A stretch of DNA of 58,604 nt from Ruminococcus sp. (GTDB taxonomy: Bacteria > Bacillota > Clostridia > Oscillospirales > Ruminococcaceae), in contig JAFXDK010000091.1 of NCBI GenBank assembly GCA_017521805.1, positions 1 through 58,604 on the forward strand, given 5' to 3'. A program made the position numbers and the translations under genes. Below, one piece after another: positions 1-58,604 of this stretch. Under the pieces are notes generated by a model. The model was not told the origin of the DNA. It saw nothing but the letters and a program-made list of their open reading frames with translations, and ran no database searches. Numbering within the stretch: the stretch's first letter is position 1; every line of letters begins with the position of its first letter.

Positions 1-1249
<1,249 letters not shown>

Positions 1250-1303
1250 TCAGACTTTGAATACTTTAGCTTTACTTGCTGAACATCTTTTGCAGCTAAG
1301 TAA

Positions 1304-1332
1304 ATTATACCAATTTCTGACAATTTTTTCAA
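1304..1332 (-). promoter_or_regulatory. sigma-A promoter of gdhA
   Basis: Reading the minus strand, TTGAAA (1332-1327) and TATAAT (1309-1304) are separated by exactly 17 bp. The predicted transcript starts about 90 bases before the gdhA ATG. No obvious operator or riboswitch was seen in the leader. Confidence 0.75.
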
Positions 1333-1355
1333 GGGGTTAGAACACGGAAATTTAA

Positions 1356-1398
1356 AAATCGGGCAGATTTGTATGTTTACACAATCCTACCCGACATC
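1356..1398 (-). terminator. Rho-independent terminator after folC
   Basis: On the minus strand, just after the folC stop, the arms TCGGGTAGGATT and AAATCTGCCCGA form a long imperfect hairpin followed by TTTTT. It separates the SDR-folC pair from gdhA. Confidence 0.7.
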
Positions 1399-1412
1399 GC
1401 AATTATTTTTCA

Positions 1413-2666
1413 TTAATTTTCACAGTTGTTGAGATACTCGCTTGCAAGGTAAAGTGAGCCGCAGACGACAACTACACCGTCATTTTCAAGAGCAAGAGAT
1501 TTCGCTTTCACAACTGCTTCTTCAAGGGAAATACAGGCTTCTGCGGAAGTATATCTTTCGGCGATTTCTGCCAGCTTCTCAGCAGGAACAGAATTCGAAA
1601 CAAAACCGTCAACGGTGAATATTTTACGGCTGTGTCGAGATATCATGGCAACTCCCTCTTCATAGTCCTTTGAATCGACCATTCCCACAACCGCATATAC
1701 AGGACAATGCCACTGAAAAAGCAGCTGAGTGAGATTTCTGATGCCGTCGGGATTATGTCCGCCGTCAACGAGAATATCAGGCTCATGGGATACGAGCTGC
1801 AAACGTGCCTTTATCTGCGTACTGCTTACAGCACGTTTTATGGTTTCTTCGGATATATCAAAACCTTTTCTTCTGAGACAGCGGCAAACCTCCACAGATG
1901 CAGATGCATTTAAAGCTTGAGCTCTGCCGAGCATCTGTGTTTTGAAGAAATCCCCTTTGTAGGTAAAAGACATTCCATCGGTAACAGTAGGTTGACCGCA
2001 GCTGCATCGCTCTGTAAGGATGAATTCCGCATCGTATTTCTTAGCGGTGGATTCCACTATCCTTATAACATTCGGCGTATTACCGTCTGCAAGAACAACT
2101 GCTGAACCTTTTTTGATTATTCCTGCTTTCTGACGTGCGATTTTTTCAACGGTATCGCCTAAAATCGCCGTATGGTCAAGGGAAATTGATGTAATAACGG
2201 CAACCAAAGGTGGCGGTATTACATTTGTGCAGTCAAGAAGTCCGCCTATGCCTGCTTCAAGCACAACAATATCGCACTTTTCACGGACATACCAAAGCAG
2301 TGCAATTGCCATTGTAATCTCAAACTGGGAATACTCCGCATCGGCAACGGAATTTTTCACCTTTTCCGCAATTTCGCAGAGGGATTCTTCGTCAATTTCT
2401 TCACCGTTTATGCGGATTCTGTCGGCATAATGGGTAATATAAGGCGATGTGAACTGTCCTGTTTTATACCCCGAATAAATCAGAGCATTTGAGATATACT
2501 CAACTGTTGAGCCCTTTCCGTTTGTACCTGCAACATGGACGAATTTCAGCTGTTTTTCAGGGTTTCCCACACGCTTCATAAGCTCCTTTGCACGGGAAAG
2601 GTCAGTAACTGCCTTTCCCGATTTGCTGTAGGAGTTCACGAAGCTCATTGCTTCATTGTAATTCAT
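1413..2666 (-). CDS. folC: Bifunctional folylpolyglutamate synthase / dihydrofolate synthase
   Basis: An ATP-dependent ligase that adds glutamate to dihydropteroate and to reduced folates, keeping folate in the cell. The 417-residue product has the usual family length. It shows the Mur-ligase-type P-loop VAGTNGKGST near residue 47, the FTSPYITHYADRIRING region, GIGGLLDCTNV, the SLDHTAILG motif that binds the second nucleotide/Mg site, and the C-terminal DGGHNPDG. Its start lies 3 bp beyond the stop of the upstream SDR gene, so the two are probably co-transcribed and translationally coupled; no strong ribosome site of its own is seen. Whether it has both activities cannot be decided from sequence alone. 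Confidence 0.93.
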   Translation of the reverse strand: MNYNEAMSFVNSYSKSGKAVTDLSRAKELMKRVGNPEKQLKFVHVAGTNGKGSTVEYISNALIYSGYKTGQFTSPYITHYADRIRINGEEIDEESLCEIAEKVKNSVADAEYSQFEITMAIALLWYVREKCDIVVLEAGIGGLLDCTNVIPPPLVAVITSISLDHTAILGDTVEKIARQKAGIIKKGSAVVLADGNTPNVIRIVESTAKKYDAEFILTERCSCGQPTVTDGMSFTYKGDFFKTQMLGRAQALNASASVEVCRCLRRKGFDISEETIKRAVSSTQIKARLQLVSHEPDILVDGGHNPDGIRNLTQLLFQWHCPVYAVVGMVDSKDYEEGVAMISRHSRKIFTVDGFVSNSVPAEKLAEIAERYTSAEACISLEEAVVKAKSLALENDGVVVVCGSLYLASEYLNNCEN

Positions 2667-2669
2667 AAA

Positions 2670-3413
2670 TTAATATGGAGACGCCTGTGATTCAGCCTTT
2701 GCAACGGCTTCTTCAAGGCTCATTCCTGCAAATTCCTGAGCAGAGAAGATACGTCCTGACTTCTTATCGTCCATAAATGCGCCCACAAGTACGCCAGGAA
2801 GTGCGCTTTCAGGGGAGTTTGGAGCGTTAGGGCCGCCAAGCTCTGTTCTGCACCAACCTGGGTCAGCAAGGTTGAGCACGATATCGCTGCCCTGATACTT
2901 TGAGCCGAGGTCGATTGTTACCTTGTTCAGTGCAGCCTTTGCCGCAGAATAGCCTGCCTGCTCGGGTTCAAGGGCAATACCGCTTGTTGTGTTGACAATT
3001 CTGCCGAAACCTCTCTCCTGCATACCTGGTAAGAAGTGGTAGCAAATCATCATTGGAGCAGTTGTGTTTACCTTGAAGCTGATGTCGTAGTCGGACACGG
3101 GAGTTGTGAGATACTCTGTGCGGTATGCAATCTGCAAGCCTGCGTTGTTGAGAATAATGTCAATCTGTGTGCCCTTTGCATCAATTTCTTTCAGCATTTT
3201 CTCCACTGAATCAAGATCGGAAAGCTCTGCTTCAACTACGTAAGCCTCAACTCCAAGAGCCTTTACCTCGGCAAGAACCTTTTCGCAATGCTCTGCCTTT
3301 CTGCTGTGGAGTACCAGATTACAGCCCTGTTTCGCCATAAAAATAGCCGAAAGATAGCCGATTCCTCTGCTGGCACCTGTGAGAAGCGCCCATTTTCCTT
3401 TTACGTTTGTCAT
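2670..3413 (-). CDS. Short-chain dehydrogenase/reductase (SDR)
   Basis: A Rossmann-fold NAD(P)H-dependent oxidoreductase of 247 residues, the classical SDR length. The cofactor motif TGASRGIG is at residues 13-20, the structural motif NNAG lies near residue 90, and the catalytic pair appears as a conserved Ser (TTSG) followed by YSAAK. The substrate is not predictable; carbonyl or sugar-alcohol reduction is typical. A GGAGGGAAAAAACA ribosome site precedes the ATG. The gene sits directly upstream of folC with a 3-bp gap. An SDR in a folate operon might suggest pteridine reduction, but that is only a guess. Confidence 0.88.
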   Translation of the reverse strand: MTNVKGKWALLTGASRGIGYLSAIFMAKQGCNLVLHSRKAEHCEKVLAEVKALGVEAYVVEAELSDLDSVEKMLKEIDAKGTQIDIILNNAGLQIAYRTEYLTTPVSDYDISFKVNTTAPMMICYHFLPGMQERGFGRIVNTTSGIALEPEQAGYSAAKAALNKVTIDLGSKYQGSDIVLNLADPGWCRTELGGPNAPNSPESALPGVLVGAFMDDKKSGRIFSAQEFAGMSLEEAVAKAESQASPY

Positions 3414-3499
3414 TGTTTTTTCCCTCCGTTTTCTGCCGTCAGTGCCAACGGCGAAATAATTTATAATAATATATTTCTATATATTATTCAGATTGTTGA

Positions 3500-3550
3500 A
3501 ATACCTGAATTTTATTTCTAAATTGCAGGCGGATAATATCCGTCCCTACA
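3500..3550. repeat. Dispersed palindromic repeat, family 1 (copy 1)
   Basis: Contains the near-palindrome AGGCGGATAATATCCGTCCC preceded by a tail resembling AATACCTGAATTTT and followed by CTACA. The same core with much the same tail occurs at 25643-25687 and, inverted, at 46314-46363; a core-only copy is at 35181-35204. It lies between two minus-strand genes, outside coding sequence. Confidence 0.85.
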
Positions 3551-3584
3551 AAATTTGACTGTATACCGCAATATTAACCGCACT

Positions 3585-3655
3585 CATTCGCTAATGGCTA
3601 ACAGCTAAAGGCTAATAGCTTTGAGATTAATTACGCATTACGCATTACGAATTAC
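3585..3655. repeat. Short tandem/inverted repeats (GCTAAT-type and ATTACGCAT-type)
   Basis: First part: GCTAATGG, GCTAACAG, GCTAAAGG and GCTAATAG units in series, related to the palindrome at 39523-39565. Second part: ATTACGCATTACGCATTACG followed by AATTACGCATTA, a tandem 9-10 bp repeat that abuts the stop codon of the Dabb gene. No coding potential. Confidence 0.75.
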
Positions 3656-3954
3656 GCATTAAAATCAATGCACGCACGTTCTGTCTTTACTGTGCCAATG
3701 AATTTCGCAAACTCTACGTGTGCAGGGTGTACCTGATATGCATTAAGTCCCTCTATATCGTCAAAATCGCAGATAAGAGCGATTGTGTAATTGCTTTCGG
3801 GAGCGTCAGCGGAGTTGATAACAAGCTCGCCTTTTTTCAGCTCCTTTACGTTTGCAATTACGTCCTCAAAACGCTTCTTTGCTTCAAGTGCGTTGTCGTA
3901 TTCGCTCATTCCCTCTGTGGCTTTGAGTTTGAACATTACTATATGCTTAATCAT
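3652..3954 (-). CDS. Dabb (stress-responsive A/B barrel) family protein
   Basis: A 100-residue alpha/beta-barrel protein starting MIKHIVMFKLK, the typical Dabb opening, with the conserved central histidine seen in YQVHPAHVEF. Family members are small dimeric proteins; some bind ligands or act as cyclases, and most bacterial ones have no known role. The start has a GGAGG site and lies inside the end of the upstream GNAT gene (8-bp overlap), so it is the last gene of the valS operon. Its stop is followed at once by short tandem repeats. Confidence 0.85.
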   Translation of the reverse strand: MIKHIVMFKLKATEGMSEYDNALEAKKRFEDVIANVKELKKGELVINSADAPESNYTIALICDFDDIEGLNAYQVHPAHVEFAKFIGTVKTERACIDFNA

Positions 3955-4480
3955 TTACCTTGTCCTCCAGTTCATAAATCTTAGATATAAAGGTTTTCTT
4001 TCCGTCATAGCTCTGGTATTCGCCGTTGCCTGCAAAATGAAGTCCGCATTTTTCCATAACTCTCGCTGAGCCAATATTTTCCTGTGCACATTCTGCTATA
4101 AAACGGTGTGCATTGTGATTTTCACGGACATAATTCATCATTGCAAGTGTTGCTTCGGTAGTATAACCCATATTCCAGCAGTCATATCGCATATTATAGC
4201 CGAAACTCCACTTTTTTTCATCGGTGCGGTATCTCATACTTCCTGCTCCGATAAGCTTATTATCGGACTTGCGGACAAATCCCCATTCGTACAATTCGGG
4301 ACTGACATTTATTGCATTAAGCCATTCTTTTGTAGTTTCAATGCTTTCGTGAGTTGAGTATATCATATACTTTGCAACCCGTTCATCACCTGTCCACTCA
4401 AAAGCAGCTTGTGCGTCGTCAATAGTCAGCGGACGGAGAATAAGTCTTTCTGTTTCAATTGTTGGTACTGTAAATTCCAT
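3947..4480 (-). CDS. GNAT-family N-acetyltransferase (RimJ/RimL-like)
   Basis: Transfers an acetyl group from acetyl-CoA to an amino group of an unknown acceptor. The 177-residue product starts with the usual ETERLILRPLTIDDAQAAFEW strand-helix and contains the FGYNMRYDCWNMGYTTEA motif that binds the coenzyme pyrophosphate and the ENIGSARVMEKCGL segment that closes the fold. This layout matches the RimJ/RimL subgroup, which often modifies protein or peptide N-termini. The start is preceded by GAGGTGAC. It overlaps the Dabb gene and follows the YjbR-like gene by 9 bp. Confidence 0.9.
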   Translation of the reverse strand: MEFTVPTIETERLILRPLTIDDAQAAFEWTGDERVAKYMIYSTHESIETTKEWLNAINVSPELYEWGFVRKSDNKLIGAGSMRYRTDEKKWSFGYNMRYDCWNMGYTTEATLAMMNYVRENHNAHRFIAECAQENIGSARVMEKCGLHFAGNGEYQSYDGKKTFISKIYELEDKVND

Positions 4481-4489
4481 TTCGTCACC

Positions 4490-4846
4490 TCATTTTACAA
4501 GTTCATAGCTTTCATCAATTACGCCGCAGATTTCAGCAAATGATATTCCGCTGTCAAGGGGAATACTTATCCACAGCCGCTTATTCATATGATAGGCAGG
4601 TATGGCTTTTCCCTCAGCTATAAGGACTTCTCGGACTACGGGAGTACATTTGACATTGAGAATATCCACATTCCCCGCCCCTTTTTCGTCAATAACGCTT
4701 CTGCGGACGTTCATCACAAGTCCGTACCACTTTTTATTGCTCTTGCGGAGAACGGCTGATAAAACATCCCTCTCCCAAGGGTAATCGGGAGAGGTGTTGT
4801 ATTTTTCCTTGACATAGCGGAAGATTTCTTCCCTGTCGATTTTCAT
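4490..4846 (-). CDS. MmcQ/YjbR family protein
   Basis: A small protein (118 residues) of the YjbR/CyaY-like fold. Seen: REEIFRYVKEKYNTSPDYPW at the start, then KKWYGLVMNVRR, DILNVKC, and the C-terminal YHMNKRLWISIPLD, which are the hallmark segments of this family. The family is sometimes annotated as DNA-binding, but the cellular function is not established. Its ATG lies one base after the valS stop (TAAAATG), so it is translationally coupled to valS. Confidence 0.87.
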   Translation of the reverse strand: MKIDREEIFRYVKEKYNTSPDYPWERDVLSAVLRKSNKKWYGLVMNVRRSVIDEKGAGNVDILNVKCTPVVREVLIAEGKAIPAYHMNKRLWISIPLDSGISFAEICGVIDESYELVK

Positions 4847-4847
4847 T

Positions 4848-7493
4848 TTATGCCATATTCATCTTATTATAAAGATAATTATAGGTTGAAAGTGAACTAT
4901 CTATTTTCTTCATTTTCTCCTCTGCAACTGCAAACTTTGCCTTTTCAGCTTCAATAAGCTTTTCGGGAGCCTTTGCTACAAAGCCCTTATTGTTGAGCTT
5001 TCCGCTGAGGAAGTCAATGTCCTTCTGAACCTTTGCCTTTTCCTTTTCAAGACGTGCAATTTCCTTTTCGTAATCAATCAAGTCTTCCATTGGAATAAAA
5101 ATTCTTGCACAGTCAGTTACAGCATTAGCACAATTTTTATCAATACATAATGCTTTTGTTTCTACTGAGGAAGCAGAAGCAAGTCTCTCAAAGAATATAG
5201 CACATGATTCAAACAGTTCAGGCTCGTCAGACTGAATATACAGCTTTGCCTTTACCGAGGGCGGTACGTTCATTTCTGTACGTGTATTTCTTACAGCCTT
5301 GATAGCTGAAATAATCTTCTCAAATGCCTTTTCCTCTGCGGAATAGTCGATTGTGCTGTCAAATGTTGGGTATGTTTCAAGGATAATCATTGACTTCTCA
5401 TTTGTGAGAACCTGCCAGATTTCCTCTGTGATAAACGGCATAAAGGGGTGGAGAAGCTTAAGCATACCCTGCATTGCCCATACGAGGACAGCCTGTGCCT
5501 TTGCCATTGTTTCGCCGCCTGCCTGAATTCTGGGCTTTGTGATTTCAATGTACCAGTCGCAGTAAACGTCCCAGATAAAGTCGTAAATCTTCTGTGATGC
5601 AACGCCAAGCTCGAACTTATCGAGGTTTTCGCCAACTTCCTTAGCAAGCTTGTTGAACTTGTTAACAAGCCACTTATCCTCTGTTTCAAGGTCAGCAGGA
5701 AGTCCTGTGAACTCAAAATCATCGGGGAGATTCATCATAATGAAACGTGATGCGTTCCAAAGCTTATTAGCGAAGTTACGTGCTGCCTTAACCTTATCGT
5801 CAATATAACGCATATCGTTTCCGGGTGAGTTACCTGTAGCAAGCATAAAGCGAAGAGCATCTGCGCCGTATTCGTTGATAACTTCAAGAGGGTCAATTCC
5901 GTTGCCAAGGGATTTGGACATTTTGCGTCCCTGTGCGTCACGTACAAGACCGTGAATGAGAACTGTATCAAAAGGAACTTTACCCATATTTTCAAGACCG
6001 CTGAACATCATTCTGATTACCCAGAAGAAAATGATGTCATAGCCTGTAACAAGAGTATTTGTGGGGTAGAAGTAATTGAGGTCCTCTGTGTTTTCGGGCC
6101 AGCCAAGTGTGGAGAATGGCCAGAGAGCAGAGCTGAACCATGTATCAAGAGTATCGGGGTCCTGACGCATAGGCTTGCCGCACTTTGGACAAACTGCGCT
6201 GTCCTCCTTTGTTACTACCATTTCGCCGCACTCATCACAGTAGAATGCAGGAATCTGATGTCCCCACCAAATCTGACGGGAGATACACCAGTCACGGATA
6301 TTGTCAAGCCAATGGAAATAAATCTTGTCGAATCTTTCGGGAACGAACTTTGTATCGCCGTTCTTTACAGCGTCAATTGCAGGCTGCGCAAGGGGCTTCA
6401 TCTTAACAAACCACTGTGTTGAAACCTTAGGCTCAACAGTTGTACTGCAACGGTAGCATGTACCAACATTATGGCTGTAATCCTCGATTTTAACAAGTGC
6501 GCCCTCAGCTTCAAGGTCAGCAACGATAGCCTTTCTTGCCTCGAATCTGTCCATACCTGCATACTTTGGATAATCGTCAACAATTGTTGCGTCGTCGTTC
6601 ATTACATTGATAACAGGGAGATTATGACGAAGTCCAACCTCGAAGTCGTTAGGGTCGTGTGCAGGTGTAATCTTAACTACGCCTGTTCCGAAGTCCATTT
6701 CAACGTAATCATCGGCAACGATTGGGATTTCACGGTGAACGATAGGGAGAATAACTGTCTTGCCTACTAAATCCTTGTAACGCTCATCATTGGGGTTAAC
6801 AGCTACAGCTGTATCACCCAAAAGTGTTTCGGGACGGGTTGTAGCAAGTTCAAGATAGCCGTCTGCGTCCTTTATCTTATAGCGGAGATGCCAGAAATGG
6901 CCTGCCTGATCCTCATATGTAACCTCAGCATCAGAAAGAGATGTCTTACATTTAGGACACCAGTTGATTATACGCTCACCACGGTAGATAAGCCCCTTTT
7001 CGTAATATTTTACGAAAACTTCCTTAACAGCCTTTGAACAGCCCTCGTCCATTGTGAAACGCTCTCTTGACCAGTCACATGATGAACCAAGCTTTTTCAG
7101 CTGCTCGCAGATTCTGCCGCCGTACTGCTTTTTCCACTCCCATGCGCGCTCCATGAAGCCGTCACGTCCCAAATCTTCCTTTGTAACGCCCTCTTTACGC
7201 ATTGCCTCAACGATTTTAGCCTCTGTAGCAATTGCGGCATGGTCAGTACCGGGAAGCCACAATGCAGAATAGCCGCTCATACGCTTCCAACGGATAAGAA
7301 TATCCTGCAATGTTTCATCAAGAGCGTGTCCCATGTGGAGCTGTCCTGTGATGTTCGGAGGGGGGATAACTATAGTATAGGGTGTTTTCTTAGGGTCAAC
7401 TTCTGCACGGAAGCAACCCTTGTCGTTCCATGCGGTGTAAATTCTGTCCTCAAAATCCTTTGGATTGTAGGATTTAGCAAGTTCCTTTGCCAT
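4848..7493 (-). CDS. valS: Valyl-tRNA synthetase
   Basis: Class I synthetase that charges tRNA-Val and edits mischarged threonine. The 881-residue product (family about 880) has the HIGH-type motif PPPNITGQLHMGHALDETL near residue 50, an editing CP1 domain with TTRPETLLGDTAVAVNP, a zinc-knuckle-like pair of CxxC motifs, the KMSKSLGNG motif near residue 525, an anticodon-binding domain, and the C-terminal coiled-coil arm. A longer reading frame reaches 7586, but the ATG at 7493 has an AAAGGAGA site and gives the normal N-terminus MAKELAKSYNP. A valine-type T-box riboswitch lies directly upstream, and the gene leads an operon with the YjbR, GNAT and Dabb genes. Confidence 0.97.
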   Translation of the reverse strand: MAKELAKSYNPKDFEDRIYTAWNDKGCFRAEVDPKKTPYTIVIPPPNITGQLHMGHALDETLQDILIRWKRMSGYSALWLPGTDHAAIATEAKIVEAMRKEGVTKEDLGRDGFMERAWEWKKQYGGRICEQLKKLGSSCDWSRERFTMDEGCSKAVKEVFVKYYEKGLIYRGERIINWCPKCKTSLSDAEVTYEDQAGHFWHLRYKIKDADGYLELATTRPETLLGDTAVAVNPNDERYKDLVGKTVILPIVHREIPIVADDYVEMDFGTGVVKITPAHDPNDFEVGLRHNLPVINVMNDDATIVDDYPKYAGMDRFEARKAIVADLEAEGALVKIEDYSHNVGTCYRCSTTVEPKVSTQWFVKMKPLAQPAIDAVKNGDTKFVPERFDKIYFHWLDNIRDWCISRQIWWGHQIPAFYCDECGEMVVTKEDSAVCPKCGKPMRQDPDTLDTWFSSALWPFSTLGWPENTEDLNYFYPTNTLVTGYDIIFFWVIRMMFSGLENMGKVPFDTVLIHGLVRDAQGRKMSKSLGNGIDPLEVINEYGADALRFMLATGNSPGNDMRYIDDKVKAARNFANKLWNASRFIMMNLPDDFEFTGLPADLETEDKWLVNKFNKLAKEVGENLDKFELGVASQKIYDFIWDVYCDWYIEITKPRIQAGGETMAKAQAVLVWAMQGMLKLLHPFMPFITEEIWQVLTNEKSMIILETYPTFDSTIDYSAEEKAFEKIISAIKAVRNTRTEMNVPPSVKAKLYIQSDEPELFESCAIFFERLASASSVETKALCIDKNCANAVTDCARIFIPMEDLIDYEKEIARLEKEKAKVQKDIDFLSGKLNNKGFVAKAPEKLIEAEKAKFAVAEEKMKKIDSSLSTYNYLYNKMNMA

Positions 7494-7519
7494 TTTTAAT
7501 TTCTCCTTTAACAATATAT

Positions 7520-7797
7520 TGATTCGGGTAAAAAAACGCCCCGAACCGTAAAATAGGTTCAGGGCGAACATAGTCCGTGTTACCACCTGAATTCAGAGCA
7601 AATGCTCTGCACTCTGCGAAGTCATTCAACCTCTTTCCCTGTAACGTGAGAAACACGTTATGAACTACACAATAAAAATCTTCGCCCATACAGCTCCGAA
7701 GCTACTTCATCATACCTCTCATACTGTTTCGCACCTACCAACAGTTCTCTGAAATCGAAAATATGACTACTACTCTTCATCACAGCCTTTTTAATAT
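7520..7797 (-). promoter_or_regulatory. T-box riboswitch, valine-type, controlling valS
   Basis: On the minus strand the leader contains a stem I region with AGAGAACTG and GGTAGGTGCGAA, a candidate specifier codon GTA (valine; 7705-7703, in GATGAAGTAGCTTC), the T-box antiterminator sequence AGGTGGTAACACGG (7588-7575), and a terminator GCCCTGAACC...GGTTCGGGGCG followed by seven T (7567-7530). Uncharged tRNA-Val is expected to pair with the T-box and allow read-through into valS. The terminator and T-box are clear; the exact specifier position is inferred. Confidence 0.9.
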
Positions 7798-7803
7798 ACT
7801 GTT

Positions 7804-7832
7804 ATTATACAGTATAAAATCAGTTTTGTCAA
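7804..7832 (-). promoter_or_regulatory. sigma-A promoter of the valS T-box transcript
   Basis: Minus strand TTGACA (7832-7827), 17-bp spacer, TATAAT (7809-7804); both hexamers are perfect consensus. The transcript would begin about 10 bases before the T-box leader. Confidence 0.85.
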
Positions 7833-7859
7833 GTGCAAATCGCAAAGATTTTTCCAACA

Positions 7860-7897
7860 AAATCCCCGACTTCTAAAAAGAAATCGGGGGAGATTTT
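7860..7897 (-). terminator. Terminator after the xylanase/esterase gene
   Basis: Hairpin with arms TCCCCGACTTCT and AGAAATCGGGGGA around a short A-rich loop (plus-strand reading), with T-runs on both sides. It follows the stop of the GH11 gene and precedes the valS promoter. Confidence 0.8.
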
Positions 7898-7899
7898 TT

Positions 7900-10290
7900 T
7901 TACTTGCCTGCCTTGAAAGCATTCTTGAGGAAATTGTACATAAGTGGATTTACACAATTTGCATCATGTCCGCCGCCCTGAATTTCCTGCCAGATATGAG
8001 GCTGTCCGTTTGTTGTAAGGATTTCGTGATACTGCTTTGGGAATGTACCAACAACAGTATCATTTGTGCCGCCTGTAATCATAAGAATATAAGGGTCATA
8101 CTGATGATCCTGAATCTTAAATTCAGAGGGCTGCATATTTCCGGGATGCGACATGAACATATCGCTTCCAGGAGTTACGCCCGGTGCAGGACAAGCCGCG
8201 CCGATATATCCGAAATACTCAGGTCTTGTTATACCAATGTAGAGGGATTCTCTGCCGCCCATTGAGAAGCCGCAGATACCTGTATTCTCTCTGCCTGTTG
8301 CTACAGAGTAATGCTCCTCCATATAAGGCATAAGGCACTCGATGAGATCCTCTCTGAATGCGTCATATTTAGCACATTCCTCAGCAGTAAAGCCGCCGCA
8401 CTGGTCAGAATTCTGGCTTGTGTACATAGCACAGCTTACGAGAATCATTTCCTCTGCCTCGCCTGCCGCCATAAGATTTCCGCCGATAGACTTACAATAG
8501 CCCACCATGTCGTTTTCAGAACCGAAGATTCCGTGATTTACATAAACAACAGGATATTTCTTGCTTGTGCTGTAGTTAGGAGGAAGAATTACAACTGCAT
8601 TCTTATTCTTCTTTGCTATTGATGAATAATAAGAAATCTTTTCTTCCTTACAGCCGTTATTTGAACTGCCTGTAATATTGCTTGGAACATTTGCTGTAAT
8701 GGAATTTCTGATTGAATCCATATAAGCAGCGCCGTCAACATTGCCGCCTGATGGAGCCTTTGTAGTAGTTGTAATAACTTCCGGCTTCTTTGTTGTAGTT
8801 GTAGTTACAGGAGGCTTTGAAGTTGGAACCAGCGGGAACTCATCAATCTGACCGAGAAGGAACTTTGAAAGAAGAACAAGATCATTCACATTAACTGTTC
8901 CGTTTCCGTCAATATCAGCAGCTTTATTTGCTGCAGAACCTGCAAATGTATTTACGACCGCTTTTCTTTCAAGAATAAGGTCAAAAACGTCAATAACACC
9001 GTCATTATCAAGATCGCCGACAACAACGCCATCAGAAGAACCGGGCTTGCCGCTCCCGTTGCCGGAAACCACCCCCTCTAAAGCGCCCTTGGCATTATCC
9101 ATGAAGAAATCTGTTGTAGTATCAACAGTTTCAACATAAAGGTAGCAATTCAGTGCACCCTCGGGAATTGTATAAGCGTCGTTTGAAAGGGTAGTCCATT
9201 CACCATTTTCGCCTTTACCCTCAGCAACTGTAAGATACTGCTCCTCACCGTCAAGTGTACACTGTAAAGTAAGTTTGAAATCCTCGGAAGAAGATTCATT
9301 CTGCATAACATCAACGCCGAAGCTGTAAGTCTCGCCTGCTTTGAAAGCCGCAGGGTCAAGATAAGTAATAGCTCCGTTCCATGATTCAGTTCTGCCTGTT
9401 ACAGCAAGAGTTCCACCGCTTGCCTTGACAGATGCAGAACCTCTGCCGGTCCACTCGCCCTCGCCACTGTCGAATGTATCATTATAATAGTAACCGTTGG
9501 AATCAGGCTCAACAGGCTCTGTGGGCTTGATAACAGCACCCTCATCGCCGTGTCCCTCACCATATGTTACAAGATTTGAATTAACCTTTGCTGAACCGTT
9601 TGACTGATAACCCTCAACATTAAGAGCAACCTCATACATCACACCGCTCATATCCATACCAGCATCTTCCCATGCTTCAAAATGTTTGGAAATACTGATA
9701 CGGCCGCTTATATTTGTCTCAGCGTTGTTGCGTGCAGGATTGTCCTGACGAACACTCCAGTACTGATAGAATGTCTCAGTACCATGAATTGAAGGCTGAT
9801 TTACTCTTTCCGTTCTGTAGATATCGTACTTGTGACCGTTTGCCTCAACAGTACCCAGAGAGTTAGTTGCTCCTGGTGGTCTCCATGATCCCCATGCGTC
9901 TACGATGTAATACTCAACAGTAGGATATTTACCATCACCGTTTTCTGTCCAGCCATAAACGCACATATAAGAATTGCCCTTGGGGAAGTAGTCAACATCG
10001 TAATCAAGGTAAATACCGTCATACTCGTCATATGTCTTTGTGCTTCCCAACTTCTGACCTGTACGGAACAGACAGTTTTCGATACCTGTCCAACTGCAAT
10101 CAAATGAACCGTTGTCACCCACGTTCATACTGACCGTACCCTTACCATCCTGATTCCACAGTTCCCAGTCGTAACCGTCCGTTTTACCTGTTTCCTGATA
10201 AGCGTTTGCTGTAAATGCGGCTGGAATAATTGCTGCACTCAGCATAATGCTGAACAATCCACAGGCAGTTTTTTTAATAAATTTGTTCAT
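7900..10290 (-). CDS. Secreted modular xylanase: GH11 - CBM22 - dockerin - CE1 esterase
   Basis: A 796-residue cellulosomal enzyme. Order: signal peptide (about 1-30); GH11 endo-beta-1,4-xylanase with both glutamates, in VEYYIVDAWG (about E126) and NVEGYQSNG (about E226); CBM22-type module (about 268-405); type I dockerin with two calcium-binding repeats, GDLDNDGVIDVFDL and ADIDGNGTVNVNDL (about 424-485); Thr-rich linker; CE1 esterase with serine in CGFSMGG (about S676) and histidine in GGGHD (about H775). It would cut xylan and remove feruloyl or acetyl side groups while docked on a scaffoldin. An upstream ATG (10308) exists; the ATG at 10290 is preferred because it gives a normal signal peptide MNKFIKKTACG. 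It has its own promoter and follows a CBM-bearing diguanylate cyclase. Confidence 0.93.
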   Translation of the reverse strand: MNKFIKKTACGLFSIMLSAAIIPAAFTANAYQETGKTDGYDWELWNQDGKGTVSMNVGDNGSFDCSWTGIENCLFRTGQKLGSTKTYDEYDGIYLDYDVDYFPKGNSYMCVYGWTENGDGKYPTVEYYIVDAWGSWRPPGATNSLGTVEANGHKYDIYRTERVNQPSIHGTETFYQYWSVRQDNPARNNAETNISGRISISKHFEAWEDAGMDMSGVMYEVALNVEGYQSNGSAKVNSNLVTYGEGHGDEGAVIKPTEPVEPDSNGYYYNDTFDSGEGEWTGRGSASVKASGGTLAVTGRTESWNGAITYLDPAAFKAGETYSFGVDVMQNESSSEDFKLTLQCTLDGEEQYLTVAEGKGENGEWTTLSNDAYTIPEGALNCYLYVETVDTTTDFFMDNAKGALEGVVSGNGSGKPGSSDGVVVGDLDNDGVIDVFDLILERKAVVNTFAGSAANKAADIDGNGTVNVNDLVLLSKFLLGQIDEFPLVPTSKPPVTTTTTKKPEVITTTTKAPSGGNVDGAAYMDSIRNSITANVPSNITGSSNNGCKEEKISYYSSIAKKNKNAVVILPPNYSTSKKYPVVYVNHGIFGSENDMVGYCKSIGGNLMAAGEAEEMILVSCAMYTSQNSDQCGGFTAEECAKYDAFREDLIECLMPYMEEHYSVATGRENTGICGFSMGGRESLYIGITRPEYFGYIGAACPAPGVTPGSDMFMSHPGNMQPSEFKIQDHQYDPYILMITGGTNDTVVGTFPKQYHEILTTNGQPHIWQEIQGGGHDANCVNPLMYNFLKNAFKAGK

Positions 10291-10389
10291 TGTAAACCCC
10301 ACTTTCATAAAGATGATTTTACAATTAATAATCCATATGTTCCCCTATAGACAGCAAAACTGCAAAACAAATTTCACTGTCTTAAATAT

Positions 10390-10418
10390 ATTATATTAAT
10401 AATGTGTAAATATTTCAA
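10390..10418 (-). promoter_or_regulatory. sigma-A promoter of the xylanase gene
   Basis: Minus strand TTGAAA (10418-10413), 17-bp spacer, TATAAT (10395-10390). It leaves a leader of about 90 bases before the ATG. No cre-like or other operator was recognised with confidence. Confidence 0.7.
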
Positions 10419-10488
10419 GTCATTTTTTGCTGAATATAAACAACTTACCAGATATTGCGTTTTTACCATTTATTGACACAGCACAACT

Positions 10489-12138
10489 TCAGTCTATAAA
10501 ATCAGCATTTTTCTTGATTTCAACCTTATGATTATACATCGCCTTATCGCTTCGCGCCACAAGAACTTTAATATCAGGTCCGCTTAAATCTACAAATGGG
10601 TCAAAATAAGCCGTACCAACAGCTGCAGAAAAGGGATATCCCTTATAATCCGCGCTTTCTCTGACAAATTCTACGTTTATAGCGTCTGTCATGTCATTGT
10701 CGGTGATACACATAAATTCATCGCCGCCTATGCGATACACCTTTCCCTTTTTGCCTACAACTCTGAGCAAAACAGCGGCACAGCGGATAATAGCCTTATC
10801 TCCGCTGTCATGACCGTAATTGTCATTGATGTACTTTAAGAAATTAACATCACAGGCTGTAACAAAAATTTTTTTGCATCTTTCAATATCTTTTTCCAGC
10901 TCTGCTATATCCTCCTCATAGGTATTGCGGTTATATGCGTTTGTCATAGAGTCGATGCAGGCGCTGCGTATTGCGGCTTTGATTTCCATGTTTTTCTTAA
11001 TAAATTTTCTGATAAGGAAAAACACACACATAAGCAGAATAATACCAACAACTGAAAAAACAGCAATGTTACGCCTGCGTATCTTCAAAGCCGCAGTGCT
11101 GTCAACAATCTTAACATTATCAACATAAAACGAAAGATTTTCGAAATCCTGCTGTTGATTATCGTCATCGGCACGCACATAAAAATACAAATTCGTGGCA
11201 TTGGCAGGAAGCATAAAATCTCCTGAAATCTTTGACCACGTACCATTCTGCAATTCTTTGCTCTTGATAGTAGAATAAATCTCCTCACCGTTCAGATTGT
11301 ATTGCAGCCTCAGTGAAAACGAATGATTTTTTGGACAATTTTTTTCCATATACATAACGTAGGCAGAATAAGTATAATTAACCTTTGGCTGTACACTGGC
11401 AATTCTGACCATAGGCGCATTCCAATGCTCATTCTTGCCTGAAACATAAAGAGAATAATTACCTGAATAGCTAAAGCTGTCAGTTACTTCCATTTGTACT
11501 TCACCTCTTGGAATCCAACCGCCTGTACTACCCTCAAAATCAAATTCCAAAATAGATTCATTTTCTTCGTATACTATTTCTTCTTTTTTCTTTCCATAGC
11601 CATAAACAGAAACATCGTCAATACAAAAATCATCCGTACCGTTTGCAGTTTCAAAATAAAGAATAGCATCATTTACATTTTCAGGAATAACGGCAGAACT
11701 TTCCATAAGCACCCATTTATCTTTTCCAACAACAGTTGTTGACATATTCACATAGGATTCTGTACCTGCCGCATCCACAAATTTCAAGGTCATCATTACA
11801 CTGACTTCCTCAGCTGAATCACTGATTGCATAGGCTCTGAAAAGATATTCCTCGCCAGATGTGATAATATCGGTAATATTCAGTGCAGGACCGCTCCATG
11901 CCTCTTCACGTTTTTGTGTTTTAAGAGCAGAAAAACCACTGTATACCTTATCTTTTGTAATTATTATTTCTGATTTATTGCCAAAGGAAGACCATTCATC
12001 AAATTCTCCAGATTCAAACCCTGTATCAATCAACGCCCTGTATTCATCATCAGCAAAGGCACTTACAGGCGATAAAAGGGCACAAATCAGCAGTGTAATA
12101 ACAATAGATACAAAATAAGAAAATCTGATTTTTTTCAT
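10489..12138 (-). CDS. Membrane diguanylate cyclase with two extracellular CBM22-like modules
   Basis: A 549-residue predicted receptor that makes cyclic di-GMP. Signal peptide (1-29); first CBM4/9/22-like module (about 36-180); second, clearly CBM22-like module (about 196-347) that matches the xylanase CBM22 in spacing (WIPRGE, NEHWNAP, LQYNLNGEE, NGTWSKISGDF, YVDNV); one transmembrane helix (about 358-377); a short cytoplasmic helix; then a GGDEF domain with DSMTNAYNR, DVNFLKYINDNYGHDSGD, RIGGDEF (471-475) and SDKAMYNHK. The active-site residues are intact, so it is probably active. The inhibitory RxxD site is replaced by GKKG, so product feedback is probably lost. The start has a GGAGGG site. 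It lies upstream of, and on the same strand as, the xylanase gene. Confidence 0.9.
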   Translation of the reverse strand: MKKIRFSYFVSIVITLLICALLSPVSAFADDEYRALIDTGFESGEFDEWSSFGNKSEIIITKDKVYSGFSALKTQKREEAWSGPALNITDIITSGEEYLFRAYAISDSAEEVSVMMTLKFVDAAGTESYVNMSTTVVGKDKWVLMESSAVIPENVNDAILYFETANGTDDFCIDDVSVYGYGKKKEEIVYEENESILEFDFEGSTGGWIPRGEVQMEVTDSFSYSGNYSLYVSGKNEHWNAPMVRIASVQPKVNYTYSAYVMYMEKNCPKNHSFSLRLQYNLNGEEIYSTIKSKELQNGTWSKISGDFMLPANATNLYFYVRADDDNQQQDFENLSFYVDNVKIVDSTAALKIRRRNIAVFSVVGIILLMCVFFLIRKFIKKNMEIKAAIRSACIDSMTNAYNRNTYEEDIAELEKDIERCKKIFVTACDVNFLKYINDNYGHDSGDKAIIRCAAVLLRVVGKKGKVYRIGGDEFMCITDNDMTDAINVEFVRESADYKGYPFSAAVGTAYFDPFVDLSGPDIKVLVARSDKAMYNHKVEIKKNADFID

Positions 12139-12307
12139 AATGTCCCTCCTCGTGCAAGTAAAAAAACCTACTTTATTTTACATATATATTATAGCATTTT
12201 TTCATAAATTTTTCTATTCTTATAATACAAAAACTTTCAAGAATGCTTTTGTGCAATTTGTATAATTTGATACTGTTTTTTAGAAATTATGAAAAGATTA
12301 TTACAAA

Positions 12308-12345
12308 AAGTAAAAATCCGCGAGATTTTACCCACGGATTTTTAT
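12308..12345 (-). terminator. Terminator after the SSS symporter gene
   Basis: Arms AAAATCCGCG and CACGGATTTTT (plus-strand reading) form a hairpin with T-runs on both sides, between the symporter stop and the diguanylate cyclase promoter region. Confidence 0.75.
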
Positions 12346-12359
12346 TATCTGTTAAACTT

Positions 12360-13952
12360 TTAGAGGTGATCTTTATTAAGACTATCAAAAGCCTCAGCAA
12401 CCACCTTTTCGTCAGGAGCCTTCGTGAAACTGCTAACTATAGGTACTACAATAAGAGACACAATCATAGCAAATGCGCCCGCATTTACAGGTGAAAGAAG
12501 ATTCAAAGGACAGTTAAGGTCAATAACCGCCTGCTTCAATCCGTCAAATGCAGAAATATTCATGCTGAATAAAATCATGTGTCCCACTGTAATTCCAAGG
12601 CCTGTAATAAAGCTTGCAATTACAGACGCAATTGAAGATTTTTTCATAAACAGACCATAGAGGAAAGGTCCGAGGAATGCACCTGATAATGCACCCCATG
12701 AATATGACATAAGAGTTGAAATGGAAGCGTTTTTGTTGCAGGCAATAATTACGGATATTACAAGGAATATAGCAATGAATATACGAATGCAGAGCATCTG
12801 CTTCTTGTCGTCGAAATTCTTAATTCTTGGCTTGATAAGGTCATTTGTAAGAGTTGAACTTGAAGTAAGTACAAGTGATGAAAGAGTTGAGAGTGACGCT
12901 GAAAGAACAAGCACAACCACAAGTCCTATAAGCATATTCGGGAGCGCCTGATGTATAAGAGCAGGTACCATTGTATCATATACGGGCTTGCCGTTTACAA
13001 CTTCAATAAGAGTTCTGTCCGTTACAGTCGGGTCAGTTGTACAGTAAAGACGTACAAATCCGCCCATAAAGTAAGAACCGCCTGCAACTACAAGAGCAAA
13101 TAATGTGGAGATAACTGCTCCCTTTTTAATAGCGTCCTCATCCTTGATAGCATAGAATTTCTGCACCATCTGAGGAAGTCCCCATGTTCCGAGAGATGTG
13201 AGTATTACAACTCCAAGAAGATTGAAAGGATCAGGTCCAAAAAGTGAGCCGAGGGAATTTTCAGGAGTATTTTTATCTGATATAGCGTTAAGTGATTCAA
13301 TTGCCATTGAAAGACCATCTTTTTTCTGTACAGTAAGAGTTACAACAGTTGCAATACCAATAAGCATAATAATTCCCTGTATAAAGTCATTTATAGCTGT
13401 TGCCTTATATCCTCCGAGAATTACATAAATAGCGGAAAGTACTGCCATAAGGATTATAATAATTGTACCACCGTTTTCCCCAAGGTTAAATACCATTCCG
13501 AAAAGTCTTGAAAGACCGTTATAAACGGAAGCGGTGTAGGGAATAAGGAACACAAATACTATAAGGGATGTTATTGTTTTAAGCATATCAGAATCAAATC
13601 TTTTACCGAAGAATTCAGGCATAGTCTTTGCTCTGAGCTGTTTCGTCATAAGTCTCGTTCTTCGTCCTATGAGGAAAAAGGGAATCAGGCTTCCGATTAT
13701 AGCATTTCCTATACCTACCCATGCTGCAGATACGCCATAGCTCCAGCCGAACTGTCCGGCATAGCCAATAAACACCACGGCAGAGAAATATGTAGTACCA
13801 TAAGAAAATGCAGTCAGCCACGAGCCTACATTACGTCCGCCCAGCATAAAATCCTTTGCTGATTTTGTTTTTCCTGAGGTGTAAAAACCTATACCAATCA
13901 TTACAGCAACATAAATTGCAAGTATTATAAAGGTAGCAGTTTTTGAACTCAT
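12360..13952 (-). CDS. Sodium:solute symporter (SSS family)
   Basis: A 530-residue inner-membrane transporter with about 13 hydrophobic segments that couples sodium entry to solute uptake. Family features: TSGKTKSAKDFMLGGRNVGSW early on, FSYGTTYFSAVVFIGYAGQFGWSYG in the second helix region, RTRLMTKQLRAKTMPEFFGKRF, and LSASLSTLSSLVLTSSSTLTNDL in the eighth helix, where sodium-ligating serines sit in this family. It resembles the PutP/PanF branch, but the solute (proline, pantothenate, sugar or other) cannot be told. The frame extends upstream to 14075; the ATG at 13952 is preferred because an AAAGG site precedes it and the product then starts at the first membrane helix. Confidence 0.92.
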   Translation of the reverse strand: MSSKTATFIILAIYVAVMIGIGFYTSGKTKSAKDFMLGGRNVGSWLTAFSYGTTYFSAVVFIGYAGQFGWSYGVSAAWVGIGNAIIGSLIPFFLIGRRTRLMTKQLRAKTMPEFFGKRFDSDMLKTITSLIVFVFLIPYTASVYNGLSRLFGMVFNLGENGGTIIIILMAVLSAIYVILGGYKATAINDFIQGIIMLIGIATVVTLTVQKKDGLSMAIESLNAISDKNTPENSLGSLFGPDPFNLLGVVILTSLGTWGLPQMVQKFYAIKDEDAIKKGAVISTLFALVVAGGSYFMGGFVRLYCTTDPTVTDRTLIEVVNGKPVYDTMVPALIHQALPNMLIGLVVVLVLSASLSTLSSLVLTSSSTLTNDLIKPRIKNFDDKKQMLCIRIFIAIFLVISVIIACNKNASISTLMSYSWGALSGAFLGPFLYGLFMKKSSIASVIASFITGLGITVGHMILFSMNISAFDGLKQAVIDLNCPLNLLSPVNAGAFAMIVSLIVVPIVSSFTKAPDEKVVAEAFDSLNKDHL

Positions 13953-14024
13953 ACAATCACAACCTTTCAGATATGTAATACTTAAAAGCTTAAAAGCTTT
14001 AAACCAATAAAGTGTTCGTATATT

Positions 14025-14053
14025 AATATAGCACATTTTGTCGGAAATGTCAA
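14025..14053 (-). promoter_or_regulatory. sigma-A promoter of the symporter gene
   Basis: Minus strand TTGACA (14053-14048), 17-bp spacer, TATATT (14030-14025). It is divergent from, and 22 bp away from, the ECF operon promoter. Confidence 0.75.
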
Positions 14054-14074
14054 GGGGTTTTAGAGAAAAAATCA

Positions 14075-14103
14075 TTGAATTATTTCGAATTATGTGCTAT
14101 AAT
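14075..14103 (+). promoter_or_regulatory. Housekeeping-type promoter of the ECF sigma operon
   Basis: TTGAAT (14075-14080), 17-bp spacer, TATAAT (14098-14103). The hexamers are sigma-A-like, so no sign of an autoregulatory ECF promoter was seen. Confidence 0.7.
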
Positions 14104-14192
14104 TGTCCCTGTTAAAAAACAAAAATTTTTTTGAAAATTCTTGTAATGTTTTTAAAAGTCATGCGTCTTATAGACAGAAAGGAGGAAATGAA

Positions 14193-14687
14193 ATGTTTGA
14201 AGAGCTCTACAAAACATACTTTCACGATATATTTTTATATTCAAAATCTCTTTGCAGAGAAGATAATCTTGCCGAAGAACTTACGCAGGAAACCTTTTTC
14301 AAAGCCCTGAAATCTATTGATAAATTCAAAGGCGACTGCGACGTAAGAGTGTGGCTGTGTCAGATTGCGAAATATACATTTTATGACTACTGCCGAAAAA
14401 ATAAGCTACGTGATTTCGAGGAATTTCCCGAAGATACGGTTGATACGGGAGTTTCCATAGAAAATGCCCTTGAAGATGAGGGAACAGCCGAACTGATACA
14501 TCAGATACTCCACGATATGAAAGAACCTTACAAAGAGGTATTCACCCTAAGAGTATTCGGTGAATTATCATTTAAACAGATTGCTAAATTGTTCGGCAAA
14601 ACTGAAAACTGGGCAGCGGTGACTTTTCACCGTGCAAAATTAAAAATAATCGACACTATTCAAAAACAGGAGGAAAACTATGAATAA
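14193..14687 (+). CDS. ECF-type RNA polymerase sigma factor
   Basis: A 164-residue extracytoplasmic-function sigma factor that would direct polymerase to a small stress or envelope regulon. Region 2 (about 1-70) has NLAEELTQETFFKALKSIDKF; region 4 (about 105-160) has FGELSFKQIAKLFGKTENWAAVTFHRAKLK, the helix-turn-helix that reads the -35 box. Regions 1 and 3 are absent, as usual for this group. The frame reaches back to 14103, but the ATG at 14193 is preceded by GGAGG and gives the normal start MFEELYKTYF. Its 3' end overlaps the anti-sigma gene by 8 bp. Confidence 0.92.
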   Translation: MFEELYKTYFHDIFLYSKSLCREDNLAEELTQETFFKALKSIDKFKGDCDVRVWLCQIAKYTFYDYCRKNKLRDFEEFPEDTVDTGVSIENALEDEGTAELIHQILHDMKEPYKEVFTLRVFGELSFKQIAKLFGKTENWAAVTFHRAKLKIIDTIQKQEENYE

Positions 14688-15324
14688 CAAATGTGACATA
14701 ATCAAAGACCTACTTCCCCTCTACGCTGAAAATATGTGCAGCGCCGACAGCAGGCAGGCTGTAGCGGAGCATATCGCTGAATGTGAAAGCTGCCGTAATG
14801 AGCTGAAAAAAATCAATACCGATGTGGCTATTCAGGCTGATTCCGATGTATCAATGTTCAAGCGTATAAAAAAGCGTGCAAGAATTGAAAAAGTTGTTAT
14901 TTCAATTGTAAGTATTGTATTTGTATTATCTGCTTTGTGGTTTGCACAATTCTTTCTTATTAATACGGACTGTGCTATGGACTATGAGAAATACAATTTA
15001 GCTGAAAATGTAAAAGTTGAGGTTGACGAGGACGGCTTGCTGTGGCTTTGTACTGATAACGAAGCGTCAACATACGATTACTATTATCCTACGTTGGCAG
15101 ATGTAAACGGCATAAAAATGACCGAAAACGGATATGATAAAACAAAAAAAGAAAGCTACATTGTGACGTTACATCATCGTAAAGTCAATGAGTTGGCAAT
15201 GATTACGTTCCCCGGAAATAAAAAACGCACACCATTATTTAACATAAACGAAAAAGAATTCAAATTTGTAAAGTATTATGATGAAAATACGGATACAGAG
15301 TATGTACTTTGGGAAAGGGATTAA
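14680..15324 (+). CDS. Anti-sigma factor with zinc-binding (ZAS/zf-HC2) domain
   Basis: A 214-residue single-pass membrane protein. The N-terminal ZAS motif is visible as C5 ... H31-x3-C35-x2-C38 in CDIIKDLLPLYAEN and AEHIAECESCRNEL; this domain normally clamps the ECF sigma factor. A transmembrane helix spans about residues 71-93 and the rest is an outside domain of no recognised type, probably the signal receiver. It overlaps the sigma gene by 8 bp and has an AGGAGG site within it. The signal cannot be predicted. Confidence 0.9.
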   Translation: MNNKCDIIKDLLPLYAENMCSADSRQAVAEHIAECESCRNELKKINTDVAIQADSDVSMFKRIKKRARIEKVVISIVSIVFVLSALWFAQFFLINTDCAMDYEKYNLAENVKVEVDEDGLLWLCTDNEASTYDYYYPTLADVNGIKMTENGYDKTKKESYIVTLHHRKVNELAMITFPGNKKRTPLFNINEKEFKFVKYYDENTDTEYVLWERD

Positions 15325-15326
15325 TT

Positions 15327-15569
15327 ATGATAGAGAGAAAATTCAATAAAGCCGCAATTATTATTTCAGCTTTAGCTGTACTTTCATACTGGTTTCTGGG
15401 AATATACAGCTTTATTCCCGTTATACTGGGCATAATCGCAATTATCATAGCTGTTGGAAAGAGAGAAACGCACCTTGTAAAACTTCCCGTTTTTCTGTCT
15501 GTAATTGCAATAATTATGGGAATATTTGATTTACTTTTATTCCATACCGATTTGTTCTTTTCATTCTAA
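15327..15569 (+). CDS. Small membrane protein in the ECF sigma operon
   Basis: An 80-residue protein starting MIERKFNKAAIIISALAVLS with three hydrophobic stretches and almost no soluble part. Not recognised as a named family; small proteins with similar helices (DUF4190-like or Bacillus YqxK-type) exist, but the match is only in general character. It starts 2 bp after the anti-sigma stop, with GGGAAAGGGA upstream, so it is the third gene of the operon. An earlier ATG at 15309 lies inside the anti-sigma gene and is less likely. A strong terminator follows. Confidence 0.65.
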   Translation: MIERKFNKAAIIISALAVLSYWFLGIYSFIPVILGIIAIIIAVGKRETHLVKLPVFLSVIAIIMGIFDLLLFHTDLFFSF

Positions 15570-15577
15570 AACGCCAA

Positions 15578-15613
15578 AAATTCCGTATGCTGTAACATAC
15601 GGAATTTTTTAAT
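15578..15613. terminator. Bidirectional terminator between the ECF operon and sbcC
   Basis: AAATTCCGTATG (15578-15589) and CATACGGAATTT (15596-15607) form a perfect 12-bp stem with a 6-base loop; T-runs flank it on the plus side and a run of A precedes it. It serves two convergent operons. Confidence 0.85.
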
Positions 15614-15617
15614 TTTT

Positions 15618-18386
15618 TTACCTTATTTCTATCCGACTGCCGCCTGTTTTATCCTTTGTTACAACAATCTGCCTGTCAATTCTGTTTCTGAGTTCGCCCA
15701 CATGGGATATTATTCCCACAAGCCGATTTCCCTCTGCAAGTCCCTGAATTGACTTCATAGCTTGATTCAGCGTTTCTTCATCAAGAGAACCAAAACCCTC
15801 ATCAACAAACATGGTATCAAGAATAATACCTCCTGCGCTGCTCTGAACCTCTTCGGAAAGTCCCAGCGCAAGAGCAAGAGAGGCGAGAAACGCCTCACCG
15901 CCCGAAAGAGTTCTGACGCTTCTTTCAGTGCCGTTGTAATGGTCAATTACATTCAGTTCAAGACCGCTTTTGCTTCTGTTGTCAACAGCAATTTCGCGAC
16001 GTGTAAGGTCGTATCTGCCGTCAGTCATCACGATAAATCTGCTGTTTGCGCGGGCAATAACCCTGTCAAAATAGCTCATCTGTACATAAGTTTCAAGCAT
16101 GATTTTTTCTTTGCCCTGAACATTTCCGTTTGCAGTATCAGACAAATCCTTCAGCATAGTCAGCCTTTTTTCCGTTTCAGCCATAGCCGCGGATTCTTCT
16201 GCAATCCCTTTCAGAGCGTACCTGTTAGCAGTTATTCGCGATTCAGCACATTTGGATATACCGCTGATTTCCTCCTGTTTTTCCCGATATATCTGTTTTT
16301 TCTCCTCTGTTTTCTTTGCTTTTTCAATCACATCCTCAGGAAGCTTACTTCGCAGGTATTCAATTTTACTTTTCAGATTATTGTGAATTTCTTCGCCCTG
16401 TCGCAGATTATTCTCCGCAGTTTCAAGGGCATTTTTCAGGCTATCCCTTTTCAGCACAAGAGAAGTAATATATTCCTCCGCTTCCCTGCGGCTTCCGAAA
16501 CGAAGCTGCGATTCCGCAGATTTCAGATTTTTCTCCGCTTCCTCCCGTCGAGTATGGAGTACGGATAATTTCACTTCTGTTTCCCTCAGCGCAGTATCAG
16601 CGGATTTATACAATTCCTCAGTCTGCGGAATAAGCTCATCAAGCTGATTTTTCCGCTGAATCCGTTTATTTTCAGCTTCAAGCTTTTCACAGAGTTCACC
16701 ATTTTTTATTTCGGCTTCTTTTACCGCCTGCTTAGCTTTTTTGCCGATATCAGAAACAGCCGTATCATCACAGCCGAAAAATTCCGCCGCAGTTTTTTCA
16801 ACAGCTTCCTTTATACCCTGAACTCTTGTATTAAGTTCAGCCGCCTTTGTGTTAAGATTTGCCGTTTCATCGCGGAGGCTGTTCAATTCAGTCTCAGCCT
16901 CCTTGATTTCTTTTTCCTCAGGAGGATTTCCACGCATTTTAGCAGGATTCGGATGCTCCGTAGAACCGCACACGGGACAAGGCTCACCACTTTTCAGAGA
17001 TGCGGCACATATACCTGCACGGCAATCATCAAAGAGACGTTTCATTTCTTCAAGCTGTACGCTTCGGAGTTTTACAGCGTCGGCTGAAACAGTATATTCC
17101 TGCTGAGCCTTTTGCAGCTTTTTCATTTCTTTTAAAAGCTTATCTGCATTTTCCGCAAGCTGTCTGCCGTCGTTTATGCGTTTTTCTGTCTCTTTAATTT
17201 CATATTCTGTTTTCTGCCTGTCAATGCCTGCGGATTCAAGAGTTTTATACTCTGATTTGTAATCCTCAAGAGCTTTTTTTGTTTTTTCGGAATTCTCAAT
17301 AAGCTTTTTACTTTTCTGCTCAGTATCAGTACAGGCCTTTTCCGTAGATTTCAATTCCGATTTTAATTTTTCAAGTCTGTCATAATTCTCAGATTCCGCT
17401 TCTGTAAGCGTAATTTCACGTTCAGCCTTTTCAATTTCAGGCTTAGTGAGAGCAGCATTTTCACAGATTTTTTTCAGCTTTTCAAGCTCCGCAGAAGTAG
17501 TTGCAAATTCCTTTTCGCTGTTTTTAAGTTCTTCGTACTGCTTTAACGCTGACTCGTATTTTCCCAGTTCGTTATTAATTTTTTCCAATTCAGCCGATAT
17601 CAAATCCGCCTGCCGATTATATTCGGAAACAGCATTTTCATCCTTTTCAAGAATACCGCTGATAAGTTCAAGAACTGCGTCATTTGAGATAAGCCCCTCT
17701 TTCGCCTTTTCCAGCATTTCGCTGTATTCTGAATTTTCAGGGCATCTTATACCACCGATATACTGAGCAATTCCAGCCGCTGACGCTTTATATCGGCTGT
17801 CAGTTGCTTTCACTTCTGCTTTAAGTCTCTCTTGTAAGCGCATGAAATAATCGGTTTTGAAAAGCCGTCTGAAAATCTCGCGGCGCTCAGTCGCCTCCGA
17901 GAGAAGAAGCTTCATAAATTCACCCTGAGCAAGCATGACAATCTGTGTAAACTGTTCCCTGTCAATTCCCAACAGCTTTTTCACTTCATTTGTAACATCA
18001 ACGCTTTTTGTTACAACATGTCCGTCAGGAAAAATCATCTCCGCGTCAGCTTTTTCCTCCACCATGCCGATACCGCGCTTTTTCACTCTCTCATAGGTTG
18101 GATTTCTGCGGATTTTGTACACTCCGTCACCATAGGCAAATTCCAGTTCAACATATGTATCTGTTTTATCATCGGCATATTTTGAACGGAACATGTTAGA
18201 ATTTCGGGAGCTTCCGCTTGCCTTTCCGTAAAGAGCAAAGGTTATAGCGTCGAATATGGTGGTTTTTCCCGAGCCTGTATCGCCTGTTATAAGGTAAAGC
18301 CCCCTGTCTCCGAGAGCCGTCATGTCAAGCTCAGTAACATCGGCATATGGACCAAATGCACTCATAGTAAGTTTAAGAGGTCTCAT
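15618..18386 (-). CDS. sbcC: SbcC nuclease-complex ATPase
   Basis: Rad50-like SMC ATPase that pairs with SbcD to cut hairpins and process DNA ends. The 922-residue product has a Walker A GDTGSGKTT near residue 35, two long coiled coils with a zinc hook CPVC at about residue 470, the ABC signature LSGGEAFLASLALALG, and Walker B GIILDTMFVDEGFGSLDEE. The frame extends to 18464, but the ATG at 18386 starts with the family N-terminus MRPLKLTMSAFGPYAD, overlaps the sbcD stop by 4 bp (ATGA) and has GGAGGAGGAAC upstream. It is therefore co-transcribed with sbcD. Confidence 0.96.
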   Translation of the reverse strand: MRPLKLTMSAFGPYADVTELDMTALGDRGLYLITGDTGSGKTTIFDAITFALYGKASGSSRNSNMFRSKYADDKTDTYVELEFAYGDGVYKIRRNPTYERVKKRGIGMVEEKADAEMIFPDGHVVTKSVDVTNEVKKLLGIDREQFTQIVMLAQGEFMKLLLSEATERREIFRRLFKTDYFMRLQERLKAEVKATDSRYKASAAGIAQYIGGIRCPENSEYSEMLEKAKEGLISNDAVLELISGILEKDENAVSEYNRQADLISAELEKINNELGKYESALKQYEELKNSEKEFATTSAELEKLKKICENAALTKPEIEKAEREITLTEAESENYDRLEKLKSELKSTEKACTDTEQKSKKLIENSEKTKKALEDYKSEYKTLESAGIDRQKTEYEIKETEKRINDGRQLAENADKLLKEMKKLQKAQQEYTVSADAVKLRSVQLEEMKRLFDDCRAGICAASLKSGEPCPVCGSTEHPNPAKMRGNPPEEKEIKEAETELNSLRDETANLNTKAAELNTRVQGIKEAVEKTAAEFFGCDDTAVSDIGKKAKQAVKEAEIKNGELCEKLEAENKRIQRKNQLDELIPQTEELYKSADTALRETEVKLSVLHTRREEAEKNLKSAESQLRFGSRREAEEYITSLVLKRDSLKNALETAENNLRQGEEIHNNLKSKIEYLRSKLPEDVIEKAKKTEEKKQIYREKQEEISGISKCAESRITANRYALKGIAEESAAMAETEKRLTMLKDLSDTANGNVQGKEKIMLETYVQMSYFDRVIARANSRFIVMTDGRYDLTRREIAVDNRSKSGLELNVIDHYNGTERSVRTLSGGEAFLASLALALGLSEEVQSSAGGIILDTMFVDEGFGSLDEETLNQAMKSIQGLAEGNRLVGIISHVGELRNRIDRQIVVTKDKTGGSRIEIR

Positions 18387-19522
18387 GGCAGTTCCTCCTC
18401 CCACACTGATTTTATAACAGATTCCATAAAGCTTGCCTGCTCCTCTGTCATTTTGTGATTGCACTGCGCCTCGTAAAATTCCGTGAATATGCTTATAGGC
18501 GGCAGGGATTCATTTCTGATTTCACTGCGGATAACAGATACCGACTGTGTGCGGCTGTTGTCGTAGAAAAGCTGTAACATATAGGGATAAATTTTTTTCA
18601 GCTTCCGTGCCGCATCGGGAATATCCTGCTCATCGGTAAGGGTAATATAGATATAATCCTCTGTATTGATATTTTTATAAAATTCCTTATCCGTCAGCTT
18701 TTCATATGTACCCTTGTATTCACGGACTTCCTTTCTCGGCTTGACAGGAATTTCTGTTATTTCAAGACAGCCATTTTCCCCGATTTCAACAACGGTATAC
18801 GTTTTTTTGACCGCTGTCTCATCAAAGTGATATTTCAGCTGACTGCCGCAATAGCGGATTTTTTTGCTTCCCACAAACTGCGGATAGTGGATATGACCTA
18901 AAGCCGTGTAGTCAAAGGCTTCAAAAATGCTGCCGTCAACGTTTTCAGTTCCGCCGATAAAAAATTCCTCAGATTTACTCAGCTTTGCTCCCGTTACAAA
19001 CTGATGTGTCACAAGGATATTTCTCTTTGAATCATCAAGAGGAATATTCTCCAAAACAGCAGATACAGCGTCGGTATAGCTTTCAATTTTCTTTTCGGAA
19101 TAAAACTGCCGCACATTTGCAGGCTTTACAAAGGGTAACAGATAGAAATTGACATCGCCGTATTCATCACATAGGGTGACAGGCTCAATTTTTCCGCTGT
19201 AAACGGGAGCGATATGCACTCCCCCAGCCGCCATAACACGACCGCCAAAGGAAACTCGCTCGGCGGAATCGTGATTTCCGCTTATTATAAGAACAGGAAT
19301 TTTTTTCAGCGAAAGATTGTACAGGAATTCATCAAATACCTGCACAGCCTCCGCAGGAGGAACAGTTTTGTCATAGATATCCCCTGCAATGACAACGCAG
19401 TCAATTTTTTCAGTATCGCAGATATGACAAATCTGCTCCAGTATGTATTTCTGATCCTCCAGCATGGAGTATTCTTTTAGTCTTTTTCCGATATGCAAAT
19501 CGGAAAGATGAAATATTTTCAT
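18383..19522 (-). CDS. sbcD: SbcD exonuclease (Mre11-like phosphoesterase)
   Basis: Mn-dependent nuclease subunit of SbcCD. The 379-residue product begins MKIFHLSDLHIGK and shows the phosphoesterase motifs DLHIGK, AGDIYDK, SGNHDSAERV, then VTHQFV and LGHIHYPQ, which carry the metal ligands. A C-terminal domain of about 100 residues is expected to contact SbcC. An AGGAGC site precedes the ATG. It is the first gene of the sbcDC operon. Confidence 0.96.
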   Translation of the reverse strand: MKIFHLSDLHIGKRLKEYSMLEDQKYILEQICHICDTEKIDCVVIAGDIYDKTVPPAEAVQVFDEFLYNLSLKKIPVLIISGNHDSAERVSFGGRVMAAGGVHIAPVYSGKIEPVTLCDEYGDVNFYLLPFVKPANVRQFYSEKKIESYTDAVSAVLENIPLDDSKRNILVTHQFVTGAKLSKSEEFFIGGTENVDGSIFEAFDYTALGHIHYPQFVGSKKIRYCGSQLKYHFDETAVKKTYTVVEIGENGCLEITEIPVKPRKEVREYKGTYEKLTDKEFYKNINTEDYIYITLTDEQDIPDAARKLKKIYPYMLQLFYDNSRTQSVSVIRSEIRNESLPPISIFTEFYEAQCNHKMTEEQASFMESVIKSVWEEELP

Positions 19523-19542
19523 AAAAAATCAGCTCCTATAAG

Positions 19543-19577
19543 GAAAAACCGCCCGAAGTTATATGCTCCGCGCGGTT
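19543..19577 (-). terminator. Terminator after the DUF624 gene
   Basis: On the minus strand AACCGCGCGGAG and CTTCGGGCGGTT pair around a short loop, followed by TTTTT. It divides the DUF624 operon from sbcDC. Confidence 0.75.
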
Positions 19578-19597
19578 AAAATTTTTAGATGTTCCCT

Positions 19598-20518
19598 TTA
19601 AGAAATTCTTTTTCCTTTGCCTTTTTTACGTTTTTCAATGGGCTTTTCCTTGCCGCCCATATCCTCAAATATTGTTTCCTCATCAATATTTTCAGTACCG
19701 TCTGTAAGCTCAGGATTTATCTCTCCGCGGCTTTCATAGAAAGGATTTATAACATATTTCTGAATTACAGGATAGCAGTTGAAGCATACTATAAACCATG
19801 TCAGCGCCATAGGGAAAAATGGAATTACAAGAAGTGCAAAGGGCGGCATGGCAAGAAAGAATACTATCATGAGTGTAGCAAAAAATACCACAAATATTGT
19901 TGAAATCAGATTCTGCTTCAATGCGGCAAAAGCAAGAGCAAAGGAGTTTTTAAACAGATTTTTCAGCGATAGATCCGTTGCCGTCATCATGAGGAAAATA
20001 TAGTAATTCATGAGGAATACTACAAGTCCCACAGTCATAGTTAAAAACAGCGGAATGTAAAACAGCTTATTATCGTAAAACTCAGCCCAGTCGGGATAAA
20101 GATTATAGCCCGAGAATATCGATAACGCGGCAATTACATCGAAGATTCCCACAACAACAGCTTTTTTGAAGTTTTCGCGGAAGCCTCTGAAAAAATCTCT
20201 GAAAATGTAGGTGTGCTTCTGGATTACAAGCAATCGTGTTACTTTAGTAAGTCCTGCCATAGCAGGACCTATCAGCACTGCAAATACAGCGAAAAGCGCA
20301 ATGAGCAGACCCAGCAGCAGCTTATAATTCTTCATAAAGCTGAACAGAAAAAACGACACATACGGCGGCAGCAAGAATATGAAAAACAGCATATTCAGCC
20401 CTGTAATCTGCCATATTTTCCTGAAAAAGATATCAAAAAACAGAGCAATACCTTTTTTCTTAGGGGCATACTTTGAAATTCCGGGCCCCGAATTTTCATA
20501 ACCTTTAAATAAACCCAA
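19598..20518 (-). CDS. DUF624 (YesL-like) membrane protein
   Basis: A 306-residue integral membrane protein with about five or six hydrophobic segments. FFRKIWQITGLNMLF near the start and the paired helices after it are typical of the YesL/DUF624 family, which in Firmicutes often sits near carbohydrate ABC transporters but has no proved activity. The C-terminus is a long charged tail ending in a lysine-rich stretch (EKPIEKRKKGKGKRIS). The start is a TTG with GGAGG 9 bases upstream; no ATG is well placed. The upstream gap holds the palindrome TATAGGAATTCCCTATA. Confidence 0.8.
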   Translation of the reverse strand: MGLFKGYENSGPGISKYAPKKKGIALFFDIFFRKIWQITGLNMLFFIFLLPPYVSFFLFSFMKNYKLLLGLLIALFAVFAVLIGPAMAGLTKVTRLLVIQKHTYIFRDFFRGFRENFKKAVVVGIFDVIAALSIFSGYNLYPDWAEFYDNKLFYIPLFLTMTVGLVVFLMNYYIFLMMTATDLSLKNLFKNSFALAFAALKQNLISTIFVVFFATLMIVFFLAMPPFALLVIPFFPMALTWFIVCFNCYPVIQKYVINPFYESRGEINPELTDGTENIDEETIFEDMGGKEKPIEKRKKGKGKRIS

Positions 20519-20555
20519 TTTATACTTCCTCCAATTAGTTAATTATAGGGAATTC

Positions 20556-21131
20556 CTATAAGCTGACGCTGAAAAAATGATTCACCAGAGCGTCAGCCAA
20601 TGAAATAATAACTGCGGCTGAAAAAAGTACGGCATATCTCATGCAATAGCTTCTGAGATTCGGCGTATCTCCTGCCGATGTCATACTTTTTAAAAGTCCC
20701 GTTGAGGTGCGCATAAGCTCCCTTACGGATAATAAGCCAACAGCTGATATTACCGCCATTTTTGGCATATACATCAGCAAAACAGCAGGCAGTGCGGATA
20801 TTCCTTTTTCAGCGTAAATAAGTGCCGCAGAACAGCTCAATTCCGCGCCGAGACACATAAGCAGAGCCGCGCCCACAGGCTGTCCGAATACAGATAAACC
20901 GAAGAAAAATGCCAATGCAAGAAATACCGCCAATATCACAAGAGTACCTGTGAACACTTCAAGAAAGCCTCCGCCGAACAATTCGGGACATATGTATTTC
21001 TGCAATATTCCGCTGTTTCGGAAATGCAGTGCCATAAATGAGCCGACAGCAATTCCTGCCAATTCAGTGAGCAGAAACAGCAAAAGCCACTTTCCACTAT
21101 TTCCGCCTGATATGTATACCGATTTTTTCAA
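20556..21131 (-). CDS. Integral membrane protein, SpoIIM-like
   Basis: A 191-residue protein with about five transmembrane helices. The layout, with FGLSVFGQPVGAALLMCLGAE after the second helix and a last helix preceded by a short basic segment (LRSYCMRY), resembles stage II sporulation protein M / DUF95. SpoIIM, with SpoIID and SpoIIP, drives engulfment in sporulating cells. Assignment is by overall pattern, not by a diagnostic motif, so it is tentative; a spoIIA operon elsewhere in the window makes it credible. The start codon is TTG with GGGTGG upstream. It lies between proC and the DUF624 gene. Confidence 0.6.
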   Translation of the reverse strand: MKKSVYISGGNSGKWLLLFLLTELAGIAVGSFMALHFRNSGILQKYICPELFGGGFLEVFTGTLVILAVFLALAFFFGLSVFGQPVGAALLMCLGAELSCSAALIYAEKGISALPAVLLMYMPKMAVISAVGLLSVRELMRTSTGLLKSMTSAGDTPNLRSYCMRYAVLFSAAVIISLADALVNHFFSVSL

Positions 21132-21203
21132 GCATATCCACCCTTTCGCACGTTCTACAAAATCATATGCCGAAAGGACAGGTTTTATTACTGGGAGATT
21201 TCC

Positions 21204-22010
21204 TTACTTTGATAATTCGTATGCTCTCTTTGTACAGCTTTCACAGCAGTTCTTTACGGTATCTGTAAGCTTGCCCTCGTAAAGTCTGTCAAGTCCTGCA
21301 AGAGTTGTGCCGCCGGGTGAGGATACCATTTTAATAAGCTCATCAATGGTATATCCTGAATCTGTCAGCATTTTTGCTGAACCGATAAGGCTCTGGCTGA
21401 AAAGCTCCAGTGCAGCATCGGGAGAGATTCCCACAGTATCGGCATATTCCACAAATCCCTTTGCAAAGAGATATATAAACGCAGGGCTGCTGCCGTTTAT
21501 TGCGATAATCTCTTTCATTTTATCCTTGGGTACTACGGAAGCCTTTCCGCAGGCACGGAATACATTGAGGATAACCTCAAACTCATCGTCTTTTACGCTT
21601 TCATTTCTTGAAAGTGCCGATGCACCCTCCCCTAAAAGCAAGGGAGTATTCGGCATAACCAGTATAACCTTAGCTTCGGGAATTGTCTTTGAAGCTATAA
21701 ATTCATCGGAAATTCCTGCGGCAATTGATACAATCACCTTATCCGCTGTAACAGCAGATGCGATTGTTTCAAGTACACCCTCAATTACCTGAGGCTTTAC
21801 AGCAAGGAAAACATATCCGCATTTTTCTGTAACCTCAACAGCGTCTGCACAGGCTTTAACACCGTATTCAGCAAGAGCTTCAAGCTTTTCAGAATTGGGG
21901 TCAGCAGCATAAAGCTCAATGTCTTTTCCTGCTTCACTGGCGGAAATTCCTTTCATAATTGCGGCACCCATATTTCCTGCGCCGATAAATCCAATTTTAA
22001 TCTTTTCCAT
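21204..22010 (-). CDS. proC: Pyrroline-5-carboxylate reductase
   Basis: Reduces 1-pyrroline-5-carboxylate to proline with NAD(P)H, the last step of proline synthesis. The 268-residue product has the usual length, the N-terminal Rossmann motif IGFIGAGNMGAAIMKGI, VFLAVKPQ, the RVMPNTP-type segment (VILVMPNTPLLLGEG), and the C-terminal signature VSSPGGTTLAGLDRLYEG. An AGGTGATATAA site precedes the ATG. It lies 15 bp after the CobW-like gene upstream and may be in the same transcript. Confidence 0.96.
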   Translation of the reverse strand: MEKIKIGFIGAGNMGAAIMKGISASEAGKDIELYAADPNSEKLEALAEYGVKACADAVEVTEKCGYVFLAVKPQVIEGVLETIASAVTADKVIVSIAAGISDEFIASKTIPEAKVILVMPNTPLLLGEGASALSRNESVKDDEFEVILNVFRACGKASVVPKDKMKEIIAINGSSPAFIYLFAKGFVEYADTVGISPDAALELFSQSLIGSAKMLTDSGYTIDELIKMVSSPGGTTLAGLDRLYEGKLTDTVKNCCESCTKRAYELSK

Positions 22011-22025
22011 TTATATCACCTGTTT

Positions 22026-22991
22026 TTAATAGAATGTAGCAACTTCCTGTACAGGAGCTTCTGCTGGTTCAAGAGAAGTAACGTAGAGAACAGGTCCCTC
22101 TCCCTTGTATACCTTGTGCTTCTGTACTTTTATATCAGCTGTAAGAATCTGCCATTTTTTCGGGTCAAAGTCCACAGGCTTATCCCACACAGCCGCCGCC
22201 CAGCAATACTGGATATCGTCAACACAGCAGGTCATAATATGTCTGCCAAATGCAAAGGAATTTTCGGAGAATTTCTTGTTAATTGCCGCAAGTCCCTTGA
22301 ATGTAATACGCTTACCGTCGTATTTTTCAGGCTCGTCCATGATATCCCTGTACCAGATAGCATAATCGCGGTCATCAATTACGATGTGGTCTGCATTGAT
22401 ATCAAAGGGCAGAGGGTCCTCAATGTCATCATAGGCAACCTGTCCGTCAGTATATTCGTAGCAAATCTCACTTCTGCGGCTTACGCCTCTTACAATTTTG
22501 TGGAATTCCTGCACATCAAAGGATTTATCAAAGCGGTTGAATACTGTCAATTCCGCAAAATTCAGCTTATCCACAACAAGACTTCTCATATTTGCGTTAT
22601 AGTTGAGGAATGTAGAACCGTCAGCGAAAAACATAACCTGATATACGCCCCAGTTGTCAGGCATATTTGCAAGAAGCTCGTTTACCTGCCACATACCGTT
22701 ATACTCAATAACGATTTTTTCAGCTCTTGATTCATAGGCAATACGGGCAAGGTTTGGGATATTCATTTCCTCTTTATCCTCAATTGTCTTTACTGTCACA
22801 TTCTTGCCCTTGTGCGGAAAGCGTGATATATCAAGCTCCTCAATGCCCTCCTCAAAGGAGAGTATGAGCGTCTTTTCTCCCGAATTAAAGCGTTTATCCT
22901 CCATGGTTTCCTGTATAAAGCGGGTTTTTCCTGCTTCAAGGAATCCAAGAAATAAAAATACGGGAATTGGTTCCTGATTGAAATTAGGCAT
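22026..22991 (-). CDS. CobW-like P-loop GTPase fused to a DUF1980/YcgQ-like C-terminal domain
   Basis: A 321-residue protein in two parts. The N-terminal part (about 1-200) begins FLFLGFLEAGKTRFIQ, a COG0523-like P-loop, but lacks the CxCC metal motif that defines active metallochaperones of this group. The C-terminal part (about 215-310) has EPEKYDGKRITFKG, FAFGRHIMTCCVDDIQYC and a final VYKGEGPVLYVTSLEP, which resembles the C-terminal domain of YcgQ (TIGR03943/DUF1980). The combination suggests a role in zinc or other metal handling or a membrane-linked metal store. The gene follows a canonical His-rich CobW gene by 14 bp, so they are very likely one operon. Confidence 0.75.
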   Translation of the reverse strand: MPNFNQEPIPVFLFLGFLEAGKTRFIQETMEDKRFNSGEKTLILSFEEGIEELDISRFPHKGKNVTVKTIEDKEEMNIPNLARIAYESRAEKIVIEYNGMWQVNELLANMPDNWGVYQVMFFADGSTFLNYNANMRSLVVDKLNFAELTVFNRFDKSFDVQEFHKIVRGVSRRSEICYEYTDGQVAYDDIEDPLPFDINADHIVIDDRDYAIWYRDIMDEPEKYDGKRITFKGLAAINKKFSENSFAFGRHIMTCCVDDIQYCWAAAVWDKPVDFDPKKWQILTADIKVQKHKVYKGEGPVLYVTSLEPAEAPVQEVATFY

Positions 22992-23005
22992 AATCTATCT
23001 CCTTA

Positions 23006-24223
23006 TCAAAGGCAGAAAAGCTTTGCAACAGCTTCTTCGTTGAGCTTTGAGCCGATTACACAAAGTCTGCCTGTAGTTTCAGCGCTTCCGTAGCGGACAT
23101 CGGGAGTTCCGGGGATATAGTCAAAGTGAATCCACTTTCCGTCCTCAGCGGCAACAATGCCCTTTGCTCTGAGCACGATTCCGAATTTTTCTTCGTCTGC
23201 AAGAGCCTCCAGAGCCGCTGTTATAGCCTCTACGGTGTAAGGTCTGGGAGTTTCTGCGCCCCAGCTTGTAAACACTTCGTCGGCATGGTGATGCTTGTGC
23301 TCATGGTCGTGACCGCAGCAGCAGTGGCCTTCCTCGTGGTCGTGGTGATGCTCATGGTCGTGACCGCAGCAGCAATGTCCGTCCTCGTGGTCGTGATGAT
23401 GCTCGTGCTCGTGGTCGTGACCGCAGCAGCAGTGGCCGTCCTCGTGGTCGTGATGATGCTCGTGCTCATGGTCGTGGTCGTGACCGCAGCAGCAATGTCC
23501 GTCCTCGTGGTCGTGGTGGTGATGCTCGTGTTCATGGTCGTGACCGCAGCAGCAATGTCCGTCTTCATGGTCGTGCTGGTGATGCTCATGCTGATGCTCA
23601 ATCATCTCTTTAAGCTCGTTTTCAAGAGTATTTTTCTGCACCATAGCCGCAACAATCTGCTTGCCGTCCAGTTCGTCCCAGTCAGTTGTAACTATGGGAG
23701 CTTTCTCGTTGAATTTGCGGACAATTGCTATTGCCTCGCTGATTTTCTCCTGTGAAAGTCCTGCTGTATGGCTGAGAATTACACAGCTTGCATGCTCAAT
23801 CTGGTTATTGAAAAATTCGCCGAAATTCTTCTGATACATTCTGCATTTTTTCGCGTCAACAACGGTTGTAAAGCCGTCAAGCTCTACGTCGTGGCTGTCG
23901 ATTTTGCGTACAGCGGCGATAACATCGCTGAGTTTTCCTACGCCTGAGGGCTCAATAATTATGCGGTCGGGCTTGTATTCTTCAAGGACCTGCACAAGTG
24001 CCTTGCCGAAATCGCCTACAAGACTGCAGCAGATACAGCCTGAGTTCATTTCGGTAATTTCAATTCCTGCATCTTTGAGGAATCCGCCGTCAATGCCTAT
24101 CTGTCCGAATTCGTTTTCGATGAGGACAAGCTTTTCGCCGTTATAGCCCTCCTTGATAAGCTTTTTTATAAGCGTCGTTTTTCCTGCGCCGAGGAAACCC
24201 GAGAATATTGTAATTTTTGTCAT
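23006..24223 (-). CDS. CobW/COG0523 metallochaperone GTPase with His/Cys-rich repeats
   Basis: A 405-residue GTPase of the family that inserts zinc, cobalt or nickel into client enzymes. Walker A GFLGAGKTTLIK near residue 10, the metal site GCICCSL near residue 60, Walker-B-like VIIEPSG and the base motif SHTAGL are present. Between the GTPase and the C-terminal CobW_C domain lies a low-complexity region with five copies of GHCCCGHD set in HDHEDG/HEHEHHH blocks, a very dense metal-binding store. The ATG at 24223 is preferred over an in-frame TTG six codons earlier. It has its own promoter and heads an operon with the CobW/DUF1980-like gene and perhaps proC. Confidence 0.92.
   Translation of the reverse strand: MTKITIFSGFLGAGKTTLIKKLIKEGYNGEKLVLIENEFGQIGIDGGFLKDAGIEITEMNSGCICCSLVGDFGKALVQVLEEYKPDRIIIEPSGVGKLSDVIAAVRKIDSHDVELDGFTTVVDAKKCRMYQKNFGEFFNNQIEHASCVILSHTAGLSQEKISEAIAIVRKFNEKAPIVTTDWDELDGKQIVAAMVQKNTLENELKEMIEHQHEHHQHDHEDGHCCCGHDHEHEHHHHDHEDGHCCCGHDHDHEHEHHHDHEDGHCCCGHDHEHEHHHDHEDGHCCCGHDHEHHHDHEEGHCCCGHDHEHKHHHADEVFTSWGAETPRPYTVEAITAALEALADEEKFGIVLRAKGIVAAEDGKWIHFDYIPGTPDVRYGSAETTGRLCVIGSKLNEEAVAKLFCL
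23290..23590 (-). repeat. In-gene tandem repeat encoding His/Cys metal-binding blocks
   Basis: Five imperfect units of about 50-60 bp, each containing the reverse complement of GACCGCAGCAGCA, within the CobW gene. They encode GHCCCGHD plus His/Asp/Glu spacers. Unit length varies by multiples of 3, consistent with slippage that keeps the frame. Confidence 0.9.
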
Positions 24224-24274
24224 TAAGACCACTTCTTTCAATTAAAATGTTCCGTCTTTACGGTATCAAATTAT

Positions 24275-24303
24275 ATTATAACACTTTTTAATATTTAATG
24301 CAA
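24275..24303 (-). promoter_or_regulatory. sigma-A promoter of the cobW operon
   Basis: Minus strand TTGCAT (24303-24298), 17-bp spacer, TATAAT (24280-24275). No Zur-box-like 7-1-7 palindrome was found around it. Confidence 0.6.
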
Positions 24304-24428
24304 TAGCATAATGGGAAATTTTCGAAAACTTTCACGATTATGAAAAGCATATTTTCTATTTCAAAAGCGGTTGATTTTTTTCGTTACTGTAACAATACCC
24401 TTTCACTAATGGGCTGAAATGAGGCTTT

Positions 24429-24452
24429 TTTGCAACGGAAAAACGTTGCAAA
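24429..24452. promoter_or_regulatory. Perfect inverted repeat, possible operator
   Basis: TTTGCAACG and CGTTGCAAA are 9-bp perfect arms with a 6-base spacer. There is no T-run after it on either strand, so it is not a standard terminator. It lies about 125 bp upstream of the cobW promoter and 280 bp upstream of the LRR promoter. Confidence 0.4.
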
Positions 24453-24711
24453 TTGAAAAATAATTTTTATTTTCTATTTTTTCAATAATTATCAACACGT
24501 ATTTTTATTCAGTTATCACAAAATTTGCTGTTATAAATTTTGCGTTTATTTGTTATTTTTTATAATTTAGCACCATAATTTTTGAACTGTTTTTATTCTG
24601 CAATCGCAAAAAAATATACGGATACTTTTAAACAAAATTTATATTTATTATTAATATTTTAAATAATATTTTAGCGATAACAGAGAAATACATTTTTTCA
24701 TCAGATTTCTA

Positions 24712-24740
24712 TTGCTATTTTCATATATCCATGTTATAAT
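24712..24740 (+). promoter_or_regulatory. sigma-A promoter of the LRR gene
   Basis: TTGCTA (24712-24717), 17-bp spacer, TATAAT (24735-24740), about 55 bases before the start codon. Confidence 0.65.
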
Positions 24741-24799
24741 ATCATATATTCAACGAATTATCCAAAGTTGAATAATAAACGATATGGAGGATTAAATTT

Positions 24800-25627
24800 A
24801 TGAAAAAAATTATGGCCGGCGTACTCGCCGCAGCAATGGTTATGGGTGCAGGTACAGCAACAACTTTCACAGGGGCTGATACGGTTTTAACTGCAAGTGC
24901 ATTCGAAAAGTTCGGTTCATTAGAATATGATGTATATGAAGGATATGTAAGAATCCATGGATTCGATAACTCTGTTTCAGAACTTGAAATTCCTGCTGAA
25001 ATAGAAGGTGCTCCGGTTACCATAATAAGAGGCAGCGCATTTAAAGGGGCTTCACTTCTGGAAAGTGTAGTTATTCCTGAGGGTATAACAGAGATTGGCA
25101 GTGAGGCTTTTAAGGGATGTACTTCCTTGAAAAACGTGTCTTTTCCATCAACATTAAAAAGAATAGACGGTAGCGCATTCAATAATTGTATAAGTCTCGA
25201 AGAAATAGAAATCCCTAAGGGAACAACCTACGTAGGCGATTATGCATTTGAAGATTGTACCAACCTGAGAACTGTTACAATTAACAATGGTATATCCAGT
25301 ATTAATATGACTTTCCCTAATTGCAATTTAGCTACACTGTACATTCCTAAAAGCGTTATCGACATACATATAAATGCGTTTATGGGAGGTTCGGTACAGG
25401 ATGTATACTACGAGGGTTCTCCTGAACAGTGGAATGCAATCAGAAATAATAAAGCTGTCAAAGATGCAAATATTCATTACGGTGCTGAAAATCTCCCTGT
25501 TCTCCGCACAGCAGACCTGAATACAGACGGTGTTCTCGACGCTTCCGACGCTTCAATTATTCTTGCTTACTACGCTTATACTATGACAGGCGGAACAGGT
25601 ACTATTGAGGAATTCCTCGCTGAATAA
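24800..25627 (+). CDS. Secreted BspA-type leucine-rich-repeat protein with a single dockerin repeat
   Basis: A 275-residue exported protein. Signal peptide (about 1-33) ending in TASAF; LRR_5/BspA-type repeats (about 55-215) of the form IPEGITEIGSEAFKGCTSLKNVSFP; then a C-terminal segment ADLNTDGVLDASDASIILAYYA (about 236-257) that looks like one calcium-binding dockerin repeat rather than the usual two. Such proteins are thought to bind proteins or surfaces; catalytic activity is not expected. A TATGGAGG site precedes the ATG. With only half a dockerin, cohesin binding is uncertain. It has its own promoter and terminator and stands alone. Confidence 0.85.
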   Translation: MKKIMAGVLAAAMVMGAGTATTFTGADTVLTASAFEKFGSLEYDVYEGYVRIHGFDNSVSELEIPAEIEGAPVTIIRGSAFKGASLLESVVIPEGITEIGSEAFKGCTSLKNVSFPSTLKRIDGSAFNNCISLEEIEIPKGTTYVGDYAFEDCTNLRTVTINNGISSINMTFPNCNLATLYIPKSVIDIHINAFMGGSVQDVYYEGSPEQWNAIRNNKAVKDANIHYGAENLPVLRTADLNTDGVLDASDASIILAYYAYTMTGGTGTIEEFLAE

Positions 25628-25642
25628 TATATAGAGTATAAA

Positions 25643-25687
25643 CTGAATTTCGTTCCGAAATTGCGGGCGGATAATATCCGCCCCTAC
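25643..25687. repeat. Dispersed palindromic repeat, family 1 (copy 2)
   Basis: CTGAATTTCGTTCCGAAATTG followed by the perfect palindrome GGGCGGATAATATCCGCCC (25666-25684) and CTAC. It begins 16 bp after the LRR stop codon. Confidence 0.9.
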
Positions 25688-25713
25688 ACGAAATAACGTA
25701 AAATAGCCAATTT

Positions 25714-25743
25714 GTAGGGGTTGATGCCCACATCAACCCCTAC
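25714..25743. repeat. Perfect inverted repeat GTAGGGGTTGATG / CATCAACCCCTAC
   Basis: 13-bp perfect arms with a CCCA loop. It sits 27 bp from the family 1 copy and shares the GTAGGGG/CCCCTAC end with it, so the two may belong to one compound element. Confidence 0.85.
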
Positions 25744-25767
25744 GTCATACTTTTTTGACAGCCTGAT

Positions 25768-25796
25768 AGGACGGATTTGATTCCGTCCTTTTTTAT
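25768..25796 (+). terminator. Rho-independent terminator after the LRR gene
   Basis: GGACGGA and TCCGTCC form a 7-bp stem followed by TTTTTT. Confidence 0.85.
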
Positions 25797-25904
25797 TTTA
25801 ATAAAACCGCAATTTTTGGTCAGAAAATAACTCTATTTGATTTGACAATATTTCATATATCACCTTTATATTGTTTGTTATCTCAAAAATTAACAAATTA
25901 TCCC

Positions 25905-25933
25905 TTGAAATTCAGAAAAATATATGGTATAAT
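25905..25933 (+). promoter_or_regulatory. sigma-A promoter of the CotH gene
   Basis: TTGAAA (25905-25910), 17-bp spacer, TATAAT (25928-25933), 34 bases before the chosen ATG. This supports the ATG at 25967 and rules out the longer reading frame that starts inside the promoter. Confidence 0.8.
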
Positions 25934-25966
25934 GTACATATCAACTATGAAAGGATGTCGATTCCC

Positions 25967-28750
25967 ATGGCTTCAAAAAGGTTAATTTCTGCTGTTACGG
26001 CTCTTGTTTCAGCTTGTACAGCTCTTTCACCTGCTCTGCCTGCGGTAATTGCCGCAGATGCGCAGAATACTCTTAACGGCGATATCAACGGCGATTCTGC
26101 ACTTGATTCCAAGGATTTACAGCTTCTGAACAGCTATCTCTTAGGCGGCGGCAGTCTCACTTCCGAACAGGGAAAAAATGCCGATTTAAACAGCGATAAT
26201 ATACTTGACGTTTACGATATGATTCTGCTGAGAGGTTTGTTCAAAAGTACGGCTTATGACGGACTTTTTATAAATGAAGTCTGCTCCTCGGCTAAGAATT
26301 CTGTAACCGATGCCTCCGGCGCTTCTCCCGACTGGGTTGAGATTTACAACAAATCTGATAATAATATTGATTTAAGCGGAGTTGGTGTTTCCGACGGCAA
26401 AAAAAATAAATTCAAGTTCACTTTCCCACAGGGGACAATAATCAACGATGACAGCTATATTCTCGTTTACTGCGATGACGCTGTTACAGAAGCAGAGGGA
26501 GAATATCATGCAGCTTTCAAGCTCAGCGCAACAGGCGAAACGGTATACCTGACAGCTCCCGACGGCAGTGAAATTGATGCTGTTGAAGTTCCCGAGCTTG
26601 ATACCGATATTTCCTACGGCCGATACAAAGACGGTGCAGATTCATTTAAATATCTATCCTGTACAGCAGGAAAATCCAACAACGATGCAACCGATATGGA
26701 CGTTGTTGAAAAACCTGTATTCTCCGAAATCGGCGGATTTTACGACAGCGAATTCCAGCTTACTCTTGCTGATAACAACGGCAATGAGATATACTATACA
26801 ACCGACGGCAGTGACCCGCGTACATCAGATACTGCAAAGCTTTACAGCGAAAGTATCCGTATCTACAACAATACAAATGAGCAGAATAAATACAGTTCAC
26901 TGAGGGATATTACTCTTGTCGAGTATACACCTACTTATAAAAATGTTGAAAAGGGTATTGTTATCCGTGCAGCTTCTAAAAATCCTGACGGAAAATTCAG
27001 CGAGGTTGAGCATAACAGCTACTTTGTTGGAAAAACTGCCTCATACTTCAAGGATATGAAAGTCATTTCCATGGCTACCGACAGCGATTATCTCTTTGAC
27101 AAGGACAACGGCGCATATATGGTCGGCAAAACTTACTACGAGTGGCGTAACAGTTCTGAATATAAAGAATATGACCCTGCTGATACAAGAAATCCCACAA
27201 ATTACAATAAGGACGGCAGAGAATCAGAATTCCCTGTATCAATTCAGGTAATTGAAAATGGCGAGGCTGTTTACAATGCTGACCTCGGTGCTAAAATTTC
27301 GGGCAACTGGACACGCTCCAATCCACAGAAGAGTTTCAGACTTGTTGCTCGCAGCGAGTACGGCGATTCATCAATAAAACATCCTCTATTCGATGAATTG
27401 ACAGACATAAACGGAAAAGTTATTGACCGTTTTGATAAGGTAACTTTATGGAATGGCGGTAATGATTGCCAATATCTCCATTTCAGAGATGCTCTCATAC
27501 AGGACATTGCAGGAGACAGAAACGTTGAAACTATGGGCAGTGAACCATGTCTGCTGTTCATTGACGGCGAATTCTGGGGCTTCTATATGCTTCGTGAACG
27601 CGTCGATGCAGACCACCTTGAAGCACATTTCGGACTTGATAAGGACGATGTGGCTGTAATCAAAAATGGCAGTCTTGACGACGGTCTTGACTCTGACCTT
27701 GAAGAATTCAAGCAGTTCTGCGTATGGGCAATAAGCACTAATATGGCTAATCCGATTAATTATGAAAAATTCTGTGATACAGTTGATGTACAGAGCTTTA
27801 TGGACTATATGGCTATAGAAACATACATCAACAACAACGACTGGCAAAGCTCAGGTGTAAACAACTGGCAGGTATGGCGTTCAAAGACTGTTCACAGCAA
27901 TATCCCCGAAGCTAATGGCAAATGGCGCTTTATTCTTTATGATACTGATATTTCAGCAGGTCTTTACGGCGGCGAAAAGAATGTTGCAAATTACGATTCC
28001 CTTGGAAATAACGGACCAAAATCACAATATTACAACTTCTCCGCAATTCTGAAAAATCTTATCAGAAACGATGAATTCCGCCAGCAGTTCTATGATAATT
28101 ACATTGAAATAATTGATACAACATTTGACAAAACAGCAGTAAACGCTAAAATTACAGAATATGTTAATGCTTATGAAACAGCTACAAAAGATACTCTGAA
28201 TCGCTTCAATATTGGTTGGGCAGCAAACAACTATCAGAAGGAAGTTCAGCGTATCAAGGACTTCTTCAATGACCGTCCCGACTACGCTAAACGTTATCTT
28301 GACAAATACTGCGATGAGTCCAAGATAGATAAAGAAAACAATCTTTCAACCACTAATTTCTGGTCATACTACGGCAAGGGTGAATTTTCATCAAATCCGG
28401 CTGAAAACTCCTTCACTGTAAAGGTCAATACAGCTGAGGATAAATCATGGAATATACAATCTCAGGCTAAAAATGTGCTTCTTGAACCGGGTAAAACATA
28501 CGAGCTTTCCTTCAAAGCTTCATGCACAACTCCATGTGAAATCTCTCTTGGCTTCAACCACAACGTAGACGGTTCATATCCAAACTGCTGGAGTGACAAA
28601 GCTGAACTCACTCAGCAGCTTCAGGAATACACATACACATTTACAGTCAAGGAAGAAATTGCATACCACGACTGGCAGCTTTACTTCAATTACGCATTAA
28701 CGGCAGGTACATACAAAATTGTAAATCCAAGACTTGTAGAAGTGAAATAA
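25967..28750 (+). CDS. Secreted dockerin - LTD - CotH-kinase-like protein with C-terminal carbohydrate-binding-like module
   Basis: A 927-residue exported protein. Signal peptide (about 1-30); an N-terminal dockerin with two repeats, NGDINGDSALDSKDL and ADLNSDNILDVYDM (about 36-92); a lamin-tail-like domain with FINEVCSSAKN and DWVEIYNKSDNNIDLSG (about 100-205); a chitobiase-C-like beta domain with IYYTTDGSDPRTSD; a CotH domain (about 360-760) with GNWTRSNPQKSFRL, LHFRDALIQDI, GFYMLRERVD and WRFILYDTD; and a beta-rich module (about 785-920) resembling CBM4/9. CotH proteins are spore-coat kinases in Bacillus; dockerin-linked CotH proteins occur in ruminococcal cellulosomes, role unknown. The start is set by the promoter and a GAAAGGA site. 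Confidence 0.9.
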   Translation: MASKRLISAVTALVSACTALSPALPAVIAADAQNTLNGDINGDSALDSKDLQLLNSYLLGGGSLTSEQGKNADLNSDNILDVYDMILLRGLFKSTAYDGLFINEVCSSAKNSVTDASGASPDWVEIYNKSDNNIDLSGVGVSDGKKNKFKFTFPQGTIINDDSYILVYCDDAVTEAEGEYHAAFKLSATGETVYLTAPDGSEIDAVEVPELDTDISYGRYKDGADSFKYLSCTAGKSNNDATDMDVVEKPVFSEIGGFYDSEFQLTLADNNGNEIYYTTDGSDPRTSDTAKLYSESIRIYNNTNEQNKYSSLRDITLVEYTPTYKNVEKGIVIRAASKNPDGKFSEVEHNSYFVGKTASYFKDMKVISMATDSDYLFDKDNGAYMVGKTYYEWRNSSEYKEYDPADTRNPTNYNKDGRESEFPVSIQVIENGEAVYNADLGAKISGNWTRSNPQKSFRLVARSEYGDSSIKHPLFDELTDINGKVIDRFDKVTLWNGGNDCQYLHFRDALIQDIAGDRNVETMGSEPCLLFIDGEFWGFYMLRERVDADHLEAHFGLDKDDVAVIKNGSLDDGLDSDLEEFKQFCVWAISTNMANPINYEKFCDTVDVQSFMDYMAIETYINNNDWQSSGVNNWQVWRSKTVHSNIPEANGKWRFILYDTDISAGLYGGEKNVANYDSLGNNGPKSQYYNFSAILKNLIRNDEFRQQFYDNYIEIIDTTFDKTAVNAKITEYVNAYETATKDTLNRFNIGWAANNYQKEVQRIKDFFNDRPDYAKRYLDKYCDESKIDKENNLSTTNFWSYYGKGEFSSNPAENSFTVKVNTAEDKSWNIQSQAKNVLLEPGKTYELSFKASCTTPCEISLGFNHNVDGSYPNCWSDKAELTQQLQEYTYTFTVKEEIAYHDWQLYFNYALTAGTYKIVNPRLVEVK

Positions 28751-28763
28751 TCAATACAACTTT

Positions 28764-28932
28764 AGGGGACGCTCTCTCTTGCAGAGCGTCCCCTCTTTCA
28801 AAACAGTCCGCAGGACTGTTTTGAAATTCACCCCTTGCAGAGCGCTTGAACGCTATGTGGGACGCTGTCCCACACCCTGCCAGAGACGCTGTCTCTGGAC
28901 TCTGCTAAAGGGCTTCGCCCTTTAGAATCCCA
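28764..28932. repeat. Multi-hairpin intergenic repeat, family 2 (copy A)
   Basis: A chain of perfect hairpins directly after the CotH stop: GGGGACGCTCT/AGAGCGTCCCC (28765-28793); TTTCAAAACAGTCC/GGACTGTTTTGAAA with a GCA loop (28796-28826); AGCG/CGCT (28841-28854); GTGGGAC/GTCCCAC (28857-28873); CCAGAGAC/GTCTCTGG (28880-28898); CTAAAGGGC/GCCCTTTAG with a TTC loop (28905-28925). Copy B at 56335-56521 has the same chain in the opposite orientation. Confidence 0.92.
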
Positions 28933-28970
28933 TTCTTTGTGGTCTTTCGCGGATTTTCGACAGACTGAAC

Positions 28971-28997
28971 GCACATCTTTCGGGATGTGCATTTTTG
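28971..28997 (+). terminator. Rho-independent terminator after the CotH gene and repeat A
   Basis: GCACATC and GATGTGC pair around TTTCGG, followed by ATTTTTG. It lies between repeat copy A and the NSS promoter. Confidence 0.75.
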
Positions 28998-29026
28998 TTA
29001 ATTATTGTTATTTTATTCAAAAACTA

Positions 29027-29055
29027 TTGAATTACTGCGCCGATTATGATAAAAT
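29027..29055 (+). promoter_or_regulatory. sigma-A promoter of the NSS transporter gene
   Basis: TTGAAT (29027-29032), 17-bp spacer, TAAAAT (29050-29055). Confidence 0.65.
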
Positions 29056-29105
29056 AAAAATATCTGGGCTTTTGCCCCAAAATATGAAACGGAGAAAATC
29101 AAACT

Positions 29106-30506
29106 ATGGAAAAAAAATCTACCCGAGGAAGCTTCTCGGGACAATTCGGCTTTATTATGGCGGCGGCGGCAAGTGCCGTGGGATTGGGAAATATCTGGCG
29201 CTTCCCATATCTTGCCGCTAAGGACGGCGGCGGTATTTTCCTGCTTGTGTACCTCATACTCGCCCTGACTTTCGGCTTTACATTGCTGACTACAGAAATC
29301 GCTATCGGCCGCAGAACTCAGCAAAGTCCACTGACAGCATACAGCGCTGTTGACAAAAAAGGCGGTATAATTGGTATTCTTGCCTGCCTTGTTCCTACGA
29401 TAATCCTCCCTTATTACTGCTCTATCGGCGGCTGGGTGCTGAAATACCTCTCGCTGTATGTTACAGGCGGCGGTTCATCTGCGGCTGTTGACGGCTATTT
29501 CGGCAACTATATAGGAGGAAATATCGAACCAATAATCTGGATGCTGATATACTTTGCAATCACCGCTGTTATCGTTTTCTGCGGCGTTGAAAAGGGAATT
29601 GAAAAATTCAGTAAAATCCTTATGCCAATACTTATTGTCATGGTTATAGGAATTTCAATTTACTCTCTCACTCTCAGTCATACCGATGAAACCGGCGTTA
29701 CACGTACAGGCTTACAGGGACTGAAAGTCTACTTTGTCCCCGATTTCACTGGAATGACGCTGAAAAAATTCTTTGTTGTCGTCATGGACGCTATGGGACA
29801 GCTTTTCTTCTCAATCAGCGTTGCTATGGGAATTATGGTTGCATACGGCTCATATGCTAAAAAAGAAACAAATCTTATGCAGTCTGTAAACAGAATCGAA
29901 CTCTTTGATACCCTTGTTGCTTTCATGGCTGGTATGATGATTGTTCCTGCTGTATTCACATTCAGCGGACGTGAGGGAATGGCTGCAGGTCCCGGACTTG
30001 TTTTCGTATCGCTTCCAAAAGTTTTCACTGCTATGGGCGGCGCAGGGAAAATAATCGGACTTCTGTTCTTCCTTGTACTATCCTTTGCCGCTGTAACATC
30101 TTCTGTATCGGTTATGGAGGCTATTGTTTCAAGCCTTATGGATAAATTCGGTCTCAGCCGTAAGAAAAGTTCTCTTCTTGTTGCGGCTTATACGGTTCTT
30201 GCCGCGATTATCGTCTGCATGGGATATAATATCCTTTTCTTTGAGATTACCCTCCCCAATGGCACTGTGGGACAGATTCTCGATATCTTCGACTACATCA
30301 GCAACTACATCATGATGCCACTTGTTGCATTCCTTACAAGTGTTCTCATCGGCTGGGTTGTCAAGCCGAATTACGTTATCGATGAGGTAACTCAGGGTAA
30401 ATTCAAATTCAACAGAAAAACGCTCTACATCGTTATGATAAAATTTATCGTTCCGATTCTTCTGCTTATACTCCTGCTCCAGTCTATTGGTATTATCAAA
30501 TTATAA
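29106..30506 (+). CDS. Neurotransmitter:sodium symporter (NSS/SNF family)
   Basis: A 466-residue inner-membrane transporter of the LeuT fold that takes up amino acids or amines with sodium. The diagnostic first helix SAVGLGNIWRFPYLAAKDGGG (residues about 20-40) with its unwound glycine pair is clear, as are TTEIAIGRR after helix 2 and GQLFFSISVAMGIMVAYGSY for helix 6. Eleven or twelve hydrophobic segments are seen. The substrate is unknown; bacterial members often carry tryptophan, tyrosine or branched-chain amino acids. A CGGAG site precedes the ATG. Its stop codon abuts the stop of sigF on the other strand with no gap, and its terminator lies inside sigF. Confidence 0.94.
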   Translation: MEKKSTRGSFSGQFGFIMAAAASAVGLGNIWRFPYLAAKDGGGIFLLVYLILALTFGFTLLTTEIAIGRRTQQSPLTAYSAVDKKGGIIGILACLVPTIILPYYCSIGGWVLKYLSLYVTGGGSSAAVDGYFGNYIGGNIEPIIWMLIYFAITAVIVFCGVEKGIEKFSKILMPILIVMVIGISIYSLTLSHTDETGVTRTGLQGLKVYFVPDFTGMTLKKFFVVVMDAMGQLFFSISVAMGIMVAYGSYAKKETNLMQSVNRIELFDTLVAFMAGMMIVPAVFTFSGREGMAAGPGLVFVSLPKVFTAMGGAGKIIGLLFFLVLSFAAVTSSVSVMEAIVSSLMDKFGLSRKKSSLLVAAYTVLAAIIVCMGYNILFFEITLPNGTVGQILDIFDYISNYIMMPLVAFLTSVLIGWVVKPNYVIDEVTQGKFKFNRKTLYIVMIKFIVPILLLILLLQSIGIIKL

Positions 30507-31157
30507 TCAGCCTACAAGCTCCTTTCGCAATCGCGTAAGGAGCTTTTTTTCGTATCGTGATACCTGTACCTGCGTCATGCCAAGTATTTTTGCTGCCGCT
30601 GACTGCGTCATATTTCTGAAATAACGCAGTTCCAGCAGCATACGGTCGCTTTCGGGTAACATTGCCATTACCTGCCTTAGCGCAAGCAAATCAAGAATCT
30701 GCTCGTCGGGTGCTTCAACGGGGACATCTATCTGCCCCTCGTCGTCCTCAGGGGATGTCAGGGATATCAGCGGTTGTGCAGAGCATAACGCTTCGGAGAT
30801 ATCTGCTTCTGATTCTCCTGTAAGTGTCGATAATTCGCTGATTGCAGGCTCTCTGCCCTCTCTTTGCATAAATTCCTGACATATCCTCTGGAGTTTCATT
30901 GACAGTTCTTTGAGACTGCGGCTGACTTTCAGCGTTCCGCCGTCTCTGAAAAGACGCTTGATTTCCCCCAGTATAACAGGAACGGCATATGTTGAAAATT
31001 TTACGCCTCTGTCGGAATCAAAAGCCTTTACCGCTTTGAGAAGTCCCAGACAGCCTGCGGAATACAGGTCATCGTAATCTATGCCCTTGCCTCTGAATCG
31101 GTTGGCACAGAGATGTACAAGTCCGAGATTTTCCTCAGCTTTAACCTCAGTCCCCAT
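30507..31157 (-). CDS. sigF: Sporulation sigma factor SigF
   Basis: The forespore-specific sigma factor, third gene of the spoIIA operon. The 216-residue product has region 2 (DYDDLYSAGCLGLLKAVKAFD, FSTYAVPVILGEIKRLFRD), region 3 and region 4 (LELRYFRNMTQSAAAKILGMTQVQVSRYEKKLL), the sequence typical of SigF/SigG. It overlaps spoIIAB by 11 bp. Its last codons, on the plus strand, form a rho-independent terminator for the convergent NSS gene (30516-30550), so the C-terminal residues KKLLTRLRKELVG and that terminator are constrained together. Confidence 0.95.
   Translation of the reverse strand: MGTEVKAEENLGLVHLCANRFRGKGIDYDDLYSAGCLGLLKAVKAFDSDRGVKFSTYAVPVILGEIKRLFRDGGTLKVSRSLKELSMKLQRICQEFMQREGREPAISELSTLTGESEADISEALCSAQPLISLTSPEDDEGQIDVPVEAPDEQILDLLALRQVMAMLPESDRMLLELRYFRNMTQSAAAKILGMTQVQVSRYEKKLLTRLRKELVG
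30516..30550 (+). terminator. Terminator of the NSS gene embedded in the sigF coding region
   Basis: AAGCTCCTT (30516-30524) and AAGGAGCTT (30537-30545) pair and are followed by a run of T to 30550, reading plus-strand. All of it lies inside the last codons of sigF on the minus strand. Confidence 0.85.
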
Positions 31158-31584
31158 TCTTTACCAGCCTTTTCCGCATTGTAACCGTAGTTCCTTTGCC
31201 AACTTTACTGCTGACGCGGAGCTTGTCCATAAAACTTTCCATAACGGAAAAACCAAGTCCTGAGCGTTCTTCTTCGGGTGCTGTAGTGAAAAGTGGCTCC
31301 ATTGCCTGCTCAACGTTTGCAATTCCACATCCCTTGTCTTTTATTCTTATGTATATCTCACGCTCTGCAAGCAAACGAACTGTCAACTCAATATTTCCCA
31401 TTGTTCCCCTGTAGCCGTGTACAATGGCGTTTGTAACAGCCTCTGAAACTGCTGTACGGATATCGGACAATTCCTCAACAGTAGGGTCAGCCTGTATAAC
31501 AAACGACGATACAGCGGCTCTTGCAGCTCCCTCATTTACGGAATGGGAGGGCAGTAAAATTTTCATTTCATTAATAATTTCCAT
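31147..31584 (-). CDS. spoIIAB: Anti-sigma-F factor / serine kinase SpoIIAB
   Basis: Binds and holds SigF inactive, and phosphorylates SpoIIAA. The 145-residue GHKL-fold protein shows the N-box SEAVTNAIVHGY (about 48-59), the G1 box KDKGCGI, and the G2-like RSGLGFSVMESFMD. GAGGTGA precedes the ATG. It sits between spoIIAA and sigF, in the conserved order, with a 9-bp gap from the former and an overlap with the latter. Confidence 0.95.
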   Translation of the reverse strand: MEIINEMKILLPSHSVNEGAARAAVSSFVIQADPTVEELSDIRTAVSEAVTNAIVHGYRGTMGNIELTVRLLAEREIYIRIKDKGCGIANVEQAMEPLFTTAPEEERSGLGFSVMESFMDKLRVSSKVGKGTTVTMRKRLVKNGD

Positions 31585-31593
31585 AATTTCACC

Positions 31594-31899
31594 TCAGACA
31601 ATTTTTACAATCCTTTCGATTCCCGATAACTTCAATACCCGTCGGATATAGGGCTGGGGACCTCTTATTTCAAGCTGTCCGCCGCACTCCTTTAACAGCT
31701 TGTACCTGCCTATAATCAAACCGATACCCGAACTGTCCATAAAGGTTATCCCCGTGAAGTCCATAGCAAGCTTTTCAGGCTGCATTGTTATCACAAATTT
31801 GTCAATTTCCGTCCGCAGAGAACGGGCGGAATGGTGGTCAATCTCACCGCTGAGCATGGCTATTGCCGTGCCGTTTTCTGAGCTTATGTTTACTTTCAT
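31594..31899 (-). CDS. spoIIAA: Anti-sigma-F factor antagonist SpoIIAA
   Basis: A STAS-domain protein (101 residues) that, when unphosphorylated, pulls SpoIIAB off SigF. The phospho-acceptor serine is in TFMDSSGIGLIIGRYK (about residues 52-67), and GEIDHHSARSLRTEID matches the family N-terminal half. A GGAGG site precedes the ATG. It heads the spoIIA operon. A convincing sigma-H promoter was not identified; a TATAAT-like box at about 31945 lacks a good -35 partner. Confidence 0.95.
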   Translation of the reverse strand: MKVNISSENGTAIAMLSGEIDHHSARSLRTEIDKFVITMQPEKLAMDFTGITFMDSSGIGLIIGRYKLLKECGGQLEIRGPQPYIRRVLKLSGIERIVKIV

Positions 31900-32002
31900 T
31901 TTGTGCCTCCGCGTTATTTTGTGGATTTTCTTTTTTTCTGATTATATCATTTCGCTTGTAAAATTTATGTCGTTTACTGTTCTTGTATAATCTTATTTTT
32001 TG

Positions 32003-32031
32003 TTGAAATATGAACGGATTTGTGATATAAT
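32003..32031 (+). promoter_or_regulatory. sigma-A promoter of the flavin reductase gene
   Basis: TTGAAA (32003-32008), 17-bp spacer, TATAAT (32026-32031). It is divergent from the spoIIA operon. Confidence 0.75.
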
Positions 32032-32060
32032 AATGGTATAATGAAAAAAGGAGAGGTATT

Positions 32061-32642
32061 ATGTCAAAACAATTCTGGAAAGGCAGTGCTCTGCTTGCTC
32101 CCGTGCCTGCCGCCCTTGTAACCTGCGGAACAGTGGAAAAACCAAATGTTCTTACAATAGGCTGGACAGGCATAGTCTGCACAAGGCCGCCTATGACTTA
32201 TATATCAGTGCGCCCTGAGAGATTTTCACACGATATTATCAAGAATTCGGGAGAATTCGTAATAAATCTCACTACCTCCGCCATGGTTAAGGAAGTGGAT
32301 TTCTGCGGCGTTAAAAGCGGAAAGGATACAGATAAATTTGCTGTATGCGGATTCACCCCCTCCCCTGCGCAGAAAGTGTCTGTCCCGATAATTGAGGAAT
32401 GTCCCGTAAGCCTTGAATGTCGCGTGACTGAAAGCAAGCTATTGGGAAGTCATACAATGTTTCTGGCTGAAATCGTGGGTATTGACGTTGATGAAAAATA
32501 CATAGACAGTAAGGGAAAGCTGAATTTACAGCAGTGCGGACTTGCGGCATATGCTCATGGTGAATATTTCGCTCTGGGACGTAAATTAGGTGATTTCGGG
32601 TATTCCGTAAGAAAAAAGAAAAAATCCCATAAAAAGAAGTAA
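32061..32642 (+). CDS. Flavin reductase-like FMN-binding split-barrel protein
   Basis: A 193-residue protein of the flavin_reduct superfamily. VPAALVTCGTVEKPNVLTIGWTG and TRPPMTYISVRPERFSHDII, followed by GEFVINLTTSAM and VDFCGVKSGKDTDKF, are the usual FMN- and phosphate-binding stretches. Members reduce flavins or act as FMN-dependent oxidoreductases; the substrate is unknown. It ends with a basic tail (RKKKKSHKKK) that may be disordered. GGAGAGG precedes the ATG. It is monocistronic between divergent spoIIA and pgk. Confidence 0.88.
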   Translation: MSKQFWKGSALLAPVPAALVTCGTVEKPNVLTIGWTGIVCTRPPMTYISVRPERFSHDIIKNSGEFVINLTTSAMVKEVDFCGVKSGKDTDKFAVCGFTPSPAQKVSVPIIEECPVSLECRVTESKLLGSHTMFLAEIVGIDVDEKYIDSKGKLNLQQCGLAAYAHGEYFALGRKLGDFGYSVRKKKKSHKKK

Positions 32643-32683
32643 TACGGAAAACGAAAAAAATTTTGAAAATATTGCAAAAAGAC

Positions 32684-32712
32684 TTGAAATTTCTTCCGAA
32701 ATAGTGTAAAAT
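32684..32712 (+). promoter_or_regulatory. sigma-A promoter of the pgk cluster
   Basis: TTGAAA (32684-32689), 17-bp spacer, TAAAAT (32707-32712), with a leader of about 65 bases before pgk. Confidence 0.65.
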
Positions 32713-32784
32713 AGAATACAGGGTTGTTATTTAATTAACAACGTCATTTTATAAGATATTTTTTTATGAAAGGATGTCATACCA

Positions 32785-34005
32785 ATGGCAGGATTAAACA
32801 AAGTTACTGTAGAGGACATTAACGTAAAGGGCAGAAAGGTACTCGTAAGAGTAGACTTCAACGTTCCGCTCAAGGACGGCGTTATCACAAACGATAACCG
32901 TATTCAGGCTGCTCTCCCCACAATCAACAAGCTCGTTGAGAATGGTGCTAAGGTTGTTCTCTGTTCACACCTCGGCAAGCCCAAGAACGGCCCTGAGGCT
33001 AAGTTCTCCCTCGCTCCCGCAGCTGCAAGACTTGCAGAGCTCGTAAACACAAAGGTTGTTTTCGCTGCTGATGATACAGTTGTTGGCGACAACGCTAAGA
33101 AGGCTGTTGCTGAGATGAACGACGGCGAAATCGTTGTTCTCGAAAACACACGTTTCCGCGGCGCTGAGGAAACAAAGAACGGCGAAGATTTCTCCAAGGA
33201 GCTTGCTGCTCTCGTTGACGGAGAGGCTTTCGTTATGGATGCTTTCGGTTCTGCTCACCGTGCACACGCTTCAACAGCAGGTGTTACAAATTTCGTTAAG
33301 GAAACAGCTGTAGGTTACCTCATGCAGAAGGAAATCAAGTATCTCGGAAATGCTGTAGAAGTTCCTGAGAGACCTTTCGTTGCAATTCTCGGCGGCGCTA
33401 AGGTTGCTGACAAGCTCAACGTAATCTCCAACCTCCTTGAAAAGTGCGATACACTTATCATCGGCGGCGGTATGGCTTATACATTTATCAAGGCTCAGGG
33501 CGGTTCTATCGGTACTTCTCTCGTTGACGACGAGAAGCTCGATTACTGCAAGGAGATGCTCGCTAAGGCTGAGAGCCTCGGCAAGAAGATTCTTCTCCCT
33601 GTTGATACAACAATTGCTGCTGAGTTCCCCAATCCTATCGATGCTGAAATCGCTGTAGAAGTTGTTGATTCCAACGCAATTCCTGCTGACAAAATGGGGC
33701 TTGATATCGGCACAAAGACTCAGGAGCTCTTTGCAGAGGCTGTTAAGTCCGCTAAGACTGTTGTTTGGAACGGACCTATGGGCGTGTTTGAGAATCCCAC
33801 ACTTGCTAAGGGTACAATCGCAGTAGCTAAGGCTCTTGCTGAGACAGATGCTACAACAATCATCGGCGGCGGTGACTCCGCAGCAGCTGTTATGCAGCTC
33901 GGCTTCGCTGACAAGATGAGCCACATCTCCACAGGCGGCGGCGCTTCTCTCGAATACCTTGAGGGTAAGGTTCTCCCCGGTGTAGCTGCTATTGCTGAAA
34001 AGTAA
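32785..34005 (+). CDS. pgk: Phosphoglycerate kinase
   Basis: Makes ATP and 3-phosphoglycerate from 1,3-bisphosphoglycerate in glycolysis. The 406-residue product has [31 protein letters not shown], the hinge/ATP region [29 protein letters not shown] and GGGDSAAAV, all in order. GAAAGGATG lies upstream of the ATG. Codon use is strongly biased to GCT, AAG and CTC, as in tpiA and gpmI, which marks very high expression. It leads a cluster of glycolytic genes. A 357-codon open frame on the opposite strand is a by-product of this bias. Confidence 0.98.
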
Positions 34006-34020
34006 GCTAAAAAACAATTG

Positions 34021-34052
34021 ATAGGGGCGGATAGAAATATTCGCCCTTATTT
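34021..34052. repeat. Hairpin resembling palindromic family 1
   Basis: GGGGCGGATAGAAATATTCGCCC forms a short stem-loop similar to, but diverged from, the GGGCGGATAATATCCGCCC element. It lies between pgk and the small Cys/Asp protein and could act as a processing or attenuation hairpin. Confidence 0.5.
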
Positions 34053-34069
34053 CAAAGGAGTTGAAAATT

Positions 34070-34366
34070 ATGAATAACTTAATCGAAAAGGCACAGCAGG
34101 ACAAGGTTGTTGCAGTTCTTCTGGCTGTTGCAGGCTTCCTGTTCGGACTTGCAGTGGGTATGCTTATCGCACCCATTAAAAACGGTATGTCCATTAATAC
34201 ATCTATCGGCTGTAACAATAAAGGTCTGTCAGCTAAGGCATCTGTTGGTAATAACAATGGCAGCAATAACGGCGGAGCTGACGATTGCGACTGTGATTGT
34301 GACTGCGGTTGCGATTGTGATTGTGACTGTGATTGTGATTGCACAGAAGAAGAAATTAAATTTTAA
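34070..34366 (+). CDS. Small membrane protein with a (Asp-Cys)n tail
   Basis: A 98-residue protein of no family that I recognise. It has a short N-terminal helix, one transmembrane segment (VVAVLLAVAGFLFGLAVGMLI, about residues 12-32), a Asn/Ser/Gly-rich stretch, and a C-terminal tail with about ten alternating Asp-Cys pairs ending TEEEIKF. The tail is a dense thiolate/carboxylate cluster likely to bind soft or transition metals, or to form disulfides if outside; its side of the membrane is not certain. The ATG at 34070 has AAAGGAG upstream and is preferred over a TTG at 34061. It lies between pgk and tpiA and has the same direction, so it is probably co-expressed with glycolysis. Confidence 0.8.
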   Translation: MNNLIEKAQQDKVVAVLLAVAGFLFGLAVGMLIAPIKNGMSINTSIGCNNKGLSAKASVGNNNGSNNGGADDCDCDCDCGCDCDCDCDCDCTEEEIKF

Positions 34367-34388
34367 TTCATATAAGGAGTAAATCGAA

Positions 34389-35165
34389 ATGAACAAGTCA
34401 ACAAGAAAGGCAATTATTGCCGGAAACTGGAAAATGAACAACACACGCGTAGAGGCTAAGGCTCTTCTCGAGGCTATCAAGCCCCTCGTTGCTAACGCTG
34501 AGGGTAACGTTGAGGTTATCGCTTGCGTACCTTTCACAAACCTCGAAACAGCTATGAACGTTACAGCAGGTTCTAACGTAAAAATCGGTGCTGAGAACGT
34601 TCACTTTGAAGAAAAGGGCGCTTTCACAGGCGAAATCTCTGCTCCTATGCTCGTTGAGCTTGGCGTTGAATACGTTGTAATCGGTCACTCCGAGAGAAGA
34701 CAGTATTTCGGTGAGACAGACGAGACAGTAAACAAGAGAACTCTTGCTGCTCTCAATGCAGGTATCAAGCCTATCGTTTGCGTTGGTGAGTTAAAGTGGG
34801 AGCGTGAGTGCAACATCACAGAGGAAGTTATCGCTCGTCAGATTAAGCTTGACCTCTGGAGCGTAACAGCTGAGCAGGTTAAGAATGTTGTTATCGCTTA
34901 TGAGCCTGTATGGGCAATTGGCACAGGTCTTACAGCTACTCCTGAGCAGGCTGAGGAAGTTTGCGGATTTATCCGTGCACAGCTTGCTAAGCTTTATGAT
35001 GAGGCAACAGCTGAGGCTGTAACAATCCAGTACGGCGGTTCTATGAACGCTGCTAACGCTGCTGAGCTTCTTGCAAAGCCCAACATCGACGGCGGTCTTA
35101 TCGGCGGCGCTTCACTTAAGGCTGAGGACTTCAACACAATTGTTCAGGCTGCTGTAAACGGCTAA
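34389..35165 (+). CDS. tpiA: Triosephosphate isomerase
   Basis: Interconverts dihydroxyacetone phosphate and glyceraldehyde 3-phosphate. The 258-residue TIM barrel has the N-terminal lysine in IAGNWKMNNT, the catalytic histidine in VIGHSERRQYF, the catalytic glutamate in IAYEPVWAIGTG, the flexible loop 6, and the phosphate-binding QYGGSMNAAN and GGLIGGASL. ATAAGGAG precedes the ATG. It follows the (Asp-Cys)n protein by 22 bp, in the same transcript as pgk. Confidence 0.98.
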   Translation: MNKSTRKAIIAGNWKMNNTRVEAKALLEAIKPLVANAEGNVEVIACVPFTNLETAMNVTAGSNVKIGAENVHFEEKGAFTGEISAPMLVELGVEYVVIGHSERRQYFGETDETVNKRTLAALNAGIKPIVCVGELKWERECNITEEVIARQIKLDLWSVTAEQVKNVVIAYEPVWAIGTGLTATPEQAEEVCGFIRAQLAKLYDEATAEAVTIQYGGSMNAANAAELLAKPNIDGGLIGGASLKAEDFNTIVQAAVNG

Positions 35166-35180
35166 TTTCATCTGATTCAG

Positions 35181-35204
35181 CGGGCGGATAATATCCGCCC
35201 CTAC
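35181..35204. repeat. Dispersed palindromic repeat, family 1 (copy 4, core only)
   Basis: The perfect core GGGCGGATAATATCCGCCC (35182-35200) followed by CTAC, 16 bp after the tpiA stop. It lacks the longer tail of copies 1-3. Confidence 0.88.
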
Positions 35205-35265
35205 ATTTGCAAACGCACTAATTTTGAAAAACAGAAAAATTTTATCGAAAAACAATAATTTTCTA

Positions 35266-35294
35266 TTGACAAATAATATTTTATGTGGTATACT
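35266..35294 (+). promoter_or_regulatory. Consensus sigma-A promoter of the three-paralogue operon
   Basis: TTGACA (35266-35271), 17-bp spacer, TATACT (35289-35294). The transcript has an unusually long leader of more than 200 bases that contains the inverted-repeat element at 35333-35496. Confidence 0.82.
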
Positions 35295-35332
35295 ATAGTC
35301 ATAGGCAGGATTTTCCTGTACTTACTATTTTT

Positions 35333-35496
35333 GGGGTTCTCTAAAAACCGGAACACGAGCGAAATTCCGTATATAACAAATATCAGTTGCAAGGCGGCAA
35401 ACCGCAGTAATACTTGATGTATTGCAAGGTTTGGCAACGCAGCAAATGGTATTTGTTATAGGAAGTTCGTCGTGAGGGAGATTTTTAGAGGTTCCC
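35333..35496. mobile_element. MITE-like element with imperfect terminal inverted repeats
   Basis: 164 bp bounded by GGGGTTCTCTAAAAA and TTTTTAGAGGTTCCC. The arms pair over about 70 bases each with mismatches, including TATAACAAATA/TATTTGTTATA and CACGAGCGAA/TTCGTCGTG. It has no coding capacity. T-rich bases flank both ends, so a short target duplication (TTTT) is possible but not provable. It lies between a strong promoter and the first paralogue and is transcribed as the leader. Confidence 0.6.
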
Positions 35497-35514
35497 TTTT
35501 ATGAGGTGGTTACT

Positions 35515-36354
35515 ATGACTAAGCAAATCACAGAAATTGACGCAGCTGAGGCTTCCAAAAGAAGAATAAGACATACAGCACTTTTGATTATCAATGCTGT
35601 ATGTTTATTCTTCGGTGTTCCGACTTACACAGCTCTTACATTCGGAATGTCAGATATTATCGCTCCCTTTTACTCTGCAATATTTTTTGAAAACCTCTTA
35701 ATTGTGGTATTCTATCTCAATTACAGAGAAAGCGGAAAATTAAAACTTCCCCTTAATATTCTCCGTGTGGTAACTGTTCTGACAATAGCCGTTTCACTTA
35801 TACCCACGGCAATACTTATGAAATTCACCGACAAAAAGGAAATGTATTCCGCTAAAAGGCAGATTTTTACAAACGGCGTAAGGTATGAGGGCGGCAGAGA
35901 AACAACCTTAGAGCGTTTTCCCGAACAGCTCCCCGAAAATATTGAGGACTATTTCTTTCATACCGACATAAATAAAATTGCTCCCGATTATGTGGATATG
36001 GCGTTTCTTTCATTCCGCACGGATAGAGCTGCAGTTGAGCAGTTTGAAGCTGAATGTAAGAAAAAAGGCTATAAATCCACAGATTTGAACAAGGCATTTG
36101 AGAAATATGTGCATGAGGAAAAAGAAAATATAGAATATCTTGACGATAAGGAAATAATATCTTATCTGAAACAGGAATTTTATATTGATCAGGGACTCAC
36201 ATACGATACATTTGAGTATCTTGATGCTGAAATACAGGCGGAAATACTGGGAAATACCGTGCTTTACACCTGTGAAAGCGAAATACCCCACGGATACGCT
36301 TTCAACTATGACAGCGGACTTGTTATCATCTGGGAAGGGGGCGTAGATTTTTGA
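35515..36354 (+). CDS. Membrane protein of unknown family, paralogue 1 of 3
   Basis: A 279-residue protein not matched to a family that I know. It has three hydrophobic helices (about 22-43, 52-70 and 80-103), then a soluble C-terminal domain of about 170 residues. Landmarks shared with the next two genes: FPEQLPENIEDYFF, a strand ending LSFRTDR followed by QFEAECKKKGYKS, and a final GYAFNYDSGLVIIWE. The ATG at 35515 has GAGGTGG upstream and is preferred over a GTG at 35506. The gene overlaps the second paralogue by 4 bp. Confidence 0.8.
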   Translation: MTKQITEIDAAEASKRRIRHTALLIINAVCLFFGVPTYTALTFGMSDIIAPFYSAIFFENLLIVVFYLNYRESGKLKLPLNILRVVTVLTIAVSLIPTAILMKFTDKKEMYSAKRQIFTNGVRYEGGRETTLERFPEQLPENIEDYFFHTDINKIAPDYVDMAFLSFRTDRAAVEQFEAECKKKGYKSTDLNKAFEKYVHEEKENIEYLDDKEIISYLKQEFYIDQGLTYDTFEYLDAEIQAEILGNTVLYTCESEIPHGYAFNYDSGLVIIWEGGVDF

Positions 36355-37127
36355 AAGCTATCTTCACTCTGATAAACATATTTATGATTTTGGTTCTTTT
36401 ATTCGCAGCAATCATTGTATTTTTTATGAACACTCTCCTCTATTCGACATTGTTCGCACTTCTCCTTGCAGCAACTGTTATACTTTGCAAATTCCGCAAA
36501 AAATCCGCAGAGGACACCCGTTACAAAAAACACGTATTAATCAGCCGTATTATTTCAATTATAACTGCCGCTGTTATCATATTTCCTACGGTTGTGTGCA
36601 TGGGATTCAACAACAACAAAGCCTGTTATGATCTGAAACTTTGTGTATTTTCCTGCGGTGCTGAAAATATTAAGCAAAACCGTGCAAAGGCTCTGCCGAA
36701 AAATCTTCCCCAAAACTGTGATAATTATTGTTTCAAATTAAGTCATGGACTCAAAAAAATGGACTTTAGTGCAGCAAGTGCAGTTGTTAAATTTTCCACC
36801 GACAATGATATTTTGGCGGCATATGAAGCGGAAATCATAGAAAATGGCTATAAACCGGTGAAACCTGATGTAACCTTTGCAAGCTTTGTACGTGAGTATG
36901 AATTAACCGAAGATGAAATTACTTTGTACTTAGATAATCCAAGCTCAATTCACTATGATTATCTGTATAAAAAGGGCGTTCCCTATTTCGTTCTTGAGAA
37001 AATTGATGACAATATTGCAGGAGAATTCAACCGTGATTTTACCGTGTATGATTTCAGCGAAAAACTGGGATTTCACGCAGGCTGTATGCTTGACTACACC
37101 AACAGAATTGTCATTTTATGGGCGTAA
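36351..37127 (+). CDS. Membrane protein of unknown family, paralogue 2 of 3
   Basis: A 258-residue protein with the same plan as its neighbours: hydrophobic helices in the first 90 residues, then a C-terminal domain with LPKNLPQNCDNYCF, VKFSTDNDILAAYEAEIIEN, a YKKGVPYFVLE segment, and the ending FHAGCMLDYTNRIVILWA. The start is a TTG whose second and third bases belong to the previous stop (TTGA), with GGGAAGGGGG upstream, which points to translational coupling. The cytosolic or outside location of the C-terminal part is unknown. Confidence 0.78.
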   Translation: MKAIFTLINIFMILVLLFAAIIVFFMNTLLYSTLFALLLAATVILCKFRKKSAEDTRYKKHVLISRIISIITAAVIIFPTVVCMGFNNNKACYDLKLCVFSCGAENIKQNRAKALPKNLPQNCDNYCFKLSHGLKKMDFSAASAVVKFSTDNDILAAYEAEIIENGYKPVKPDVTFASFVREYELTEDEITLYLDNPSSIHYDYLYKKGVPYFVLEKIDDNIAGEFNRDFTVYDFSEKLGFHAGCMLDYTNRIVILWA

Positions 37128-37138
37128 GAGGTGATGTT

Positions 37139-37936
37139 ATGGAAGATAAAACAAGAGAAACTCCCGTCACTTTCCCATTCACTTTGACAAATATATTAAT
37201 GTTTTTCGTCCTTGCATTAACAGGATTTATTAATCTGTTATCCTTTAATAAGATTGCTTTTACTCTGACACTACCATTTATCATTGCAAATGTAGTTTTA
37301 TGTGAATACTACAGAAAATCCAAGATAAACTTTTACTATAAAAAACATGTAAATATCTGCCGTGTAATAGCTGTCACACTTACGCTTATTATATTCGGTT
37401 CACCCACGATGATATTGTTTTTCAACCGCACAAAGCCGCTTTATCATCTTAAACAAGCGGTATATTCCTGCGGACTTAGCAATATATCTGAATTGCGTAC
37501 AAGGGAATTTCCTGACTTTCTGCCAAAGGAATGTGAGGACTACTATTTCATAATCAAGCCTCATGCACCTTTCCCCGAAGCCCCTGATACTTTCGCCTCC
37601 CTTTCTTTCTATACAGACGAAGAAACAATTGAAAAGTACGAAAGGGAATTTGCAGGAAAAGGCTATGAAAAGGCAAACAGCGATAAAACCTTTGAAGATA
37701 TAATGATTGAAAATGAAATCACTCTTTCTGAAATTACAGAAATGGATTCCCGTTGGCTTACAAAAACATATATCAAGGAAAAAGGCGTTCCTCAGTATAT
37801 CGTTAATTTTACGGAAGAAGAAAAAATTCTTGATTTAAGTCATAATGTTATCGTATACAAATTCAGGAACAGACCTGGTTTTACATCAGGCTGTCTGCTT
37901 GATTACGACAGCGGAATTGTAATATTCTGGGCATAA
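37139..37936 (+). CDS. Membrane protein of unknown family, paralogue 3 of 3
   Basis: A 265-residue protein. Hydrophobic helices at about 15-50 and 72-95, then the shared C-terminal domain with FPDFLPKECEDYYF, LSFYTDEETIEKYEREFAGKG, IKEKGVPQYIVNF and GFTSGCLLDYDSGIVIFWA. The ATG at 37139 with AAGAGGTG upstream is preferred over an ATG at 37118 inside the previous gene. The C-terminal boxes are closest to paralogue 2. It is followed by gpmI after 62 bp, so glycolytic genes flank the trio on both sides. Confidence 0.8.
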   Translation: MEDKTRETPVTFPFTLTNILMFFVLALTGFINLLSFNKIAFTLTLPFIIANVVLCEYYRKSKINFYYKKHVNICRVIAVTLTLIIFGSPTMILFFNRTKPLYHLKQAVYSCGLSNISELRTREFPDFLPKECEDYYFIIKPHAPFPEAPDTFASLSFYTDEETIEKYEREFAGKGYEKANSDKTFEDIMIENEITLSEITEMDSRWLTKTYIKEKGVPQYIVNFTEEEKILDLSHNVIVYKFRNRPGFTSGCLLDYDSGIVIFWA

Positions 37937-37998
37937 GCCCGATTTATATGACATTCAAGAAATGACAAAACCAATAAATTTTATTTAGGAGGACTATT

Positions 37999-39516
37999 AT
38001 GTCTAAAAAACCCGTAGCTCTTATTATTATGGACGGTTTCGGCTACAATGCCGAGGATTACGGCAACGCAATCGCAGCCGCAAACACACCTAATATCGAC
38101 AAATATATGCAGGGACCAAACACCCTTATCGGTGCAAGCGGTCTTGACGTTGGACTTCCCGACGGACAAATGGGCAACTCCGAGGTTGGTCACACAAACA
38201 TCGGTGCAGGACGTATCGTTTATCAGATGCTCGTTAAGATTTCCAAGGACATCAAGGACGGCACATTCTTCAACAACAAGGCTATCCTTGACGCTATGAA
38301 CAACTGCAAGGAGAAAAATTCCGCACTTCACCTTATGGGACTTCTCTCCCCCGGCGGCGTTCACAGCCATATGGAGCATCTCTATGGCATCGTAGAAATG
38401 GCTAAGAAGAACGGACTCGACAAGGTTTACATCCACGCATTCCTCGACGGCCGTGACGTTCCTCCCTCCTCTGCTGCTGACTATATGGCAGAAGCTGTTG
38501 CTGAGCTTGACAAAATTGGTCTTGGAAAAATCGCTACAATCAGCGGACGTTTCTATGCAATGGACAGAGATAACGCTTGGGACAGAGTTGAAAAGGCTTA
38601 TGCCGCTATGGTTTACGGCGAGGGTGTAAATGAAACAAATCCTGTTCAAGCTATTAAGAATTCCTACGCTAACGACGCTACAGACGAGTTTATGCTCCCC
38701 ACAGTTATCGAGGGCGGCGCTTCTATCAAGGCTGACGACAGCGTAATTTTCTTCAACTTCCGCCCCGACCGTGCAAGACAGATTACAAGAGCATTTGTTG
38801 ACCCTGATTTTGCAGGCTTCACAAGAAAGAACGGTTTCTTCCCCCTTAACTTCGTTTGTATGGCTCAGTATGATGCAACAATGCCTAACGTTTCTGTTGC
38901 ATATCCTCCTGAGCAGCTTACAATGACAATGGGCGAGTACCTCTCTAAAATCGGCAAAACTCAGCTCCGTATCGCTGAAACTCAGAAGTATGCACATGTT
39001 ACATTCTTCTTCAATGGCGGCGAGGAAAAGCAGTTCGAGGGCGAGGATAGAATCCTCATCAAGTCCCCCGATGTTGCTACATTTGATATGAAGCCTGAAA
39101 TGAGCGCTTACGAGGTTTGCGACGCAGTTGTTGAGGCTATCGAGGCTGACAAGTATGATGTTATTATCCTCAACTACGCTAACTGCGACATGGTTGGACA
39201 TACAGGCATTTTTGATGCAGCTGTACAGGCTGTAGAGGCAGTTGACGAGTGCGTAGGCAGAATGGTTGACGCTATACTTGAAAAGGGCGGTGCGGCTCTT
39301 ATTACTGCTGACCACGGTAACGCAGATAAGATGTACGAGCCTGACGGAAGTCCTTTCACAGCTCACACAACAAATCCTGTTCCCCTTATTGCTGTAGGCG
39401 TTGAGGGCAAGCTTGCTGAGGGCGGCGTTCTTGCTGACCTTGCACCCACAATGCTTGATATTATGGGAGTTCCACAGCCTGCTGAAATGACAGGTAAGTC
39501 ACTTCTTATTAAGTGA
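37999..39516 (+). CDS. gpmI: Cofactor-independent phosphoglycerate mutase
   Basis: Interconverts 3- and 2-phosphoglycerate using two Mn ions. The 505-residue product begins KKPVALIIMDGFGYN, has the catalytic serine in PDGQMGNSEVGHTNIGAGR (about residue 62), HLMGLLSPGGVHSH, the sugar-phosphate motif DGRDVPPSSA, NFRPDRARQITR, and the metal ligands in NYANCDMVGHTG, TADHGNADKM and AHTTNPVP. AGGAGG precedes the ATG. Strong codon bias matches pgk and tpiA. A 461-codon open frame on the opposite strand is an artefact of that bias. Confidence 0.98.
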   Translation: MSKKPVALIIMDGFGYNAEDYGNAIAAANTPNIDKYMQGPNTLIGASGLDVGLPDGQMGNSEVGHTNIGAGRIVYQMLVKISKDIKDGTFFNNKAILDAMNNCKEKNSALHLMGLLSPGGVHSHMEHLYGIVEMAKKNGLDKVYIHAFLDGRDVPPSSAADYMAEAVAELDKIGLGKIATISGRFYAMDRDNAWDRVEKAYAAMVYGEGVNETNPVQAIKNSYANDATDEFMLPTVIEGGASIKADDSVIFFNFRPDRARQITRAFVDPDFAGFTRKNGFFPLNFVCMAQYDATMPNVSVAYPPEQLTMTMGEYLSKIGKTQLRIAETQKYAHVTFFFNGGEEKQFEGEDRILIKSPDVATFDMKPEMSAYEVCDAVVEAIEADKYDVIILNYANCDMVGHTGIFDAAVQAVEAVDECVGRMVDAILEKGGAALITADHGNADKMYEPDGSPFTAHTTNPVPLIAVGVEGKLAEGGVLADLAPTMLDIMGVPQPAEMTGKSLLIK

Positions 39517-39522
39517 AATTGA

Positions 39523-39565
39523 GCCTTTAGCTATTGGCTATTAGCCATTAGCTTTGCTAAAGGCA
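39523..39565. repeat. Palindromic GCTAAT/TAGCC repeat
   Basis: GCCTTTAGC and GCTAAAGGC are the 9-bp outer arms; TGGCTATTAGCCA is an inner palindrome. The unit is built of TTAGC/GCTAA blocks like those at 3585-3622. It begins just after the gpmI stop. Confidence 0.8.
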
Positions 39566-39587
39566 TATCACTATCCTATAAAGAATA

Positions 39588-39617
39588 AAGAGGCTGACCG
39601 AAATCAGCCTCTTAAAT
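39588..39617 (+). terminator. Hairpin, probable terminator of the gpmI transcript
   Basis: AAGAGGCTGA and TCAGCCTCTT are perfect 10-bp arms with a CCGAAA loop. The T-run after it is poor (AAATATT), so termination may be partial. Confidence 0.55.
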
Positions 39618-39634
39618 ATTCAAGGAAAATGTAT

Positions 39635-39982
39635 ATGACAAAAGGTGTAAAAATTATTCTGTTTTGCGTTATAGTTGTTTTTGCTGTATCTTCTGCTATA
39701 TCGTTGTGTATGCTTCGTCCGACAAATAATAAAAAAGTCGTGGTCATCCGCGACAACACAGAGCTTTACAGCTTTGATTTGTCCACCGCCAAGAACGAAA
39801 AAATCAGGATAGAATACGAGGACGGAGGATATAATATTATTGAGATAAAAGACGGAAAAATCCGTATTTCCGAAGCTGACTGCCCTGATAAAACCTGCGT
39901 TAAAACGGGAATCCTCAAATCCGAGGAAATGCCTGTCGTATGCCTGCCGCACCACCTTATATTGCGATTTTCCGATGATTAA
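39635..39982 (+). CDS. NusG domain II-containing membrane-anchored protein
   Basis: A 115-residue protein with one N-terminal transmembrane helix (about 4-26) and an outside domain of the NusG_II type: RDNTELYSFDLS, GGYNIIEIKDGKIRISEADCPDKTCVKTG and VVCLPHHLILRF. The two Cys of CPDKTC are conserved in this group. Function is not known; in Clostridia these genes often lie beside Rnf or electron-transport and thiamine genes, and none is seen here. The ATG at 39635 is chosen because AAGG lies 9 bases upstream; the longer frame to 39554 runs through a terminator hairpin. Confidence 0.82.
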   Translation: MTKGVKIILFCVIVVFAVSSAISLCMLRPTNNKKVVVIRDNTELYSFDLSTAKNEKIRIEYEDGGYNIIEIKDGKIRISEADCPDKTCVKTGILKSEEMPVVCLPHHLILRFSDD

Positions 39983-39999
39983 TGAAAGGAATGAAAAAT

Positions 40000-40227
40000 A
40001 TGAACCCAATGGGATTTTTAAAGATTAAGCCGCTTTTTGAGCGTTTCACACAGGACCACCCAAAGCTGTTGATGTTTCTTTCTGCGGCGGCAGGAGAGGT
40101 CAGCAAGGAGAGTATTGTTGAAATCACTGTTATGAACGCCGAGGGTTATAAAATGCGTACTAATATAAAAGTCAACGAAAATGATGTTGAGTTATTCGGC
40201 GAATTAAAGAAAATGATGAATAAATAA
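40000..40227 (+). CDS. Small conserved protein of unknown function
   Basis: A 75-residue protein, MNPMGFLKIKPLFERFTQDH, with no membrane segment or known motif. The alternating pattern in the second half (SIVEITVMNAEGYKMRTNIKVNENDVELFGELKKM) suggests a small alpha/beta fold. Two earlier in-frame ATG codons exist (39982 and 39991); the one at 40000 has AAAGGA at the best distance. It lies between the NusG_II gene and copA with gaps under 20 bp and is probably co-transcribed with them, so a link to copper is possible but unproved. Confidence 0.7.
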   Translation: MNPMGFLKIKPLFERFTQDHPKLLMFLSAAAGEVSKESIVEITVMNAEGYKMRTNIKVNENDVELFGELKKMMNK

Positions 40228-40233
40228 TCCGAT

Positions 40234-42741
40234 ATGAAAACAAAATTCGATATAACCGGCATGACCTGCTCTGCCTGTCAGGCTCATGTTGAAAAAGCTG
40301 TAAAGGCTGTAGCTGGTGTTTCTGAGGTCAATGTAAATCTTTTGCGCAACTTCATGCAGGTTGAATATGACGAAAATGCAGCTGATACGGCTAAAATCAT
40401 AGCCGCAGTTGAAAAAGCAGGCTATGGCGCATCTGAATCAGGCAAAAAAACTGAAAAAACCGATAATCACGACAATACAAAGTCAATGAAAACACGGCTG
40501 ATTCTCTCTCTTTGCTTTATGATTCCCCTGTTTTATCTATGTATGGGGCATATGTTTAGTCTGCCCATTCCCGCAATACTCGACGGAAAAGAAAATATGA
40601 TGCTTTTTTGTCTCACTCAGTTACTTCTCACTGTGCCGATTATTGCTCTGAATTTTCACTTTTTCCGCAATGGATTCAAGAATATAATTCATCGCTCGCC
40701 CAATATGGACAGCCTTATTGCCCTCGGTGCATCTGCGGCATTAGTGTACAGCTTATACGGAACGTATATGACTGCTTACCACATGGGGCACGGCAATTTA
40801 ACCACAGCACACGGCTTTATGATGAATCTTTATTATGAAGCCTGCGGAATGATTCTCACGCTTATCACTGTAGGAAAATATCTGGAAGCCAAGAGCAAAA
40901 GCCGCACATCTGACGCTGTATCCGCACTTGTTGACCTTGCGCCGAAAACTGCTCTTGTTATCCGAAACGGAAAAGAAAAAGAAATTTCCGCATCTGAAAT
41001 TGTTGTTGGGGATATCGTACTCATCAAAGCAGGAGCGGCAGTCCCCTGCGATTGTACCATTATAGAGGGCAATTGCTCCGTTGACCAGTCTGCACTGACA
41101 GGCGAAAGTATACCTAATGTAAAGAATATCGGTGATACTCTTATGAGCGCTTCCGTCTCAACAGGGGGATTTGTAAAATGCCGCTGTGACCGAACCGAAA
41201 AAGATTCCACATTGTCAAAAATTATTTCCCTTGTAGAAGATGCAGCGGCATCCAAAGCACCAATTGCCCGACTTGCAGATAAAATCAGCGGAGTTTTTGT
41301 CCCTGTTGTCATTGGAATCTCCCTGATTTCCGCAATAATCTGGCTTATAGTCACAGGTGATACTTCGGCGGCACTGAAAGCGGCAATTTCAGTTCTCGTT
41401 ATTTCATGCCCCTGCTCTCTGGGACTTGCAACTCCAACAGCAATTATGGTAGGCACAGGAAATGGTGCACAGCAGGGCATACTTATAAAATCAGCTGAAA
41501 GCCTCGAAACTGCGCACAAAATAACTGCTGTAGTCCTTGACAAAACAGGCACCTGCACTGAGGGAAAGCCGCAAGTTTGTGAAATATTCTCCCACGGTGT
41601 AACCGCAAAGGAGCTTATGGCTTATGCATGTTCTCTGGAATTAAATTCGTCACACCCCCTTGCAAAGTCGATTATCAGTTACTGTAAGGAGAACAAAATT
41701 GACACGTTTCCCTGTGCAGACTACAAAGAAACAGAGGGCGGCGGTTTGTCGGGTATCGTTAATAATAAAAAAATCCTGATTGGAAATCAGCGGTTTATGG
41801 AGCAGAATAAAATTGATATTTCCGCACTTGCGGAAAAAGCCGCACAATCAGCAGAAAACGGCGGTATACCGCTATTTGTAGCCGCTGACGGGAAGTCTGT
41901 AGGAGTAATTATCGCCGCAGACCCCGTAAAATCCACCTCAAAAGAAGCAGTTGAGATGTTCCGCAATCTCGGCATAAAAACAATTATGCTGACAGGAGAT
42001 AATTCACGGACTGCGACGGCTATATGCCGTGAACTTGCCATTGACGAGGTACATGCGGAACTGCTTCCAGCTGATAAAACTGCAATATTACGTGATTTGC
42101 AGAAGTCAGGTCACTCTGTTGCAATGGTAGGCGACGGTATAAACGATGCGCCTGCACTTGCCGCGGCGGATGTGGGAATTGCGGTTGGCGAAGGGCAGGA
42201 TATCGCAATAGAATCGGCAGATATCGTGCTTATGAAAAACGACTTGCGCGATGCCGCAGAAGCTGTACGTCTCAGCAGGGCAACCATGCAGAATATCAGA
42301 CAAAATCTTTTCTGGGCACTGATTTACAACAGTCTGGGAATTCCCCTTGCGGCAGGGCTTTTCTACCCAATTTTCCACTGGCAACTCAACCCAATGTTCG
42401 GGGCAGCGGCAATGTCTCTCAGCTCTTTCTGCGTTGTGACAAATGCCCTGAGATTAAATCTTTTCAAGACTGTGAAAAGCAAGGGCGCAATTCCTGAAAA
42501 CAACGATATATCAACAAAAACGGAGGTTAAAACCATGAAAAAAACAATGTATATTGACGGCATGATGTGCAATCACTGCACAGGCACTGTCTCAAAGCTT
42601 CTCAACGCAATTGAGGGAGTTTCAGCGGAGGTTTCACTGGAAAACAAGTGTGCTTATCTGGAAATTTCGGGTGATGTTTCCGATGAACTTCTCATCAAGA
42701 CAATCACAGACGCAGATTTTACAGTTAAAGGAATCGAATAA
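40234..42741 (+). CDS. copA: Copper-exporting P1B-type ATPase with a C-terminal CopZ-like domain
   Basis: Exports Cu(I) across the cell membrane. The 835-residue product has an N-terminal HMA domain with GMTCSACQAHV (about 9-19), eight membrane helices, TGES, the membrane metal site CPC (392-394), the phosphorylated aspartate in DKTGT (436-440), GDGINDAPALAAADVGIA, and the late helices with YNSLGIPLAAG and SLSSFCVVTNALR typical of copper pumps. Unusually, a second HMA domain with GMMCNHCTGTV is fused at the C-terminus (about 768-835). Inside the gene, GGAGG stands 8 bases before an in-frame ATG at 42535, exactly where this domain begins. The ribosome site of the main start is weak, suggesting coupling to the small gene upstream. 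Confidence 0.93.
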   Translation: MKTKFDITGMTCSACQAHVEKAVKAVAGVSEVNVNLLRNFMQVEYDENAADTAKIIAAVEKAGYGASESGKKTEKTDNHDNTKSMKTRLILSLCFMIPLFYLCMGHMFSLPIPAILDGKENMMLFCLTQLLLTVPIIALNFHFFRNGFKNIIHRSPNMDSLIALGASAALVYSLYGTYMTAYHMGHGNLTTAHGFMMNLYYEACGMILTLITVGKYLEAKSKSRTSDAVSALVDLAPKTALVIRNGKEKEISASEIVVGDIVLIKAGAAVPCDCTIIEGNCSVDQSALTGESIPNVKNIGDTLMSASVSTGGFVKCRCDRTEKDSTLSKIISLVEDAAASKAPIARLADKISGVFVPVVIGISLISAIIWLIVTGDTSAALKAAISVLVISCPCSLGLATPTAIMVGTGNGAQQGILIKSAESLETAHKITAVVLDKTGTCTEGKPQVCEIFSHGVTAKELMAYACSLELNSSHPLAKSIISYCKENKIDTFPCADYKETEGGGLSGIVNNKKILIGNQRFMEQNKIDISALAEKAAQSAENGGIPLFVAADGKSVGVIIAADPVKSTSKEAVEMFRNLGIKTIMLTGDNSRTATAICRELAIDEVHAELLPADKTAILRDLQKSGHSVAMVGDGINDAPALAAADVGIAVGEGQDIAIESADIVLMKNDLRDAAEAVRLSRATMQNIRQNLFWALIYNSLGIPLAAGLFYPIFHWQLNPMFGAAAMSLSSFCVVTNALRLNLFKTVKSKGAIPENNDISTKTEVKTMKKTMYIDGMMCNHCTGTVSKLLNAIEGVSAEVSLENKCAYLEISGDVSDELLIKTITDADFTVKGIE
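42522..42537 (+). promoter_or_regulatory. Internal ribosome site and start codon inside copA
   Basis: GGAGG (42522-42526), 8 bases, then ATG (42535-42537) in frame with copA at codon 768. Translation from here gives a 68-residue protein MKKTMYIDGMMCNHC..., which matches the normal size and motif of the copper chaperone CopZ. Confidence 0.7.
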
Positions 42742-42746
42742 CATTC

Positions 42747-42780
42747 AACCCCACAAAATTTCTGTGGGGTATCCCTTTAT
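42747..42780 (+). terminator. Hairpin after copA
   Basis: AACCCCACA and TGTGGGGT pair around AAATTTC, followed by ATCCCTTTATATTT. The T-run is interrupted, so strength is uncertain. Confidence 0.6.
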
Positions 42781-42804
42781 ATTTAAATTTTGAAAGGATA
42801 TTTT

Positions 42805-43614
42805 ATGCCAATTATAGAGATAAATGATTTAACATTACCAGAGCTTATCCCCTATGTTTCAAGCAATGAAATTCAGTTGAAACGCTATTTTGAGCCTGAT
42901 TTGGGAATTTTCATTGCCGAAAGTCCAAAGGTAATCCGCCTTGCGCTGAAACATGGCTATGAGCCGATTTCTCTGCTTGCAGAGCGCAAATACATAGAGG
43001 GACAAGGCAGGGATATAATCGACATATGCGCAGATATTCCCGTTTATACGGCGGACAGCTCTGTTCTGACGGAGTTGACAGGCTTTAAGCTCACACAGGG
43101 AATTCTCTGTGCCATGCGTAGAAAACCACTGTCCACAGTGGAGGAAATATGCCGAAATGCACGGCGTATAGCGGTTCTTGAAGATGTCATGAATCAGACA
43201 AATATCGGCGCTGTTATTCGCTCAGCGGCGGCACTGGGAATTGAAGCTGTACTGCTCACAGAGCCAAGCAGTGACCCCTTATACCGCCGCGCAATCCGTG
43301 TCAGCATGGGAACTGTTTTCAGTATGCCATGGACTTATATTAGCGGCAATTCGCCTGAATATGTCGCACAGCTCAAAGATATGGGATTCACAACAGCGGC
43401 AATGGCACTGCACAGCAATACGGTGGATATCGACAATCCAGCGTTAAAAAATGCCAAAAAACTCGCACTTATACTTGGCACAGAGGGCGAGGGACTAAAG
43501 GACAGCACCATTGAGGCATGCGATTATACCGTAAAAATCCCAATGGCAGAGGGTGTGGATTCCCTCAACGTAGCGGCGGCAAGTGCGGTAGCATTCTGGG
43601 AAATCAGCCACTAA
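42805..43614 (+). CDS. TrmH/SpoU-family RNA 2'-O-methyltransferase
   Basis: A 269-residue knot-fold enzyme that methylates ribose 2'-OH in tRNA or rRNA with S-adenosylmethionine. An N-terminal substrate-binding domain (about 25-95) is followed by the SpoU domain with motif 1 VMNQTNIGAVIRSAAALG, motif 2 LALILGTEGEGLKDSTIE and motif 3 IPMAEGVDSLNVAAASAVAFW. The RNA target cannot be told. The ATG at 42805 has GAAAGGA upstream and is preferred over a TTG at 42790. Confidence 0.92.
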   Translation: MPIIEINDLTLPELIPYVSSNEIQLKRYFEPDLGIFIAESPKVIRLALKHGYEPISLLAERKYIEGQGRDIIDICADIPVYTADSSVLTELTGFKLTQGILCAMRRKPLSTVEEICRNARRIAVLEDVMNQTNIGAVIRSAAALGIEAVLLTEPSSDPLYRRAIRVSMGTVFSMPWTYISGNSPEYVAQLKDMGFTTAAMALHSNTVDIDNPALKNAKKLALILGTEGEGLKDSTIEACDYTVKIPMAEGVDSLNVAAASAVAFWEISH

Positions 43615-43622
43615 ATCTGTAC

Positions 43623-43651
43623 TTGACAAAATTGAGATAATATGCTATAAT
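43623..43651 (+). promoter_or_regulatory. Consensus sigma-A promoter of the metal ABC importer
   Basis: TTGACA (43623-43628), 17-bp spacer, TATAAT (43646-43651); both hexamers are perfect. Confidence 0.88.
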
Positions 43652-43658
43652 CTAAAAA

Positions 43659-43673
43659 TGAAAATGATTATCA
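43659..43673 (+). promoter_or_regulatory. Fur/Zur-family operator at the transcription start
   Basis: TGAAAATGATTATCA matches the 7-1-7 palindrome TGATAATnATTATCA with one mismatch. It starts 8 bases after the -10 box, so it covers the predicted start site, the ideal place for repression by a Fur-family protein (Zur or MntR-like control is also possible). Confidence 0.72.
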
Positions 43674-43693
43674 ATTTTGTTATGGAGAAAGAT

Positions 43694-44677
43694 ATGCTTA
43701 AAAAAATGCTTTCCGCAATGTGTGCTGCCATTTTACCTCTCGTGACTTTAGCCTCATGCGGTGAAAATCCTGCCGCAGATAACGGCAAAATCAACGTAGT
43801 CTGCACCATTTTCCCCTGCTACGATTGGACAAGGCAGGTAGTGGGAGACACAGAAAATGTTGACATAACCTATCTTCTGGACGACGGTTCCGACCTTCAC
43901 AGTTTTCAGCCCACAGCGGAGGATATGATAAAAATATCCGATTGCGATGTTTTTGTATATGTAGGCGGCGAATCTGACCAATGGGTTGAAAAAGCTCTGG
44001 AAAACGCACGAAATAAGGATATGAAAATACTTCGCCTTATGGACGGTCTAACCGATTACCTCACAGAATCAGAAAATAGTGAAAATGTAGCTGAACATCA
44101 TAACCACGAAGAACATGAGGAGCATGACCACCACGAATCAGTATATGATGAGCATATCTGGCTTTCGCTGAATAATGCTCAGATGTGCGTATCTGAAATA
44201 TCAACAGCTCTTTCCGCCGCTGACAGCGAAAATGCCGATACATACAGCGAAAATGCAAGCGCATATTCCACAGAGTTACAGCTCCTTGATAGAAGCTTTC
44301 ATATGATGTTTGACGAAAATCCGCAAACATTGATTTTCGGTGATCAGTTCCCCTTCATATATTTTACAGAATGTTACGGACTTGACTATTTCGCCGCATT
44401 TTCGGGCTGTTCAGCTGATACAGAATCAAGCTTTGAAACCATAACATTTCTTGCTGAAAAAGTGGACGAGCTAAAAGCGGAAACGGTTTTCGCGATAGAA
44501 AACTCCGACTGCACAATAGCAGAGGCTGTAATATCAAACACAGCAGATAAATCTCAAAATATAGCCGTTCTCGATTCTATACAGTCAGTGTCACAGAAGA
44601 AAATTGACGAGGGATATACATATTTAGAGGCTATGAAGAAAAACTACGATGTATTGAAAGAGGTCTATAATTCGTGA
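43694..44677 (+). CDS. znuA: Metal ABC transporter substrate-binding lipoprotein (ZnuA-like)
   Basis: Captures zinc (or manganese) outside the membrane for import. The 327-residue product has a lipoprotein signal with lipobox LASC near residue 22, the N-terminal lobe beginning NVVCTIFPCYDWTRQVVGD, the metal-binding histidine in GSDLHSFQP, and a His-rich loop EHHNHEEHEEHDHHES before DEHIWLSL, typical of zinc-binding ZnuA proteins. A second lobe carries FGDQFPFIYF. The ATG at 43694 has GGAGAAAG upstream; the longer frame begins inside the operator. It is followed at once by the ATPase and permease genes. Zinc is favoured by the His-rich loop. Confidence 0.9.
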   Translation: MLKKMLSAMCAAILPLVTLASCGENPAADNGKINVVCTIFPCYDWTRQVVGDTENVDITYLLDDGSDLHSFQPTAEDMIKISDCDVFVYVGGESDQWVEKALENARNKDMKILRLMDGLTDYLTESENSENVAEHHNHEEHEEHDHHESVYDEHIWLSLNNAQMCVSEISTALSAADSENADTYSENASAYSTELQLLDRSFHMMFDENPQTLIFGDQFPFIYFTECYGLDYFAAFSGCSADTESSFETITFLAEKVDELKAETVFAIENSDCTIAEAVISNTADKSQNIAVLDSIQSVSQKKIDEGYTYLEAMKKNYDVLKEVYNS

Positions 44678-45390
44678 GTGAACAGATAATATGCTCCAAC
44701 GCCGCCCTTGGCTACGAGGACGGCATAGTAACCGAGGGATTGAATTTCACCGTCAGCAGCGGCGATTATTTGTGCATACTGGGCGAAAACGGCTCAGGAA
44801 AAAGCACGCTGATAAAGGCAATTCTCGGACTTAAACCGCAGGTAAGCGGCGAAATACGCTACTGCGGCGATTTTTCCGCAAAGGATATCGGTTATCTCCC
44901 ACAGCAAACACCTGTTCAAAGGGATTTCCCCGCATCAGTCCGTGAAATAGTCCTTTCCGGCTGTATTTCAAAGCTGAAATTCCGACCGTTTTACAGCGCA
45001 GCAGAAAAAAAACTTGCCGATGATAATATGAATCAGCTTGGAATTCTGAACCTGAAAAACCGCTGTTACCGTGACCTTTCAGGCGGACAACAACAGAGAG
45101 TTCTTCTTGCAAGAGCCCTTTGTGCCGCAAGCAAAATGCTGCTGCTGGACGAACCTGTCACAGGACTTGATTCAATAGCGCAGAATACCCTGTATGAGCA
45201 CATAACAAAGCTGAACAAAAAAGGGATAACAATAATAATGGTATCTCATGATATATCCTCAGCAGTAAAATATGCGTCACACATATTGCATATATCTAAA
45301 AAACAGCTATTCTTCGGCACAAAATCCGATTATATAAAAAGCTCTGTAGGACGTCTTTTTCTGGAAAGCGAGGCAGCGGAAAATGAGTGA
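44674..45390 (+). CDS. znuC: Metal ABC transporter ATP-binding protein (ZnuC-like)
   Basis: The ATPase subunit of the importer. The 238-residue product has Walker A GENGSGKSTLIKAIL (about 37-51), Q-loop GYLPQQTPVQRDFPA, signature LSGGQQQRVLLARAL, Walker B MLLLDEPVTGLD and switch HD. The start is a GTG that overlaps the znuA stop by 4 bp, so the genes are translationally coupled. Confidence 0.95.
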   Translation: MSEQIICSNAALGYEDGIVTEGLNFTVSSGDYLCILGENGSGKSTLIKAILGLKPQVSGEIRYCGDFSAKDIGYLPQQTPVQRDFPASVREIVLSGCISKLKFRPFYSAAEKKLADDNMNQLGILNLKNRCYRDLSGGQQQRVLLARALCAASKMLLLDEPVTGLDSIAQNTLYEHITKLNKKGITIIMVSHDISSAVKYASHILHISKKQLFFGTKSDYIKSSVGRLFLESEAAENE

Positions 45391-46246
45391 TATAATTTCA
45401 ACACTGCAATATTATTTCTCACACCCATTTGTGTGGTATGCCCTTATTGTCGGACTTCTTATTGCACTATGCTCCTCACTTTTAGGAGTATCTCTCGTAT
45501 TGAAGCGATTTTCCTTTATCGGTGACGGCTTATCTCACGTAGCATTCGGGGCAATGGCAGTTGCCGCAGTAACGGGAATAACCGACAGAATGATAATAAT
45601 ACTTCCCCTGACGGTTCTTTCTGCGGTGTTGATTCTCAGAACAGGGCGCAACACAAAAATCCGCGGCGATGCCTCAGTAGCAATGATATCCGTTGGCGCA
45701 CTGGCAATCGGCTATATGCTGATGAACATTTTCCCTGTATCGTCGAATATCTCAGCAGATGTCTGCGGCTCACTGTTCGGCTCAACATCAATGCTTACGC
45801 TGAAAGAAAGCGATGTATGGCTGTGTCTGATTATGTCAGTGATAGTTCTTGTATTTTACGTAGTATTCTACAACAGGATATTCAGCGTAACTTTTGACGA
45901 AAGCTTTTCAAAGGCAACAGGAATAAACGCCGACGGCTACAATCTGCTGATAGCGATAATTACAGCAATAATCATTGTTATAGCCATGAATCTTGTAGGT
46001 TCACTGCTGATATCAGCGCTTATAATATTCCCCGCCCTTTCGGCTATGAGAATATTCAAAAGCTTCCGAAGCGTGACAATATGTTCAGCAATTATATCGG
46101 TAGTATGCGCAGGAATGGGAATAATACTTTCAATATTATGTTCAACACCTGTGGGAGCAACAATAGTAACATCAGATTTAGGAGCATTCTTCATATTTTC
46201 AATAGTGGGAGCAGTAACATCAAGAAAGCGCCCCACAGCGCAATAA
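45383..46246 (+). CDS. znuB: Metal ABC transporter permease (ZnuB-like)
   Basis: The membrane channel subunit, 287 residues with about eight or nine helices. GLLIALCSSLLGVSLVLKRFSFIGDGLSHVAFG near the N-terminus and MNLVGSLLISALIIFPALSAM are hallmarks of the ZnuB/MntB/TroC family. It overlaps znuC by 8 bp. A repeat copy and a family 1 palindrome follow the stop. Confidence 0.95.
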   Translation: MSDIISTLQYYFSHPFVWYALIVGLLIALCSSLLGVSLVLKRFSFIGDGLSHVAFGAMAVAAVTGITDRMIIILPLTVLSAVLILRTGRNTKIRGDASVAMISVGALAIGYMLMNIFPVSSNISADVCGSLFGSTSMLTLKESDVWLCLIMSVIVLVFYVVFYNRIFSVTFDESFSKATGINADGYNLLIAIITAIIIVIAMNLVGSLLISALIIFPALSAMRIFKSFRSVTICSAIISVVCAGMGIILSILCSTPVGATIVTSDLGAFFIFSIVGAVTSRKRPTAQ

Positions 46247-46249
46247 ATT

Positions 46250-46308
46250 GGGATTCTAAAGGGTGATACCCTTTAGGCGGGAGCCCCCGCTGGCATCAAA
46301 ACAGGGTA
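46250..46308. repeat. Multi-hairpin repeat, family 2 (truncated copy C)
   Basis: TTGGGATTCTAAAGGGTGATA followed by CCCTTTAG repeats the first hairpin of copy B, then GCGGG/CCCGC, then a CAAAACAG remnant. The middle hairpins are absent. It lies 4 bp after the znuB stop. Confidence 0.75.
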
Positions 46309-46313
46309 TGTAC

Positions 46314-46363
46314 GTAGGGGCGGATATTATCCGCCCGCAATTTCAGAACAAAATTCAGGTATT
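46314..46363. repeat. Dispersed palindromic repeat, family 1 (copy 3, inverted)
   Basis: GTAGGGGCGGATATTATCCG and the following CCC, then a tail that is the reverse complement of AATACCTGAATTTTGTTCTG. This is the best match to copies 1 and 2, over about 50 bases. Confidence 0.9.
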
Positions 46364-46424
46364 CAGCAACCTCAGGACACGAAAACGTGTCCATTTTATT
46401 TGCATAAAATGTCAAAAAAATCTA

Positions 46425-46453
46425 TTGACAAACCATGGAAAATGAGGTATAAT
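46425..46453 (+). promoter_or_regulatory. sigma-A promoter of the greA-lysS cluster
   Basis: TTGACA (46425-46430), 17-bp spacer, TATAAT (46448-46453); perfect consensus. An upstream hairpin GGACACG/CGTGTCC lies at 46375-46392. Confidence 0.85.
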
Positions 46454-46531
46454 TAAGTGTATGTATTGTGAGGAAGTGTGCCATTTGACACCGCCTTACA
46501 ACAAAGTAAAGTACAATTAAGGAGTGTTTTT

Positions 46532-46999
46532 ATGGGCAAGCAGATGTCAAGATCTAACTACGAAAAGCTCGTTCTTGAGCTTGATGACCTTAAAATCAAT
46601 AAACGTAAGGAGGTTGCTGAACGTCTTAAAGTAGCACGTTCCTACGGTGACCTTTCAGAAAATGCCGAGTACGATGAAGCTAAAAATGAACAGGCTATCC
46701 TTGAAGCACAGATAGCAGAACTCCAGTATACTGTTGACAATGCCGAGATTATCGAAGATTCCAACATCTCTGTTGATGAAATCGGTATGGGTTCAATTAT
46801 TAAAATTAAGCGCCTTGATACAGGCAAAATCGAAACTTTCAACATCGTTGATACAAACCATGTTGATATAAAGAACGGCAAAATCTCAAACGAATCCCCT
46901 ATCGGCAAGGCTGCTATGAAGAAGAAAGTCGGCGATGTATTTGCGGTTGAGGCTCCCGTTGGTGAGCTTCGTTTTGAAGTTTTGGAAATTACAAAGTAA
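46532..46999 (+). CDS. greA: Transcription elongation factor GreA
   Basis: Rescues backtracked RNA polymerase by promoting transcript cleavage. The 155-residue product has the N-terminal coiled coil with the acidic tip in ARSYGDLSENAEYDEAK (about 41-57) and a C-terminal FKBP-like domain ending SPIGKAAMKKKVGDVFAVEAP. The ATG at 46532 has AAGGAG upstream; the frame runs back to 46478 but lacks a site there. It is followed by lysS after 12 bp, a common Clostridia arrangement. Confidence 0.96.
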   Translation: MGKQMSRSNYEKLVLELDDLKINKRKEVAERLKVARSYGDLSENAEYDEAKNEQAILEAQIAELQYTVDNAEIIEDSNISVDEIGMGSIIKIKRLDTGKIETFNIVDTNHVDIKNGKISNESPIGKAAMKKKVGDVFAVEAPVGELRFEVLEITK

Positions 47000-47011
47000 A
47001 GGATGATATAA

Positions 47012-48634
47012 ATGAGCGAAAATCAGAACAATATTCCCGTTCAGTCAGAGGAAGAACAAGATATAAATATACTGAAAAAGGATCGTCTTGATAAGCTTGC
47101 TTCTCTCCGTGAGGGCGGATTCGATCCTTTCCAGACTACAAAATACGACGTTACAGGCAAAGCGGCAGATTTAAAGGCTGAGTACGAAGCTAAGGAAGCA
47201 GAAGTAATCGCAGCAGCTAACGGCGACGAAGAGGCTGTAAAGGCTGGTCTTGAGGCTCTCAACAGCAATATTATCCGCATTGCAGGACGTATCATGAGCT
47301 GGCGCGACATGGGTAAAGCAAACTTCATTGATGTCCGCGACAATACTGATAGAATACAGGTTTATATCCGTTCCAACGACATCGGAGCCGATCAGTTCAA
47401 AGAATTCAAGAAGAAGTGGGATATCGGCGATATCGTCGGAATCGAGGGTTTTGTATTCAGAACAAGAAAGGGCGAGATTTCAATTCACGCTCACAAAATT
47501 GAACTTCTTTCAAAGTCACTCCTCCCCCTCCCTGAAAAATGGCACGGCTTAAAGGATCAGGACACAAGATATCGTCAGAGATATCTTGACCTTATTGTAA
47601 ATCCCGAGGTAAAGGATACATTTGTAAAGAGAAGCCAGATTCTCAAGGAAATCAGAAATTATCTTGACAATCTGGGATATACCGAAGTTGAAACACCTGT
47701 ACTTCTTCCCATTCAGATTGCAGCAGCTGCAAGACCTTTCGTAACACATCACAATACTCTTGATATGGATATGTTCATGCGTATCGAGACAGAGCTGAAT
47801 CTGAAAAAGCTCATCGTAGGAGGTTTCGACCGTGTATACGAAGTAGGACGCATTTTCAGAAATGAGGGTATGGACACATCACACAATCCTGAGTTCACAA
47901 CAATCGAGATGTATCAGGCATATACCGACTACATCGGCATGATGGACCTCATTGAAAATATGTACAGAACTCTCGCATTCAAGATATGCGGAAGCGATAC
48001 AATTTCATATCAGGGCGTAGATATCGAGCTTGGTAAGCCTTGGCAGCGTCTCACAATGATTGAGGCTGTTAAGAAATATGCAGGAGTTGACTACAACGAC
48101 TGGGCAACAGATGAAGAAGCAAGAGCCTGCGCAAAGGCACACGACGTTGAAGTCGAGGAGGGCGACCACGCAACAAAGGGACACGTTCTCATCGCATTCT
48201 TTGATGCATTCGTTGAAGATAAGCTTGTACAGCCTACAATAATCTACGATTATCCCGTAGAAAACTCACCTCTCGCAAAGAGAAAGCCCTCAGATCCCGC
48301 ATTTACAGAGCGTTTCGAGTATTTCATCTACTGTCGCGAAATGGGTAACGCTTTCTCTGAGCTCAACGACCCAATCGACCAGAAAGAGCGTTTCATCAAG
48401 CAGGTTGAGGCAAGACGCGCACTGGGCGATACAACAGGAGAGGTTGACGAAGATTTCGTAACAGCTCTTGAATACGGTCTGCCCCCCACAGGCGGTCTTG
48501 GACTTGGTCTTGACAGACTTGTTATGCTTCTCACAGACAGCGCATCAATCCGTGATGTCCTCCTGTTCCCCACAATGAAGCCAATCCCTGCAAACAGCGG
48601 CAGAACAGCCAAGGAAGAAAATGAAGAAGAATAA
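47012..48634 (+). CDS. lysS: Lysyl-tRNA synthetase (class II)
   Basis: Charges tRNA-Lys. The 540-residue product has an OB-fold anticodon domain (AGRIMSWRDMGKANFIDVRD), motif 1 with FVKRSQILKEIRNYLDNLGY, motif 2 with GRIFRNEGMDTSHNPEFTTIEMYQAY, and motif 3 with GLPPTGGLGLGLDRLVMLL. A GGATGAT site precedes the ATG. Its 3' end overlaps the following membrane-protein gene by 14 bp. The C-terminal acidic tail (KEENEEE) follows from that overlap. Confidence 0.97.
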   Translation: MSENQNNIPVQSEEEQDINILKKDRLDKLASLREGGFDPFQTTKYDVTGKAADLKAEYEAKEAEVIAAANGDEEAVKAGLEALNSNIIRIAGRIMSWRDMGKANFIDVRDNTDRIQVYIRSNDIGADQFKEFKKKWDIGDIVGIEGFVFRTRKGEISIHAHKIELLSKSLLPLPEKWHGLKDQDTRYRQRYLDLIVNPEVKDTFVKRSQILKEIRNYLDNLGYTEVETPVLLPIQIAAAARPFVTHHNTLDMDMFMRIETELNLKKLIVGGFDRVYEVGRIFRNEGMDTSHNPEFTTIEMYQAYTDYIGMMDLIENMYRTLAFKICGSDTISYQGVDIELGKPWQRLTMIEAVKKYAGVDYNDWATDEEARACAKAHDVEVEEGDHATKGHVLIAFFDAFVEDKLVQPTIIYDYPVENSPLAKRKPSDPAFTERFEYFIYCREMGNAFSELNDPIDQKERFIKQVEARRALGDTTGEVDEDFVTALEYGLPPTGGLGLGLDRLVMLLTDSASIRDVLLFPTMKPIPANSGRTAKEENEEE

Positions 48635-49532
48635 CGAAAAAAAAGCTTCATCTCCTGTTGAGGACGAGAAAATCCATATAACTAAAAGTATCTTTGAAAC
48701 CAATCGTGAACTGATACAAAAAGCTGAGGAAGAAGAACGTCACAGACAGGAGGAGCTTGAAAAAAAGCTTGCAGAGCGTAAAAGAAAAGCCGAAGAAGCA
48801 AGAGACAAGCGCCTCGAAGCAGAACGCCTTGAGCTTATCCGCTTAAAACAGGGCATTATCGAGGAAAGCGAAACCATACAACAGGAAGAAACAGAGGAAG
48901 TCAAAAGAAGCATCTGGAAAAAAATCTCAGATTTCTTCTATCTTAATAAATGGTGGCTGGGAATCGCTGCAATTTTCGGCGCAATCGGTATTTTCCTTGT
49001 ACATAATCTGCTTACCCGTCCCAATCCCGACATTATCGTGCTTATGATAGGCGAAAATTACACAATGGGCGAGGAAAGTCAGTTAGAGGAGTATATTGAA
49101 ACTTTTATTGACGATTTCAACGATAATGGAAAAACCGAAGCTTCTGTCTATTATATTCCATATACAGATAATGAAACAAAAGACTATGCCAACGGCGTAA
49201 TGAACAAACTTTTTGCTGAATTACAGAATGACGAAGCAGCGATAATTATTGGCAATAATCTTGCGGCAGATATTTTGGGCGATGACGGAGTACTTGCGGA
49301 TTTATCAGCAATATACCCCGAAAATGAGCATATCTCAAAGGATAAGTTCATGCTGAAAGGCACAGATTTTGCTGAAAAAATCGGTGTTGACGAAAGCGTA
49401 GTTACAGATGAATGGTTCATGGCAATACGCGCACCACGAAAGCTGATGCACACAAGTGAAAAGAATATGCAGGAGCTTTACGACAAGGATTTCCCTGTAT
49501 TTGACGCAATTCTGAAAGATTTATCTGAATAA
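48621..49532 (+). CDS. Membrane protein with coiled-coil N-terminus, unknown function
   Basis: A 303-residue protein of no family that I recognise. It has a long, highly charged helix in the cytoplasm (about 25-95, Glu/Lys/Arg-rich, coiled coil), one transmembrane helix (about 113-132, WWLGIAAIFGAIGIFLVHNLL), and an outside domain with alternating strands and helices (NPDIIVLMIGENYTM ... AAIIIGNNLAADILG), similar in rhythm to a periplasmic-binding-protein lobe. The start lies inside lysS with AAGGAAG upstream. It is followed by nadE after 12 bp, so it probably shares the lysS transcript. Confidence 0.82.
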   Translation: MKKNNEKKASSPVEDEKIHITKSIFETNRELIQKAEEEERHRQEELEKKLAERKRKAEEARDKRLEAERLELIRLKQGIIEESETIQQEETEEVKRSIWKKISDFFYLNKWWLGIAAIFGAIGIFLVHNLLTRPNPDIIVLMIGENYTMGEESQLEEYIETFIDDFNDNGKTEASVYYIPYTDNETKDYANGVMNKLFAELQNDEAAIIIGNNLAADILGDDGVLADLSAIYPENEHISKDKFMLKGTDFAEKIGVDESVVTDEWFMAIRAPRKLMHTSEKNMQELYDKDFPVFDAILKDLSE

Positions 49533-49544
49533 TCGGGAGGAATT

Positions 49545-50288
49545 ATGAGCTATAATTTTAATGTTGAAAAGACAACCGCTGATCTGATTCAGTGGGTAAA
49601 GGATTATTTTGAGACTACCGCCTCCCCCGAAACAAAGGCAGTTATCGGCATTTCGGGAGGCAAAGACAGTTCCGTTGCCGCCGCAGTATGCGTTAAGGCT
49701 CTGGGCAAGGAAAGAGTTCTTGGCGTGCTTATGCCAAAAGGCGTGCAGGCAGATATCGATTGCAGTCAGCTTCTTGTTGAAACACTGGGTATACAGCATT
49801 ATACCGTGAATATCGGCAGTACAGTTGACGCATTTACAAAGGAATTTGAAAACCATATGCCTATGAACAGTCAGGCGATAATAAACACTCCCCCGCGTAT
49901 CAGAATGACAACACTTTATGCAGTTGCGGCTTGCGTAGGCGGCAGAGTAGTAAACACCTGCAATCTTTCAGAGGATTGGGTAGGATATTCCACAAAGCAC
50001 GGCGATGCGGCAGGCGATTTCTCCCCATTGTCAATGCTTACAGTTACGGAGATACTGCAAATCGGCGATTATCTTGGACTTCCGGAAAGCCTTGTGCATA
50101 AAGTGCCAATAGACGGATTATGCGGCAAAACGGACGAGGAAAATCTAGGGTTCACATATGCAGAGCTTGACAGATATATCCGCGGATTAACTGATTTAAG
50201 TGACAAGCCGGAATTAAAGGAAAAAATTGACCGAATGCACAGGAATAATCTGCACAAATTACAGCTTATGCCAAAATTTGAAATATAA
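49545..50288 (+). CDS. nadE: NAD synthetase (ammonia-dependent type)
   Basis: Converts nicotinate adenine dinucleotide to NAD with ATP and ammonia, the last step of NAD synthesis. The 247-residue product has the P-loop GISGGKDSSVAAAV (about 33-46), NTPPRIRMTTLYAVA, TCNLSEDWVGYSTKHGD and the late KVPIDGLCGKTDEENLGFTY. No glutaminase domain is present, so free ammonia is the nitrogen donor. GGGAGG precedes the ATG. Confidence 0.95.
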   Translation: MSYNFNVEKTTADLIQWVKDYFETTASPETKAVIGISGGKDSSVAAAVCVKALGKERVLGVLMPKGVQADIDCSQLLVETLGIQHYTVNIGSTVDAFTKEFENHMPMNSQAIINTPPRIRMTTLYAVAACVGGRVVNTCNLSEDWVGYSTKHGDAAGDFSPLSMLTVTEILQIGDYLGLPESLVHKVPIDGLCGKTDEENLGFTYAELDRYIRGLTDLSDKPELKEKIDRMHRNNLHKLQLMPKFEI

Positions 50289-50294
50289 ATGCAA

Positions 50295-50333
50295 AAGGGT
50301 ATCAGTTTTACACAGCTGATACCCTTAAATTTT
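50295..50333. terminator. Bidirectional terminator between nadE and bioY
   Basis: AAGGGTATCAG (50295-50305) and CTGATACCCTT (50316-50326) are perfect 11-bp arms, with T- or A-runs on both sides. It overlaps the bioY stop codon. Confidence 0.85.
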
Positions 50334-50843
50334 CCCAATTCTTTTGGCAATGTAAGCCGCTAACACGCAAAGAACCACATCCCATGGAAGTGGCAAAAGG
50401 CAGTAATACATCACCGTCAGCACCGATTGAGATTTCATATAAAACGACGTAATAAAGCAGTTATACGCCGTACCTATGGCAAAAACAGGCACAAGTCCGA
50501 GAATACAGCCAATAATCAGCCTCTTCATCTCAGACTTTCCGCCGCAGCATATTTTCCCCGTCACATATGAACCGATTATCATACCAATGAGGAAACCAAA
50601 AGTCGGCTGAAAAATATAGCCGATACCACCGCCTCCTGCAAAAACAGGAAATCCCACAAGCCCCAGCAGAATGTACACTAAAACGCTTACAGCTCCCACG
50701 GGAGCGCCCCCCACAGCCCCTGCGAGAGTTGTAAAAAGAATCTGCAAGGTAACAGGGCAGACAGGTGTGGGAATCCTGATAAACGCACCGACAGCAATCA
50801 GCGCGGCAAAAATAGAAATCAGGATTAAATCTCTTGTTTTCAC
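50325..50843 (-). CDS. bioY: BioY biotin transporter substrate-binding subunit
   Basis: The membrane S-component of an ECF-type biotin importer. The 172-residue product has six hydrophobic helices with the family motifs RIPTPVCPVTLQILFTTLAG near the start and GGGGIGYIFQPTFGFLIG in the middle. It would need an energising EcfAT module, which is not in the window, or act alone. The start is a GTG overlapping the previous stop by 4 bp. It is the last gene of the rlmL-comF operon. Confidence 0.93.
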   Translation of the reverse strand: MKTRDLILISIFAALIAVGAFIRIPTPVCPVTLQILFTTLAGAVGGAPVGAVSVLVYILLGLVGFPVFAGGGGIGYIFQPTFGFLIGMIIGSYVTGKICCGGKSEMKRLIIGCILGLVPVFAIGTAYNCFITSFYMKSQSVLTVMYYCLLPLPWDVVLCVLAAYIAKRIGKI

Positions 50844-51298
50844 AGGGGATTACACTCAATATATTCGTCAAGAATTTCCGCAGCAGCCTCCACAAATCTT
50901 ATGCAGGGGCGCGCCTTGTAGTATTCCTCAGTACGCTTTTCAGGCACAGGATTAGTATTAACTTTCAGATTTTTCAGCAGTTCGCCGCAGTTTATGGTAT
51001 TATATTTCTCCTTGAATTTTTCCGCAAGGAGCTGAATTCTGCGATAATGCTCAGCCTTTTCAGCATCGTCATCAGCGGAGGAATAACCATACAGCACACC
51101 TGCTACCATAAACATACCCGAAACAGCGCCGCAGACCTCACGCATACGTCCCATACCGCCGCCGAATGAGGAAGAAAGGCGGAGTGAAAGCTCCTCGTCG
51201 ATTCCCGTTATATCAGAAAAAGCGGCAAACACAGCTTGCGCGCAGTTTCTGCCCTCCATAAAAAGTCTGCAAGCTTTTTCAGCATGATTTTCAACCAT
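50840..51298 (-). CDS. C_GCAxxG_C_C family redox-type protein
   Basis: A 152-residue cysteine-rich protein. Seen: GRNCAQAVFAAF, then GGGMGRMREVCGAVSGMFMVAGVLYG (the CGAxxG box), NCGELLKN, and a last Cys in ARPCIRFVEAAAEIL. Proteins of this family are widespread in anaerobes, probably bind a metal or redox centre, and have no proved function. The start is uncertain: ATG at 51298 gives MVENHAEKACRLF, the usual opening, while ATG at 51307 adds three residues. The gene overlaps comF and bioY. Confidence 0.86.
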   Translation of the reverse strand: MVENHAEKACRLFMEGRNCAQAVFAAFSDITGIDEELSLRLSSSFGGGMGRMREVCGAVSGMFMVAGVLYGYSSADDDAEKAEHYRRIQLLAEKFKEKYNTINCGELLKNLKVNTNPVPEKRTEEYYKARPCIRFVEAAAEILDEYIECNPL

Positions 51299-51971
51299 TT
51301 TCAACATCTTCTTTCTTAAAATCAGGAGTTTTACAGCAGACGGCACAATAAACCGCCGTCGCCCCCTTGCTTTTCAATAGCTTTGTAATTTCGGACAGCG
51401 TACTGCCCGTAGTACAAACATCGTCCAGTAAAAGTATACATTTACCCCGAATTTTTGCGGAATCCGACACTTCAAAAGCGTCTTTGAGATTAATTTTTCT
51501 CTGCCGCTTAGTGAGAGTTTTCTGCGGATTTGTTCTGCGTATCTTTTCAACAATGGCTGTTGAAACAGTGATATTCAAAATCCGCCCGACCTCACAGGCA
51601 ATAAGTTCCGCCTGATTAAATCCCCTCACCCGTTTATCTTCTTTATGGAGAGGAACAGGCACAATAACATCAATTTTCCGCGATATACCGAGATTTTCCA
51701 ACTTTTCAGCAACAGCACTTCCAAGAGCATAAGCGGCATTTCCCTTTACTCCCCTTTTCAAAAGAAGAATGGCAGGGGAAATTTTTGCGTCATACTCAAA
51801 AGGAGCAATGAACAATTCTGCCCCCCTTATAACACAATTTCCGCTGTATTCGGTCAATTTTTGGAGACAGTCTCCGCAGAAAGTCTCATGTGGAAATATA
51901 ACCTTTCTACATGCAGGACACCGCGTAGGATAAAGCAAAGCCAACAGCCGCTTTTTCAGCATATAGTTCAT
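51291..51971 (-). CDS. comF: ComF-family phosphoribosyltransferase-like protein
   Basis: A 226-residue protein related to ComFC/GntX. The N-terminal zinc-binding pair CPAC...CGDC (about 17-40) is followed by a PRTase-like domain with DVIVPVPLHKEDKRVRGFNQAE and the pyrophosphate site CILLLDDVCTTGSTLSE. It is required for DNA uptake in Bacillus; outside competence its role is unclear. The ATG at 51971 overlaps the rlmL stop by one base (TGATG), so it is preferred over an upstream frame extension to 51995. Confidence 0.9.
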   Translation of the reverse strand: MNYMLKKRLLALLYPTRCPACRKVIFPHETFCGDCLQKLTEYSGNCVIRGAELFIAPFEYDAKISPAILLLKRGVKGNAAYALGSAVAEKLENLGISRKIDVIVPVPLHKEDKRVRGFNQAELIACEVGRILNITVSTAIVEKIRRTNPQKTLTKRQRKINLKDAFEVSDSAKIRGKCILLLDDVCTTGSTLSEITKLLKSKGATAVYCAVCCKTPDFKKEDVENG

Positions 51972-53086
51972 CAGAAGTACATATAAAGCTGACACTTAAT
52001 CATGCCGTTGTAGAGCTTGCGGCGCTTTTTCGCCTCAGCGCCGAAGAACTGCTCAAACTGCTCATGAGGGGAAATAATATAACTCTGTCGATTTCCCCCA
52101 TGCCCGAGAACGTGCCCCATTTTTCTGTAGATGTCCTCAGCCTCACGGAGTTCAAGAAGTCTCTCACCATAAGGTGGATTGCAGATAACAATGGAATCAT
52201 CAGGCTGAACAAATTTTGAGATATCCGCCTGCTCAATTTTAAGACGTGATTTTATACCGGCTTTATGGGCATTGTCAAGAGTAAGCGCAACCGCCGCGTC
52301 GTCAATATCAAAGCCTATTCCGTGGAAAGTTGCGGAACGATCAACGCCGTCAATAGCTCTCTTTCGCTCCTCCTGCCAGATTTTAGAATCCACAGAAGCC
52401 CATTTTTCAGCAGCAAATCGTCTGTTTATGCCAACGGGTATACGCAGAGCCTTTAAAGCCGCTTCAATGAGTAGCGTACCGCTTCCGCAGAACGGATCGC
52501 ATACAATTGATTCGGGACGAACACGAGCAAGGTCAATAATTCCCGCCGCAAGAGTTTCTTTTATAGGTGCAGCATTTGAATTACGCCTGTAACCGCGCTT
52601 GTGAAGTCCCACACCGCTTGTATCAAGATAAATAGTCACAATATCTTTAAGTATGCTGAACTGAATCTGTACAGGGGGCTCAGTCTCATTGAACCAGTTT
52701 ACACCATATTTGGATTTCAGGCGCTCAACAGCCGCCTTTTTCACAATTTTCTGACAATCGGGAACGCTGTGAAGCGTGGAATTAAGGGAATAACCCTTGA
52801 CAGGAAAAGCATTATCAACGCCGATAAAACGCTCTAACTCAATTGAACGCACACCCTGAAACAAATCCTCAAAGGTTTCAGCGCGGAATTCAATAAGCTC
52901 AATCAGCACACGTTCCGCAGTGGAAAGGCAGAGATTCGCCCTTGCCATTATATTCAAATCACCTGTAAAACTGATTTTTCCGTCGCTAACCTTTAAATCA
53001 GTTCCGCCGATTTTAGTAATTTCATATTTGAGAACGCTCTCCAGACCGAAATGGCAAGGACAGCAAAGTCTTAATTTTTCACTCAT
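51971..53086 (-). CDS. rlmL: THUMP-domain 23S rRNA/tRNA methyltransferase (RlmL/YpsC type)
   Basis: An S-adenosylmethionine-dependent RNA N2-guanine methyltransferase. The 371-residue product has an N-terminal ferredoxin-like/THUMP domain (about 1-155), then a Rossmann MTase with PIKETLAAGIIDLA, VCDPFCGSGTLLIEAALKA (SAM site), and the catalytic ICNPPYGERL. The ATG at 53086 with AAAGGTGAT upstream is preferred over a GTG three codons earlier. It starts an operon with comF, the C_GCAxxG protein and bioY, just after the PBP terminator. Confidence 0.92.
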   Translation of the reverse strand: MSEKLRLCCPCHFGLESVLKYEITKIGGTDLKVSDGKISFTGDLNIMARANLCLSTAERVLIELIEFRAETFEDLFQGVRSIELERFIGVDNAFPVKGYSLNSTLHSVPDCQKIVKKAAVERLKSKYGVNWFNETEPPVQIQFSILKDIVTIYLDTSGVGLHKRGYRRNSNAAPIKETLAAGIIDLARVRPESIVCDPFCGSGTLLIEAALKALRIPVGINRRFAAEKWASVDSKIWQEERKRAIDGVDRSATFHGIGFDIDDAAVALTLDNAHKAGIKSRLKIEQADISKFVQPDDSIVICNPPYGERLLELREAEDIYRKMGHVLGHGGNRQSYIISPHEQFEQFFGAEAKKRRKLYNGMIKCQLYMYF

Positions 53087-53104
53087 AATTATCACCTTTA
53101 ATGC

Positions 53105-53136
53105 AAAAGCCTGCCCGTTCCTGTTGGGCAGGCTTT
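53105..53136 (-). terminator. Terminator after the PBP gene
   Basis: AAAGCCTGCCC and GGGCAGGCTTT pair around a 9-base loop on either strand; TTTTGC follows on the minus strand. Confidence 0.82.
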
Positions 53137-53155
53137 ATATTTTTATATCAGCAGA

Positions 53156-55753
53156 TTACCAAGTACCTGCATCTCCGCCTGTACCAGTGTCACCGCCTGT
53201 TGCGCCGCCTGTTCCGGGGTCAACCCAGCCGCCGCCAGTGCCTGTGTCACCGCCAGTAGTGCCACCTGCATTAGGATCAACCCAACCGCCGCCTGTATTG
53301 CCGCCTGCATTGGGATCAACCCAGCCGCCGCCTGTGTTACCGCCTGCGTTCGGATCAGTCCAACCGCCTGTACTGTTTCCGGTACCGTTGCCAGTTCCTG
53401 TACCGTATTCAGGCTGTGTTGTGGAAGGAGTAGGAGCAATATAATGATTACCGTCACAGTAAGGCGCATGTGTGGATTTCCAATATCCTGTTGCACCCTT
53501 AGGACAATACTGAGTAGCAATCATACCTGTAGCAGAACACATAGGAGCCGCAATAACAGTATCAACAGGGTCGAAGTCAACGCCTGTATCAGGGAACATC
53601 GTATTAGCATATTCGCCTATGATTGTATTCCATATATTTGCTGAAGAAAGAGCTTCAGGAAGACTGAGTGCGTCGTTGTATTCCTTATAACCGATAGTAA
53701 TACCGCTTGCGAAGTCTCTTGTCAGACCAACGAAAGCAAGGTCATACCAGTTCTCAGTAGTACCTGTCTTACCAACAACAGTTTTGTTCCAGAGTCTTGC
53801 GTCTGTACCTGTACCGTTATCAACAACATTTTTAATAAGTCTGTTCATAACCCATGCAGTTTCATCTGAAACAGCCTGATGAGTATTTCTTCCGTTGATA
53901 TTGTCAACAATAATTTGACCGTTAGCGTCCTCAATCTTAGAAATGATATGCGCCTCATTGTAAATACCATGAGCACCATAAGGGATATAAGCATTTACAA
54001 GGTTCTGGAGAGTAACACCATAAGTGAGAGAACCGAGAGCAAGAGGAGAGTGAGCCTTATCAGCATCATCAAGCTTCATACCAAGATTTTCAGTACAGAA
54101 CTTGAATACAGCTTCTGGAGAAAGCTCCTCACAAAGCTGAGCAGGAACAGTATTAAATGACTGCTGGAGATAGTAATAAATTTTATTAGATGAACCGTCA
54201 CCTCTTGTACGACCGTAGTTGAAAGGCCATGCATTACCCTGGTCATCCTTGATATGTTCAAGAGGCAGATTGCGGTAAACGCTTCCCCAATGGATATGGT
54301 TGCTTTCAATACCAAGACCGTATGTTGCAACAGGCTTCATAGTAGAACCAACCTGACGGGGTTCACGGTTAGCATAGTTTGTAACGAGAGAGCCCTTCTT
54401 TTCGCCCCAGTTACCAATCTGAGCCATAACAGAACCGTCGTATCTGAGAGCAACAAAGGCAATATGCGGGAGAGTTTCGTCGTCTTCGTATTTTCCATCG
54501 CCGTCAAGGTCAACCCATCTTTTTACCCAGCCCTCAGAAACAATATTATTGATGTTGCTGAATTTTTCTTCGATATAGTTCTGCATAGGCTTATCGAGAG
54601 TAGAGTAGATACGATAACCGCCCTTGTTGATACGGTTGATAGCCTCCTGCTCGTCGATGTTGTACATTTCCATGAGATATCCTGCCGCCTCATACATCAT
54701 AGCGTCAACTTCCCATGTATAAGCGTTCTGCTTAGTTTCTTCTTCCTGCAAGTCAAGCTCAGGGTGGAGCTTTCTGTATTCGGGAGAATCGGTATAAAGC
54801 AGGTCAGCAACAAGATATTCCTGATATTCGTCGTAAGTGATACCACCGTTATCGTACATCTGCCAGAGAACGTATTCCTGACGCGTTTTATTATTTGCCC
54901 TGCCGTCAACAGTGAGATTATCATCCTCGTCGTAGTACTCAACGAAAGGACCGTAAAACTCAGGGCTCTTTGGAATGGCGGCCAGAACAGCCGCCTCGGG
55001 AACTGTCAGTTCCTCGACGTTTTTACCGAAGTAACGGAGTGAAGCAAGCTGAATACCATTTACAGGTCCGCCAAATGCGATAAAGTTGAGATATTCTTCA
55101 AGGATTTCGTCCTTGGAATAGGTCTTTTCAAGCTGCATAGCCGCAAAGATTTCGCGGATTTTACGCTGCGGAGTTTTCTCGTCATCACCTGTGAGGTTCT
55201 TGATAAGCTGCTGAGTAATCGTCGAACCACCTTGTTCGGAATCATAGAAGTGAATGAACATATTGAGGAAAGCCGAGAATGTACGCTTATAGTCAACACC
55301 GTCATGGAGGTAGAAACGCTCGTCCTCGGTGTAAACAAAGGCATTGCGCACATGCTGAGGGATTCTGTCAATAGAAACAGGGATACGCTGAACGTCAGTT
55401 TTCAGCTGTTTCAGCACAACATCCTCCAGCTCGCCGTTTTCGTTTACCTTCTGACCGTAGAAATAAGTATCACTTCCCGATTCAAGCTCAGCAAGAGTAA
55501 TAGATGAGGACTCGTCCATAAAGTCCATAACGTATACAGTGAGAGCCGTAGCAACAATAGTTCCTGTTATAATGATAATTAAAAAAAGTGACAGGAGCGT
55601 AGTCGCAATGCAGGCAAAAAGCTTCTGGAGAATAACAAGGAAAATATTCTTCTTTTTCTTCTTCTTTTTCTTCGGAGCTTGTCTGCGGACGGGCATATCG
55701 TCGGGGTATGCCTGCTGTCCCATTGGCTCATAATCGCGTTTGTTTTTAGCCAT
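53156..55753 (-). CDS. Class A penicillin-binding protein (PBP1A type)
   Basis: A bifunctional enzyme that polymerises and cross-links peptidoglycan outside the membrane. The 865-residue product has a basic cytoplasmic tail with eight Lys in a row, one transmembrane helix (about 40-70), a GT51 glycosyltransferase with EDERFYLHDGVDYKR and GGSTITQQLIKNLTG, and a transpeptidase with the active serine in GSTMKPVA, SFNT and KTGTTENWYD. A C-terminal extension (about the last 85 residues) is a Gly/Asn/Asp/Thr-rich repeat with GGGWVDPNAGGNT units. The start is uncertain: ATG at 55753 is 36 bases from the nearest strong AAGGAG site, while an in-frame TTG at 55786 sits too close to it. Confidence 0.93.
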   Translation of the reverse strand: MAKNKRDYEPMGQQAYPDDMPVRRQAPKKKKKKKKNIFLVILQKLFACIATTLLSLFLIIIITGTIVATALTVYVMDFMDESSSITLAELESGSDTYFYGQKVNENGELEDVVLKQLKTDVQRIPVSIDRIPQHVRNAFVYTEDERFYLHDGVDYKRTFSAFLNMFIHFYDSEQGGSTITQQLIKNLTGDDEKTPQRKIREIFAAMQLEKTYSKDEILEEYLNFIAFGGPVNGIQLASLRYFGKNVEELTVPEAAVLAAIPKSPEFYGPFVEYYDEDDNLTVDGRANNKTRQEYVLWQMYDNGGITYDEYQEYLVADLLYTDSPEYRKLHPELDLQEEETKQNAYTWEVDAMMYEAAGYLMEMYNIDEQEAINRINKGGYRIYSTLDKPMQNYIEEKFSNINNIVSEGWVKRWVDLDGDGKYEDDETLPHIAFVALRYDGSVMAQIGNWGEKKGSLVTNYANREPRQVGSTMKPVATYGLGIESNHIHWGSVYRNLPLEHIKDDQGNAWPFNYGRTRGDGSSNKIYYYLQQSFNTVPAQLCEELSPEAVFKFCTENLGMKLDDADKAHSPLALGSLTYGVTLQNLVNAYIPYGAHGIYNEAHIISKIEDANGQIIVDNINGRNTHQAVSDETAWVMNRLIKNVVDNGTGTDARLWNKTVVGKTGTTENWYDLAFVGLTRDFASGITIGYKEYNDALSLPEALSSANIWNTIIGEYANTMFPDTGVDFDPVDTVIAAPMCSATGMIATQYCPKGATGYWKSTHAPYCDGNHYIAPTPSTTQPEYGTGTGNGTGNSTGGWTDPNAGGNTGGGWVDPNAGGNTGGGWVDPNAGGTTGGDTGTGGGWVDPGTGGATGGDTGTGGDAGTW
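53159..53390 (-). repeat. In-gene tandem repeat at the 3' end of the PBP gene
   Basis: At least four imperfect units that encode GGWVDPNAGGNTGG-like segments, then shorter TGGDTGTGG units. The variation is in whole codons. Confidence 0.85.
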
Positions 55754-55816
55754 TTTGTCTTTTAGCGCAGTAAATACTGCCGCCAATCTCCTTTCAGTTG
55801 TAATTATACATTATAT

Positions 55817-55845
55817 ATTATAGCACATTTTTTTGATTTTGTTAA
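55817..55845 (-). promoter_or_regulatory. sigma-A promoter of the PBP gene
   Basis: Minus strand TTAACA (55845-55840), 17-bp spacer, TATAAT (55822-55817). An adjacent palindrome, CGAAAAATTTTTCG (55856-55869), could act as a terminator or operator. Confidence 0.75.
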
Positions 55846-55934
55846 GGGTTTGACGAAAAATTTTTCGTTTTTGTATATTTTAGCAAAAATCGGGCAGATT
55901 AATAATGAAAATTCGGCAAAGGAGCGATTATTTT

Positions 55935-56270
55935 ATGAGTTCAGCTGACAAGAAGATATATTTGATCCTTATGATAGCACTAACCGTATCAGGATTTATA
56001 GTGATATGCACATTGGGACAGTCAATGCACAGGGAGCGGCTTGCGGCAAAAATATCTGATATGCCTGCCGAGCCCCCTGCTATAGTGAGTATGATTCGGG
56101 AATACAATGGCAGAATCGGGGTATTCAAGGGCGGAAGCCAAACGCCGTACAGAATTATCGACTATGATTTCTCACTTCTCTCCGACTACGACAAAGAGCA
56201 GCTGCGAGAGGGCGTAATTATCGAGACGGATTCGGAATTACAGCAATTTATAGAGGATATAGCCTCCTGA
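55935..56270 (+). CDS. Membrane-anchored protein with a BofC C-terminal-like domain
   Basis: A 111-residue protein with one N-terminal transmembrane helix (about 8-29) and an outside domain with EYNGRIGVFKGGSQTPYRIID, SLLSDYDKEQLREGVIIETDSE and LQQFIEDIAS. This resembles the BofC_C-type domain found in many short Clostridia proteins; in Bacillus, BofC tunes sigma-K activation during sporulation. Its role here is inferred only from that likeness. The ATG at 55935 with GGAGCG upstream is preferred over one at 55905. It is divergent from the PBP gene. Confidence 0.68.
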   Translation: MSSADKKIYLILMIALTVSGFIVICTLGQSMHRERLAAKISDMPAEPPAIVSMIREYNGRIGVFKGGSQTPYRIIDYDFSLLSDYDKEQLREGVIIETDSELQQFIEDIAS

Positions 56271-56334
56271 AATTTGTGAGAAACTGCGGTCACGGCACGC
56301 CGTGTCCTCTGCCTGTCGATAAACTACAAATAAA

Positions 56335-56521
56335 ATGGGATTCTAAAGGGTGAAACCCTTTAGCAGAGTCCAGAGACGGAGTCTCTGGCAGGGTGTGGGA
56401 CAGAGTCCCACGCAGAGCAAAGCTCTGCGATGCGTTTAAGCGCTCTGCAAGGGGTGAATTTCAAAACAGTCCTGTGGACTGTTTTGAAAGAGGGGACGCT
56501 CTGCAAGTGAGAGCGTCCCTT
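56335..56521. repeat. Multi-hairpin intergenic repeat, family 2 (copy B, inverted)
   Basis: CTAAAGGGT/ACCCTTTAG, CCAGAGAC/GTCTCTGG, GTGGGAC/GTCCCAC, an extra hairpin GCAGAGC/GCTCTGC absent from copy A, then CAAAACAGTCC/GGACTGTTTTG and GGGACGCTCT/AGAGCGTCCC. The order is the reverse of copy A at 28764-28932. A distinct hairpin, GGTCACGGC/GCCGTGTCC, lies before it at 56289-56308. Confidence 0.92.
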
Positions 56522-56608
56522 AGAAAAATATCTTATTGTAACTTTTTCGACAGACTGGGGACAGATTGTGACGTGTCCTTTCTTTCAATACATATTTCAA
56601 AAAAATCC

Positions 56609-56637
56609 TTGACAAACGAAAATATTTATGATATAAT
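56609..56637 (+). promoter_or_regulatory. Consensus sigma-A promoter of the trpB T-box transcript
   Basis: TTGACA (56609-56614), 17-bp spacer, TATAAT (56632-56637); perfect consensus. Confidence 0.88.
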
Positions 56638-56644
56638 ACACCTA

Positions 56645-56984
56645 TAAACCGTTGAAGTGGAGATAAAGCTGAAAATGCTCACACAGAGAGTTCGGGGTGC
56701 TGGAATCCGGATTGAAAACAGCTCAGCAAATGGACCACTGAGGGTGCGGTCAAAGGGTTGATAGTAAGAGGTGTGTCTCTGATAATTATTATGGGAGGCA
56801 TTTTATAACGATATTTTACACAATCCGAGTATTCCGCAACGTAAGGACGTGCGTTAAACGTCAGGGATATGATAGTATCCTGAAAGTGCATGGTTTTCCA
56901 TGAATCAAGGTGGTACCGCGGATAGAGTTTATTCGTCCTTGACAGAAATTATGGATATTTCTGTCAGGGCTATTTTTATTTTAG
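56645..56984 (+). promoter_or_regulatory. T-box riboswitch, tryptophan-type, controlling trpB
   Basis: A stem I region with GAGAGTTCGGGGTG, a candidate specifier TGG (Trp; 56731-56733, in CAGCAAATGGACCACTG), the T-box AAGGTGGTACCGCGG (56907-56921), then a terminator CCTTGACAGAAAT/ATTTCTGTCAGGG with a T-run ending near 56984. Uncharged tRNA-Trp is expected to block termination. The T-box sequence is a full consensus match. Confidence 0.93.
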
Positions 56985-57023
56985 CCCTACAGAATTACTC
57001 CGAATATTATGGAGGTAAACGGT

Positions 57024-57044
57024 ATGCTTACTAAACGATGGTGA
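57024..57044 (+). CDS. Tiny leader peptide MLTKRW between the T-box and trpB
   Basis: ATG CTT ACT AAA CGA TGG TGA, preceded by GGAGGT seven bases upstream. It encodes six residues with a tryptophan as the last sense codon. It lies 60 bp before the trpB ATG and just after the T-box terminator. This mirrors the Bacillus at operon, where a T-box is followed by a Trp-containing leader peptide, and suggests a second, ribosome-based layer of tryptophan control. Expression is not proved; the single Trp codon is weaker than the usual multiple codons. Confidence 0.5.
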   Translation: MLTKRW

Positions 57045-57104
57045 CGCTCAAAGATACTCAGGCTTTTATTATGATTATAAATAATTTTTTTGGAGGAAAT
57101 GATT

Positions 57105-58325
57105 ATGATTTTCAATAATGTTAATTTTGACACATACTTTAAGAATTATCCCACTGAGGACGGATTTTTCGGAAAATACGGCGGCTGCTATATTTCCCCT
57201 GAGCTCCAGACAGCTATGAAGGAAATTACACACGCTTACAATACTATCTGCAAATCCAGAAAGTTTATTGATGAGCTTCGCCGAATCCGCAGAGAATTTC
57301 AGGGCAGACCTACTCCCATTTCGCATCTCCAGCGCCTTTCCGACAGCATCGGAACAGGAGTTCAGCTTTACGCAAAGCGTGAGGACTTAAACCACTCAGG
57401 CGCACACAAGCTCAATCACTGCATGGGCGAAGCGCTCCTTGCAAAGTATATGGGCAAGAAAAAGGTAATCGCTGAAACAGGTGCAGGACAGCACGGTGTT
57501 GCACTTGCAACAGCAGCCGCATATTTCGGACTTGAATGTGATATCTACATGGGCAAGGTTGATATTGAAAAACAGGCTCCCAACGTTGCACGTATGAAAA
57601 TTCTCGGCGCAAAAGTTGTTGAAGTTACAGACGGTCTCCAGACACTTAAAGAAGCCGTAGACGCAGCATTTGCAGCTTATGCAAAGGAGTATAAGGACGC
57701 TATTTACTGTATCGGCTCTGTTCTCGGACCTCATCCTTTTCCTTTAATGGTAAGAGATTTCCAGAGCGTTGTAGGTATCGAGGCAAGAGAACAGTTTGTG
57801 GATATGACAGGCGAGCTTCCTGACGCAATTGTAGCTTGTGTAGGCGGCGGCTCAAATGCTATGGGTATGTTTGCAGGATTCTTAAACGACCCTGTTGACA
57901 TTTACGGAATTGAACCCCTCGGCAGAGGTACAGCTCTCGGCGACCATGCAGCAAGCCTGAAATACGGCACAGAGGGCATTATGCACGGATTCAACAGCAT
58001 TATGCTGAAAGATGAAAACGGTGAGCCTGCTCCTGTTTACTCTGTTGCAAGCGGACTTGACTATCCCTCATCAGGCCCTGAGCACGCATTTTTACATGAT
58101 TTAGGCAGAGTAAAATATGATGTTATCAACGATGAAGAAACTATCGACGCATTCTTTACTCTTTCAAGACTTGAGGGAATTATCCCTGCTATTGAAAGTT
58201 CACATGCTGTAGCATACGGAATAAAGCTTGCTCAGACGATGAAGAAAGGTTCTGTTCTTATCAATCTCTCAGGCAGAGGCGATAAGGATATGGATTATGT
58301 AATTGAAAAGTACGGAATCCGCTGA
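57105..58325 (+). CDS. trpB: Tryptophan synthase beta chain
   Basis: Joins indole and serine to make tryptophan with pyridoxal phosphate. The 406-residue product (family about 395) has the PLP lysine in [16 protein letters not shown] (about K90), [17 protein letters not shown], the phosphate site [15 protein letters not shown], and [15 protein letters not shown]. The ATG at 57105 has GGAGG upstream at the best distance; a TTG at 57090 and an ATG at 57099 are too close. No trpA or other trp gene is next to it, so it is a lone trpB under a Trp T-box. Confidence 0.97.
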
Positions 58326-58384
58326 TTTATTTTGAAAATGAACTACTCTTTCCCTTATTGAAGATAGTAATATAAAAGCACTAT

Positions 58385-58417
58385 AAGCCGCTTTTGATTA
58401 AATGTCAAAAGTGGCTT
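58385..58417 (+). terminator. Terminator after trpB
   Basis: AAGCCGCTTTTGA (58385-58397) and TCAAAAGTGGCTT (58405-58417) pair with one G-T, followed by T-rich sequence. Confidence 0.75.
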
Positions 58418-58433
58418 TGCATTACTTGTGACA

Positions 58434-58462
58434 TTGACTTTATTTGTAAATTTTGTTATAAT
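58434..58462 (+). promoter_or_regulatory. sigma-A promoter of the last, truncated gene
   Basis: TTGACT (58434-58439), 17-bp spacer, TATAAT (58457-58462). Confidence 0.7.
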
Positions 58463-58516
58463 TAACTTAATGAAAAATCGAAAGTGAGACGATAAAATAT
58501 GGAGGGCATATTTTGG

Positions 58517-58604
58517 ATGGGCATATTAGCCATTGCTTTCTTGATACTTGATATACTTTGTATTATTAAAACCATAGAGTATTTTAAGATAAAAAAGAAT
58601 GGGA
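58517..58604 (+). CDS. Start of a small membrane protein (cut by window edge)
   Basis: An open frame from ATG 58517 to the right edge, beginning MGILAIAFLILDILCIIKTI, one hydrophobic helix followed by basic residues. GGAGGG at 58501-58506 lies upstream; an alternative ATG at 58499 overlaps that site. Too short to assign. Confidence 0.55.
   Translation, partial: MGILAIAFLILDILCIIKTIEYFKIKKNG

Follow-up and report, generated by a model that had tools for sequence, protein, structure and literature searches.

On the minus strand of the window (the whole analysed stretch of 58,604 nucleotides from a Ruminococcus sp. genome), one open reading frame encodes a predicted receptor cyclase in which a signal peptide, two CBM22 modules, a single membrane helix and a GGDEF domain follow one another; a gene for a composite xylanase and a gene for a symporter flank it. 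The features of the locus are these:

7900 to 10308, minus strand: GH11-CBM22-dockerin-esterase protein, CBM22 ligand positions R-W-Y-Y-E (Pfam)
10390 to 10418, minus strand: promoter-like site before the xylanase gene, 11 of 12 (consensus match)
10489 to 12138, minus strand: CBM22-CBM22-TM-GGDEF receptor cyclase, 549 amino acids and stop (ORF, Pfam, PDB match)
10516 to 10959, minus strand: receptor GGDEF domain, residues 394-541, RIGGDEF intact, I-site lost (Pfam and residue check)
10993 to 11076, minus strand: receptor transmembrane helix, residues 355-382 (hydropathy)
11101 to 11559, minus strand: receptor CBM22 module 2 (membrane-proximal), residues 194-346, ligand positions R-W-Y-Y-R (CBM_4_9 match at 11167-11559)
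11599 to 12033, minus strand: receptor CBM22 module 1 (membrane-distal), residues 36-180, ligand positions F-W-Y-Y-E (CBM_4_9 match at 11644-12027)
12049 to 12138, minus strand: receptor signal peptide, residues about 1-30 (hydropathy 3-31; AFA-DD junction by eye)
12188 to 12216, minus strand: promoter-like site before the receptor gene, 10 of 12 (consensus match only)
12311 to 12344, minus strand: terminator-like site between the symporter and receptor genes (site scan)
12360 to 14075, minus strand: sodium:solute symporter family protein (Pfam)

ORF analysis, Pfam, hydropathy and a residue check uphold the initial annotation in its reading frame, signal peptide, two outside modules, single helix and intact GGDEF domain devoid of RxxD. 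The profile searches it had proposed, for CBM22 and GGDEF, returned both: Pfam detects two CBM_4_9 stretches (E 4e-40 for the protein) and one GGDEF domain (E 6e-20), the latter scoring 72.1 bits for PF00990 (cut-off 23.8) and 68.2 for TIGR00254 (cut-off 37.4). The modules had been called "CBM4/9/22-like"; their number stands, and their assignment is narrowed to CBM22, since the match of residues 36-346 to the CBM22-1/CBM22-2 tandem of Paenibacillus Xyn10C (4xup, E 1.3e-28) spans both of them. Module 1 also matches CBM22-2 of Clostridium thermocellum Xyn10B (1dyo, E 3.7e-13). The signal-peptide-like start, taken together with the single helix, implies that the tandem should face outward and the GGDEF domain inward. 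About a dozen residues separate the helix from the GGDEF domain, and a Pfam scan of the protein found neither HAMP nor PAS between the two.

The downstream gene, previously taken for a CBM22 xylanase, does encode a GH11 xylanase with a CBM22 module, to which dockerin and esterase domains must be added. As had been noted by eye, module 2 aligns with this neighbouring CBM22 (28% identity, E 3e-16, in an alignment that slightly overshoots the module), and module 1 aligns with it too (26%, E 2e-8); judged by these alignments, the likeness of the receptor modules to it is far above chance. Each of the two genes has a promoter-like site of its own and a terminator-like site follows the symporter gene, so that a receptor-xylanase operon is not required; the scan of the region listed no terminator-like site between receptor and xylanase, and read-through is therefore possible. 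Promoter-like sites in the region numbered 33, against 20.5 (sd 4.3) expected, and terminator-like sites 10, against 5.0 expected. Elsewhere in the window, a T-box leader (7557-7792, minus strand, 139.7 bits) lies 5' of a valyl-tRNA synthetase gene, and positions 25871-28750 (plus strand) encode dockerin, lamin-tail, CotH kinase and CBM_4_9 domains, as of a CotH-type kinase with a dockerin.

Distribution and arrangement of the receptor family

The window genome (2.54 Mb in 112 contigs, 91% complete) contains 16 GGDEF matches, 15 of them above the Pfam cut-off. A genome search for other CBM-GGDEF genes had been suggested by the initial annotation; one other of these GGDEF proteins, on C54, is a paralogue of identical architecture and 37% identity to the window receptor. 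In the 19 kb examined, its neighbours are a PocR-domain gene and a GGDEF-EAL gene, both divergent from it (L017:11861-14669), and no xylanase; a GGDEF-EAL gene of similar kind accompanies the paralogue of G043, G084 and G093, the last two of which have PocR-like genes there too. Several GGDEF proteins of the window genome (L001-L004, L015, L016) resemble, by eye, LacI-type sugar-binding fusions, two of them with an AraC-like end.

Full-length homologues occur in 9 of the 100 genomes of the genus sample, the window genome counted, and eight of these nine carriers possess the paralogue as well. The copy in G093 (L058:6695-8368) is broken by a stop, a TGA, and is described in two pieces; paralogue and orthologue stand in tandem in G049, G064 and G065. 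Among the 297 genomes of the family sample 13 pass E 1e-60, five with full-length receptors (the window genome and four of the genus g96) and eight over the CBM22 tandem alone; no full-length receptor beyond that of the window genome appeared in the order (394) or phylum (398) samples, and one additional genome of the order sample matches over the tandem only, all three samples being subsets of larger groups in which small genera such as g96 can be missed. In the related genus g96 itself, 10 of 11 genomes have receptors, mostly as arrays, the exception (G1151) being 96% complete. A profile search of genome contigs with a two-row alignment added three Pseudomonas matches, to the GGDEF part only, and a relative, L059, in Ruminococcus sp. 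RGIG8566 (a MAG), which may be the same genome as G074 and is kept out of the counts. The rarity earlier claimed for CBM modules as sensors of diguanylate cyclases fits these samples as far as this receptor family, the one searched for, is concerned.

The examined loci, to which the receptor and module counts given here refer, hold 51 GGDEF-bearing receptors, 34 in g96 and 17 in the window's genus (one broken gene, in G093, and one contig-cut gene, in G090, included), together with seven relatives that have the same outside part and helix and no cyclase (L083:8731-10485, L084:6290-7963, L085:10072-11808, L138:9914-11752, L139:4996-6870, L141:8298-9863 and L145:1-1739). Six of these seven end in a conserved tail, IETFSY[DE] ... 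PF[DE]GF, perhaps a docking peptide, and the seventh leaves its contig. G338 and G1149 each contain eight consecutive receptor genes (L086:1781-16145 and L142:1741-16023), encoding one, two or three CBM22 modules, with three degenerate cyclase domains in each array. A LacI-type regulator gene adjoins the receptor genes in nine g96 loci, at L083:5518-6645 and in eight like loci, the copies being 67-97% identical to that of L083; the three g96 loci that do not show it are contigs of 4-5 kb.

The initial annotation had also drawn on the adjacency of the xylanase, an argument that proves weak. A GH11 xylanase adjoins the receptor in three of the nine genomes (window, G043, G084), and a rhamnogalacturonan-lyase-like gene lies near it in G043, G074, G084 and G093, a call made from a PF21348 match in G074 and by eye, from a similar start, in the other three. 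Neither gene was recognised around the receptors of G049, G064 and G065, and the receptor contig of G090 is 3 kb long. The five CAZyme-linked genomes (three with the xylanase, two with another CAZyme) fall into one distal-module group (support 94), so that the link between receptor and CAZyme may be a single event, and the neighbouring CBM22 is not the nearest relative of the receptor modules. Between the window receptor and its G043 counterpart, protein identity is 65%, with synonymous sites near saturation, and the flanking genes are about 90% identical; the higher divergence of the receptor than of the flanking 7900-10308 and 12360-14075 may point to gene exchange.

Ligand positions and ancestry of the CBM22 modules

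The ligand residues of C. thermocellum CBM22-2, which we take to be R25, W53, Y103, Y136 and E138, are the five that Xie et al. reportedly described in 2001. A check against 1dyo numbering gave R, W, Y, Y and E at these positions, and the excerpted text of a paper that leaves them unnamed ascribes the identification of five CBM22 ligand residues to mutagenesis (PMC6556019). Each module of the window receptor keeps four of the five, as F-W-Y-Y-E in module 1 and R-W-Y-Y-R in module 2. Across the 51 multi-module receptors (44 with a cyclase and seven without), the proximal modules of 41, from two genera, retain RWYY and those of 10 do not, with 36 reading exactly R-W-Y-Y-Q; the distal-most modules have Arg25 in none of the 51 and Glu138 in 47, position 25 being F, L, M, I, V, N or T. 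In the window's genus, position 138 of the proximal module is never Glu but Q, R or G (Arg in the window receptor). Enzyme-type modules offer a yardstick: among 53 distinct ones (56 readings less three repeats or pieces), drawn, like the enzyme modules of the trees below, from the top matches of receptor searches or the CBM_4_9 matches of the window genome and hence no random sample, 45 have Arg25, 32 have E at position 138 and 19 have Q there. Ten CBM22-CBM22 tandem proteins from other genomes of the genus (two were domain-scanned, and both are GH10) read RWYYE and then RWYYQ, which makes Gln138 normal for a second module. Position 25 of module 1 in seven tandem proteins of other genera is W (three), V (two), H (one) or R (one); in these alignments, then, loss of Arg25 in every distal-most module is a mark of the receptors without being exclusive to them. 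The earlier proposal that a polysaccharide sensor outside the cell is joined to a cyclase inside it thereby gains from the proximal modules and, as described below, from the catalytic residues; the case for xylan as the ligand is weaker at the distal position.

In a tree of 167 modules, from which modules of fewer than 90 residues were excluded, the 51 proximal modules of the receptors form one group (support 98); row L058_7859 of that tree, labelled a single enzyme module, comes in fact from the broken receptor of G093, where it is the distal module. A subset tree of 78 rows took, out of the 106 receptor modules, 12 proximal and 12 distal ones from 12 receptors; seven rows that were odd or had long branches, Paenibacillus CBM22-2 being one of them, were omitted. 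In it the proximal modules group with module 2 of GH10-type tandems and two single modules (support 96). A module of a GH16 enzyme also belongs to the group that holds the proximal modules and module 2 of GH10 enzymes. A clade of distal modules with tandem module 1 is compatible with the data (p 0.64), and one of proximal with distal modules is not rejected (p 0.26). From these trees, kinship with the GH10-type tandem is supported for the proximal half of the ectodomain; for the distal half the data are no more than compatible with it. Another origin considered was that the ectodomain had been captured from the neighbouring GH11 xylanase; a clade joining that enzyme's CBM22 with the proximal modules is weakly rejected by the AU test (p 0.029), and with the distal modules the result is borderline (p 0.052).

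We consider that the proximal module most likely binds a xylan-type chain, with mixed-linkage beta-glucan as the next candidate, and that the altered distal module would add specificity or geometry. An alternative that deserves attention, unlikely as it seems to us, is that the CBM22-derived tandem has come to bind some protein, peptide or partner receptor instead, leaving the cyclase under the control of protein contact and not of fibre. Loss of Arg25 from all the distal-most modules would agree with such a change of ligand, as would the cyclase-less and cyclase-degenerate receptors that adjoin intact ones in g96, and a precedent exists in the CBM22-like tandem modules of ANX1/2, which, in the excerpted account, bound no carbohydrate tested (PMC6038381); the retention of RWYY in most proximal modules, residue for residue as in the enzymes, argues against it. 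Also at odds with a xylan ligand, and in our judgement distinctly improbable, would be a receptor for another polysaccharide, be it mixed-linkage beta-glucan or a surface polysaccharide of the cell itself or of its neighbours. The GH16 module within the proximal group is in line with this, and the varied residues at distal position 25 are as expected if ligands differ, yet the company kept by CBM22 in the window genome (19 CBM_4_9 matches) favours the xylan-type chain: five of six CBM22 enzyme-type proteins scanned have GH10, GH11, GH43, GH30 or esterase domains, the sixth being GDSL-type, and five of the six bear dockerins.

The cyclase domain and candidate effectors

The receptor's GGDEF domain has all of its catalytic positions in place, D430, N438, D447, the GGDEF motif at 471-475 (with E474) and K538, of which D430, N438, D447, E474 and K538 are presumably the equivalents of the PleD catalytic residues. 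The RxxD positions read G462 and G465, leaving no RxxD site, and by analogy with PleD the cyclase is predicted to be active and not inhibited by its product at the I-site. This pattern extends to the family: D430, N438, D447 and GGDEF are intact in 45 of the 51 cyclase domains, the six without the full set belonging to single-module receptors of the G338 and G1149 arrays, and RxxD is found in none of the 51 (one RxxD position is a gap in two), which fits a cyclase free of product inhibition at that site. D396 is invariant across 20 aligned members. Compared with its four nearest orthologues, the receptor is best conserved in its GGDEF domain (70-84%, against 60-72% for the modules); whole-receptor dN/dS is 0.13-0.15 where computable, a ratio that carries no weight with synonymous change near saturation. 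A surface tether, in which the CBM22 part anchors the cell to fibre and the GGDEF domain is secondary, might account for the seven cyclase-less relatives, but is hardly credible beside this degree of conservation and the 45 intact catalytic sets.

In GGDEF trees, which are quick trees with SH-aLRT support only, the window type groups with g96 members (support 95) and so does the paralogue type (89); the two receptor types thus seem older than the split between the genera. The branch that would unite the receptor GGDEF domains as of one origin, apart from 11 other GGDEF domains, has support 0.

For PilZ, one of the effectors that the initial annotation had suggested looking for, the window genome gave no match, with five controls positive. 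No c-di-GMP riboswitch reached the gathering score in the window, and none was found in the genome, where no control was positive and one search scored 150 of 265 candidates, so that absence is not established there. The genome does contain one MshEN domain, on a PilB-like protein of a type IV pilus locus. Its first motif fits the MshEN c-di-GMP motif consensus at its 24 given residues, position 2 being Ile instead of Leu (the excerpted source prints the consensus with one extra x between the last two leucines; PMC11731258), and its second copy is partial. On the strength of this motif, the MshEN-type PilB is a candidate c-di-GMP effector of the receptor. The pilus locus (G000:C59, L146:265-16888) also contains pilin-like, PilT-like, PilM-like and PilC-like genes, named by eye. 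Type IV pili of R. albus bind cellulose, according to the excerpted report (PMC13234629).

A proposed fibre receptor and its known counterparts

What was noticed in the window holds true and belongs to a conserved family of receptors. We think it somewhat probable that the protein is a single-pass receptor diguanylate cyclase that binds a xylan-type chain and makes c-di-GMP, with PilB as a candidate effector. Anatomy, catalytic and ligand residue conservation, family and proximal-module kinship are established by sequence comparison, and it is from these that we infer the ligand, the cyclase activity, the sign of the response and the effector. The outside part would be a CBM22-CBM22 tandem like those found ahead of GH10 xylanase domains, joined by one helix and a short linker straight onto the GGDEF domain. 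Binding of an immobile polymer would change the pairing or spacing of receptors and with it the activity of the cyclase; c-di-GMP would presumably rise close to fibre, and the MshEN-type PilB of the type IV pilus locus could respond to it, tying fibre contact to adhesion.

A broader conjecture, which we rate as quite doubtful, is that a whole repertoire of fibre receptors arose when a GH10-type tandem moved onto a cyclase and was then multiplied by duplication, giving arrays of as many as eight receptors that have one to three modules and, in some members, a degenerate cyclase or none. Lying beside a conserved LacI-type regulator, such a repertoire would turn plant cell-wall composition into a combinatorial c-di-GMP signal, the cyclase-poor members serving as modulating partners.

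To our knowledge, the sensing of insoluble polymer by fibre digesters of gut and rumen, before soluble sugars appear, is little understood outside the RsgI system. Receptors of the kind proposed here may enable a fibre-digesting gut bacterium to feel plant fibre directly, and the union of an enzyme-type CBM22 tandem with a cyclase opens the question to experiment on a single soluble ectodomain and a single membrane protein. In the excerpted literature linking CBM or carbohydrate binding with GGDEF, we recognised no CBM-bearing diguanylate cyclase. The main text of a 2022 census of c-di-GMP sensory domains, as excerpted, does not contain the term "CBM", and its possibly carbohydrate-binding outside domains are 7TMR-DISMED2, by prediction, and periplasmic-binding-protein domains, for sugars among other ligands (PMC8846402). 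The receptor would thus give c-di-GMP signalling a polymer-ligand kind not found in the excerpted census. 7TMR-DISM receptors have, as their name says, seven membrane helices, whereas hydropathy gives the present protein one besides the signal peptide. They resemble it in a predicted sensing of carbohydrate by a jelly-roll domain and in their link to c-di-GMP enzymes, as the census excerpt describes them (PMC8846402), and they differ in the outside domain, which in our receptor consists of true CBM22 modules.

The RsgI anti-sigma factors of Clostridium thermocellum sense polysaccharides through CBM3, CBM42, PA14 or GH10 sensors and, like the receptor, are single-pass membrane proteins whose outside CBM or enzyme-type modules read plant polysaccharide; unlike it, they release a sigma factor by proteolysis and have a cytoplasmic N-terminus, so that the order of parts is reversed (PMC12203970, in excerpt). 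Pfam found no RsgI_N domain in the receptor protein, nor any PF12791 match in the genome, with a B. subtilis control positive. The tandem-malectin CrRLK1L kinases of plants, ANX1/2, likewise place two CBM22-like jelly rolls, one helix and an inside enzyme in series, but their output is a kinase, their sugar-binding surfaces are absent and peptide ligands have been proposed, so that the likeness is one of layout only (excerpt of PMC6038381). Counterparts by homology are the xylanase tandems, Paenibacillus Xyn10C (4xup) and C. thermocellum Xyn10B (1dyo), which are homologous to the outside part, in the same order and with ligand residues largely kept; where these enzymes have a xylanase domain the receptor has a helix and a GGDEF domain, and its distal module has lost Arg25.
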